64,000 nucleotides of DNA from the NCBI RefSeq assembly GCF_964204865.1, contig NC_135257.1, forward strand, positions 12,236,151 to 12,300,150, written 5' to 3'. Origin of the DNA: Styela clava (lineage: Eukaryota; Chordata; Ascidiacea; Stolidobranchia; Styelidae). Every line of letters begins with the position of its first letter. Position 1 is the first letter of the stretch. Under the pieces are notes generated by a model. It made no database searches and was not told the DNA's origin. It saw only the letters and a program-made list of their open reading frames with translations. The position numbers were made by a program, and so were the translations under genes. Positions 1-64,000 of this stretch are shown here, piece by piece.

Positions 1-62
1 TCATTGAAAAACCCAAATTGCAGTGTTGATTTCAAAAACGACTCAGACTTGTTTAATTGCCA

Positions 63-68
63 ATTTAT
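63..68 (-). terminator. SMARCB1 polyadenylation signal
   Basis: TTTATT on the plus strand reads AATAAA on the minus strand. It lies about 130 bases downstream of the SMARCB1 stop codon, a plausible 3' UTR length. Confidence 0.6.
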
Positions 69-196
69 TGAAAAGATTTAACAAAAATACAAAATAGTAT
101 CCAGCACAATATCACTTCGGACTCAACAGCATGAAGCGACTTCAAGATACTGATGATTGACACGACGGAGGCAAATAATTCACATCAAAAGTAGAT

Positions 197-3100
197 TTAC
201 CAAGCATTTGCTAATCGCCTCATTCGCCTGTGAATATGAGAGAATGTTTCATTTCATGCAAAACGAATTGGGAAGAGAAAAAAATGATTATTTATGTGGA
301 AAAAGCTTGTCTAACATAAACATTTGTTTCTTTGAAAAGCGAGTTTTTTTATAAACACTTCCCTTGATAGGAAGTACTGCTGTTGTCTACTCTATATGAC
401 TTTCCAGTGCAGCCATTCGAATCCTATAAAATTACTGTGCAAGATATACCTTGTGTTTCGATCCTGATCCCTAATCTTCTTTTCCATCTCAGCATCGGTC
501 AAAGTTTCAAGGAATGGACACCATTGATCGGCTTCCCCTGTATTCCTCACAGGAATATCAACACCAGGAAGAGGATTCTCACTGCCATTATTAAAAAATT
601 GGTCTTGATATTAACAAAATCAAATACTTCCAACTAAATGAAATATTATGGGTGGGTTAAGACAGCTAACATCCTAAGTTTTCTAAAGGAATGATAGATT
701 ATATCAAACATTTATGTTTGCGGATGAGGACAAAGCAACATTTAAAACCAAAATATATATCGTAAAGAAAACACAAATTACAAACCTGAAGGCATATGTT
801 CGTTGATGCCAGCTTAGTTGGCCTCTAACACTATACGCAATAGCTGTAACAAATTCTCCACCTAGCCCAAGTTCTTGTGATAACTTCATTGCAAATTTTT
901 CTGGACTGTTGTCTGGATCTGACATATCCCATTCAAACTGGTCGACAAGGCTTATGTTGCCAACATGGATATTCAACTGCAAGTAAATATATGGTTTGTG
1001 GTCATGCCTCTCTCAATAAATATTAAAAAGTAGGAAGACATTTGACACCTATAACTGAAATCAATTTTGAAAAAAGTGTTAATAAAATTGCAGCAAGCTC
1101 TTGGTAACCAAAGATAACAGCCCAAAGTAATCTTCTGCAGTGCAATAGGAAAAAAAGTTTACCTTCAATATAACTCGCTGGTCAGACTGCTCTGATAATA
1201 AGCTATCACTGGCATTTGGATAAGCTTCTATTTGTGTTCGAATTGCTTGAGATATGAGAGGAACAAGTGTCAAAGGATTTATATCGAGATCATCGCATAA
1301 CACCTCTGCAAACATTTCTGGAGAGATGAGTTGTTCTGAAAAATATTTCAATTTCCAATATTTGTTACAAGGGAAAAATTTAGGGTGAATGAATTTCACC
1401 GCATTTATTGTACGTGCACTTTACCCAGCATAGCACATATAAATAAATTATACGAAAGGTTTTCTATCATTGCCCTCTTAAGACTGCAATTTTTAAGGCC
1501 TGTCACACACTTTGTAAATGGTTGTTTGTCATTCCACAATTCTGCACATCTCTTAATAATCCAGTTACCCTACTTTCTGCCACTCTTGTATGTCAATGGG
1601 CACGATAGCCCAGTGGTTAAAACATTAGACTAAACTACGTTGACATCACAGGTTACACATCTTGAGTTCAAATACCATCTTCACTCAAGGTGTAATAACC
1701 ACAACCATGAAAAATATATATTTGCCACATATTTTCCATTAAAACCAAATAGTAAATATAGTTACCATTTTTGTTCCAACAGAAAGTGTCTCTCAATTTT
1801 TGTCCATCTACCTCCATATCAAGTCTGATTGGAATTAATACTTCAGGTTGTTGAGCATTGCTGTTTATGAGAGTTGGATCTCTATCATCATAACTGCAAG
1901 GAAATTTATACAGCAGCATGGGAATTTTAATTTATTTTGATTGTATTGAAAGAACTGACACATTTTCTGGTCAGAAATTCTGTACTATGATAACTACATG
2001 AAGAATAATACACAAATACTCAAAATCTTACCAGAAAGGAAATGTTCTAATCTTCTTTTGTGATTTTGGAACATGGCTGATTGGTGTTGCACAAGGAACA
2101 GCATCAAGATGATGCGAACTATTAGGAAGAGTTGGAACCCAAGAACTGTTCCTTTTATTCTTTCCTGAATCCCTGAAAATTTGATGATTCAAATGTCAGT
2201 TGGGCGACATATCCAGAAAGTTTTAAATAAAAAAATGAGCAATTCCGTGAATTTAATTATTAAAAGGAAAATGATTTTGAACAAAAGAGGATTTCACATT
2301 TTTTGCTTGGGAGTGAAAAACTAAATCATATTTAAAATTTGGTTTTCACTATTTAGAAATCAAATTCACCATTTCAGACTATAAAATGGTCATTACGACA
2401 AATTACAATACGAAATACAACAAAAATCTCATCATTTGATAGCATGTTTCACAGATTTAGAAATTACTATGAGAACCTTGAATATGAAGTGTCAACAGGC
2501 AGTGACAATGTTGAAGCTCTGTATTTTTGATCATTCCCTGCAAAAACATCTTCCACTTCAACAGCGCGGAGTAAAGATACATTTGTCGCAAGAGTGCTGT
2601 GTCCAAGATCTAGAATCCATTTAATAACATGTAATTAAAATTGTGTTACACTTTGATATCAAACTATCTACGATATCAACCACTCAATATTATTACATAA
2701 AATCTATTTAAATATGATTATAGTCTTTCTTTGTGAAGATATGAAACTGGCACAAGCACCAGATGTGTTAATTTGCAAAACTTTATCAAACTTTGAAAAT
2801 GTTTTTAACGATATGCATTTTAGATATATCTGACTCTGACATCGCTTAATAGCGCGTAATTCAGAAGATTCATGAAACTATGGGAAATACAAAAAACTTT
2901 CTGCCAACAATACTTTTCAATCTATCATAAACTATAAAATATTGCATTCTAATCTGATTTTGAAAAAAAGCTCCCCTTATATCAATCTGAAATTTAAACT
3001 TATTTCTCAAACATACTCTACTTTCATGAATATTCTATAACAAAAAAGTTGTGCAGTATACAATAGGGCAAAAATCTTCAAAAAATGAACAATTCAATAA

Positions 3101-3894
3101 AAAAAATATTTATCTGCCATTCTATCTGACTATTCTGTCATAATCATCATGGTAAATATAGCATTCTCCATTGACAGTGTGTAAAATCTGTATCATAAAC
3201 CTTTCTTTCTGCCCTTTGCCTGCTTATATAATTTCTTTGCTATTCTTTTCCATAAGTCTAAAAATGATAATATTTAGTATAATTACATCAAAAAATGATA
3301 TTGAATGAAATCATCAAGTGCAATGATGCATATAATACAAATCAAAATTTCTTATTCATTATCCAAACTTGTCTGATAAAATTTCTATGGGATACAGGAA
3401 TAATAATTAATAATGAAAATAAATTTCCTGATATCTGCATACACTAGCAGTGATTACAAATATATCAATAAATTCTCCGCTAAAAGATGTTTGTGAACAG
3501 ACCTGGTGACCTAGTAGCAATAATTTTTCTCTCATCAGCAGTAGCTACTCTTCGCCACAATGATGGGTATCGCTTATAAAGAGATCCTCGGAAAAGTCTA
3601 AGATAGTTTCCTACCTGTAAAAAAGATAACATTGACACAAGAAAGACAAAAAGCTATTGAAAGATTATACATTAAAGACAGAAGATTAGTACCGGTATAT
3701 TAACAGGTAAGAATGAATGATAGGTTAAACAGGTTATACTGCATCAAGTCGGGATTATAAATACAGTACCTACAACAGTAGGAAGTTTTGATACCTACCT
3801 CCGAACCAATCATATAATATTCTCCATTCTCTTCCAGCTGAAACTTTGCGGGCTTTGGCCCATATGTCCGGAGAGGTTCTAATTGTCTCGACAT
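197..3894 (-). CDS. SMARCB1: SMARCB1/SNF5/INI1, SWI/SNF (BAF) core subunit
   Basis: Complete 10-exon gene encoding about 397 residues (human 385). Exons, in transcript order: 3894-3799, 3614-3503, 3257-3201, 2609-2477, 2172-2032, 1893-1766, 1335-1163, 976-786, 581-450, 227-197. All have AG/GT borders and phases that sum to an open frame ending TGG TAA. The N-terminal part reads [19 protein letters not shown], the winged-helix DNA-binding region. The two SNF5 repeats follow ([20 protein letters not shown], then [19 protein letters not shown]), and then the C-terminal basic helix [11 protein letters not shown]. In the family this subunit docks on the nucleosome acidic patch and on BRG1 within BAF complexes in the nucleus. 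The start ATG was chosen because it leads directly into the conserved N-terminus. Oddities: the C-terminus is a few residues shorter (LANAW against LANTAPAW in human), and exon 3 is small and lysine-rich with little similarity to human. Identity is certain; exon 3 is the least sure part. Confidence 0.95.
1598..1690 (+). repeat. Old tRNA-like SINE fragment in SMARCB1 intron 7-6
   Basis: A tRNA-like stretch carries an A-box-like TAGCCCAGTGG (1606-1616) and a B-box-like GAGTTCAAATACC (1664-1676), the order of a Pol III internal promoter. It sits inside the intron between the exons at 1766-1893 and 1163-1335, antisense to the gene. The match is degenerate and no flanking duplication was identified, so this is probably an old tRNA-derived SINE. 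It is too diverged to be called a tRNA gene. Confidence 0.4.
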
Positions 3895-4485
3895 TTTTAA
3901 TAATGAACTGTGGAACGGCGTATTTTCACAAATATGCAAACCATCTATTGGAAAATCCTAATTCAGTGACTTACACCAGTGAGTAAAATACCCGCAATAA
4001 TTGGTCGCTTGAAGCACTACAGAGCAGAGCAGTGAACCACGACTACAAAACATTTAACTAAACTCTGCGTTTTCTACGCTTCAGAAAATTCAGATGTAAG
4101 TATATTTTGGTGGTTGGATCAAAGACCATCTGATTTAGGACAAGCTTGTTGGTGGATAGAGTCTGCTGTAATTATTTAGGAAATTGATGCGTAGAGAAAT
4201 TATTAAAATTAAGTTTTTATTAATCTATTCAAGGTTTCACGGTGTCGGTCGCGTATGAGAGGTATCCTTTACAATCTAGGCTACGTGTCTTTTCTGTCAG
4301 TCGAGTTTCCGCGTAGTGATATTCGCCGCGTTTTCTGGAAACAGTACCACCGTTATATTGCTGAGTTAAGGCAGAGCAGAAGACCACATTGAATTGGATT
4401 ACGTGCCGTTAATCTAAAGTTGAAATTTATTGCAAATCGATTTAACAAATGTTGTTATTGCTTTCGAATTCTCGGTGACGAGAAA
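3895..4485. promoter_or_regulatory. Shared head-to-head promoter region
   Basis: Only 591 bases separate the SMARCB1 start codon (minus) from the start of the YccV-domain gene (plus). Both 5' UTRs and their promoters must therefore lie within or near this interval. I see no clear TATA box. The second half (about 4240-4380) is richer in CpG than the surrounding DNA, as expected of a housekeeping bidirectional promoter. The transcription start sites cannot be placed from sequence alone. Confidence 0.45.
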
Positions 4486-5187
4486 ATGCCTGTTAACAGG
4501 TTGCAATTTGCGCAACTCACCCTTTTGTTGTTGGCCCTTCCCGCTCAGTACATATTGACCGAGTGGTATGGAAACAGATCCGACAGCGTAAGAGCCAGGT
4601 CTATTCAAGAGATCATACGTTCTTTAAAAGCGACTGCTGCTACATGTAAATCATGGATAAAAGCTGTTGGAACATACATGGCCAGTGGTGGCTCTTTCAG
4701 ATTAGATTTGAAAAAAATTAAAAAGCATCAGAAAGCGGCCAAAACTGCGCCTGGAGGGGAATCATTTGCAAAAGAAGTTTTCAGGTATGAAGATCCATCT
4801 GGAACTGGATATTTTTCTAAATCTATCACTGTACGATCTCCACGGCCGAAAGCATTAAAGTATAGAGTTGGCCAAGTCATAAAGCACAAGAAATATGGAT
4901 ACAGAGGAGTAATTGTAGGATGGGATGAAACCTGTAAAGCACCAAAAACTTGGATACTTACCATGCATGGCAATAACCCAGCAATAGTAAAGACACCTCA
5001 TTATTCTATCTTGGTTGATAAACGAGATCGCCAAGAAATACAAACAACATATGTTGCACAAGAAAACATAGACATTGTTACAAACATTGAAGTGCAACAT
5101 CCGGGCATATGGGACTACTTCGATTTTTATGATGGTGCTCAATACCACATGAGACCAGCTATGCAAGAGTTATACCCTCTTGATTGA
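4486..5187 (+). CDS. Single-exon protein with YccV/HspQ-like (hemimethylated-DNA-binding) domain
   Basis: An intronless reading frame of 233 residues. The ATG at 4486 was chosen because it has an A at -3 and begins MPVNRLQFAQ; the open frame runs upstream only to a TTG. Residues about 8-25 are strongly hydrophobic (LTLLLLALPA), suggesting a signal peptide or membrane anchor. The C-terminal half, from about residue 125, matches the YccV/HspQ-like domain also found at the end of vertebrate FBXO21. Recognisable blocks are YRVGQVIKHKKYGYRGVIVGWD-like (the YRG and GWD positions are conserved), VAQENI and a HP..W.YF segment. No F-box is present, so it is not FBXO21 itself but a short relative. In bacteria the domain family binds DnaA, Lon or hemimethylated DNA; the animal function is unknown. 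An AATAAA lies 27 bases after the stop. Confidence 0.85.
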   Translation: MPVNRLQFAQLTLLLLALPAQYILTEWYGNRSDSVRARSIQEIIRSLKATAATCKSWIKAVGTYMASGGSFRLDLKKIKKHQKAAKTAPGGESFAKEVFRYEDPSGTGYFSKSITVRSPRPKALKYRVGQVIKHKKYGYRGVIVGWDETCKAPKTWILTMHGNNPAIVKTPHYSILVDKRDRQEIQTTYVAQENIDIVTNIEVQHPGIWDYFDFYDGAQYHMRPAMQELYPLD

Positions 5188-5213
5188 TTTTTGATTTTCA
5201 AATTGCATTCGAC

Positions 5214-5219
5214 AATAAA
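5214..5219 (+). terminator. Polyadenylation signal of the YccV-domain gene
   Basis: AATAAA 27 bases past the stop codon at 5187, in an AT-rich context. It is the first canonical signal downstream. Confidence 0.6.
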
Positions 5220-6506
5220 TATTATGATTGTGCAATGAGATCGTCCCCAGTAATGCATTGCAACAGAAATATGACTCTCACTACTTGTTAAGTTATAATC
5301 ACCAAAGTCTAGTTGGTGAAACACCATAGGAATATTTATTACATCGCCCATCCTTGTAAAATCACATTTTACAACCAAGTTCATATGTTAAGAATAAGTG
5401 GTTGTGATATTGCGTGGTTTTGTTTTTTAAACGCACAAGCAAGCAAGTTAGTGCGACTGGCAATCTCACCTAAATATGCCTAAAAATATTTTACTTAATG
5501 TCAAGTTACACACATCATGCTTTGTACTGATATTTTTTCTAATATTTCACTTTTGCATTATCTAAGCGCTTCCAAACATGTCTGCTGTGTAAAATCATAG
5601 ATTTAATAAAAATTACGTTCGACTTTGCATGTATTGAAAACCCATACGAGTTTAGTTTCGATATCGTAGAAGATGAAACACAGAGCGTTAAAAGAAAAAG
5701 GAACAGGAATGAAATGTCAGCCAGACTGATGGAAAATGTTTCACTTTTACTGGGAATAAAAACAATGGAGTCTTTTCGAGATAAATGCATGAAATTGTAA
5801 TTTAATTTCAAGTTTTGATATTTTATCAAATTGTAATATTTCACAAATTAATCTGCATGTTAAGGGTCTTGAAAAATGGGATTCCGGTCGAACACGTTTG
5901 TAGTCTTTTTTTTTATGCGTACCTTCGTTTACATATTTAACAAAAGCATAATATCAAAGTAAAATAATTCCGATGTTCTGATACAAATATAACACAAATA
6001 CCCAAAATATTTGTATTTAACGATCGGAAATTACTGGAATATTTTACGAGTTTTCGTAATTGTTGAAAACTCACACTTAATGCTAAGCGTGGGAGACCGC
6101 GTCGAAATTTTACGAAGTATACAACTTTGCATCATATATGCTGATTGGGGGTAATTACGGTACTTCCTGATGACTTCACCACCTGCACTCAATGCTGTAC
6201 TTATTCAATTTTATAATGATGTCAGACTTTCACGATGCTTTTGTAATTAATGTATTTCAAAATCAAAGTTTTGTGCAATACACGTGAACTGCATATATAT
6301 TGAGATTTTCACCACGAGCTTAGTTCAACTAATAGTCAAAGCCACAGACAGATTGTCAAATACACTAGAGCTGTGGTTCCCCATCAGCGGAAAAGGCGCC
6401 CATCCAAGCGCTGCCAGGCTTTTTGAATAGTAGCCAGTACAAAGGCATACTTATGGCTTCTTATATATTATGGATTTCCGAAAAAAATTCTCTTTTTGCT
6501 CTTCAT
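5220..6506. other. Intergenic DNA with one unexplained open stretch
   Basis: No recognised gene. On the plus strand an open frame runs from a pyrimidine-rich acceptor-like site (CTAAG, about 5566) to a TAA at 5798-5800, with a basic KRKRNRN patch and the ending MESFRDKCMKL. It could be an orphan last exon, but there is no poly(A) signal nearby and no homology that I recognise. Confidence 0.3.
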
Positions 6507-6512
6507 TTTATT
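6507..6512 (-). terminator. Polyadenylation signal of downstream SLC13 copy
   Basis: TTTATT on the plus strand gives AATAAA on the minus strand, only 15 bases after the stop codon at 6527. If it is used, the 3' UTR is very short. Confidence 0.5.
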
Positions 6513-6526
6513 TCCATATTGTTGAA

Positions 6527-9500
6527 TTACCTTCCCCACTGAGCAGTTGTGTTGTTTTGAAAGGTAACATTAGTGTTGTTTCCCAGCGCCCAAACAGGAA
6601 TTGCATCCAGGTGGAAAATGTGAACACCCGTGAGGTGGACAAAAACATTCAGAATTCCCACGCACACGAAATTCAGTGGAAGACCGGTCGTAACCTGAGG
6701 TATGATGTAACGCATCATGATTAAACGATAGTAACCTAATTTAATAAATCCGCATACGATTTTATTCAGTAGCAGTTTTTTTTGCTTCAACAAAACTCTT
6801 TCATGTCCCATAAACATAACCATGTTTTACACCTATGAAATTCATAAACTTCTGTCGATGATTTGAAGAAAGCAAACACAGCAAACGATTGGTAATCAAT
6901 AGGATATTTTCTAAATGATTTCAAAATTATTTTCTCCAAAATGCAATGTTTTAGAAACCGTTGGCCTACAGTTGGCGGCGGAGTGCAGTTGTGTTATCCC
7001 CGGATGCAAATTACGACATACTAGCTTCTAGGCTTAGTGCTGAGAGTATCATATAAATTGAGGATGTTATTGATGCAGTGGAAAATATTTTACGACGCTC
7101 GAAGTGAGAACTAATCATATATATATTATATATATAAATGACTAGTTCCGGACTCGACTTACCATATCCATAACGCGCAAAGAGCCGAATGTGAATGCCA
7201 AAGCGTTAGCTGGAGTTGCAATTGGTAAAGAGAATGCAAATGAGCTGGATAAAGTTGTAATAAGTAAAATAAACACTGGATTTATATTCAAGTCTCTTGA
7301 CAACTCCATCATAATTGGCAAAAATACACTGGTTGTCGCGAGATTGCTGCTGAATTCTGTGAAATGAACAGAATTTATTGAATAATATCTTTCTCATTCA
7401 ACAGTTAGAAGTGGTGCTAGAAATTGTACCTATATATATTTCGAATCAAGAGACAAAGAAAGGTAATTTGTTGTTTAGCGTTTAGCAATTTTGCTTAACG
7501 TTTGTCTTCTTACTTGTGCGACGAGAATTGGGAATGCTGGCAACAAGAGAGCTGTGCTCAAATATATGAACACATCACAAGGTGTCGCTATTTTTTATTC
7601 TGACACATAAAAAACGAATCTCTTGAAGTCCACAGAAATTTTTGAAATAAGTAAAAGTAATACCCTCCTGGAAAAAAAATCAATCTTTAACCGCTGAAAA
7701 TTTCAAAGCAATTGGTCCCGTATTCGAAGAGAAAAGCGATTTCATCATGACGAAAGAGAAGACTAACAAGAACAACAACATAATATTGAAACGATCGTTA
7801 TGTACACTGACGTGTCCAACAAGCCGCCAGTCCTAGAATCTTATAAAATACGATGTCACTAAAAATGCGAAGCTCAAGGCTGCCAACCATACCTGTCAAT
7901 AACGATATTGTAATAGAAATTACTAACAACACTGCCCACGCTGGTATTCCTTGAAGTGCTGTTGTAAGGCTGGCGCCGAACCATTCTGATAACCCGGAAT
8001 CCTAAAACAAGAGTGTGTGTAATTTCATCTGACAGTGAACTAGTACTGACACAATGTGTATTATTGGATGCTGCCGAATAGCTTGATGACGAAATCAAAA
8101 GATATATATTTGTTATATTGATAGAAACAACATTAAACCGGATGCTGTACGATACAAGACGATAGACTTTTAACTCATTAGTGAAGGTATGTTCAACTAC
8201 GTCGCGCACTGTGATATTTTAGTCATGTTTTTTTTTCGGCCCCGGTTGTTCGTATGGTGCAATTTATATATAAACTTTCTCTCATTCTAATACATGTAAA
8301 TTACAATGACATAAATTTAAAAACATTGCAGGCAATCGCATACTAACCACACATGCTTTGGCTAAAGAAAATCCTGCACCCACTAAAAGCATCACATCCC
8401 ATGGAAATTTTCGTTGAAACGTGTTCCATGATAATAACGTGGGAGATGTAGGGGGCAAAAATTGTTCAGTCTTTTTTTTCCACATCCACGAAAACGAAGA
8501 CAATTTTGAAGGAAACAAAAACAATGACATTGCAACTAGCACAGCAGTTGTAGAATCTTGTGCATATCTGAAACATGTAGTTTTTGAACTTACGAAAGTT
8601 TGTCGGAAAGGTTGTTTGTGCTAATAAATATAGATTATATTGATATATACTTTATTATATTATTTGATTATTATTTTATTACCAAATAGGTAAAGGCACT
8701 AACACTTTTTTATAATCGCTTCAATGTTTTTGATTTTCAATAAATATCTATATACGGTACGATTATATATATATATATATATGACAGACGATTTCATACC
8801 CGTTTGGGAGCAAGTTTTTCCATCCAGGAAATATTTTCGGATCTCGTAGAAACCATAGCAGAATTAACACAACAAAATGAATAAGAACACATATTTCTCC
8901 AAAACTGTAGGAAATATTATAGATGATATAATTATTATTAGTTCGCAGGGGATAGGGATGTAGAATACTTATATATATCATTGATTTTATGGTTGTTAAC
9001 GTATCCCGCAAACTCGGTGCTCTGCCGACGGGGCTAGATTACCAATTTGGCAAAATAAGCACGTGATTGGGGCATCGAGGAAAAGGGGAAACCACAGACA
9101 TTTTCATGATCGAATTTTCAATGGCGCCTTAGTGTTCATTGAAATAATTTGAATTCGACGACTCAGACCTCGATATTGTCCCGATTAAAATAAATTCTGC
9201 TTGTTTTTCTTTCTCAAGTATCATATTAAACCTATATAAATGTTTGTAGTCATGAGAATATTTTCAAAAAATATCATGCAAATTAAATATAATTTGGCCT
9301 CTAATCAGTAATGAATACTAAAACTTACTTATTCAATTTCAGATAACAAGGAACTGTAGTTACATACATATATATTATTAATTTTTCATACATAAGGCAC
9401 CAAAGTCTTAAGTTTTTTGGTCCTCTAGAACAGGGGTTCTCAAACTTTTGGTGTTGCGGAGCCCCTGAAAAGGTTGACTATTATTCGCGGAGCCCCAAAA

Positions 9501-12500
9501 GAAATGTTAAAATTGTACCGATAAATATCCCTGAGTAAGTTTGATTTAAATGCTAAACCTTTTTTAATGGGGTTAATGCAAGTCTTAAATAAATCAAAAT
9601 TTCAAAGATAAATTATATATATATACTCTTACTAAAGCTGTGAATTTGACACTTGACAAACATATTAATAAACTAGGGGTCGAATCTTTTCCCTTTTGAC
9701 ATTTTCGGAAGACTTAAAAGGCCGCTAATAACGTGCGCGATTGCATTTTGTTACAATCACCGTTGGTTTTCGTCAGCATGGCATGTTTTTAAACATCTTT
9801 ACGCCGGTGTTTATTCTCCCTAAATCAAAAATTTTCTTCGGCATATACATGTATTGTTCCACAATGACGACAATAATTGCTTTTTTGTTCTCGTGGGGAA
9901 TTATGAATTCAATGTGAAAAACATGTTACCATATAGTCATCGGCGACGAAATGCTAAAAATAATAATTAATAATAAAGAGGTAAATCCGCAACTCAAATT
10001 TCTTAATTGAAAAACGGCATTCTAAAATATTTATTCATCGTATATAGTAACTGCGAAATCGAAACACAGTCAATTGTGTGCGCGATTTACCTTTTTTTTA
10101 TTCTGAAACTACCGACGGTGCCGCATGCATTAAAATAAAGTCCAATCGTATTTTGCCCAGATCTTGTGATTTTTTAAACGGCGATATCTTGCTTAATAAT
10201 AATCTCGAGTGCAAAAGAACAAATCAAGTTTGACAAATTCCAAGATCGCAAAAATACGACTCCAATTTATTTATAGTTGGCAGTTTATCACGTATTTTAT
10301 GAATTTTTAGATTAGTATTCTTTCATTTTAGTAATCCTAATAGTAATCTCGAATGAAACTTGAGTAACTATGAGTACAATTGAATTATTACGACAAGACA
10401 CTTTAAATGCTCGCATCGGCCATACATTGAATATTTTACGCAACAGAAGTCTCGTTATCCGTTTTTTATAATCGCAAAGAATGTTGCGCGGAAATTTCCG
10501 ATTCAAATCTCCACCTCTTGAGAATCCTGGCTGCGCTCCAGCTTATAAATAATGTCATTTTTTAATTCCGCCTCTTTGCCATATTTCGAGGCTATATTGT
10601 TGTCACATTTTATCAAAGCTGTTATTGCTTCTTTGAACAGTTACAAAACTAGTCATTATTTTGAAAAGTAATCGAATAGCTCGCGGAGCCCCTGGGTTTC
10701 TCTCGCGGAGACCTGGGGCTCCGTACGGAGCACTTTGAGAACATATGCTCTAGAAGTCATGATCTGACCTTGTCTATCGGTAACGAATAACGATGCCCGA
10801 CCCTAGTTTTTCTACATATGACCTCTTTAGTTAAGTCACATCATATCATCATCGTGTATTTAAATTATTTGGGACTAAACGTTTCGTACATTCGATTCTT
10901 CGGCAATTGAACTGAGATACGGAAATTATGATTGCTTAATTTACAAGTAAAATATGTAACGTGTGTTTGGTGCTACAGGCGCGATTACGGATTGACACAA
11001 AATAAGCTTGCGATGTCAGTAAATTTGTACACTATTACCTCATGGGTGGTAATTTATCATTTTTGGCTTGTATCATCTCCTTGATGCGTTTTGATGATAT
11101 TTTGTTTATGCTTCGTGATCTCAACTGCCTAAAAGTATGCACAACAAAATAAGTGAATTTACGATGTTCGTTACCTAATTAAATCTTACAATTTACATAA
11201 TATCAAATGAATGTATATACTGTATAGCTTGAATACATATACAAAAAGGTACAATTTACTGACGTTACGAATTTCTCTTCAGAAATCGAAAAGTGGTGAA
11301 AAAAATTGAAAATGGGCATACGCACTGGACAATCGTTTACCTTTTACATTTGAAAACTATGCATACACTTTTATTGTTCAATAAAATCTTTAGCGGAGTA
11401 ATACTTCAAAATGTCATGAGTTTATTGAGGTTGCATACAATAAAATTTATTATATATACATGGAAGGCTAAAAAACGTTACCATGGTAACATTTTTTTTT
11501 GGCCCACCCTGTATATATGAACTTTTGATATAAATTGTCATAATGAAAAAAATTATATTTATTACAACTCATACCCAATATTCCGAAACCGGAATAGCAC
11601 CCAAATCCACGTGATGAATATAAAAACAATTGCCATCGGGAGACAAAATAGAAACCACGAAACAAAATTCAAGTCTTTTGATGATTCTTTCCCGAAACTG
11701 TATAAAAGAAATACATTAAATGTTGGCATGCAGGTTACGACTTTCTATTATTTTTTCACAATTTCATTTGTGTAGTGTATTTTGTTTTGTCTACGACTAC
11801 GCTAACACTCAAAATACCTTATTTGTCAAAATACAACAAACAGACTTGATGTGCAAATTCGAAACAAATGCATTGTTAAAAATATGAACATATACTTACA
11901 TATTATTTTATTGAAAAATAAGTAGACTGACTTATAATATTGAATAAAAGTTCAAAATTTGCGTTGGCGAAAATTATATCTTTGCTATTTCATATGTATA
12001 ATAAAAAGTGAAATTCGCGGACACAGACTGCCTGCGGCAATCGACAACTCTACACTAAGGGATTGTGGTTTATTTTTTATGCGCAGCTTTAGTATTAGAT
12101 ATTTTGTTTATTTGTGTAAAAATTTAGCATTAGTGCGCACATAGCGACATAGCCGTGTAGAATTCAATTTAAAATAAGGCCAGAATTGGAACGCTCAAAA
12201 ACTGATGAATATTTTTAAATATCGTTTTCGTAATATTAATTTAGTGCGTCGCGAATGTCACGATACTTACGTTGTTGCGAAAATTCCAATAGCCACAAGG
12301 TTTGATGGTGTTCCAACCGTTGTACATGTACCTCCAAATGTAGAAGAATATGTTACTGCGAGCAACATTGATTTTTCCAACTTAATCGCTTCTCCATCCT
12401 GGAGTATGGAAATTTCTTCGTTTATCTAAAAATTGATGAATAAGATTAGGCAAACACAGTTGTAATGAAATATTTCTGAGTGAAATCGGGAAAATAGTAA

Positions 12501-15500
12501 ATTTGTAAATAAAAGTTTTGAAAAATGTCTGACAAATCACTTGTGACGTTCTTTACAATCGTTTCTCTGCTAAAGATACAGAAACAGTGTTCTGTTATAG
12601 ATGTCCCAAAGAAAAGTCATTTGTGCTATCGATTGGGTTTCTACAAGACCAACTACTTTTCCGTTTTCTATGCTTTTGCGTCGGTGGATCCGTATGCATA
12701 TAATGCAAGGATGCTGTAGCAAGAGTGAAGATAACTATCCTGAGTAATTCAATAAATAGTCTTGCTGCACACTAACACAAATATATTTCTGTGACGTTTC
12801 GTCTGACCACGGTCAAACTTCCTCAGACATACATATTTCAACTAAAGCAAGAACAGCAATTGCAAGCACATTTATACAATGGGTGCCATGGCAACAAAAC
12901 AATATCATAACAATGTGAGTTACCCAAATTAGCTCACCGAAAATGTACCACACTCAGAGATAGGCTAGTCAGAGCCAAATTAAAGCCAAAATCACCTGTC
13001 AGCCACAATCCAGGTTTTTTTAAATGTGGAAGTCATGCATAACCTGCAAACATTCTGAAGAAACGAAAGTAGCGACAAACAAACAAAAAACTATTCAACT
13101 AAAAATTACTCAAAAAATAACGTGCAATACGGAAAACGTCGTCTGCTTAATAATCTGTAAAAAATGTGACATGCAGTACATTGGCGAAACAGGGAGGCAT
13201 CTGAAATATCGTATTTCAGAACACATTAGAAGTACAAAAAACAGAGACCTGGTCGTCGGGGCTCACTTTAACCAACCTGGACATTCACTGAAAGACTTTA
13301 ATGTAATTGGAATTGAAAAACTGTTTCAAGACCATATTTATCGAAAAACTAAAGAATCATATTTCATTCACCTACTTGGAACGCATGAGCCACTGGGAAT
13401 GAACATTAAAGAAGTTTAGGGCATTTAGGAACATTTTATACACCGTATATTTTCGTAATTTTACCGAATTTTTCTTATTTTTTTTATTTTTATTTTATTT
13501 TTTTTACCATGTATTTTTTTAGTGCAGTTAATTAAAATACAATCACCAATTTATTTATTTTTCAAATCCCATTGTTGTGATTTGTTATGTTGCCATGACA
13601 CCCATTTTATGAATGTGCATGAAACTTTCATGTGTTTTTTACTTTTAAATATTTAAACTTACTTAAATTTGAGTTGGGTTGCGCGAGACTAACTTCCTAT
13701 CTTTTCTCTATGCCTTTATGCTAGTGGATCCGTATGCGTATACTGCAAGGATACTGTAGCTGGAATAAACATGACTATTCTATTCAATTAAAGAGTCCAG
13801 CTGCACACTAACACAAATATATTTCTGTAACGTTTCGTCCGACCACAGTCAGACTTCCTCAGACAAGCAGTTTACAACAATCAGCATTGTTGTAAACTGC
13901 TTGTAAAATTAATCAGCATTGTTGTAAACTGCTTGTCTGAGGAAGTCTGACTCTGGTCGGACGAAACGTTACAGAAATACATTTGTGTTAGTGTGCAGCT
14001 GGACTCTTTAATTGAATTTAAACTTACTGTTGTTAATTAAGTTTTCAATCACCACCTGCATGAGTTCGTTAACTCACATTGTTATGATATTGTTTTGTTG
14101 CCATGGCACCCATTGTATAAATGTGCTTGCAATTGCTGTTCTTGCTTTAGTTGAAATATGTATGTCTGAGGAAGTTTGACCTTGGTCAGACGAAACGTTA
14201 CAGAAATATATTTGTGTTAGTGTGCAGCAAGACTATTTATTGATATAATATTGCTGGCATCAGTCCCAAAATATCAGTTTTCCCAATTCAGCACGGTACG
14301 AGTATAATGTGCTTTCATATAGCGCCGGAATCTAACTGAATTGAATGGCACTTGTTATAAGTTTGAGAAAATATACACACAGGAAGTAACTATCAAGAGA
14401 CGTATAATATTGAAAACCTTAATACCGGAGTTTCATCCTTCTTCGTTTCGTTTTTGCGATCACTTTCGGGTAAGAATTCAATTGTTTCTTGTACATTTTC
14501 TGCGTTGACTGTATTTTCGGGAAGTTCAAACACCTCGTCTGTGAAACATTATATTGCTAGTCAGAGATTTTTAAGGTAGTGTATTAAGAGAAAGATCCCT
14601 TCACCCGTAGTTTTGCTTTCTGTAAACTCTATCCTCCTATCCAAATGAACAATATGATATGTAGATTTTACTATATCCATGCTTCAAAAGATTAAAACTA
14701 CTTATTAATGCAAATCTTATAAATGAGTCGACTTGTATTGCTTACCAGAAATATCCTTTACTTCCTGCTGGGTCTCTTCGCACCTTTTCTTTGTAATGAA
14801 CAAATAAAAACATAGAGTGAATCGTAAAAAGAAGTAGCCTATTACACATAATGTACACGTATAGTCTAAAACGGAACCATTGAGTTTATAGTATTCAAAC
14901 AAATTTTATCAATGTTTTTCACGTGAGTTTACGAATTAACTCGAAGACTTGCAGAAAATATTGACAATTAGATCTAGACTTAGTGCTACTCCAGTAACCT
15001 ACAATTAACGTGTAACCTGAAAGCAGCATTGTCACAGCTAGAGGGGAAGTATCGCCAGTAAAAGAAGAGCTTGGTTACACGTTTTTTCAGTTTTTATCGA
15101 AAATTTTTATTCCGACTTTGTGAGAATAGGAATTTTTTAGAAGTCCAACTACAGCGCCTGAGGGTCAAAATTTCGATCTCGAAGTTTCCGACTCTGAGTC
15201 AACTTCCGACAAAAACACCAATAGCGAAAGAACTTAAATATGCTCCTCGTTTCGATGCTTGGATTGTAACATCTCAGCATTCGGTTTAACGACCTACGGC
15301 TTACTTTCTTTTCTGCTGTTGAAATTTCTCTGCATAAAGCAACGGTGATCGGATGCATGAGGGCACACGTTGAAGAGTTGCTCAACCACATAGAGAGGAA
15401 TCCAGTAATAAACATCATTCCTAACATAATCCTTAAATGAGAATTAGATGTTAAATATATGTGTATAACGATTGGCGTCATTTATCAGATTTTTATTTAT

Positions 15501-16963
15501 AAACAAAATGTTATTCAAGGTTTCTCGAAGATACTACGCTTTCAACGAGAAGTGGGAAGAGTATTCTGCAACATAGATTGTTTGAATAGCGCCAACGACG
15601 CTTATGTTTGCTAACTTGATGCTTAACCTCGAATTTGCTCCCAAACTGCTCCAGTAAATATCAATTAACGTGTAACCTCAATGCAGCATTGTCACAGCTA
15701 GATGGAGATATCGCCAGTAAAAGAAGAGCTTGGTTACACGTTTTTCAGTTTTTATCCAGTCCAGCTTAAATTTTTGTTAAATAATTTTGTTACCGTATTG
15801 GAATAATTCTACATTTCAATTTTCGAGACTCACCAGCATGGTCTCGACCCGAAAAAGAGCAACACCCGAAGCGCAAATCTTCTATGTAAATTCCATTCTT
15901 CTATTGCAATGCAGAGCACAAAAGCACCAAGAAAAAGAAAGCATACATGGCGCATATAACTCATCGACACCTTAAAGTAAAGTATGGTTGGTTAGGGTTG
16001 CTACAATTTGGTATTCACGTTTTTCAGTTTTTCGCCAAAGTGCGAGAATTTATTACAAAGCTTCAATGACATATGCACATGAGATTATGTCTTCGTGTGA
16101 GTGCTTAGCGTCCTAATTTCTTTTCGTAATGTAATTAATCTCTCCGTACTTTGAAATTAAAGTATGACTTAATTGCGTGTTGACTACTTTTACTTTGCTT
16201 ATTTTAGTTTATTGTGAGTACAACCTAATGCGATTTCGGTTTTGAATAAATCACTGAGCGACGTCGTAAATCGCTTTTTATCGACAAAAGAATGTTTTCT
16301 TGCTAAATACTTTTTTGTCAGCGCTTTCGTCTAGTTCTAAAATATTCGAGTCACACTGATACACTGACTATGGTAAATAAACTGGACACTATATACAGTA
16401 TACTATGTTACATAAACTGGATTCATCACTTGTTCTTGTACACGTAAACTGACTAAGTACAAGTACACTAAGAATATTTATTGTAGATACGTATTATTAA
16501 AATATATTTCAAGTATGAATTGTGTATTTTACCTCATCTGCAGTTTGAATCCCGAAAATAGGAAACAACAAAATTGGCATGAATGACGTCACTACAAGAG
16601 GACATGCTTCAGTTGTCCAGTAGACGCCCATAAGACAAATCACGTAACCGCAGCTTGAGACCTGTAATATGTTTGTATATTACACATGGTTTACATTTAC
16701 AAATATTAATTTCAAAGTTAATCGTTCAAAATAAAAGTTTTTTTGAGAAAACGATGGCATCAATAACGTATATATATTAAATCAATAAAAAATTTGATTT
16801 CGTGGACCCATATAAAAAATAATCGGAATATAATTTTTTTAGATAAATATCTTACTTTTGTAGTTCCCATTATCAGCAGCGGGAGAAACAGTATTGGTGT
16901 CAGTAGAAAAATCACACTTTTCTGAAACCTCCGAATCCAGGTGAAAAAGTAAGCCAAAGACAT
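6527..16963 (-). CDS. SLC13 sodium/carboxylate cotransporter, copy 1 (downstream)
   Basis: Fourteen exons encode about 606 residues, typical for SLC13. Exons: 16963-16856, 16661-16533, 15970-15834, 15431-15305, 14788-14746, 14538-14426, 12425-12271, 11697-11575, 11128-11039, 8904-8800, 8567-8348, 8001-7893, 7356-7163, 6694-6527. Every junction is AG/GT and the phases agree. Recognisable family blocks are WTTEACPL in TM2, EEWNLHRR, the first binding loop WLSNSSTCAL, FGGTCTTVGTPSNL, the second loop SSNLATTSVFLP and the signature SLPIATPANALAF. The ATP..NA form resembles the carboxylate carriers (SLC13A2/A3/A5) more than the sulfate carriers, but the substrate is not proven. Family members move Na+ with succinate, citrate or related anions across the plasma membrane. 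The C-terminus has N-glycosylation sequons (NNTNVT). Oddity: the first loop reads SNS where the upstream copy and most relatives have SNT. The introns are swollen by mobile elements. Confidence 0.93.
8766..8782. repeat. (AT)n microsatellite
   Basis: A short run of AT dinucleotides in an SLC13 copy 1 intron, close to the donor of the exon at 8800-8904. Confidence 0.7.
9431..10747. mobile_element. Non-autonomous hAT element with 8-bp target duplication
   Basis: A 1317-bp element in the intron between SLC13 copy 1 exons at 11039 and 8904. The left end is CAGGGGTTCTCAAACTTT. The right end, read inward, is CATATGTTCTCAAAGTG, a degenerate inverted repeat of the left. Both ends are followed inward by a GCGGAGCCCC-type motif. 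The flanks are the exact duplication CTCTAGAA (9423-9430 and 10748-10755), which fits the hAT 8-bp rule nTnnnnAn. No transposase frame is visible, so it must have been moved by an enzyme supplied elsewhere. Confidence 0.88.
12788..12830 (-). ncRNA. Candidate hammerhead ribozyme, outer left arm
   Basis: The minus strand reads CTGAGGA, then a 7-bp hairpin (GTTTGAC with GTCAGAC, one G-U pair), then GAAAC. This matches the hammerhead core CUGANGA-stem II-GAAA. Stem III would be minimal, as described for Penelope-like elements. Prediction from sequence only. Confidence 0.5.
12925..13419 (+). pseudogene. Penelope-like element: C-terminal linker and GIY-YIG endonuclease domain, decayed
   Basis: The reading frame from 13024 to 13419 (about 131 residues) contains a GIY-YIG nuclease domain. 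It has paired cysteines (CLIICKKC), then MQYIGETGRHLKYRISEH with the conserved YIG, R and H positions, then a HFNQPGHS block and an ending like SYFIHLLGTHEPLGMN, all typical of Penelope-like retroelements. Just upstream, in a different frame, TLRDRLVRAKLK and NPGFFKCGS match the linker between reverse transcriptase and nuclease. A frameshift therefore lies near 13030. No reverse transcriptase is present, so the insertion is 5'-truncated and dead. No usable start codon is claimed. Confidence 0.82.
13825..13868 (-). ncRNA. Candidate hammerhead ribozyme, inner left arm
   Basis: Same core on the minus strand: CTGAGGA, stem II GTCTGAC with GTCGGAC around a four-base loop, then GAAACG. It is the inverted partner of the copy at 13931-13982. 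Confidence 0.5.
13931..13982 (+). ncRNA. Candidate hammerhead ribozyme, inner right arm
   Basis: CTGAGGA at 13937-13943 is followed by a GTCTGAC/GTCGGAC hairpin (seven pairs including one wobble) and GAAAC at 13963-13967. The preceding TTGT can pair with the following ACAG as a short stem I. It lies downstream of the GIY-YIG fragment in the sense direction. Confidence 0.55.
14158..14206 (+). ncRNA. Candidate hammerhead ribozyme, outer right arm
   Basis: CTGAGGA at 14166-14172, a GTTTGAC/GTCAGAC stem II and GAAAC near 14192-14196, on the plus strand. Compared with the inner copies, both sides of stem II differ at places that keep the pairing. Confidence 0.55.
14989..15098. repeat. Small hairpin MITE, copy A (with copy B flanks SLC13 copy 1 exon 4)
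   Basis: About 110 bp, nearly identical to 15649-15757 in direct orientation. Each unit has an internal inverted pair, AACGTGTAACC near the start and GGTTACACGTT near the end, so each can fold into a hairpin. A trailing piece (CACGTTTTTCAGTTTTT) recurs at about 16016-16032. No target duplication was determined. Confidence 0.65.
15649..15757. repeat. Small hairpin MITE, copy B
   Basis: Direct repeat of 14989-15098 with a few substitutions and the same terminal ACGTGTAACC/GGTTACACGT inverted pair. It lies in the intron between SLC13 copy 1 exons 3 and 4. Confidence 0.65.
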
Positions 16964-18736
16964 ATTTCTGCTATCTCGTTTCACCAAATGCGTACAATTC
17001 GTTCGCAAATTTTATAGAATGAATGTTTATGCTCGCTGATCTTTATTATCTAAACTTACAGATTTAATCTCTAAAATCTTCATAATAAACATACACCAGT
17101 AAAAATTATACTACGGCAATTGCGTTACCCGCCCAAGGATATACGAACGCTTAGATGTTAAGAATGGTGATTATCTTTTGTAATTGATATGAGGAAAACG
17201 AACGCGCAATATTTGTACAAATAGGTTCATATTTCACTATCAAGGGATGATTAATTTAGCAACTTATTTTAGCAATGCTAACATGAGTCATGCCTTGCTG
17301 CTAAATCGAGGTAACATTTAACCAATTTCTTGACGTATGTTGGTATGTATCATTTTAGATGAGGGGTGTGCAACATTTTTTTGTCGGTTGGCCACAGAAC
17401 CAACTTCAGACATTTAAATGGGCAACACAACAAATTTAGTTTTTCCATGTACACAACGGATTAAAAAATTACCACAATGCAAGATTTAACGCAGCGACAG
17501 GAGTAAAACATGTATTACTACCCATGTTTTTTAAACATGAACTGTCGGATTAGGATTTCATGTTTGCTGGAGTGGAGACAAGAAACTAAATGGCTTAGCG
17601 GGCTGGGTTGAAAAAAAAACTCTAATAAAGAACAATTTATTTAGAAGTCGTTTAGACGAAATTGAAACAATAGGCAATTAGAGTGCATGTTGACTCAATG
17701 TTCAACAGTTTTTTTCAATGTTCAACGGACTCATTCCGGTCGTGAAAGAACATGGTCCTACCCGAACGCGATTACAACATCAAGACGAAAAACTACAAAA
17801 CTAGCTACATTAGTCCTGAATTTGATCAGTATTTCAAATACGTATAAGTTAATAATATACGATCAATGAGTTCAACGTATGTTAAAGGGCAAACTATGTT
17901 AGATCTCAACCTTCTATAAAACCATATTTGAATACTGCCTCCAATAAAAAGTGTCCGCTCATCATGTAGAATAGAATGATCGATCATCGGTTGTGGTTCC
18001 AGTCCACCGGTTTCAGTTGAAAATGGCACTAAATGGCAACCTGTTCGCATTCAACCATATCATTTCTTTATATATATTATTGGTATGTAGCAGATAGTAA
18101 AACAATCTTTTGAGGTTCGTTAAAGTTTTGATACTCTGAGTTAAAAACGGATATCTGTCTGTTCGGACCTGACTACGCCATCCAAAAATTACATCACTGC
18201 CATGTCACAATATGAGAAGAATAGCTCCGACTTTATTGAGTTCGTTGTCGTTGAGTTGCGTGTCCATATATTTGAGCATTGCTCTCTTGTTTTGCATATA
18301 TATAGTAATGGATTGCGTTTTTCTGAACTTCCCCAAAACACACCAAAAAAGTTTCTAATCTACTTCAATTATTGTGTCACAATCACTTTCCGGAAAACCT
18401 AAACAACTCCGTGGAATCGCACTACAATACTAATACAATACAAGTTATATCATCATAGAGATGACATACCTGACGCAGGTGTGTATAATGTACCCCCTTA
18501 AAATCAGAAAAAAACACAATAATTTATAGCAGGCATATATATTTATAATATAATTCTGTTGAATTACACACGATGAAATAATAAGATCATATTTTTGTTG
18601 AGGCATAGGTGAGTGAATTTATATTTCAATTAGGCCACTGTAAACCTAAAGACTCTTTATACCGGTTTATCGTGTGCTGGGCTTAAAGTCAAAGATATCG
18701 TTTTTGGACAAAACTTTTGGAATCGAGTGTCATGAA
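16964..18736. other. Intergenic spacer between the two SLC13 genes
   Basis: About 1.8 kb between the start codon of copy 1 and the stop codon of copy 2. It must hold the copy 1 promoter and the copy 2 3' UTR. A block at 17360-17610 has repeat-like composition, but I could not define its ends. No exon or RNA gene was recognised. Confidence 0.5.
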
Positions 18737-21700
18737 TTAGTTCTGCCCCGGCGTAAGTGTACTATTAAGAGGGACAACATATGTTCCATTCATCATAGCC
18801 CAGGCCGGAATAACGTCGAGATGAAATATTGAGACGCCAGTCATGTGAATAAAAGCATTTAGTATTCCGACACATATGAAATTTAGCGGCAAGCCTGTTG
18901 TCACCTGAAAAATTAATGCCATTTCGAAATTAATCGGAGGATTTATTTAGCCCATATAGACTGCATTACAAATTACATATATTTTTATGCTGGCGGGAAA
19001 ATATTATTTAAACTACTACTTACCATATCCGTTACCCGCAAAGATCCGAATGTGAATGCCAGAGCATTTGGTGGAGTTGCGATCGGCAAAGAGAATGCGA
19101 ATGAGCAAGATAATGTTGCAATGAGTAAAATATAAACTGGATTTATACTCAGGTCTCTGGATAATCCTATCATGATTGGTAAAAATATGCTGGTGGTTGC
19201 CACATTGCTTGTGAATTCTGTAACATGGAAAACATTGTAAGTGAAATGTCATATTTTCCTACACTGTAAAAGGATATATCTGACAACATGCCCGAACAAT
19301 TACTAGTGAAAATTTTCAACGCGCTTGTTGAATACCATTGAACATTTGTTCAAATTCTAATAGTCCAAACTCTGAAGCTAACGAAAAAGCTGGTTAATGC
19401 TAACGGAAGCAACACACATTTGTTTTTGATTAAAAGAAGTCACATTTTTACAAATATATACCTGTAAATTATTTTTTCAGCATATCAAACAGAGCATACT
19501 AAAGATTATGATAATATTTGCAATTGTGTTCTCGGCACATTTAAGAGGCTTATAACATTATATATATATGTAACATAACTTAGATGCACAAACCCTCTTT
19601 TACCTGTCAATAATGATATTGAAATCGAAACCACCAGTAGCACAATCCACACAGGTGTTCCTCGAAGTCCCGCTGTAAGGTTACGGCCAAACCATTCTGA
19701 CAATCCGGAATTCTGGAGCAAAATAATAAATAAGAATTGCCGGTGCTCCCGAAGTATGCGAACCAAGATGGCGGACATCGGAACGTAACATGGGTAACAG
19801 GTTAGGGTTAGGCGATAAATTTTTCCAATTTTCCTCATTTTAGTCCTATTATCAGTTCGAAGACTAGCCAAGAGCCTCCCGTAGTATTTATAGCTAAAAT
19901 TATGGCCTAACCCTAACCTAGTACACATATTGCATTCCGATGTCCGCCATCTTGGTTCGCATACTTCGGGAGCCCCGAATTGCCGATATATGGTTCTACA
20001 TGCGTGCTCAAGTCAGATTTTGGTTGGTAATAAAGCTACATATAAATATAAAACTGTGACAGAACGAGACCGAATTGTTTGAAGCGACGGTGCGTGATAT
20101 AATATGATAATATGTAGGATAAACATCTTGACAATGCTTTAACTTTTCCTATTCAAATTAATAGTTCCTCCTCGATTATAATGAAATACTTTGTTATATT
20201 TTTTATTATTTGACTGAATTTCTTTTGCATTGTGTCAAAATGTTACAATACCAGCAGAGCATACAAACAGCCGTTATTTCGGGCAACAGTGTCAAAATCA
20301 CCAAACTGACTGTCTTTTCGTCAGACTTGCTAACCTCACATGCTCCAGCCAAAGAAAATCCTGCACCCAACAGAAGCATCACATCCCATGGAAATTTTTG
20401 TTGAAATGTTTTCCAAGATAATAACGCGGGAGATGTAGTTGGTAAACAATATTCTTTTTTTCCCTCAGTCTTCGGTTTTTTCCATATCCAAGTAAAGGAA
20501 GATGATTGTGATGGGAATAAGAAGACGCACATTCCAACCAATACAGCAGTTGTAGAATCTTTTGCATATCTAGAGTAAAATTTGTATAGCCTACGTGGTA
20601 TTTTTTCCTCATCTAACACCCTATATATATATAAACTATTTTTATAAATGTTATGACGATGATAATGTTTTTTAGAATGATGGCGTTTGGTCTTGTTTTA
20701 CATTATTATAAAAATGTGGTGGCTTATCGCTTTAATCATGTTATAACAAATTTAATTTATTGTTAGGTATATATATTATAATTCTATGCATGTCTGTTGA
20801 TGCAATAAAATATATACTGCATCGGCAGCTATCTGGATTACGTAATACTACAAAATTAAAAAATTCCTACCCGTTTGGGAATAAATCTCTCCAGCCAGGA
20901 ATAATCTTCGGATCACGAAGAAACCATAGTAGAATCAGTACAAGGAAATGAATCACAACACAGATTTCACCGAAACTAAACAAAAGAAAATGCAATACGG
21001 TAGAATTATCGTAGATGTGGTTCGTACGTAGTTATCGTATGTGTATATACATATATATTAGGTAAAGTATACGTTGTCTATCCAAGTGAACATTATGTGA
21101 TCTTTAGGCTACAAAGTATTCTCCAAATATAGATATACGCCCTCGAAGCTATTATTGTTAGAACAACTGTAATCTTTCCGTTCCTATCTTATACAATTTA
21201 TGAAATGAACAACCCTTCGGAATATGACAGGGGCGGGAACGGTAGGCCTCACCCACATGTTTGTACTTTACAAAAAAGTGTTCTGCCCAACTTTCTGATT
21301 TCATGTATTCAAATAAGTTTCCAAAAGACTATTATATATACCGCATACCTCATAGGGGCCAACTTGTCATAGTTGGCTTGTATTAATTTCTTGATGCGCT
21401 TTGATGATGTGGTGTTTGTATTTCGTGATCTCAACTGTCTGATATAAATATCAAGAAAATAGAAACAAATATTATAGAATGTAGTTGGTTGGTTATCAAT
21501 ATATATACCCGAAAAGCGCAAAGATGAATTTGGGTTAGTTTGTGTAATTCTGAATATTCTTTAGCAACGATTCCATATAGATATCCTTCAATAGTTTTTC
21601 TCATGCACACCGACTCATAATTCTTATTTCTAGAAGTAATAGTTTAACCAACATTCCCAGGTACTCATGTCGTATGTGAACCAAGATGGCGGACACCGGA

Positions 21701-24700
21701 ACGTAGTATGTGTACCGTGTTAGGCCATAATTTTATGTAATACTAATACTACGGGAGTCACTTGGCTAGTTCCCGAACTCGTAATAGAAGTAAAATTGAA
21801 ATAAAATTATGTCCTAACCTGGTACAAATACTATGTTCTGGTGTCCGCCATCTTGATGCACATTTTACGGGAGCGCCGGATCCCAAATATAATGCATCAT
21901 AGCTTACCCAAGACTTCGAAACCGACATAGCACCCAAATCCATGTGATGATTATCAAAATAATAGTCATCGGAAGACAGAATATGAACCACGAAACGAAG
22001 TTCAAGTCTTGTCCCGATTCTTCTCCAAAACTGAAAAAATAAGCAATGATAGTGTTGTTTGACAAGTTTTAGTTGTTTTTTACGAAATAATTTTTGATTG
22101 CAGACATATAATATATCTATAAGTGTACGAGTATTCTGAACTTGGGCTCTGCGAATCGTAACTGTATATTTGCTTTCGCTTCTTGTCTTCGAAACGGGCC
22201 GCAAAAATTATACGACAAGCTGGATATTTCACATGCATATTTCAAGTGTATAAATATTATATTTGCAAGGATGTTTTTCCCTCGTCTTCTTTCAACAGCA
22301 ATGCTTCGTTGTTTACCCGTTCCATTATAGACTGTGTGGTTTAGCATAAAATTTGCAGAAGCTAATAATTCTTACGTTGCTATAAAAATTCCAATAGCCA
22401 CAAGGTTCGTTGGTGTTCCAACTATAGTACATATACCTCCCAAGGTAGAAGCGTATGTCACCGCGAGTAGCATTGATTTTTCTAAATTGGTCGATTTGCC
22501 ATCTATTTTTGTTGAAGATTCTTCTTCTAACTGAAATCAGATCAAACCAAATTGAAAGAAATTTGAAAATATTATTGCGAGGAGTTCGGATAAAAAAGCC
22601 CGAACGGAGTATAACTGTCAAATTGCGAATATTACATTGTACCAATCGTTATTGTCTCATAACTCATAATAATCTTTATGGCAAAACCCGATTTAATCAA
22701 TACGATGCTGTATATTTTTAAAAAGCATAAAACTATAACTTTAAGCCTGTCCACACATTTAATATGACAGCAGTTGGTCAAACAAAAATTTGGATAAGAT
22801 GTATAATAGCAAAAATGGATATTACTGCATTAGAATGATACGTGCTACCTCATTATCCTCCTGAACTTTCAGTTTATCGTCGTTGTTGTTTTTACTGATA
22901 AACTGTGTGACTTCTGGATTATTATACATGTCTTCCGTGTTATCGGAAACTTCCAACACGTTGTCTGCAAAGATATATAATTGATATATAGTGATATATA
23001 GCCCCCTCAAAGATAGTTTTATTGAAAAATAAAAAAATTACTTATATTCTACCTGATGTTCCGAGTACTTTTGATTAACAATGTCACACAACAAGAGAGA
23101 TAACTTACCGGACACGTCTTTATTCTTCTTATTCTTATGTGGCTCCTGTCTCTGTAAAAGTAAGAATATGTTATTTGGGATTTGATGACATCGTTAATAG
23201 TTTTGGAATTTGCTTTTTCATGCTAACGTTCCTGACTACATCATAAAGCGAAAACCTAAATGATGGGCATAGCCAAACTGTTTTACTGCATGTCAGTTAT
23301 GCACATAGATATAATGTCAAACTATTTTATACCAGTCGAGAATTATCTGCAACTTACGTTCTTTTCTGCTGTTGAAATCTCTCTACATATAGCAACAGTA
23401 ATCGGATGCATGAGAGCACATGTCGAAGTGTTGCTCAACCACATAGACAGGAATCCAGTGATAAACATCATTCCTAACATAATCCTTGAAAAGAAATCAA
23501 TAACAGTATCTAACCAGTAATTTCCATTCGTTGTAAACAAAGTTCGTTCAGAAAAAATTCTCAAAAAAATGGTATTTAGTGAAAATAATAGATAAATCTT
23601 TTGTGGGCCCTCCTGAAGTATGCGCACCAAGATGATGCACAACCTGAACTCAGGTTGTGTACCAGGTTAGGGTACAGGTTATGCGACATCTTGGTGCGCA
23701 TACTTCAGGAGTACCTTGTTGTGGATATCCGAACCCCCTAATTGTAGACATAACAAAATTCAGTCTTTGATTTAAAATTGATTATCGTCATCCAGATCCA
23801 AATTTAATTCCAAGCACAAGTAAATCACGGTTTGGTTATCACTTGCCTTTACTTTACCCGGTGCACCAAGTAGGTCATTTGGTACTCCTGAAGTATGTGC
23901 ACCAAGATGTTGCATAACCTGAACCTTACTTAACCTGGTACACAACCTGAGTTCAGGTTGTGCGCCATCTTGGTGCGGATACTTCAGGAGGTCCGGCCAT
24001 TTTTTATTATAGTTTTTAAAAAACGTATATTGAATGGTTTGAAAGTTGTATTAGATTAGGGAAATCGGCCGTAGCTCACCAGCATGGCTTAGATCCGAAA
24101 AGGAGCAAAACTCGAAGAGAAAATCTTCTATGCAAATTCCACTCTTCTATTGCAATGCAAAGGATGAACGTTCCCAGAAAGAGAAAACAAGTGTGACGCG
24201 TGTAACTCATCGAAACCTTGATACATAACAACGTTGAATATGTGAGACAAGCGCATTCAAGTACAAAACAAAAATTACTTTATAAGAGAAAAACAGTTGA
24301 GTCGGTGGGATATTTATGTCACAAAAATTGTGTCTCGTTTTAGCTAAAATCAAGGTAATGTGAACAAAGCCGATACTATACAGCGCAGTAAATTGTGTGC
24401 ATAACTATATTACTGCGTGCGGTGATGTTCTCAAATGTCAAATTGGATAAAATAAATAATCGTAAAATTTTGACACAATATATTCACTTCACTGTCAAAA
24501 AATTATGGTTTAATAGTAAAGGGTAATAAAAAAACGCCATTTTCAGAGCAAAAAGCAATAAAATCATCGTAATTTATAAGTATTTTATATTAGAATCTGT
24601 TCTGCTGTAGACGGTGATAATTTTTGTAGTTTGGCAATGTTGGATGCAAATATGAAGTTGTTTTTATGTTTAAGATTTATAACAATTCAAAGTAAAACTA

Positions 24701-25532
24701 AAAACGACTTTTAGCGCCGCGTACGTGCTAATAGCTAAATTACATTCAACATTCACTCCACAAAATTGCCGCCGATTGTGGGAAATATTTGGATTTTAAT
24801 ATACGCTTCATATGGCGAATGATATTTTTGGCACAATACTAAATCAAAGTTGAAATTTGCAAATTCACAAAAATACCTATAAATGTAAACGCACAAAACA
24901 GAAATACTACACTATTTTGTAATCAACGCCACGGTCAACCGATCAATCATATTTTGACACTTTGCACCCGTGCTCCAGTAACTAAACTATGGCCATTGTA
25001 CCTTTGGAATTAAACAAAGTTAGCTGTTACCTCATCTGCTGTCTGGATTCCAAAAAGCGGGAACAGTAACAATGGAATTAGTGACGTCACAACAAGTGGA
25101 CATGCTTCAGTCGTCCAGTAAACAGACATAATGCAAATCACGTATCCGCAACTTGACACCTGGATGAAAATTGTATTCAGTTATAAAAATATCGTCAGGC
25201 ACATGACATTACAAATTAATTGATTTATTTTATCAGTTTTGACGAAAGTGAACCATTTCAAAATAGTGTAATTGGACACATTATTAAATAATAGTGATTA
25301 AATAGACTTAACTAGCAGTTTTAGAGTTATTTCAAGCTTTTGTTTTTGGATTGTGTAAGTCTGCCTACTCGATGTGAATACCAGTATTTGGTATAGTCTT
25401 TATTGACTTACATTATCGTCTTACCTTCGAATTCCCAAGTATGAGCATTGGAAGAAGAAGTATCGGAGTCAAAAGAAGAATTGCACTTTTGCGAAACCTC
25501 CATAACGACGAGAAAAAGTACGACAAAGACAT
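18737..25532 (-). CDS. SLC13 sodium/carboxylate cotransporter, copy 2 (upstream)
   Basis: Fourteen exons encode about 612 residues. Exons: 25532-25425, 25159-25031, 24216-24080, 23484-23358, 23151-23109, 22964-22849, 22530-22376, 22030-21908, 21438-21349, 20975-20871, 20569-20335, 19712-19604, 19217-19024, 18904-18737. Twelve exons have exactly the same length as in the downstream copy. Only the exon for the acidic linker (116 against 113) and the one with KKPKTEGKKEY (235 against 220) differ, both by whole codons. Key blocks are MSLSYFF at the start, WTTEACPLVV, EEWNLHRR, SNTSTCAL (first binding loop), TSNVATTSIFLP (second loop) and SLPIATPPNALAF. The gene encodes a multi-span plasma-membrane Na+-coupled anion carrier, most like the di/tricarboxylate branch. 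It is intact, and its introns are shorter than those of copy 1 but also carry MITEs. Confidence 0.94.
19742..19976. mobile_element. MITE (family A), long version
   Basis: 235 bp in an SLC13 copy 2 intron. Ends GGTGCTCCCGAAGTATG and, inverted, GGGGCTCCCGAAGTATG. The inverted repeat continues for about 40 bases through CCAAGATGGCGGACATCGG. It is flanked by the exact 8-bp duplication GAATTGCC (19734-19741 and 19977-19984). No coding capacity. The 8-bp duplication points to a hAT-type transposase. Confidence 0.88.
21660..21878. mobile_element. MITE (family A)
   Basis: Ends GGTACTC...GTATGTGAACC and, inverted, GGCGCTCCCGTAAAATG. The internal AAGATGGCGGACACCGG pairs with the inverted GGTGTCCGCCATCTTG near the other end. 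It is in the intron between SLC13 copy 2 exons at 21438 and 22030-21908. Flanking bases are only partly alike, so the duplication has decayed. Confidence 0.75.
23606..23713. mobile_element. MITE (family A), short version 1
   Basis: About 108 bp with inverted ends CCTCCTGAAGTATGCGC and CTCCTGAAGTATGCGC. Flanks CTTTTGTG and TTGTTGTG agree at six of eight positions. It lies in the intron between SLC13 copy 2 exons 3 and 4. Confidence 0.75.
23881..23994. mobile_element. MITE (family A), short version 2
   Basis: 114 bp with ends GGTACTCCTGAAGTATG and, inverted, GGACCTCCTGAAGTATC. Flanks GGTCATTT and GGCCATTT match at seven of eight positions. It sits 167 bases from the previous short copy, in the same intron. 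Confidence 0.78.
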
Positions 25533-28500
25533 ATTAGAATATATAGGCTTTTGGTGCCCACCCGATGCTCGCTTTATAAAAATAACAGCAAAATATTATA
25601 TATGAAGATAATTATATTGAAAGTTTCCTGAACAAAACTCCATAGCATATATCTTTAGCTAACTTTTAGCGTCATTTATATTTACCAGCACCGGTTCGAC
25701 GGGGAATGTCCGTTCAAAAATAATGAGAAATACTAAATTAAGAAGACGTGGAGCTATGATAGCCACAAAAGAGGCCGTAGAATAGAGTCTAACTAAAGCA
25801 TCCTGATAGCCATGAGCAAATCATGCCAACATGAAAAGCTGCAGTGTCTGAAACGCTAGTTTTGTCATGTTTCCATATACCAAAGTTATAGTCCACGTGC
25901 AAAACTTAAAATTATATTATTTTCCATCGGCAAGATAGCATTTTACTACTATAGTGCTGATTATAGGAAAAGAAAATTGCTTCCAATATAGAAAATCTGA
26001 AAGTAGACTTTCCTACGACTCTCTTATTTCCAATCTATTTTTTTAATTGAATGACTGTCTGTTTTACGCGTTTTTATCCTAAAAGCTGAACATTATATAT
26101 TCCGACCAAATAAATAAAAACAAATTCAATTACGATGTGTGAAATTTCATCAAGTATATGATAATTGCGCATCTATGTTTCCAACATTTTAAAAACGCCT
26201 ATTGTGATAATTTAGTTTTAATACTGGAATATTGCTGTTGAACCTTTGTAACAAACAATTTTTTCTACTTCTGTTAGAAAATCCACTTTTAAGTTTTTTT
26301 TCAAAAAACTCATTGTACATGCCATAACCTTGATACTCTTCATCTTAATAACAGACTAAATCTTGAAATGTCATTTTCGAAAAGTTTTTCTATGCTCAAG
26401 AGAACTATAATGTCACAATAAATAATATTTCATGGATGCATAAGCAAATAACATTTGATATTACGAACTGGAGCCAATTTAACTGTAAAGCTCATTGTTT
26501 GAAACAAGATTATGTTTGCAATGAATATTTGTTCAGACAAGATCACAGTAACTGAGTTGCATTCATCACTGTTTTATGAGCGGGCTCACTTCCCAATCGC
26601 AACCCAGACAATAAAATAATGAGTATGTAATAGCGAGCTTCGAAAATTCAGTTGGCCTCCCCGTCGGTAAACTATACATATATATATATATCTAAAACAA
26701 ACTACCAATGCAATGCTTTCTCGTGCAATTACTATATTTACTGATTTACAACTGTATACCTAAATCCTGTATACAATAAATTTCCATCACTGCAAAATTA
26801 AACTTTCCATTACAGATTCGAACTTCAAATAGTGCAGCACGCTACACACGCATAATGTTATTATTATATAGTTTTACAATGAAAAGAAATTCCTCAAATA
26901 ATTATGCAGTTTTCAAATGACGGATGCAGCACATGCGAATGAATATATACGATCTCTCAAAAATGTTGCGCTTCAACCCCGGAAAGAGTTAATAGAATGA
27001 TCGATTTGTCGTAGCTAAGTCCAGGCATCGGTCCTACACACCGTCCAGCACAAAACAACAATCAATCACTGTTAATTACTGTCAAATTATTTTCTTTAAT
27101 GGCTTTTGTTCTAATAGAGTTGACTTTGTTTTGTGGCAACAAATAAATCTCTCTCTCATCGCTAAGTTCTAATTTATGTCAATGTTATTCGTGATTTCAT
27201 CACATCAATTCTTCCTCCATCTAATTTTGAATACCTTTATATATTGAGGAACCTTGTTTAAGCACTAACTGTGATGTGTATTTTATAATCTTCTTATTAA
27301 ATTCTGATATGACATCGCTTTTATGTGATTGCAAACTTACATGTTTAACTATTTTCAAACTCATAGAAAGTACATTTTATACCTCACCGCGTCGTAATTA
27401 AGTTTGGATTTTAACTCCCGTTATCTTTCCTCACAAACAAATGTGACGTCACATACCAAATATAAGTTCAAGTTGATGGATCTGCATACCTTGATGCAGA
27501 ACGGAATAGCAAAGTTTGAGTCTAACTCGAAACCAAGCGCAAATTGAAAAGACACTATCGAGCAAAACATAGACCAATGAAATAATTAAATAAAGCATAA
27601 GCGTAGTGGCCGAAGGTTGTGTAAACCTCCAGATAGCCTTGATATAAAAGCTTGCGGAAATATCGCGTGTATTGCCTAAAAACAATCTTACAATACCTTC
27701 TGCAGTATGCAAAAGTTATTGTCTCCCTCCAAAAATCGCATGATAAATTTTATTCGCAACGGTAGCAGTAACATCAGAATGCACATTTTTTTTAAATCCA
27801 AGCGATCGAAGAATCGGACTTGGAAGAAAACTGTAAATGAGATACTGAAGTTTGATCAGTCATGTAACATGTATCGTTTGAGAATACTTATTTTTCGCTG
27901 TTTATACTTGGCAAGTTTTTTGAGAAATTTTCAACACTCACGACTAAAAGGTAGGCAGGCCTTAGCTCTTATTGTATTATTTGAATAAATCTTAAATAAA
28001 TGATGGTATATTTACTCCGGGTACAATTACATAATCAAATTAACTAATTAATTGGAACATAGAATACAAATTTTAGTGACGATTTCATTAAGAATGCGCA
28101 CACAGAGCCGACGTTATTGGCAGCAAACTAATTTTTGCATGAGTGCGTGTGTAGTTATCTGCATATTTAGTACCCATTCGTTTTTGTGTATTATTTTGTG
28201 CTTATTACCGATTAGTCGGTCGCGAGCTATTTTGGAGATTTTTGTCGAAAGCAGGGGGCCACCCCTGCCATAGAAGAAGAGGAAAAAGACCAATGAAGAA
28301 ATTCAAGAAATATCGAGGTCGGGCAAGAAGGCCAATTGCAGATATTGCAATTACAAGCACCATGCCGGAAAATATAACTGTAGTGTATACTGTTCAACAA
28401 AGGCCATTCGTCCGTCTGATGAATATTTGGATCAATGCGTAACACAGGCCTAATCTTGACAACAACAAATCTTGACAATAATATTTTCCACAATATTCTT

Positions 28501-28818
28501 ATTCGATGATTTCAGTCGAATCGAATTTTCAGCTGCTTGTGTATTTCCAACAAATGAATATAGTTTCATCGATGCAAAAGTTTTTGGCCCCATAACCGGG
28601 CCGTTTTTTATCGGGTAGATCGATTATGCGGATTGCCTTGCAATTCTCTCATACGTACTCTTCTTAAAAATAAGTTCTAACTTATATTATACTAATTATT
28701 GGGTATTCGTAAAAAACGTGAATAAAGTTAAGCACGAAGGAGCGTAAACGTCGCATATCGGCTAGAAAAAGCTTATGAATTATATTGTTTTCTTGCGTTA
28801 TGCAGGATGTTATACCTA
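25533..28818. other. Gene-poor intergenic DNA upstream of SLC13 copy 2
   Basis: No gene recognised over about 3.3 kb. A TA-dinucleotide run lies near 26680-26691. The stretch 28242-28442, with one in-frame stop, has cysteine/histidine pairs (NCRYCNYKHHAGKYNC) preceded by a basic patch, like a zinc-binding tail of a transposon protein. Its identity is not established. Confidence 0.45.
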
Positions 28819-28826
28819 TGTTATAC

Positions 28827-29030
28827 GGTTCCATTACATTTGAACCCACGTACATTTGAACCCATGGCAATTGCACCTGTATGCTATTGCACCTATGGAA
28901 TTTTTTTTGTTTTTCGGATAGTTGAACCCACACTAACCCTAACCCATGGGTTTTAGCACCCGCATATAGATTGAACCCGTTGATATACACATGGGTTCAA
29001 ATGTACGTGGGTTCAAATGTACGGTCACCA
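28827..29030. mobile_element. MITE (family B)
   Basis: About 204 bp. Left end GGTTCCATTACATTTGAACC; right end, inverted, TGGTGACCGTACATTTGAA. Repeats of ACATTTGAACCCA and of TTGCACCTATG lie inside. It is flanked by TGTTATAC at 28819-28826 and 29031-29038; the match could extend to nine bases. A second copy is at 62224-62452. Confidence 0.85.
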
Positions 29031-29103
29031 TGTTATACTTACTTACAACCCCTTTCCAGGCTAAATTTCAACTGCTGTTCAAGTGAGTCTGCATGAAGGC
29101 AGA

Positions 29104-29321
29104 GCGCACCAAGCAATTAATCTCTGTATCCGCATGTTTATGTTTGGCAACATTGCAGTTTGACTTACAACTTTACAAGTAGGATTCAAAAACAACCACT
29201 GTCTAGGCTCAATTTTAACGGTTTCGCAAAAGACCGCCATTGTAGCTACAGGAAAGCTGTAGCGCACCAAGCAATTAATCTATGTATCCGCATATTGACG
29301 TTTGCAACATTGCAGTTTGAC
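29104..29321. repeat. Pair of 62-bp direct repeats
   Basis: A unit starting GCGCACCAAGCAATTAATCT and ending TTGCAGTTTGACT occurs at 29104-29165 and 29260-29321, 157 bases apart, with few differences. No inverted ends were seen. Its origin is unknown. Confidence 0.6.
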
Positions 29322-30916
29322 TGATGTTCACATTGTTCAGTACAGTTCAGAAAGAAACACTTTCATGGGAAAAATGATGTAAATCGATCCAAAGCAAGTT
29401 GATGTTACCTCCATCCCATCGGTTTATATGATAAGTGAGTGACGCATTGTATTACTATTCCCAAATGTACAAATGATAGGGACAACCCACGTTGAAACGA
29501 TTTTATTCCCATCATATAAAGTGGGATAAGTTTTAACTCAGAATCACTTTCTGAAAAAGTTCTTCATTTGACGAAGAACTTACTCTGAAAACTCTTTTTT
29601 GACTTTGCATATAGGCACGACCACAAACCTATCATACTTTAAATAAAAACCTAGTGAATATAGCGTAGCATAAAAGATTGGATTTCGTGATTACTTTAAC
29701 ACTGCTCTGCTTTCATAGAAATTTTAGGCTTGTGCCTCCTATGTTATTTAACTCTCTTGAAAAATTGACCCGTATCTTATTCCAGTGTTTCTGATCTACC
29801 GTATACTCCGTTGAATTCAAGCTTATAAAAACAGACGAGTTATTGCTGATAATTAAATATATAGTTAGAATGATTCAAGCAAAAGGCATTGGTAGTATAT
29901 AACTAACCGTGTTCCCTACATGCCAGCCCAAACTCGAATGTGAATTCAAAAAATCGCCAATTTATTGCCGCATAAACGGTACGAAAAAGCCCGCTAAAGA
30001 GAATGGTGCTCTCTTGCTTCAAGACGACCCAATGTTTTAATGAAGGATTAATGGTTAAGTAAAAGGACACTGACATTCATAAAGGCCCGTTAGAAAAAAG
30101 TAAAACGTTGAATGGAAACCCAAATATAAAAATTGGGTTTTGTGTGAAAGAAAGACAAAGTAGTGAGAATACGGCAATAAAAGTAGACAAATAAGATGAA
30201 ATTTGCTGAAACCTATTATATAAGTAAGATAAACATAAAAGGTATGTATGATATATTGAAATTGAGGCAAATGCTGAGTTAAAATACGACAAAAAATGTA
30301 ATAAAATCGACATTACCCAAGGATATGCAAACTTGAATATCTCGGAACTCAAATTACTTGGACATAGGTCACCACAACTGGAAATGAAAGTAATAACTAA
30401 ATAAAGAAAACAAATTGAAAATGTAGTATAACGAGAACATTTCAATGTGAAGAAAACTTACGATTAATCTAACTTTGGATAGCTCCCTAACGAAATAGAT
30501 TTGTAACAAATAGGTGGAAGGTCGGCACGAAACCTGGCGTATCCGCACATTCAAAGTTGGGTGATGCGCTTCAACGCCAGATATGGCTGACCTGTCCAGC
30601 AAGCTACTCAGAAAAAGAAATTGGAAAAATGATTAATAGGGTTGGCCGACCAGGCGATGGGTTTGAGATTTGAAGAATACACAACAGAATAATATTCACT
30701 GCTCACCTTTCTGTATCGATGGTGAAATTATATATAATGAATTTCTGTGATATAATTCACGCGTGAAGTATGGTTTTATTGTGTCCAAGCTAATCTTTAG
30801 GTTTGATATTGTGGAGGCAAGTATTCTGCGGGGAACAAAATGCAAGCAACAGAATTTACTATCATTGGACCGGGACACTCATTTCGGTGAGCTAAGTTCT
30901 TAAACGATCTCGGAAA
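29322..30916. other. Intergenic DNA, nothing recognised
   Basis: AT-rich DNA with only short open stretches in all frames and no recognisable protein, RNA gene or repeat. Confidence 0.5.
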
Positions 30917-31267
30917 TAGAGGTCGGGCCCAAAAATTCCAGCCCGACCCGGGCCCGTGGGTATCAAACCCGACCCGAGCCTGACTAATTAACTGGATTTG
31001 CAGGCCCGTGCCCGAAGCAAACGCGAAATTTGGTATTATATTTAGGAGTTAATTGAATTGTCATTGAATGAGTTTAGTACAGTATGTGTCGTGTTGATGA
31101 GGCAACTTCTGTTTTTTGCAGACCACGGTCTCTCGCGCCAAAACAGGACTGAAACGCCTCATTTTAAAAAAAGTCGACGGTAGAGAAGCCCGACCCGAAC
31201 GTAGTGATTGACATTTCAGGCCCGAATTTCGGGTCGGGTCGGGCTCGGGCTTCAGATTTTAACTCTA
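30917..31267. mobile_element. GC-rich MITE with 8-bp duplication (family C)
   Basis: 351 bp. Termini TAGAGGTCGGGCC and, inverted, TAGAGTTAAAATCTGAAGC. Subterminal GCCCGACCCG motifs are repeated in both orientations, far more GC-rich than the flanks. The duplication CTCGGAAA is exact at 30909-30916 and 31268-31275. TAGAG ends with 8-bp duplications indicate a hAT-mobilised element. Confidence 0.85.
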
Positions 31268-31275
31268 CTCGGAAA

Positions 31276-32138
31276 TCAACCAGAGGAGCGCGACTAATTG
31301 TATTAAAAGCCGAAGAATAAACAGAAAACAGGGTCGCAAATCGGCTACGAGAAGAATAGCCAAAACTGTCGAGAAGTTTGCAGCAAACTCTCCAGAACCC
31401 CTAGTGGAGGACTTGATGCAGGTACGGAAGGCCTCGGTAGTAGCTTCATCGGCCTCGCCCAACTCACGAAGAGCAGTATATATATGATTCTCCGTGGCGT
31501 AATTCCGTCGTAAAGTGGCGGGTCATCCTCTTGAAGCTTTTAAAGTCTACTTAAAGGGTATTTGCACGGTAAAAGAAGATAATACACCTACTCCAAATGC
31601 TTTTCAAACATTTTAAATCGCAGCATTTGTAATGCTTTTATATTTTCAGTCGACGGAACAGCAGGTTACATTGAACACAATTAAATTAATAAAGCAAGAC
31701 ATTTTAATTACGCCCGTATCGGTCATGAATTGAATACTTAGCGCAATTGCTAATTGTGCTCTACGAGATTTTAAGGCAGACCTTGGAATTTTTCTAACGG
31801 CGATATCTTGAAAATAATTTCAAGTGGCATTCAGTGCTAAAAGAACCGATGAAAAACGGGGTCATTTTAACTAGTGGTGTATGACGTTTCAGAGCACAAC
31901 TGACTACTTTAGTCATTTTTTTCATAACTCGCGCTATATTCAACTTATATTTTCTGAATTGAATTTATTCAGCAAATCATGATGATTTAATTCTCGTTTG
32001 TTTGATTTCATCTGCTTTTCAATTCAGCGAACAAGGAGACGCTGACACCATGGCCCACTTTAGTCGGCGCATGTTTTAGAAGCCGTAACACGGGAATTTT
32101 CGATTCCGATTCTTCGGGAGTTACTTTATAACGTAGAT
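31276..32138. other. Intergenic DNA, nothing recognised
   Basis: AT-rich sequence with no supported gene or RNA between two transposon relics. Confidence 0.45.
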
Positions 32139-33356
32139 CAGCGGTTCCCGACCTTTCTACCGTGGTGGACGGGTAAAATTAAATTAAATGTACACACTGA
32201 CCGGCAAAAAAATTGAAAAGAGTGGAACAGAAAATAATAACATATATTTGCGTAATATAATGCAATGTCGGGCACTCAATATGCTTCTAGACAAAAAAAG
32301 GCACACTTAAAACATTTTACACGAAGAAAAACTAGTGCGGGTAAAAAATTGAAATGGGTGAACATAAAATAATATCATATATTTGTGTAATGAAATGCAG
32401 TGCTGGGCACCCATTATGCGTAAGAAATGCAGGCATAAAACATCTCACCTAAAAAACATGTACATGCCAAATCATGAACAAACACAATTGAATTTGGTGA
32501 GAATTTTGCTGCTGTTTCGTTTCCAATATATGATGCCTCAAAGAAGTTTCTGCAGCACGTAGCTCTGCAGCGGCTGTAGCTCATTTGTTTGCATTGTTTT
32601 AATTAAAGCTAGTGATGAGGATGTTTTTTCGCAGAACGCATTTGTACCTGGCTGAAAATACGGACAAAAGTTTGATTGCTCGATTACTTAGCGATGGGTA
32701 TTCGTTATCAAGAGATATCCAAAATTGTGACAGTGGTTATTTTTTTAAATCTGGACAGTAAGGTAGAATCAAAAATTTAATCAAGCTTTTTCCCTTTCAT
32801 CTGGTCGTTTCAACATGTTAATCCCTCCGCAGTTGATCGACGCCTCAAACGAAATGAATTTACATTACAATGACAAAGTCGTCGGTAACTTGGCATCAGG
32901 CTCAAAATCCTACTGTGTATGCACAAAAGACTGGAAAATAACTAGGCAGACTATGTGTTTTTGCACGTCTTGTGATCACCTGCAGAGTCGCAACAACTTC
33001 ATATCTTACTGGAATATTATATTGTTCTTGGCTGTTTTCTTGTTTAAACAAAGAAATATGCATAGCGTTTTATATGGATGGTCCTATTAATTCAGAAAAG
33101 CACGCAGAACAGAAAAAGGACTCGTGCGGATTTTTATGTTTCTGAATCTTGCGAGATAAGATGGAGCGCATTCGCGATGAATCGGAGCCGAAAAAGCGAA
33201 AAGTGTAATTACTCGGCGCCAAGATGTCGCAATATGACGGCGAAAGAGGAATGGCCTAATAAACAAACGCAACCTCGTCTTCGGTAAAGCGATTGAGGCG
33301 GCATGAGAATAACAAAACAACGAAATTTCTCGCGGACCAGCGGTTGGGAACCTCTG
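32139..33356. mobile_element. hAT-type element relic
   Basis: Left end CAGCGGTTCCCGACCTTT and right end, inverted, CAGAGGTTCCCAACCGCTGG, which is the typical hAT terminal pattern. Flanks ACGTAGAT and ACGTAACA share six of eight positions, suggesting an old 8-bp duplication. The inside has only short frames (for example MERIRDESEPKKRKV near 33160) and no intact transposase. Its right end was later duplicated in tandem. Confidence 0.7.
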
Positions 33357-33452
33357 ACGTAACACTAAACTATCGTAACAGTTTGAACGAAATTTCTCGC
33401 GGACCAGCGGTTGGGAACCTCTGACGTAACACTAAACTATCGTAACAGTTTG
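33319..33452. repeat. 67-bp tandem duplication over the hAT right end
   Basis: Two adjacent, essentially identical 67-bp units (33319-33385 and 33386-33452). Each contains the hAT terminal sequence CGGTTGGGAACCTCTG plus flanking DNA ending in CGTAACAGTTTG. The near-identity implies a recent local duplication, much younger than the element itself. Confidence 0.85.
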
Positions 33453-35245
33453 ATATAATTGTTCTACACGCATGTAATCGAATAGTGGAATAGGCGCAAC
33501 CAGTCTTTGCTACCCTGCGACTATGAAGAATACAGTAATCCTCTGCACACAGTTGCCCCACGAGGAAAACTTGCGCAACTTGAATTCGAAATGTGAGAAG
33601 CGACGAAGCTGACGGTATAATCTTCTATCGGAGTATTTCAGCATGCGATCACCATCAGATTTAGCCCCGTATTTAAGCATATATACTAAGATTTATTTAT
33701 CAAAATTTGAACCTGTGTTGGAAAAGACCCAGTATTCTGCTGCTGATGTATTCGTCCCACTTCTTGGCATGGAAAACTCCATTACAATAGCTATCGCAAA
33801 ATATATTTTTTTGGTATTTGCTCTAACTCTTTTTTCTTCAGAGTAATGCGAAATTTCTGCAAAAGCTTTCATCTTCCGCTCCATAGATATGAGAAGAGGC
33901 AAAGCGCTATTATATTCGGTAATGTTATAAACTTAAAGAATGGTATTCGATAATCCGGTTAGGAGCCTGGTAATATATAAATGGTTCTTTTCATGTAATC
34001 TCGTTACTAAAAAAATCGCCGCCCGTCTTGTGGGTAGAGTCACTAGTATCCACTGAAACATGGCTAAAAACTGCAAGTGGACTTACTTATCAGCAGATGA
34101 AGGTAAACGTGGGGCATTGAGATCTCCTTAAAAGTGTGCATCTGTATGGTGAAAGAGGATAACACACCCACTCTAGATGCCTCTATTGATCAGGCTCTGA
34201 CAACTGATTATTACCTAGTCCTAGACCACAAGTGTTTGAGCCCCAAATTATAACAGTTTTATATATCAGTTTCTGTTGTGAACTATAGGCCTTAAAAACA
34301 GAACAAAAATGTATATGACTTGGTGCATTCAAAATTGTGTACACCATCAAGAGTAGCCAAAATGGAAACTAGAATATCGGTTAGAAACCGAAGACTTATC
34401 GATCGAAGGTTAGGGGATGCCCCAAAACAGTGGTCTTACTCCATAGTGACACCGTGTTTCCCATTACTAATTAATAAATAACTCGCTAATTATAAGACAT
34501 AATCCATCCAAAATCAATAGGCTTCTGATCAGAGCTATGATGAATGCAAATGCAAAATTTGGAGCGGATTCAACCTCGCTTTCGTGAGATATCGCGTGCA
34601 TCTAACACACAGACAAACAAATACCTATCAACATACTTAACGATCTTAAGATCGATAAGTACTAACTATGGAAGAATTAACATTGATGTATTCCAACTTG
34701 AGTTGCGTATAGAGACAAAAAGACATGACGATATTAAAACAAAAAATAGGGCTTAACTTCGGTTTTCAATCTGAAATATGCTAAAGTTTTTCCCCCAACC
34801 AGAGAGTATTAAATAAACATTTCAATTAGGATATCCACGGTGTACACATTCAGGCTCTTAGTTATAAAACTACAATCAATCCTATACCAACAAGTAGGCT
34901 CCGAAATTTTGCAAATCTGATGATTTAATTATATTAAAGTCTCAAACACCATAAACAAATACTAACACATAATTCTTTTATACATGAATTGTACAATCTC
35001 ATCCATGAGACAATATCTAGTTGTGCATTAGCATGGTGTACATAAAAATCAGAAAATACACACATTGTAGCTTAATCAAATGGAATATTTGTGAAGTGCT
35101 AAAAATGTAACATATTTTATGATTTGAGAAGAAACATATAACCATCTTGCAAAAATAGTTTGATATTTTACGGTTTGCCAGCACTTTTTGCAATTGAACT
35201 ATAAGCTGACCTTCAAGATTCACTGTACACCAACCATTTAACACA
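33453..35245. other. Intergenic DNA and AHCY 3' UTR
   Basis: No other gene recognised. The part nearest 35245 must include the AHCY 3' UTR. A minus-strand ATTAAA near 34923-34928 is a possible variant poly(A) signal about 320 bases past the stop. Confidence 0.45.
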
Positions 35246-36556
35246 TTAATAACGATAATAATCTGGCTTGTAGGGCCCTTTAACTGGAAGACCAAGGTAT
35301 TGTGACTGATCTTCTGTCAATTTGGTTAGCTCAACACCAAGATGGTCGAGATGTAATGCTGCAACTTTTTCATCAAGATGTTTAGGCAACATGTAAACTT
35401 TTCCCTTTGCATATTTGCAGTTGTCAAGATTATTTGACCATAATTCGATTTGTGCAAGAGTTTGATTAGTAAATGAATTGCTCATTACAAAGCTAGGGTG
35501 ACCTGTAGCACATCCAAGATTGACCAATCGTCCTTCTGCAAGTAAGATGATGTGTCTTCCGCTTTTCAGTTTATACCTGTCAACTTGTGGCTTGACATTT
35601 ATTTTTTCGACTGCATTTGCATTGAGCCATGCGACATCAAGTTCACAATCAAAATGTCCAATGTTACAAACAATTGCATCATTAGGCAAACTTTCGAATA
35701 TTTCTTTAGTAACAATAGATTTGCAACCAGTGGTTGTAACAATAATGTTGGCACGAGATGCAGCCTTTTGAATAGTTGTGACTTCATATCCTTCCATTGC
35801 TGCCTGCAATGCATTGATCGGATCAATTTCAGTAATTATAACTCTGCAACCAAAAGCACGAAGGGAAGAAGCACTTCCTTTCCCGACATCACCGTATCCT
35901 GCAACAACTGCAACTTTTCCTGCCAGCATAACATCCGTTGCTCGTTTGATTCCATCAACCAGGGACTCCCTACAACCATACAAATTGTCAAACTTGCTTT
36001 TTGTGACTGAGTCATTCACATTGATAGCAGGAGTGTGAAGAGTTCCCTTTTCCATCATTTTATAAAGATTGTGAACGCCTGTTGTTGTCTCTTCAGAAAT
36101 TCCTTTGATACCATCTAGATATTGAGAAAATTTTTCATGTACCAAGTTTGTAAGATCACCTCCATCATCTAAAATCATGTTCAATGGTTGACCATCAGCA
36201 AAAACCAAAGTTTGCTCAATGCACCACATGTACTCATCATCTGTTTCCCCTTTCCAGGCAAAAACTGGAACACCAGTTGCCGCAATGGCTGCAGCAGCAT
36301 GGTCTTGTGTTGAAAAAATATTGCATGACGACCACTGTACTTCTGCACCCAACTCTTTCAATGTTTCTATTAAAACTGCGGTCTGAATTGTCATATGCAG
36401 GCACCCTGCTATCCTTGCACCTTTCAGTGGTTTTGATGGTCCATACACCTTACGTAGCGACATGAGTCCTGGCATTTCATTTTCTGCAATGTTTATTTCT
36501 TTGCGTCCAAAATCGGCGAGACTTATATCAGCGACTTTGTAAGGTAACGGCGTCAT
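35246..36556 (-). CDS. AHCY: Adenosylhomocysteinase (S-adenosylhomocysteine hydrolase), intronless
   Basis: A single exon of 436 residues (human 432) beginning [19 protein letters not shown]. The ATG at 36556 was chosen because the open frame further upstream has only a TTG. The enzyme splits S-adenosylhomocysteine into adenosine and homocysteine with bound NAD, which keeps cellular methyltransferases free of product inhibition. Visible features: the substrate region [12 protein letters not shown] and [16 protein letters not shown], the catalytic stretch [16 protein letters not shown] (Lys, Asp, Asn), the NAD-binding glycine loop GYGDVGKG, the acidic end of strand two ITEIDP, GHFD with its histidine, and the C-terminal KPDYYRY. 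All domains are full length and no key residue is missing. The absence of introns is notable because every other long gene here is intron-rich; a retrocopy that remains functional is possible. Confidence 0.97.
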
Positions 36557-39435
36557 ATTTAACAATATCTCAGCTACGTGACAAGCGAGGAAGACCTGGT
36601 GGAATGGAGACCGCGACAGCGTGAAATACGCTTATATACTGCTGGAGGTTACTGAACCGTGACCTAACACTATTGCAAAACTTTTAGGTGGCAGGAGCAT
36701 ACAATACTATATCCGGATTGAACCCTTTTTTAGTTACTGAGGCTTAGCAAGCAGCGATTCCTAAACCAAGTACGATTATATAACATATAGTATTTAAGAA
36801 CACTAAAAAAATATTTTTGTCAACAATCAGGTAATGGCGAGCAAAATTACCTTAATAATAATCAGACAAATGTTATGTGGGCACGGTGAATTATAGGCCG
36901 GGACCATTGAGGTGGGGTTGTGTTTCAGACATTTTGTGTACATATGGGTGGTTCGATAGATAGTTTATTGAACTCGTAAGTGGACATTACGATCGTTTTG
37001 CATTTTATGTCGGCACTCTTCTTCTTAATATTTGAATTCTTCGTGGTATCGTTAGGAAAAAACGCCATTCTCATTAATTACTGGACCATTTGCTTTGAAA
37101 TTTGTCAGTGGTTGATGATAGATTGATGATGATTTTCGCCTAGGAGGCTATCATTTTTATTCATTTCAAATATTTCGGTGAGCTGCATGGGATTCGTTTT
37201 TTTGAGTGCTATGATGTTTTCCAAATTTGCCACTAGGTGGCGCTACGCATCCATATATTTGAGCGTAGCTCTCTTGTATTAATTAAGATAATTTAAATAT
37301 ACGCGCATGATTTAAATATACTGTACGTTGGACACGCATAAAATTAATTTTCAGCGGATATGTTTTAGTACACTCTCACATTAATAATTATTTAATGCTG
37401 TTTCATATCTATTTTTTGTATCCCACCGTTTACTATTAAAGTAGGCCTACATAATGCGAGTCCTAATTTTGCATATCAGTATTTAGGATCACAAAAATTT
37501 TAAACAGTTCAAGGCAAAAAAAATATTGTCAAAATTCTTAAATTTTATTGTCTCCGGGTAATGCCTGATTTATATCAAAAAAATACAGCGCTCAGGCCAT
37601 TGCACAAAGATAGAAATACATTTAGGCTTCAATTTTGCTTTTTTAAAGTTTTAATCAAGCGATGTGGTGGGGAATTTCTACTATTTGAATACCTGAAAAA
37701 CTAGAATATGATTTGGTATTCTGGATTTGATTTAAGTATTTTAGAATCGCCAATTATCCTACATTGCCCATCCCAGGGGTTCCCAACCTTTTTCGTTACA
37801 TTCCTCCCTTCGGCTATTTTGAAACTTGTTATTCTTCCCTTTCTATTCATAAAAAGTACTTTATTTATTCAATATTCAATAGATCCTTACCAGATCCTGC
37901 TTTAATTTCAAGTAGTTGATAATGTGTGCATAAATAAGTATTTATTGTAATAATAAAGAACTGGAGAATATTAGTAATACTACAGCAAATACAAAGCAAA
38001 ATTCCTCCCCAAGAACGAAAATATTCCTCCCTTGAGAGGGATCCCTACCTGGTTGGGAAACGGACTAGATAATAAGTTTGGACTTCTGTCCGTTTACATT
38101 ATGCATACTTGTTGTACAGTTTAAGAACATACAAATTTTTGCCAGTTTGAATAGATTTAAGATAGTAATGAATATAGTCGCTTTTTAAAGCCTGGTTTGT
38201 GATCACATTTTCTTTGTCCGTATTGCATTTTAAATAGGTTGGCCATTCAATTGTGCATGAGACTTCACAGTCTTACAACTTAAATTATTCTACGTAGTTT
38301 TCAACGGGTATAGGATCCGAACTATCTGAAAGAGAGGCTATCTTATATTAAAAATCGCAGTCCTATTTATTCTCAACTTAACACTAGTTGGCTGCAAAGA
38401 CTAGCGAACAGGTGTGACGGAGGTTGTCGAACGTGATGGAAAAAAAGTTAGGGGAAATTTTGGGAATGACATTATAGTGTAGCGAATGTGCATTGTGTAA
38501 CTATGGATTATAATGTATTTTACCCTTTCATATTAATAGCATGTAATATTTCACAAAATAGGCCGCATTATGTTTCGCAACAGCGATAATGCATTCGCTC
38601 CATGTATTGTCTTTCTCGTTTCGACCAATTTGATAACGTATCGTTTCCGGTTTGCCGAGAATGCTCTATAATATTGTGTTCTTGTTTCACTCGATATATG
38701 ACTTGTGATCTGACCGTAATCTTACTGCATTAGGAATTAAGTATATTCAATTTTATCAGCGTTTTCCCCAACAACAGCAGTCCACCAAAACGATTCACAT
38801 GTGTATTCCGTGTCCAATAATTTTAGTCTGGTTGCGAGCGGTGCTGTAAAACAAGGCGTGCAGCTCGGATTCTAATTTGAGAATGCATTCCGTAGACGCG
38901 CACAATTTTAATGATTGTGCACTGTGATAAATGGCACAATGTCCCTTTCACTCTTTTCATTCGTTTTTTAGACTCGGGAAGTTTAAATATAAAGTATATA
39001 TATATATAACTGTAGTTGAGACCAGTGAAGAAATTTGAAAACTTATATGCTTAGTATTGGTTGTACCTTGAACTATTAGCAAACTTAGTGTGGCTTCGCT
39101 ATGTCAGGAGCTATATAGACATAACCCAGTAAAACCGAATTATTTTTAAATGAATAAATTATTGATGCGCACCAAACGTACAACTACCACACTTTGTGCG
39201 AATTATTTTCCCTAAGTACATAAATCTCTCAGGGATTTAGACTTCTGTCCACGAAAAGAAGGCAGACTCACTTTGTCGGGTTGAAATCATCTTCGAAATA
39301 TAACTTTCTGTGAATCGATTTTTAGTCCGCAGCTACAGCGAGTGTGACAGTCTGGTATTGCTGATTTCACTGCGAGGAAAGTGCTGGTACAGACGATGTG
39401 ATATCAAGCAGGGAAAACAAAGAAGTTGCAAAGGG
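36557..39435. other. Intergenic spacer between AHCY and neuroligin
   Basis: The divergent spacer (AHCY minus, neuroligin plus) of 2.9 kb must hold both promoters. It contains a hAT-like relic at 37774-38067 and a TA run near 38996-39009. No gene was recognised. Confidence 0.5.
37774..38067. mobile_element. hAT-like MITE, ends only
   Basis: Left end CAGGGGTTCCCAACCTTT and right end, inverted, TAGTCCGTTTCCCAACC. ATTCCTCCCTT motifs lie inside both ends. I found no matching target duplication, so the borders are uncertain. Confidence 0.55.
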
Positions 39436-42400
39436 ATGGAAATACTGCACTACAACGCTTTTCTAGTTAGATTTGTTTTTTGTGGACTCTTTTTCGGACT
39501 AACAAATGCCCGAAACGATTTTTCCGATTTTGATTTGATGGGAAAACAACCATATGACGATTCTAGTTACTTCGGAGACTTACGGTTTCCGAAATATAAG
39601 ACTCAAAATACGGATTGTAAAACAAGACAATACAATCTGCCAATTATACCGACAAATTACGGCAAGTTAAGGGGGAAACGATTCAATATTGACATGCTCT
39701 GCCCTGTTGTTCAATTCTTAGGAGTGCCGTACAGTAAGCCCCCAATCGGCGACAGGCGATGGCAGAAACCAGAAGATCCAAATACATGGGATGGTGAGTT
39801 AGTTATTATTTGAACAAAATATCGAATATTAAATTTATAGAAATAATCTAGAAAAAGCAATATATTTTCATTCAAAAAAAAAAAATCCAGTCTCTTCCAC
39901 TATTGTTAACAAAATCCCCCATGAATTTTCGTTGCCACTTTTACTCAAAATATGGCTTGCGAAAAAAATATTTGTGCCTAAAAACCTTTCTCGTAATGTT
40001 TTTTTAAGAGACAAATATACACACTTAATTCCAACGCTTCAAAATATTACGTTTACTGGGATCGCGTACCTGAACGTGATTGTGGAAGACAATACGCTAA
40101 GAACTATCTATGGAACTATTCCAAATCCTGAGTTAAATGAAAGCCATACAAATGAGAGCAAAATTAGGAATAATAATGGTTTTGTGGAGAAACACTAAGG
40201 TACCACAAGCTCAAATTCTACCGACGCTCTTTTTGTTTCGGCGCTACTAAGAATCGAGGCTTTTTTTAAAAACGCGCCAGGTAACAAGGCGTGTTTTAGC
40301 TGTTAGCTGAAGCGTTTACGTTCTGCGTTTTTTTTCTACATTTTATGAAAATTTCGTAATTCAGAAATGCATAGAAATCACTGGAATAGGTATATGTTTG
40401 TTTCATATTCGGGAAAAATCTATATATAATATGTGGCTGTGCAGTAAATTATCAAATTCGACTAATAGCGTTTTCCGTGATGTCCAATATAGTCAGCGGT
40501 AATGAATGAATATTTGACCATCCAATTCGATTTGTTTTTCTTGTCAAATTTCGCGTCTACCCAATTTTACCTACAATATTGCCAATTTGGGTATGTAATC
40601 CACTCAACGCTAATATTTTCGTCCGCTCTCGTCACAGAACTACCGCGTAAACTTCGACGAAACAGAATTGGGGCCAGAGTTAAATTGATTAATAAAGAAC
40701 GCGGATTTGGCATCCCTGATGAGTTTTTCCGTGACGAATCCTGGTACGTCAATGACGTGGGAAATGAAACCTGCCAAATTTCAGATTTTAATTAAGGTCT
40801 TCGGCACAGCGAATTGAACAGCGTAATTGCTACAACTGTCAAACAATTGTAAATAATGCTGATATGTTTACCCGCTTAATCTTCAAACTTTTCTCAATCG
40901 TTCGAATCCAAGATATAATAACACAACTCTTTCAAATTTTTATGTCATTTATATAAGAAGCTCCATACTAATACCTAACCATTATCGAAAAATAAAAATT
41001 TTCACCAGATTTGTATGAACTGGTGTGGACTGACGCGAGCCTGTAAGTCATATTACTAGCTGGGGATTTACAGGGCAAAGCGAGCTCAACAACCAGTTTG
41101 CAAAAAGATGACAGATATTGATCATTTTTATATCAAATTTATACAATAGAATTTTGTTGTTATTTGTGAGATCATATTTCATATGTGATGCATACAATGC
41201 TAAGTAATAGCAATTCTGTACTCAAATTTTAGAAGTTCTTATTGTTCCCAAATTGGAAATCTGTAATAATCATAATTATCTGTCCAATCTTGAACCAATT
41301 TATTCAAATTTTTAATCAACAAATTTGTTACTGTTTGAATGTAATTTTTTAAACAGTTATCATGCCTTTTCATAATTTTAACGTTTCTGTTTAAACTTAA
41401 CTTTCCCATTTTTGTTGAAATCATTGACCGTTTTTCATTTTTATTATGTCGTTATCTCCCGATTATTCACTTCAAAAAATGGTAAATTTTGAAATGTCAT
41501 TCCATCCACAGTGATATATTAAAACGGCGATTTATCTTATTACCCCAATTCAAACAGGAGTTCGAGACGCGTTCACGATGGGTCCAATTTGCCCACAAAA
41601 ATTGGATGGGCCGTTTCTTTATCCACTGCTTCCAGCTTGGTTTCAAAAATCATCGAAATACATGAAGAAAATGTCTAAAAATATGTCGGAAGATTGTTTG
41701 TACATGAATATATATGTCCCACTTGAGTTCTATTACAACGGTGAGTTTTCTTCATGATTAAAACTTAACTTTATAACGTTTATGCCAGTGCTTTGACAAG
41801 GCACAGATTTCTCATATCATCGCTTAAATATGATACTATACCAATTTGAACATCTGGATATATTCCACTTCTTCTACTCATTACTTTGTGACTTGAAAAA
41901 AATTGCTGTCAAGCTACCACATATCCCTGATCTCAAGATGTCTATTTGCCAACAAATTTGCAGGCAAACAAATTTGTAGTGTTAAAGTGTTGCCCAATGT
42001 ATTAGCAGCTTTTCTGTGTGAAAGTATTGCGCACCTAAGAACAGTGGTTCTCAAACTTTTTTTGCTCGCGGCGCACTGAGAAAATAAAAAAAATCTTGCG
42101 GCACACTCGTGAAAAAATAAAGCTGGACTTCAACAAATTATTCAGCAAATGCTAATGCGATGTGTGTGCCTGTTTTGAGAAACAATAGAAACGAGGTTCT
42201 GTGGCTCCCTTTTTTGCTTTTAATTTCAGTCGGAACATAAAATACGTGTTAACAGAGCCATGGAGATGCAAATGGCAAGAATATTTTGATGGCCTTTGCG
42301 CCGATGATTAAATATATTTTGTAAGCAGATAGCCAAAACTTGTTCAAACCTGCTTTCCTGTTACCTAACTGAACGTGAAAGTCAACACCGTGTAAGGTGG

Positions 42401-45400
42401 ACGACATGTTTACAAAACATTATGACATCACAATACATTTATGCCGAAACAATCCCCCTTACTACAACGACAAGGCAAATGCTATATATAATATTATCAG
42501 TGTAATTAAATATGGGTACTCAAGTATCACAAGCCTGCCAGCTGCATGTATGTGTAATACGAACAGCTTGTTTTCTAAAATTCCAAAATGCTTCACGGCA
42601 CACTTGAGAATCTCTCACTAGTGTGCCGTGGCACACAGTTTGAGAAACACTGCCTAAGAATATAAAAAATTTCTAAAAAGCATGTTTGAATAGAAAATGG
42701 CTGGCATTGAATGCCCGCAAACATTTCCCATTGCTATTTTTTATGTATAGTTTGGCTCAAATTTATGTGTTTATTGCTTTAGTTATTATCTTTTTAATAT
42801 TTTTGATTCTTATTTTCAATGTATTTTTTATTTTAAGCTCAGCACTTTTTGTATATCATTTGCATATATGTTGTAAAATAGCATATTAAATATTGACGAT
42901 ATTGAAATTTATTAATTTTAAGTTAAATCACAAAGGCCATTAAACGACCCTATTGATTTTTAAATCATCCAATCGAATTTTAAGCAGATCGTCATGCCCG
43001 CATCACACTTTCTGTGTCTAAGTATATGTAATCAGCGCCACTGCGAATTCCCCACGGATCAAACTGTTTATTCCCCGTGTAAGAAAACATGTCAGCTGTT
43101 TATCACAACACAATCTGCCTGTCAAGAATCTTGTAAAAATTCTTATCGTTTTTTTGTCAAACGCCGAATTTAACACCCTCGGCTGGTAAGATGTTGACAC
43201 TTCAGGGACGATATCCCAAAAGAGCCAAATATCAAGAAAATTCTTGGTATACGTACGATATTATTGAATGTTCAGGTACTTTATTTACACCAATTTAAGT
43301 CACTAAAATAGTGGTGCTATGATTTCATTTACACGCAATAGCTGCACATTTCAAATCGTCGCAGAATATATTTTCTGAATTGTTTCAAATGGCTGATAAT
43401 AGAATAACTAACAGAGTGGCGATACGAACGGATTCGGGCTTTCCGCCCGACATGGGTATTCCATTTTCTTCCTGAGCATCTGTATTTAAGAAATGGCAGC
43501 AATAGTTTCAAAAAGTTTTAGCGGATGGTCGCTATCCACAGTTAACACCTTCTACCATGTAGAAAATCATTTAGGTGCGAGAAATAATGGTTAAAAAAAC
43601 CCGAACTCTCGTCTCAATATAGTCGTGATATTCGCCTTGTCATACGTGACATCGTACTGGTACCTTTCAAATATTCCCCGTACCAGTGTAAAAAGTTGTA
43701 AGAATTATAAATCTTAGGGAAAAGGTTTATCGCTTTTCAATCAGTTGTCCAATGCCATATCATAAACAATAAAATATGTATACGTACCAGATTATTTTAA
43801 TCATATGATAAGAGGGGATTAGAAATAAAACAAACGATGTTGAATGCTTGAAAAATTAATATTAAATTTTCAAAAAATGGGTCGACGTTTCCTGTATGAA
43901 TATATTCAATTTAGTTGCCAATGGTGCGTTGCAAACTTGGCCACCTTTATTCAGTGACTGTCCAATATCAAAAAACGAAATGGGTTTCTTGTTTTACGAC
44001 ACTGTCCAAATGACAAGTTGAAATATCGATTCTTCGCTTAGTCTTTGCATTAAATCTTGTGATCGCACGTTTAAGGGACACGTGAAATAAGTCAACCTTA
44101 TGTATAATTCATTAGGAAATTTCTTCATAGTGAGAGCCATGTTTACCCAATTCAAAATCTGAAAATAACATCGTTATTTGTCAGACAAACGACTAAAAAC
44201 ATAATTTTGGTCGTTCTTTACCCTCAATTTTATACTTTATCTATTATTTAGAAGCGAAGTCATTAATAAGACCAAATGAACACAAAATTACGGTTGTCTT
44301 AGTAATGTAAATCCTTTGCCATTTACGAAGACTTACCGTAGTTATCTCCAATCAATTTCGTCCTGGAAGTTGAATCCGCCGGGACTTTGAAAAATCGATT
44401 TTCGTTGCGCATTCAGAGCGGAATAAATCGGCTCCGTCCAATTTTCAATCTCGCCTGCGAATTTGCAACGATGGAATGACACACCGCCTTCTTCGAAGTC
44501 GAATTGTGGTGTGCGCGAAATTTTTTAAAATAAATTTCACTTGTGTGTTTGGACACTCTGTATCAGCGAGATGTAAATGCACTTTGGTACATCTTTTCCC
44601 CGCGGTACGCTACTTGCTTTTTGGCACGAGCACGCGTTATGTGTATTGGAACCCATTTTCTGTCCTTTCGCCGCGAAATGTCAGCAATTTGTCATACATG
44701 TGTAGGTATATGCAGCGTGCAACAAAAGCGTAAAAAGTATTCCCAGGCGGTAAGAGTAAAATGTAAGGGAATGAATTTAAAGGTTGTTTCCCGTATGAGC
44801 CCAAAAATTGTCCCTTGCTAAATATTTACATCAGTTGATAAATTACTGAATTAAAATAGAAAGCTATAGCTTGGGTCATCGCTTCATTTCATTTGAAGTT
44901 TAAGGCAATAGAACAAAGACTTCCTTTTATAAGACACCTAAAATTGTGATTGATATTATAATTCAGTCAATTTTCAATTACGCATGTCGGAGCACATATT
45001 ACGATATAGAATTATAAATCCGAGCGTGCAAAGTTATGACATTGATCGATACAGAAAGATTATTATACAAACGATTCTTTGTGTAGATGAGAACCTGATG
45101 TATGTGCTCGTATCTCGACTCTTGAAGTCGAAGTGAGCTTTGTGACCATATTCGAAGCAGACCTCCGTAAAATATGCAATATGAGAAATTGTCTAATTGA
45201 AATTTTAAATATTAATCTTTCCGATAATAAAACAGTTGTCATAATTATAGAACGCAAAATCAATATTTATGTTACAAAGACATAATTGAGAATTGATTGA
45301 TTTTATTACGATGACCAATTTAACTGGACCCCTAAAAATTGTGTGTTTCTTGGGAAGCAATAAGCAAACTTGTGTTTGAGTAACTGCCTCGCTATTAGCG

Positions 45401-48400
45401 ATGAGTATTTACCGGCTAGAACGTGAATCATGACCATGAGTAATTTTCGATGATGGGATTTCGAAACTAAACTCGGCTCCGCTGTCGCAAATCGTTTGAA
45501 ATTTGAAGCAGATTTACAACGCCAAATATACTAAAATTTAATGTAAAGTTTATTACAAAAGCAGCTGAATGTCCTTGTGTTTGAATAATCTATTTCTATC
45601 CAACGACTTTATTAATTCTCCAAGAACTCACGAGCGAAGGAACTGAAAGGAACGTCCTGAAACACTTGATACAAAGACTTTGGTCTCTTGATGATTTTCT
45701 TCGTATAGTTGTTTAGTATTACACAAGCATGATGACGAAGGCACTATAAAAAGCCACATAAAAGCTCGCAACCCGAGCATCAATTATTTTAAATTTCCTT
45801 TTCTAGATATTGTTTATTTGAGGAAATTTTATTTCTGCTATCTTTGTAGTAGCGAGCTATAAATAAAAGCAAAGCACGGATCGTTATTTGAAAACAAAAA
45901 TAAATTTGTTCTGTATATAGCGTCCGTCCAATAAGAATGATGACAACATATAATAAATACGTTCAATTTATTATCGATCATCGACAAAATCAGGCATCGA
46001 ACTGACTTTTTTTTTTGCAATAACCTCTTTTGTTTGTACAGAGTCCCATGCACCCGGAAGTTACAAAAACCGACTCGCTGTAATGGTTTACATTCACGGT
46101 CACACGTTCATGGAAGGTTCCGGAAATTTTTACGACGGAAGTGTTTTAGCAAGCTACGGGAAAGTAATTGTGATTACATTTAACTATAGGCTTGGTGCTT
46201 TGGGTAAGTTCAACACTTTAGTTTCTAGATTTATAATTTGAATAGGTATAATAGTTGTCGGATGTTGAGTGTCAACGTTACTTTATAGCGAAAACGCTCA
46301 TTCACTACAGTTCTGCAGAGTGAAGTTGTGTACATAATTTTTTTTAGAATGTGTCATGGCTATGCTTAGTTATATTAACTTTAAATATATAAGATATTTA
46401 TAGAGTAAGAAGTTTAGATTTGACTTAAAACCCTATAAGAAATCAAATGGCGCTCCAGAAGTGTGTGTATACCGATATGGAAGTTACTGATTTTGTTCGC
46501 CCACTTTACATCAAGTTGTGTAAAGGAACTGAATCCTATGGACAGGGGGTATTAGTGATGATCCTGGAAAATCGTAACAACCGGAACGCAGCTAATTTGT
46601 GAAAATGTAATATATATTTACAAAACGACGCGGACGCTACCACAAATTTTTGTCTGTCCTAAGATAGAGCCGAAGGACTACAATGAAATATAAAGAAATT
46701 ATCTGGTATATGTTTGATCAAAATTACAAGAATATTTATACCATTTCAATACGAATGTGTTTATTAGAAAGGTATAGGATGAAATTCCACTGGGTCAAAG
46801 GTCGGCAAAACATCCATTAAACGTTATTGCTGTGCACTAAATATTTGTCTGCTGTAATGTAAAAAGAATTATGGCGTAACAGAACGTAAGTTAATAAGTA
46901 AGTTTACAAGATGTACTAGAACTGGACTTTCTATGACATAATTTTATTTCATCAAACGGAACGCAAATGCAATAAAATGTCTAACAACCGGAACGTTCCG
47001 GCTACAGCTCATCACTGGTTATATTCAATTGGCTAACACAGACAGTCCCCGAACTCGTAATATATATAACTAAAATAAGAAGAATCAGAATATAAATATG
47101 GCCCAACCCTAACCGGGTACACATACTACGGGGGTACCAATAAAATTAAACGTCAAACGGTACATTTAGCGTTTGATATGTAGGACTTGTACCAACAGTT
47201 TGCCTGGTCTAGACGAAATTAAATGGAGATAGTGATTCTGGATTATCACTTTAACTCAGATTGTCTTTAAATTTATATCTTACAGGATTTCTTAGCACTT
47301 CGAACCAACACAGCCCAGGAAACTACGGCCTTTGGGACCAAATCAAGGCGCTTGAATGGATATATAAAAATATAGAACATTTTGGCGGAGACAAAACAAG
47401 GGTGACATTGTTTGGTTCGGGATCGGGAGCAGCAAGTATTAGCTTGCTTATGGTATCGGTGCATGTTGAAGGTATAGCATTTAGTAGAGTAAAAATTCAA
47501 AATGTCATTTGCCTTTTGCATTTGCAACTTTAATATCATGTCAAAAATGACGGAAACTATTATCGTGATTTATGTGGGAGCATAACTTACAGAGGATGTA
47601 TCCCGATCACAGATTGTACCTTTTGCTTTTGTATTGATATATTATATTGTTGAGTTGATTGAAAATTCATAATTTTTAAAATCCGGATCCGGGTTCTTAA
47701 CAATCTTGACTCCTACTACAAAATGATTTGACGCTCGGAATAAGCTACTGGACGACAAAATTCTGACAACGGAAATACAAACCGTATTCCTCTTCACGAA
47801 AATAATAAGCTAGGCTTCGATTACAATATGTCAGAAAAAATAATCTAGATTGGACAATAAACCGCTAAATAACTTCCGCGTCATCAGCCGGTGTGAAAAT
47901 AACCTAAAAAAGACAACGGATTACCAAATATTATTTCAGATTACTTTCAACAAATAATACTGCAAAGTGGAACGGCGTTATCATCGTGGACTATAGTTCA
48001 ACGTCCAATGACGCAGACAAGGCTATTTTCTCAACATCCTGGTATTAATTGTGCTAGTAATTCGTCAGGAGCCGAATTAATGGATTGCTTACGAAAAAAG
48101 CATTGGAGGTCGGTGCATTTCAGAATCACTGTGGGAGAAATATTGAATTTAAAAATATTTCAGTGAGAATAGGGTACTCCCGTAGTATGTGTACCAGGTT
48201 AGACCATAATTTTATTCCGATTTTCCTTCTTTTAGTTCTATTATGAGTTCGGGGACTGTCTGTGTTAGCCAAGTGAGTATACCCCCTGCTCATAGGCTTC
48301 CCTCGATTTACACAACTTGATGTAGAGTAGGCGAAAAAAATTAGTTACCTCCATATTGGTATACACATACTTCTGGAGCGCCGAGAATATTCCCATTATG

Positions 48401-51400
48401 TCAAATATTTCCAGTCACAATAATTTTTACAACCCCAAATATAAGTCTTATGATATGTTTCATGATATCGCTATCGAAACAAAGCACTGGGCAAATAATA
48501 GCGTACATGAATGGAAATACTAAAGTTCGGAACGGCCGGTATCTTTTCGGTCGCGTACCAAATTTGTTACCTTAGTTGAAATGGGCGTGTTGTGATCTAT
48601 GGGAAAACAATTACAAACTTGCAATGCCAATATATGCTTAACCAGGTCATTGAATGGTTTCATCAAATAAACAAAATAATGTAATAATAATGTAATCTCT
48701 TTTGAATAATCAATTATTGGTTTATTGGTTAATCGAAAGAGAGGTTTATTTCGAATTGATTTTTAATTTTATTATTTAATTTTATTTGTGGTTTTAGTGA
48801 TATACTGGCAGCAGATCTGCAACCCGAAATGTACAATCTTGCGTTTGGGCCGGTGGTGGATGGATCAGATGGAGTCTTATCCGATGAACCGGAAGAACTA
48901 ATGAAATCCGGAGAATATATGAACTATCCGGTATGATATTTACAGAGCCACAATTATAATCACTGAAATTGAAAAAACTACCATTTCGTTGTGAGCGCCA
49001 CGGCCTTTACCCACGCTGCGTCACTGATCCTTTAGTAAAGAAAATGTGAATTTAATATTCGATATTAATATGCCGTGATAACCGTCGCCCTCAAAATTAG
49101 GCGACCAGAACAAGCGTCATTTTGAAGATCTCCAAGTAAATGGTCTCTTTCATACAGAGAAATGGCGCGGCGCGGCGCGGCGCGGCGGTGTGGCTCAACG
49201 GGCTAAGCGTTAGGAATACGCTCGCCACCGCACCTCTAATTACTCTGCGTGGGTTCACAGGTTCGAATCCCATGCAGGGATGGTTATGTGCGAGAGGATT
49301 GCTGGACTCCTCGCCGTCGTTGGGTGGTTCACGTAACCGCTGGTCGGTTACGGCTTCCTCCACCACCAAGTCCATGCTTCCGAAAACAAACAATATAACT
49401 AATCCCATACCCGACTTGGGATGGTAACCGGACGAGAGGCCGTGGTTCGCCATATGGATAAGCCGTCTTATCGGCTTTCCTCTCCCCCGGGATAAATATG
49501 TAAATCCTATCCTATCCTATCCTAAATTGAGCTGCCATACAGATAGAAGGTTTGATTTTTAAGACAGTTACAAAATACGATCAAGTACGAAATGCGTAGA
49601 AAATTGTTCTTATTATCCACCTGAAACCTGAATGAAACGAGGTGAAAACTGTTCCATGAAATTTGTGTAAAACAATAAAATTATCACAAATAACTATATT
49701 CAAATATTCTAGAAATGTCGCGTTTGCCTGATTCCACATAAAAAAAATTTGCGACAATGTTTTTTTGCCTTTCAAAATTTAAGTCTTTCTACTTAGAAAA
49801 CAGTTCGATGATTTGATATTTCAGCAATTCAAGAAAACATCTCGCTCTTTTGTGGTGACGCCATTTTCATTCTGATATTTATAAGGATATCCCGACCTTT
49901 ATTAAATAAAACACTCGATAGGAAGAAAAAAAGTTTTATTATCGTGAATATGCAGATATACACTATGTGTCTTATACTTAAATTCATCGATTATTTTAAC
50001 AAGGTCTGATAAAATCGTCTGTGCATAATGACAAACTATAAATTTAAACTTTATATTACTAAAAATATAATGTCGGAAAACAGAATATTAAATTTTTAAT
50101 GAAGAAATAATTTGACAGTATCGTTACTATCATTTATTTTCCTTTGTATTTATTAAATCTGTATTACGTAAACCAAGTCTGCATCAAATATTTTTCATAA
50201 CTGGATCCGACTATTATGACAATTGTAAGAATACCCAATTCAGTGTATGTTTGTCTATCCCAATCACCCAAAACTGGGTCGCCTGAAAATTTACTTGAGT
50301 CGCTTGCTTTTTACAATAAAAAAAACTAAAAGTTACTAATTTTATTTTTTATTTATAGTAAATTCATTGTTTATTTTATAATTGATATTTGAGTGTTGCC
50401 CTAATAGTAATTGCAATTGCTTATTTCGCTTGAGAAAAGCTACTCGTCGATTTCAAAAACTCGCTGATGGCAAACACGCTCAGTTTTCACACCTTAAAGT
50501 AATTTCTGGGGAAATAAATGTTATATAAAATGGATTGTTTTATATTATTCATTTTATTTTGGTCACGTTTATTATTTGAGCATATCCTTGGGTCGCGCTT
50601 ATTTATAAAACGTATTTTTTTTAAATTTGGGTCGCTTGAAAAAAAGGTTGGGAACCAGTACTGAAAGTAAGAATCTGATTGCCCTAATGGTTCCGAAGAA
50701 AGGCGTTTCATTCCAACTTCAAAAACAAGAATTCAGCGAAATTATTCATAGGTCCACTTCGTGTCCAACTTGGAAAGAGTGACTCAGGCCTCTCGGCTCA
50801 GATTCGTTTGATAAAATCGTACTGGAATGAGTTTATTGGGTAATTCCAGCTTTCAGAAATTTGGTGAAAATTCAAATGAGCAATTGGTTCATCTGAGTTT
50901 CCCTTTTAATTCTACGCCACAAACGCGACGAAAAAGTTAAGTAGAAGCCGGCAATCGATTTGACATACTACATCGTGAACACTGAATACATGGCTGACAA
51001 TTTTATATAAAAAAATCGTATTGATTCGTTTGCTGGGATTAGTGTTGATTTATGGATCTTCTAAAACTAAAAACAATTTGAACTGAATCAGTTCAAGCTA
51101 ATATAAAATAAACTTCATTTAACATTGATTTTGTTGTATTTAGCATGTCTGACATCACCCGTAACATCATGTTTTTGAAATCAAATCATCACACATTTAG
51201 AGCTATATCTACAATAAAAGGAAAAAAAAACTGTTATAGTAACATGATAACTTTAATATCAATGGATGTGCGGCACCAACTTTGCTCGACAACAACTAAA
51301 TAGATTACCTATTTTCAAATTTCCATTTTGGTGAAATCCGAATTTATTACTCGACATTTTCCAGCGAGGACGTCGCTGATTGAGAGTTGTCAGCAAAAAT

Positions 51401-54400
51401 TGAAGAGCCACAATGCAGATAAAACTCCAAGCCTTTAATAAGAACGTCACCAAATGAAAATCCCGACAGTAACGAGACCGTTATCGAATGATACATAATT
51501 ATCTATGAATTAATGAATCGAGTAAAAGTAATATAAAAATTCGGAACACATCACTTGTTTTTTGTTTAGATGATCATCGGTGTCTCGCAAGGTGACGGAT
51601 ATGGATTGGTACGAAAACGAAATCCGGTGGGAATAATGTCAGCATTTGAAGTAACGAAACGCGTGTATGATCAGAAAGATTTCAAGATGGACGTCGATAA
51701 ATTTGTAGATGGATTCTATAGACGAGCTGGAACGGCGAAAGGGATTCTCAGACGTATTATAGAATTTATGTACACGGATTGGACACGCGAGTGAGTGAAA
51801 TAGATTTTTTACCGACAGAGGCGTTAATACAATTGGTACTTTATGACAGCGACAAGGCTTTTTACGAAAAGTGTTTTTAGGTAAAGTCTTACCCCCATGA
51901 GAGACGCCAAAGGATACTTACGATGTCACTCTTTTCATTTGTCAGGCGTTCATTTTCGTTGCATGAAAATTTTATTATTTTAAAAATCGTGAGTCACCTG
52001 TTTCACTTTGCATAAATGTACTCCCGTATGGTATGTGTACCAGGTTAGGGTTGGGTCATAATTTTATTCCGATTTTCCCTATTTTAGTTCTATTACGAGT
52101 TCGGGGTCTGTTTGTGTTGGTTAAGTGAATATAACCCCTGCCTATATGCTTCCGTTCCTTTACACAACTTGGTGTAAAGTAGGCGAACAAAATTAGTTAG
52201 CTCCATATTGGTTCTTCTGGAGCGACTGCATAAACGTCCACCGTCCACGGTTATAATACTTGAAATTCGAAAAATTTTGTTTGCACTTTTAAGATGCCTG
52301 ACATGTAAACATACGAACAAAATCTAAATCTCACAAATAATCAATCATTTTGTTTATATATCGCTCTTCTCAGATCAGACGAAAGAACATTGCGAAGATC
52401 TCTTCTTGATTTATACACCGACAGACAATGGGTGGAGCCAGTCGTGCGAACTGCAAACATGAATTTGAAGCTGGGATATTCTGTATATTTCTACACTTTA
52501 TTTCATCGAGCAGGTTTGTGCTACTGAATATGCTTTTAGAGAAGCATTTATAAATTAGGTTTCCTCTGTTTTGCAATTGATTCAAATGTTGGTACGATTT
52601 TATAGTCCATACAAGCGATAATTATAAGAAGTGTTCCACCATACTTAAAATCGGGGTTGTAGAGTGACCACTCTGGGATGAGAAAATTTGCAATTGACTC
52701 TGACACTGAACTCCGGACTGAATTTTTTTTTTGTCTCCGACTACAGCCGTAAACTGAAAAAAATATATATATATATATATATTGATTACTAAAACATTGG
52801 CGCACTCAAATCTCCTTTAATAGGCTATATTGAAAACATTTGGTAACGCTGATTCCTTTTGAGAGTCTGAAAACAAGATTGACTATCATAATCGTCATTA
52901 AAAATCTGACTCTGACTACCGAATCCGGGTAGTTTGAAATTCGACTCAAGCACCATCTTATGACATAACGGTACTCATGAATTTTGATCTACATAAGGGA
53001 TGCAATTTCTTGTTAATCGTCTCAGAAGTGTGACGATGTTATTGTTAGAGAGAATAGGCGTCAGGAATATTTTAAAAAAAATTAGACAAAATTCAAATTT
53101 GAAAATAATAAAAAATTATAGATTTTCTTATGTAATAATCATTTGTCATGAAATGGTTCGTTTTAGTTACCAATTCAAGATATTTGAAAAAAAAATCTGC
53201 AAAGAAAAAATTAATGCCAAAGTCTTCGAATATGTAAACGCATAGTCGTAATAAAAAAAAACATCTATTCATGGTGTTACACAATATAGTTGTCGCTTCA
53301 TTTTAATAAAAAGTATTCCAGTATGGAAACACCTAGTCACAATAAAAAAAAATCTTCTATTCATGGCGTTACACAATACAGTTGTCGCTTTATTTTAATA
53401 AACACCAAGTATTAATTAATTCACAGGAACCGATAGTGAATCAGAGTGGATGGATGCTGGCCACGGTGACGAATTACCGTTTGTATTCGGGTATCCATTC
53501 TACTCAGGCCAAGATGTTTTGTTTGGATATAACTTCACAAAAACAGATAGGATGATCAGTGCTGGAATCATGACATATTGGACAAATTTTGCAAAAGAAA
53601 GGTGAGTACAAACAGTCTAAATATGTCCAGTTGTTAGCACTGTAACGTTATATTATGTATGGAACATTATATTACGTTTATCCAGTAGGTACTAACTATT
53701 TTGAAGGCACAGTGCACTATTCTTTGGGTTGTCGTTTCGAACAAAAATATCTAACGCGCGAACCACCAATTTGTGCTATCCAAAGCTTATTTATTCTTAT
53801 TTCCCATTTCCACCCATTGTATGCATACTTATCTTAACCCAGAACATATCCCCAATAAAGGTTTACCTACAAGCCCCATACTTTAGAAAGGCTCTTTGCA
53901 AATGATCATTACTAGAAATCAATCTAAAAACACCCCTGCCAAAGAAAAAAACTGAACACAGGAACATATTCCAAAAAAAAAACATAACTTTTGTGCAGAA
54001 CTTCAAAGATTATGCAACATTTGTGTGCTATCATACACATACACAGGAATCCAAGTGTTAAATCAATTTTTTTATTATTGTAGAAGTAATTAAAAAATTA
54101 ATGGGTTCTAGTAAGAATGAAAGTAGAGATATTAGGAAACATGGCATGGCCAGAAATAATAGCAGAAGAAAGGCTTGTCAACAAACTATTATTTTACTAA
54201 TTTTGGGTTCCCCGCATTTTCACGTAACTGACGCACGCAAATGGATCAATGTCTATTGAATCGTCTATTCAACTCAAATCGAATTAAAAATGGCGGGCGC
54301 AAATAATTACGTTTCACGTAAATACTGACGGTACGTTTGTGGCTTCAATTACTTGTGAGCGTTTGCCATCTCCATCAACATTCTATTATTAATTAATGCA

Positions 54401-57400
54401 TTCACCTGGTTCCACCTGCACTACCGTTCAAGGTTTTGGTTAAATCATTAACCTGGCTATTTGCGTCGACGTCTGCATTAGTATGAGATAAATTATTTTA
54501 AGGTCGAAATTTTCAGGTTGTCGAAAAAGTATAAAATTGTCGTTCAGGGACTGATTTGAATACAATAGCACTATCCTGATTCTAAAAATCTTGAAAAGGC
54601 CTCCAAGTCTAAGAGCAGACAGTATTGAATGTTATTTAAATGTGTTAGAGGTCTACAATTCGTTCATATATATCCGAGGTTTCGGTATTTGACGTATACA
54701 ATGGGTATCACATCGTCAAGCTAATAACCCAATTACGTAAGTCATTTTTGGCGGTTTGGAGTTTTTTTTATAAAATAGGTATTTATGTAAAGCTGCGCAT
54801 CTGTCTGTTAACTCAGATTTTATTTTAAGAATTCCGAAACCCATAAAAATGGAGATTTTGTATGACATGCAAATTTGTTTAATTGTTTCGTCATAATGAA
54901 TTGCCATTGTTAATGCAGGACTATTGTGACGTCACAAAGGCAAAATAACCTCGGCGAAGGATTTTCGAGTTTTTGCATCTCAGATTCTAGCTTAGTGCTT
55001 ATAAATTTGAATTTATACTGCAGTATAGAAAGGCGCTCACTTGTGATATTCACTGTCCGGGTCCAAGTCACCTTGGTTGGCTATTATATAGGGGTACATT
55101 GCTGTTTTAGTCTTTATATTTAATCTTAGTCTTATTTCGGTGGGTGTGCAGAGTGTGTTATATTATTGAAATATATATTTTCAAACATAAAAAATAATGG
55201 TATTGAAATGAAACAGATTAGCTATTTTGGGGATTAAACATCGTAGATACTAAATATTACATTCGTTTTTGGATTGTTTGGTTTTCAGGACTGGTGCATA
55301 TAGTCAAGTTGCAAAATTGCGTATGTCCCCAAGTCATAGACACATTTCTGCCTAAGTCACAGTGCGCCATTATGTCGTCACATGACTGCGTCATACAAAT
55401 TAACTTAGAATCCGGCTACGATGAAAAAATTGAACTATGGCAAATTATTGACTCTCAAGCAATATCATTAGAAGTTTTTTACGTTTTTCTAAAAACTGCT
55501 AAAAATGACTTACGCAATCCGGTTATTAGCGTGACGACATTATATATGGCAGAATACATTATCAAAAATATCGGAAAAAATTAGAAAAGTATTACTGGTA
55601 TTTCTTATCAAATAATACTGGTAACGGCGGCAGTCAAAGCGTCAAACTTAAGTGTTGGCATCACAGATAATGTATCTCGGGTTGAAATCCTATGCCTAAC
55701 ACTTCACCTGCGCACAAAGAATTGGGTAGACAATGACGAACCGAAAAGATCTTGCATGAAAAAAAAATCATAATAAAGATTCCCAATAACGAACTGTGCG
55801 GAACACATGCAATTTCAGACAATTCAGATATACATTCTCCTACTGAGTATGTATTTATAATTGAACACGAACCCACTACCATTTGAAGAAAATATTATCT
55901 CATGTGTTTAACAGAAACCCAATGTTGGGCAACAAGCAGAAGACGGATTTTCTGACGGGTGTTCATAACAAATTTCAAGACTTGGATTGGCCAAAATACG
56001 ATAAAGCCGCCCAAAAATATTTGATGATTTCAAAGAAACCTGCGATACTAGATCATTACCGGGCAAATCAAGTGGCATTTTGGAATACTTTTTTACCAAA
56101 TATGATGGTAAGTAACAGTCCCTTTTTATTCTAATCATTTTTGCGAACAGTAATCTTTTATTTATTGCTAAATTGCATCATATGCACATTTTAAATTCGA
56201 AATTTGTATTTACCATCGGGTATTGACATTGAGTTAAGTAGAATAATAGCGTATCGTGTTTCCAAATCCTTGAAACGGAATCGCATGCATATCATAAATA
56301 CCGCGAATCACGTTTTGTTGAATTCGAGATTGCGGTTGATAGTCATGTTTTGAGGTTTTGTGGTTCAACCAACGTGAATTAAAAAACTATTAACTTACAA
56401 AGCGTCGCAGATTATGTTTGAAAAGGGTTCACATCCATTTTATATTGCTTGTCTTTGTGCGATTATGAAAAAACTTTCAATAGAATTTAAACATACATAT
56501 TCTTAAAAATGTACTTTGACACTTACGGTACATAAAAACAGATCAAATATTTATCGAATTTTATTTATTGAAATAATCACAGGAGGCTGAGAAAATATTT
56601 CCATCACAAAAGTCTACGACCTGGCGTCCTGCTATAGCCACGCCACCAACAACCAAGAAATCTACTGATAAGCCTATCATATGGAGCCCTATTCGGTAAG
56701 AATTGTGTTACTCGTTTGGTTGAAAAATGTTTTGTTTCAGAATTGCCAAAAATCTACTACTGTTAAAACAAATGTGAATCGATATTGTTCTTAAATTATA
56801 CATTGTTTCTTATTTTCCCTGGCAGGGAAACTGCCCCCATTAAGTGAGGAATTAGCTAGATACATTTTTTCTATGATCCAAATGCTTACGACGTCGTGGC
56901 GCAAAATTGTTGAAATTGGTTCACGCATGAAGATTTTATTTTATATTATTATTTTTATATTATTAGTATTTGAATAGACACGTATGTTACCTAAATAGAT
57001 ATTGATTGTGGCTACTAGATACAAAATATTGATTCTATGTGAAATATTTGTTATATTGTGAGTATCATTTGGCTCAAAGATATATAAACTGTTGAGCATT
57101 TCTCGTGTAAAATATTGATTCTTTCTCATCTTGTAGTGACGCTCTTAGTACAATGTCACCAAATTCAAGTGATGAATCTAACAAAGCTGATGGTGGGATG
57201 TCACTTCGTTTGACCATTACGTTGGCTATAGGATTCGTTCTTCTGTTTGTGAACATTATTGCTTTCTCCGTTGTCTCATATCATAAAAAGAAAGACAAGT
57301 TCAAGATCGAGGTGCGTACAGTATAACCTAAGACATATTCGAAATGAAAAGTATTTTCTCTAATGATATTTTTATTGGATGTTTCTATCTAGCTATTTGT

Positions 57401-58911
57401 GCTATAGTTGCCATAGTTAACTGCCAGTCGGATCTCGGAGTCGTTTACTCCTACTAATACTGGGAATATCCGGTCTCTTAAATATATTTATATGTGGAGT
57501 TTGACTTTTTACCCTAGTATGATTCAATGTTAGATTTTTCCATATATGTGGCTGCTCGATAATCACTACTGGTGATTACTGATTCAAACCAGACCTTGCT
57601 TTCCGCTAGGAAAAAGGCAAAGATAAGCACAAACTTATGGTTCCACCCCAAAATAAATTATGCAAATTATCTCATCTTTTTCAGGTTTAGTTATTGACCG
57701 CGTCCCTTGTACTGATTAGGGCTCAAACTGGAGCAAGCCGGTATTTGAAGTCAATATAGCTATGCTTGTGTGAACCCCGTTTTAACACATTTATTTAAAA
57801 AACGTATGGTATTATTTTTATGCTCTCAACAATATTTTGATGATTATATTTTACATAGAAACTGGAAGCACAATTGGCTGAAAAGAACGATCTCTTCAAA
57901 AAAGAAATGAAGAAGGTTGATAGCAACGGTGATGATGCTCCAAGTGGGGACAATAAAATGAAGCCACGGAGTATTACAAACTGTCACACCAATCCTGAAA
58001 TATCACTGGATGCAGCAGTGTTGGAAAAGTCTAACCACGCATTATGTGCGTACACTTTACCACATAGGTATTCTCACACAAAATCTCCAACACGTGCTAT
58101 GTCTACGACTGCGCTACCACAATTGAAACCATGCGTTTTTCGCGACGATTCCCTCACGTCAACATCAGCAGAAGAACAGAGCAGAAATACAAAAAGAAGA
58201 AGCTTTAAAAAATATGGCAACGCATATCATTCAAGTGACGATGGATCACCCGCTAGCATGATGGTTTGCAACAGCAAGGAAGAGTTATCAACAATTCACC
58301 CACCCATACCGGAATTCAGCTTGGGAATGAAGAAAGGCGACTTTTCGACTGAAAGTGGCGGTCGGTACAGTTTACAAACTACCAATTCGGCTACTCCAGA
58401 TCATCATCGGGCGTACAAAACATACAATGGAAAACAAGCCGTTCAAGGCACAGTGCGACTGAACGTTGTTGAACCACCAGGCGAAGAATCGAATCGGCCC
58501 ACGTCGCTTTGGTCCGTTGTGTCATCTGTTGCCGACGGACGAAGCGCTTTTCAGCGATATGGATTAGAAACAACAACGCGGGCTGGGCATCACGGAAGCG
58601 AATCACACATGGCGTCTTCCTCCGCCATTTCCCAAGTTGGAGACAGTTACGCATATGCTATACAATCCGATTCTCAAAAAAGCGACGTTGAAATTAATGA
58701 CACACTACCTGTTGAGGGAGGTTACCTTGCTAGAGATTTATCATGTGGCTCAAAGTCTGCTCTGCTTACATCTCCAATTGAAAAACCCTGCTTCCGATCG
58801 GATACATCCGGTTCAGAAACAGATCGTACCGGATCGTCTTCGAGAAGTGACGCTATCGGAAGTTACTGTGTGACAAATAATAAAACAATGAACGTTATTA
58901 CAAAACTATGA
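39436..58911 (+). CDS. Neuroligin (catalytically dead cholinesterase-fold adhesion receptor)
   Basis: Thirteen exons encode about 1086 residues: 39436-39793, 41558-41740, 46042-46203, 47286-47471, 47940-48108, 48798-48930, 51570-51790, 52374-52513, 53427-53601, 55915-56107, 56583-56695, 57137-57311, 57859-58911. All borders are AG/GT and phases agree. The protein starts with a signal peptide ([10 protein letters not shown]), then has the esterase-like domain ([65 protein letters not shown]). The nucleophile elbow reads FGSGSGA with Gly in place of catalytic Ser, the hallmark of neuroligins; [12 protein letters not shown] keeps the His region. One transmembrane segment ([18 protein letters not shown]) precedes a tail of about 370 residues. 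The C-terminus ITKL fits a class I PDZ ligand. Neuroligins sit in the postsynaptic membrane and bind neurexins. The ATG at 39436 is favoured because a signal peptide follows it. The tail is longer than in vertebrate neuroligins. Confidence 0.95.
42042..42652. mobile_element. hAT MITE with exact 8-bp duplication
   Basis: 611 bp in neuroligin intron 2. Left end CAGTGGTTCTCAAACTTT and right end, inverted, CAGTGTTTCTCAAACTGTG, followed on both sides by GGC(G/A)CAC motifs. The flanks CCTAAGAA are identical at 42034-42041 and 42653-42660. No transposase. Confidence 0.9.
46449..47138. mobile_element. MITE (family A), split by a later insertion
   Basis: In neuroligin intron 3. The left part (46449-46552, GGCGCTCCAGAAGTGTG) and right part (47018-47138, ending GGGGGTACC) together form one family A element of about 225 bp. 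This is close to the 210-bp copies at 48173 and 52017 but in opposite orientation. Flanks AATCAAAT and AATAAAAT match at seven of eight positions. A 465-bp block separates the halves. Confidence 0.8.
46553..47017. mobile_element. Second element nested inside the MITE (family D)
   Basis: 465 bp with terminal inverted repeats TAGTGATGA and CAGTGATGA; a CCGGAACG motif lies near both ends. Comparison with intact family A copies shows that it interrupts the family A sequence. The target duplication is blurred (GTAT/TTATAT region). No coding capacity was seen. Confidence 0.75.
48173..48382. mobile_element. MITE (family A), 210 bp
   Basis: In neuroligin intron 5. Begins GGTACTCCCGTAGTATG and ends CTGGAGCGCC. 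Flanks GAGAATAG and GAGAATAT match at seven of eight positions. The length equals that of the copy at 52017-52226, and most of the sequence is the same. Confidence 0.85.
49161..49189. repeat. GCGCG microsatellite
   Basis: About five copies of a GCGCG/GGCGC unit directly in front of the SINE head; very unusual base composition for this region. Confidence 0.7.
49187..49524 (+). mobile_element. tRNA-derived SINE with pentanucleotide tail
   Basis: In neuroligin intron 6, same strand as the gene. The tRNA-like head has an A box TGGCTCAACGG (49191-49201) and B box GGTTCGAATCC (49260-49270), a complete Pol III internal promoter. The body of roughly 230 bp follows, with a GTAACCG hairpin-rich section. 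It ends in a run of TATCC/ATCCT repeats (49504-49524) rather than poly(A). Tails of this kind match SINEs mobilised by L2/CR1-type LINEs. The good boxes and clean tail suggest a young copy. Confidence 0.85.
50225..50674. mobile_element. Possible hAT relic in neuroligin intron 6
   Basis: GTAAGAAT occurs at 50225-50232 and again at 50667-50674. Just inside the right flank is GGTTGGGAACCAGTACTG, a hAT-like end, and near the left is TTCAGTGTATG. A GGGTCGC motif recurs inside both halves. The left end does not clearly mirror the right, so confidence is limited. Confidence 0.4.
52017..52226. mobile_element. MITE (family A), 210 bp, exact duplication
   Basis: In neuroligin intron 7. Begins TGTACTCCCGTATGG and ends CTGGAGCGAC; the interior matches 48173-48382. 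The flanks TGCATAAA are identical at 52009-52016 and 52227-52234. Confidence 0.88.
52763..52782. repeat. (TA)n microsatellite
   Basis: A pure run of about ten TA units in neuroligin intron 8. Confidence 0.8.
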
Positions 58912-59242
58912 TAGAATTAGTTACTAAAAATATTTGATTTTTCCAACCAAAATTGACGTGATTGCTTGATTTATGAATATGGTGGCACGAAAATATGACA
59001 TTGCGTGCTACTTTTTTATTTTTTGTACCGTCTGATTATGTGATGCCTTCTTTTTGTTTGTGAATTATTTTAAATACCATGTTTTTTACGGACAAACCAG
59101 TTGACAGAATATATACTGCTACTGCTCATTCATGAATGAATTGATTTTTGCACATACATCAATGATAAATCGCATACTTTTGGCCATGTATAAATAATCT
59201 TGGTTCGTATTTCTGATTACGAGTGCTTGTGACCTTGTTTTT

Positions 59243-59248
59243 AATAAA
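59243..59248 (+). terminator. Polyadenylation signal of neuroligin
   Basis: AATAAA about 330 bases after the neuroligin stop codon, the first canonical signal that I noticed downstream. Confidence 0.55.
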
Positions 59249-60135
59249 TATTCATTATACAATTGTTTATTATCCTCTGTTTAGGTATTTTATGCAGTGG
59301 GCATTATCCAAGCCAGGCTCAACAGTTGTATCAAAATCTCTGAAACCTTTTTACAGACGGGGCGCATAATTGAGCTTTTTAGAAAAAAAGTTTTTATTTT
59401 TGCTACATTACAATTGAATTGGACCCGAATTCTGACTTGAAAATCCAGGATCCATTCAAAATCGAAATAGAATTCAATAAACTTAATACTTATTTTGAGA
59501 AAATAGTCATGATCAGTAGTTTTTAAGGTTTGTCCAATCACTTTATACAACGCAAAACATGTTCCAAAAAGTCATTCGCCTTCCTGGCATCTTACAGAAC
59601 AATGTTCTTGGTATAGATCCGTTAGTCGTGGGCTATTTTTGCTTGTGTTTAAAACCAGGTTTACCATGAAGGCTTTTACCAGAAGAACCAGGAATTCCGA
59701 TTGGGCATGATCTTTTTTGCAAGAAAAACATTGTGTTAAAGTACATGACTCTAACTTATGCTATCCCAACATTTTCCTTAATGCTGGAGACATTTAAAAA
59801 ACGTTATGAGAACAAGTATTTACACAAAACACCACACTTGATTTGCTGTACACGTCTTAAAAACGAACACACTGTCTAAAAGGCAGCTCAATATATTTTG
59901 GGGATTGGGAATTTACATATAGGCTTCTGCAGGTATAATATGATACCGACCGTTATCTCGCAGTCTCGCGAAACTGCCCGTCTGCTGTTAGATGGCCTAC
60001 TAACAAACTATTCGGATTAGTAGATTCAAAATTCCATTATGATCAAACAATTCGCATACATAAAAATTTGGATACACCTAGTGACTGAAGTAATAAAACT
60101 GAGGTGAACGGGGAATTTTCTTTTAAGTTAAAGTA
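59249..60135. other. Intergenic DNA, nothing recognised
   Basis: AT-rich DNA between the neuroligin 3' end and the LINE relic. No gene, RNA or repeat could be supported. Confidence 0.45.
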
Positions 60136-61540
60136 TGCAAATTCAATTCAATTCGTTTATTACTCCAGACCGCCGTGGTCCATATAAAAACAACACAACA
60201 AGTAAACATAAGCAAAACAAAAGTAACACAATAAATACATAAAATACCTGATATGACAATCAGATTCACAGTAAGTCTCAAAAAAGAGTTATACTATAGC
60301 AATTTAAGAGACCAAAAGTGAGGTATAGAATCTAAGATAGCCCGTAACAAACAGTATCTGGTAATCAAATAATGATAGTAATAGAATGTTATTGGAGTTC
60401 CTGCATCTCGTCATGAACAACCACAGATTTTTTCTATGGAGTGCTTCGAAAGAGGGAATGTTCCCAGATACCATTTTGTGACAGACACTATCAGATCTAG
60501 AGACACAGTGAATTACGCGATAAGCATTATTATATGAAATTTTAACTTTTTTATAACTATAATTATTGAAAAACAACCAGAGCTGGCAGTTATAAATCCT
60601 ACAACAATACGTCCTAAATAAAAGATTTTTCACAGTAGTGGAACAATTGACAAATTTTTTCCAAATTGTATGGGCTATAAAATAAATTGATTTATACTGA
60701 CGATTCAAGTCAAGGTCATCTCTAAGATCACTGGATAGGAAAACACCAAGATATTTAGTGGACGAAACATAAGTCAATACAGAATTACGAAGTTTGATAT
60801 CAGGCAAATTATTCAGCCTAAACTTTTTATTCTGGATACACATACAAACAGATTTTTTCGAGTTGTACAAGATGTCATGTTCAATAGAGTATTTATCGCA
60901 TATGTTAAGTAAACGTTGAAGACCTTTGGCTGAAGGTGAAATGCAACACATGTCATCAGCATAAAAAAATGATGGATAATATTGTTATTTGCTACACATC
61001 CAATGGTCTATTGATTCAACTTAACAGAAAGGTCATCCATGAAAACAGCATATAAATATGGACTTAATATACTACCTTGCTTGGTACCATTATGAACAGA
61101 GAAAGGATCTGACACACTGCTACCCCAACTAACAAACATGGATTGATTACGATACATGTGTACAATCAGCGATAAAAATATTTTGGGGATTCTTCTGTTG
61201 ATTAATTTACGAAATAGAGTCCAGTGATTAACTTTATCAAAAGCTTTAGTGGCATCCAAAAAAGCTATGAAAACTGGTGATGATTTTTTGGAATAATAAG
61301 TAGCTAGTAGCTAGATGCTTTATTGTAAAAATGCACATGTCAGTCTCGTGACCAGGCTTGAAACCAAACTGGTTGTGAGATGTAGTTAAGTAAGACTCAG
61401 TGTTATTTGAAATGTGTTTTTCAAAAATTCTTAAATAAGACAGAGGCCACTGCAATAGGCCTGTAGTTACTTGCACTACAAATTTCACCATTTTTGTTTT
61501 TAATTACAGGCTGAATAGAACTTGAAAGGAAGGATAACTA
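60136..61540 (-). pseudogene. 5'-truncated non-LTR retrotransposon (LINE) reverse transcriptase
   Basis: Minus-strand pieces of one reverse transcriptase in shifting frames. Near 61480 is SNYRPIAVAS, then IFEKHISNN and HNQFGFKPGHETDMCIF, then MDATKAFDKVNHWTLFRKL (61008-61259 frame), NGTKQGSILSPYLYAVFMDDL, a broken catalytic YADD region near 60960, and then KYLGVFLSSDL in the 60304-60951 frame. These are RT fingers/palm motifs in correct order, with frameshifts and no endonuclease domain, so the copy is dead and 5'-truncated. The 3' end at about 60136 has a short AATTG-type repeat tail instead of poly(A), which suggests a CR1/L2-like clade. The exact clade is not established. Confidence 0.85.
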
Positions 61541-61586
61541 TGGTTCATACATGTGTTAAACGAAGTCGCTTTATAATGAATTATTA

Positions 61587-61644
61587 GCCTTGTGTCGTGC
61601 CCCCCCCCTTGAACTGCTTCGTGGCCCCCGGTTGAGAACCACTG
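61587..61644 (-). mobile_element. Isolated hAT terminus
   Basis: Read on the minus strand from 61644: CAGTGGTTCTCAACCGGGGG followed by GCCACGAAGC, a typical hAT end. The other end was not found; it may have been lost near the LINE insertion. Confidence 0.5.
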
Positions 61645-61737
61645 TAATAGGGTATGAATGCCGTTTTTTTTTATGTCGGTACGTAAGCTATATTAGCATG
61701 TAAATTAGCTTTACATAAATTTAATACAAAAACTTAC

Positions 61738-61793
61738 GAAAATACAACAAGGCTAGCTGCGATGCACGTTACCAATTCGCTGCCGTCGTCCAT
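61738..61793 (-). other. Orphan first-exon-like sequence
   Basis: On the minus strand a start codon in an excellent context (CCCGCCATGG) opens 18 codons (MDDGSELVTCIAASLVVF) that run to a consensus donor TC|GTAAGT. I could find no downstream exon before the LINE. It may be the remains of a transposase gene or of a gene broken by the insertions. Function unknown. Confidence 0.25.
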
Positions 61794-62972
61794 GGCGGGT
61801 TATAATAATTTCAACCAAGCTCTGCCATGATATATTCTTTGCTGCAAATTCTATGATGTCATGAGTTTCAGACACGCCCTTATTTCATATTCTTTCGTGT
61901 AGGCTACATCGATGAGGACATGCCTTCATTGTGTAGGCCTACATCAATTTCTGATTTTGAACTTGTCCGTGAAACTGAGCGACACTTCACTAGTAAATTA
62001 TGAATAAGGCGTCGTTCACCTTGGAGGTTTTTCGTAGCAGCCTGAGATATTTCGAAGCCAATTGCAAACACAGCCTAAAACGATATCACACAGAAGTACT
62101 CCAAGTGTGCGATATCCGTGACGAAACAAGTGTACTGGGATTTAAGTAAAATCGTCCAGATAAATTTATACCTGCTGTGCATACTGAACATGGAGAGACA
62201 GCTATTTTATGAGTTGTTTAAACGGTTCCATTACATTTGAACCCACGACAATTGCACCTATGGAAACTTGCATCTACGGATATTTGAACCCATACTAACC
62301 CGAACCCACAACAATTGCACCTAGGTGCATACTATTGCACATATGGAAATTTGCATCTACGGATATTTGAACTTTTAGCACCCGCATATAGATTGCATTG
62401 AACCCGCGGATATACGGGTGCAAATTTACGTGGGTTCAAATGTGCCGTCACCGTTTAAACACGAAAGTCTGAACACATGCGATTAAATTTCACACAATTA
62501 AAATGCTGTTTCATACGAAACTCCATGATAGAAAACTGTTTCATCGGACCTTCTTCGAACATCTTCACCGCACCCCAAGGATTCGATCGAACACGTTTAA
62601 GAAATACTGGTGATACATAAACTCATTACTCAACTCAAAAGAGTATATCTATGTTAGCCTTGAAATTCTATTTCGATTGTGCCATAAATATATTGAACAC
62701 CCCCATGTTACATCAGATACATCCGTATAAACATACTGTGTAGGATAAGTATGAAAGTTTGGCCACATTCGGAAGAAAGCCATCTGCTTGGCAGTAATCA
62801 TTACTGATAAACAACATCACTATTTTGTCTGAGCACTAATCACTTGTTGTTCGCTGTCCGATATAAGAACAGTTTTGTCAAACGCATCTCCTCTTGCCAC
62901 GTCGAGCGTCTAACCCCGTTCGCGGATCTGTTTAGTTTTATTTTCGTTCGTTGTTGAAAGGTTATCGGAAGA
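61794..62972. other. Region upstream of alpha-tubulin
   Basis: It contains the family B MITE (62224-62452) and the tubulin 5' UTR and promoter. No other gene was recognised. The interval from the MITE to the ATG is about 520 bases, so the MITE lies close to the likely promoter. Confidence 0.4.
62224..62452. mobile_element. MITE (family B), second copy
   Basis: 229 bp. Begins GGTTCCATTACATTTGAACC and ends TGTGCCGTCACC; inside are the same GAACCCA and TTGCACCTA repeats as in 28827-29030. The flanks GTTTAAAC are identical at 62216-62223 and 62453-62460. Confidence 0.88.
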
Positions 62973-63929
62973 TGGTGAGTATTATAGTTACTAATCGCTA
63001 CTGATGCAAAAAGTCAGCTAGATGAGCGAAACATGTGGGATTTTTATGTGGGTTTATTTCACTAGCCAAAGCTGCTGAAAGGAATGTTTGAGGTGAAATA
63101 ATGTACAACTAGTTTATTGATTTTTTAACTGTCTGGCGCGGGCGTGGAAGGCACGGTGGTTCGTAACACGTCGAAATTTAAAAATTCCCAAAGCCTCTTT
63201 ACGACATACCATATAAGGCCATAGTTCCTATCATTGTCAGGAGTGAATTTGTATTACAGCGCGAGTGTATTTCAATTCACGTTGGACAAGCCGGAGTTCA
63301 AATTGGAAATGCATGCTGGGAGCTTTATTGTCTGGAACATGGTATAGAACCAGATGGTAACATACCAGCACGTTCTGATCCCACCAAAGAATGCAGGGCC
63401 GACGATTCGTTCAACACTTTTTTCAGCGAGACGGGGTCTGGAAAGTATGTCCCGAGAGCAGTGTTTGTGGACTTGGAACCAACTGTTGTAGGTAAAATGA
63501 TAAAATATAAAAGATAACTTGATTTAAAACATACAATCCGTGTCTAATAACCTAACCATTACAGACGAAATCCGTTCCGGCAAGTATCGACAACTGTTCC
63601 ATCCTGAACAACTGATTACTGGGAAGGAAGATGCAGCGAACAATTACGCGCGTGGACATTACACCATCGGTAGGTAGTCTCATCTAGAGAGTATTTTTTT
63701 TTGACGATTATTAACTTTTCGAGAATTTTTAGGCAAAGAACTGGTTGATTCCGTTTTGGATCGAATTCGAAAGCTCACTGATCAGTGCACCGGTTTACAA
63801 GGATTTCTCATTTTCCATTCGTTTGGCGGCGGAACTGGGTCAGGATTTGCCTCCTTATTGATGGAGAGACTCTCTGTAGACTACGGTAAAAAGTCGAAGC
63901 TAGAATTTGCTGTCTACCCCGCTCCCCAG
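62973..63929 (+). CDS. Alpha-tubulin, divergent isotype (first four exons, continues past window)
   Basis: Partial gene. Exons: 62973-62975 (the ATG alone), 63260-63491, 63565-63669, 63733-63929, then a donor; the rest lies beyond the window. An intron directly after the ATG is typical of alpha-tubulin genes. The protein starts [20 protein letters not shown] (alpha-type MREC), has [40 protein letters not shown], the nucleotide-binding GGGTGSG motif and [10 protein letters not shown]. It forms the alpha/beta dimer of microtubules and holds the non-exchangeable GTP. Oddity: the luminal loop that normally has Lys40 in a TIGGG context is altered and about three residues longer ([15 protein letters not shown]). 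Other positions ([10 protein letters not shown]) also depart from common isotypes, so this may be a specialised paralogue, for example a testis or ciliary form. Confidence 0.93.
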
Positions 63930-64000
63930 GTAAGATCTATCAATGTGACAAAAGCGTTATCAGGTCGGCTTTTTTCCTGGCCTTTAATTAGTAGGCTTAT

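Follow-up and report, generated by a model that had tools for sequence, protein, structure and literature searches.

In the genome of the ascidian Styela clava, four hammerhead-like ribozyme cores lie in nested inverted repeats within a 64-kb stretch of DNA (contig NC_135257.1; the whole stretch is referred to here as the window), and the question is whether they form a self-cleaving device or are parts inherited from mobile elements. The second answer is the one that we favour. It is very probable that the locus consists of two nested, defective insertions of Penelope-like elements (PLEs), that the four cores are minimal hammerheads inherited with them and not a device assembled at this place, and that a transcript of the whole locus would hide the cores. 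The features on which this reading is based are listed in Table 1.

Table 1. Features of the Penelope-like locus, with positions counted in the window.
Feature	Position	Strand	Remarks
Outer insertion, truncated	~12633-14243		Inverted pseudo-LTR, frameshifted C-terminal ORF with GIY-YIG remnant, direct pseudo-LTR
Outer inverted pseudo-LTR end	12633-12922	-	blastn 98.9% to 14070-14243 over 174 nt (12749-12922); 78.7% to 13674-13878
Hammerhead-like core, outer left	12796-12826	-	H17 = C at 12793; predicted cut between 12793 and 12792
C-terminal PLE ORF remnant, 5'-truncated, frameshifted	12928-13419	+	PLE-like cysteine linker, then, in a different frame (ORF 13024-13419), putative GIY-YIG remnant
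3' untranslated / pseudo-LTR upstream part, diverged	13519-13650	+	13519-13624 75% identical to 14024-14132
13-bp target-site duplication, left copy	13651-13663	+	ATTTAAACTTACT
Inner insertion	13664-14015		Two pseudo-LTR ends (inverted, direct), hairpin-joined; 352 bp between duplications, without body or ORF
Inner inverted pseudo-LTR end with extension	13664-13881	-	
Hammerhead-like core, inner left	13832-13862	-	Predicted cut between 13829 and 13828
Inner hairpin junction	13863-13936	.	ATTGTTGTAAACTGCTTGT three times, one of them inverted
Inner direct pseudo-LTR end	13918-14015	+	
Hammerhead-like core, inner right	13937-13967	+	Predicted cut between 13970 and 13971
13-bp target-site duplication, right copy	14016-14028	+	ATTTAAACTTACT
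Direct pseudo-LTR of outer insertion	14024-14243	+	First 5 bases common with the target-site duplication
Hammerhead-like core, outer right	14166-14196	+	Predicted cut between 14199 and 14200

Occurrence and structure of the hammerhead-like cores

The earlier note on this DNA had described four hammerhead-like cores between positions 12749 and 14243, each with CTGAGGA, a 7-bp stem II and GAAAC. All four were recovered within these limits with every one of these elements in place, two sense cores on each strand. A minimal-motif pattern (CTGANGA ... GACGAAAC) gave 4 matches in the 64-kb window versus none in 100 dinucleotide shuffles, and a stricter descriptor (CTGANGA, no more than one inserted base, 4 bp or more of stem II, GAAACGTH) returned exactly the same four cores and nothing in 200 Markov-simulated windows. 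When applied to 390,534 bp of viral-contig DNA, a control biased towards hits since its 50 stretches had been preselected by a similar pattern, the stricter descriptor found one match, without any stem I pair. Stem II reached 4 bp or more in only 2 of these 50 stretches, which match the minimal-motif DNA pattern; neither was taken for a relative, and the set later served purely as background DNA.

In all four cores CUGAGGA is followed by a single additional A, then by a stem II of 7 bp that closes a 4-nt loop, and finally by GAAACGU and H17, the last being C in one core and U in three. Every copy contains the hammerhead core CUGANGA ... GAAA, has UH where cleavage is expected and carries one A inserted after A9, between CTGAGGA and stem II, a base that the earlier note had not mentioned. 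Base 7 of the hammerhead is free to vary. An extra core nucleotide in a viroid hammerhead is reportedly the subject, by its title, of a 2001 paper of De la Pena and Flores, so that an additional base is said to be tolerated. Across the four cores, 15 of the 16 core columns are invariant and the only variable one is H17, where C and T both fit. The 5' flank has 10 invariant columns out of 27 and the 3' flank 34 out of 43; since the 3' flank is conserved too, the conservation of the core is not proof of a ribozyme.

Read in the sense direction, all four cores form the complete stem II (7 of 7 pairs), whereas each of them falls one pair short (6 of 7) when the antisense strand is read. The differences between the outer and inner pairs are as described in the earlier note, which had regarded them as the mark of selection on RNA structure, and for this claim the outcome is weak to modest: both changes keep a pair, but they are only two positions, and both are one-sided wobble transitions. 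Stem II allows 14 single transitions, 8 of which leave the pair intact; counting single changes of every kind, 42 are conceivable and again 8 do so. This means that two pair-keeping changes out of two are expected by chance in about one case in three (33%) if only transitions are counted, or in about 4% if all changes are. We have therefore not accepted stem II covariation as proof of selection; the pattern seen in these four sequences is suggestive.

Stem I adjoining the core comprises 3 bp in the outer units and 4 bp, including one G-U, in the inner units, and it is certain for these first 3-4 pairs only. More distal pairing was no better than in shuffled flanks, which did as well in 315 (outer left), 875 (inner left), 520 (inner right) and 318 (outer right) of 1000 shuffles, and the distal helix of the outer units was dropped as evidence after this comparison. 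If the cores are read by analogy with minimal PLE hammerheads, A15.1-C15.2 and G16.2-U16.1 would be neighbours, with no loop closing helix III. Because ACGU is its own complement, this helix could form between two copies arranged in tandem.

Minimal type I hammerheads of PLEs are reportedly treated by Cervera and De la Pena in 2014 and by Lunse, Weinberg and Breaker in 2017. In the available text of three publications they are described as lacking helix III (PMC6155905, PMC7761336, PMC7229834), and two of these texts add that they possibly cleave as dimers (PMC6155905, PMC7761336), which agrees with the proposed pairing between tandem copies. The cores in Styela clava have in common with them, as far as described there, the core itself, the want of a separate helix III, the location in pseudo-LTRs and the occurrence in more than one copy, and may differ from them in that every one of the four has an additional A behind A9.

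Rfam hammerhead families had no match at the gathering threshold in the 64-kb window, and the 11 weak matches obtained at E<=10 in 12600-14300 included no hammerhead; the microRNA-family matches of that scan were taken as reflections of the long palindrome. Formally this goes against the earlier note, which had made its reading depend on a covariance-model hit. The missing match is nevertheless not decisive, because Penelope variants lack helix III and the Rfam models, as we infer, overlook such short motifs.

A lesser but serious possibility is that the nested PLE insertions are real and their cores non-catalytic, stem II having been retained for binding or for initiation, or because the copies share a recent ancestor. 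This overlaps with the explanation that we favour and differs from it on catalysis alone. The missing Rfam match, the extra A beside the core, a stem I confident for so few pairs, the conserved 3' flank and two wobble changes too few to show selection are all in line with it, but the four copies hold all core bases expected of the PLE type, both observed stem II changes belong to the minority that keeps a pair, and, in the available text of a review, all PLE sequences then at hand are said to show the motif (PMC6155905).

Two nested insertions

The inverted repeats are nested in the way that the earlier note had laid out, with outer arms of 179 nt (12749-12927/14065-14243) and inner arms of 100 nt (13782-13881/13918-14017), each pair 98% complementary. 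A blastn search (E<=0.01) detected no further copies of 12401-14500 elsewhere in the window. The inner pair of ends is exactly bounded by a perfect 13-bp duplication, a length reached by only 1 of 2000 random placements. For the outer insertion, whose left border is putative since position 12633 is the end of the homology with the inner copy, no duplication longer than 6 bp was found between 14236-14266 and 12350-12660. An 8-bp match of 12603-12610 to 14263-14270, about 20 bases outside both outer ends, is probably due to chance.

In both insertions the direct (+) arms extend for 44-45 nt beyond the predicted cut, whereas the inverted (-) ends pass it by 165 nt in the inner insertion and by at least 160 nt in the outer one, where the homology with the inner copy ends; the outer inverted end reaches at least 116 nt past the point at which its direct copy stops. 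By analogy, these long extensions of the - arms are reminiscent of the optional 'tails' of published Penelope copies. That the inverted ends are about 116-120 nt longer past the hammerhead than the direct ends in both insertions (a minimum in the outer one) could also reflect strand-specific fixed start sites of reverse transcription, an idea that we consider doubtful and rather unlikely.

The proposed history of the locus starts from an intact PLE, in which the pseudo-LTR near the ORF start carries a minimal type I hammerhead. In a tandem transcript there would be a pair of such hammerheads, which could cleave as a dimer or be helped by the protein of the element. At the locus described here, each insertion ends on both sides with the same outward-pointing pseudo-LTR/hammerhead end, head to head. 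These paired ends presumably arose from two cDNAs, for which either each of the nicked target strands served as a primer or self-priming took place, and which were then joined in the middle of the insert. Two cDNAs that set out from the two borders and met inside would account for such ends. The outer insertion would have kept the endonuclease end of its ORF, and the inner one would have entered the 3' part of the outer with the 13-bp duplication and kept its ends only.

It is very unlikely that the inverted arms stem from recombination or an assembly error and not from retrotransposition. The want of a clear duplication around the outer pair would fit such an origin; however, the 13-bp duplication exactly bounds the inner pair, the right ends coincide in both insertions, and inverted pseudo-LTRs are described in PLE copies, including one without duplication, in the available text on Adineta vaga (PMC3846280).

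A remnant of a Penelope-like reading frame

Between the outer arms, the + strand reads LVRAKLKPKSP...FFKCG in one frame and CITCKH...YIGETGRHLKYRISEH...KESYFI in another, which ends at 13419. The former stretch, which we take to be a PLE-like linker, gave no Pfam match as a piece of 39 aa. As to the latter, the Penelope GIY-YIG fragment of the earlier note has a putative counterpart at 13024-13419, with a score to GIY-YIG (PF01541) of 18.4 bits and an E-value of 0.0026, which is below the Pfam cut-off of 22.6 bits. A PDB search (E<=10) gave no match to GIY-YIG and NCBIfam likewise none, only two weak unrelated matches. Eleven pieces (10 of the 14 stop-to-stop frames of at least 45 aa in 12600-14300, plus the 39-aa linker) matched no RT family, and a visual inspection of 12400-14500 in all six frames showed no telomerase-like RT domain. 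In two mainly viral/prokaryotic DNA collections, 4 and 31 pattern-matched stretches were obtained as candidate relatives of the endonuclease remnant, 0 of which were confirmed by tblastn.

On these results the locus is taken as a fragment of a PLE and not as an intact element, and the absence of RT is consistent with a truncated copy. As judged from its reading frames, the PLE copy is dead and truncated. The core sequence and the neighbouring PLE-type ORF remnant together support the claim that the hammerhead-like motifs sit in Penelope pseudo-LTRs.

Predicted folding and the prospect of self-cleavage

In the predicted fold of 12749-14243, on both strands, every one of the four cores is paired with its antisense arm over all but one of its bases (30 of 31), and in that of 13782-14017 both inner cores are paired with their antisense arms in the same way (30/31 bases). 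When the units were folded in isolation, the unconstrained minimum lay 1.3-2.7 kcal/mol below the hammerhead-constrained fold in all four. These folds are minimum-energy predictions that ignore co-transcriptional folding; since the arms are so near to perfect complementarity, the cores are expected to be hidden even so. According to the earlier note, whichever strand is transcribed, the RNA would comprise two units able to cleave themselves. The two sense cores per strand are there, but as units they are sequestered in the predicted fold, and since the arms would lock all four cores in duplex, self-cleavage of a whole-locus transcript appears unlikely.

That the cores on both strands form a functional unit that self-cleaves host-gene transcripts, or makes circular RNAs like retrozymes, is hardly credible: the near-identity of the core columns, with a fitting base at the variable one, and the two cores per strand speak for it, but in the predicted fold of either strand no core is left free by its almost perfectly matching antisense arm, the inner insert has only 352 bp between its duplications and no body, PLE variants lack helix III, and hammerhead mutants of PAc left in vitro insertion unaffected, according to the available text (PMC11167929).

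Comparison with known Penelope-like systems

The earlier note had called the double palindrome less ordinary. This has no support, since inverted pseudo-LTRs, palindromes at the junctions, target-site duplications and secondary insertion have all been published, as the available text on Adineta vaga makes clear (PMC3846280). There, an inverted pseudo-LTR completes the insert of Penelope copies, which are mostly head to head and in some cases 5'-truncated; a tail occurs on one inverted pseudo-LTR, the palindromic junctions are explained by self-priming, the duplications measure 8, 9 and 10 bp, with none in one truncated copy, and one Penelope is inserted into another. The locus in Styela clava has in common with Pen2a and Pen2, as far as they are described in that text, the inverted pseudo-LTRs, the head-to-head order, a short target-site duplication, a tail, a junction palindrome and a secondary insertion. 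It differs from them in the 13 bp of the duplication at the inner insertion, in an inverted-end extension of about 116-120 nt versus a 31-bp tail, in an ORF that is only a C-terminal remnant, and in an inner insertion that has no ORF and is seated in the 3' region of another copy. Of the features of PLEs, the locus thus exhibits direct and inverted pseudo-LTRs, with a tail longer than those published, and, at the inner insertion, a target-site duplication of the short, variable kind.

For PAc, a Poseidon element of Anolis carolinensis, the available text reports that the protein cuts and extends both target strands and prefers AT-rich sites, that reverse transcription starts at fixed internal sites with no apparent strand difference in vitro, and that the hammerhead requires added protein to cleave and is dispensable for insertion in vitro (PMC11167929). 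Within the limits of that text, a PLE with a hammerhead near the ORF start and a GIY-YIG domain (putative in the copy described here), a preference for AT-rich sites, the cutting and extension of both target strands and fixed starts of reverse transcription, giving fixed ends, may be regarded as common to both systems. PAc has a full-length active protein, whereas the copy described here has no RT and a frameshifted ORF remnant.

Other features of the window

To the right of the Penelope locus, direct repeats at 14986-15098 and 15646-15756, about 660 bp apart, share 60 nt at 87%, 42 nt at 95% and 16 identical nt, and are perhaps another dispersed or duplicated element. Two tandem copies each were found of a 67-bp unit at 33319-33453 (100% matches) and of a 92-bp unit at 53219-53402 (86% matches). 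An ORF of 439 aa for S-adenosylhomocysteine hydrolase at 35246-36565 (-; Pfam AdoHcyase, E 1.4e-137) is uninterrupted and is therefore perhaps an intronless gene or a retrocopy. An ORF at 4420-5187 (+) has a YccV-like (hemimethylated DNA-binding) domain (E 1.8e-30). A 215-aa ORF at 60304-60951 (-), with no Pfam match at E<=1, presumably resembles the end of a LINE reverse transcriptase.

Significance

The locus is an unremarkable example of something already described, namely PLE hammerheads in their known mirror-image layout, and its importance hardly goes further than annotation. What it contributes is one more example of minimal hammerheads in Penelope pseudo-LTRs, unreported here by the Rfam covariance models, and a clear nested double-ended insertion with its target-site duplication. 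If the idea of strand-specific start sites were true and the same structure repeated in other copies, the inverted pairs would record such sites for the two target strands. Our results also suggest why inverted ribozyme copies ought to be left out of counts of working units: the core would be hidden by the antisense arm beside it.
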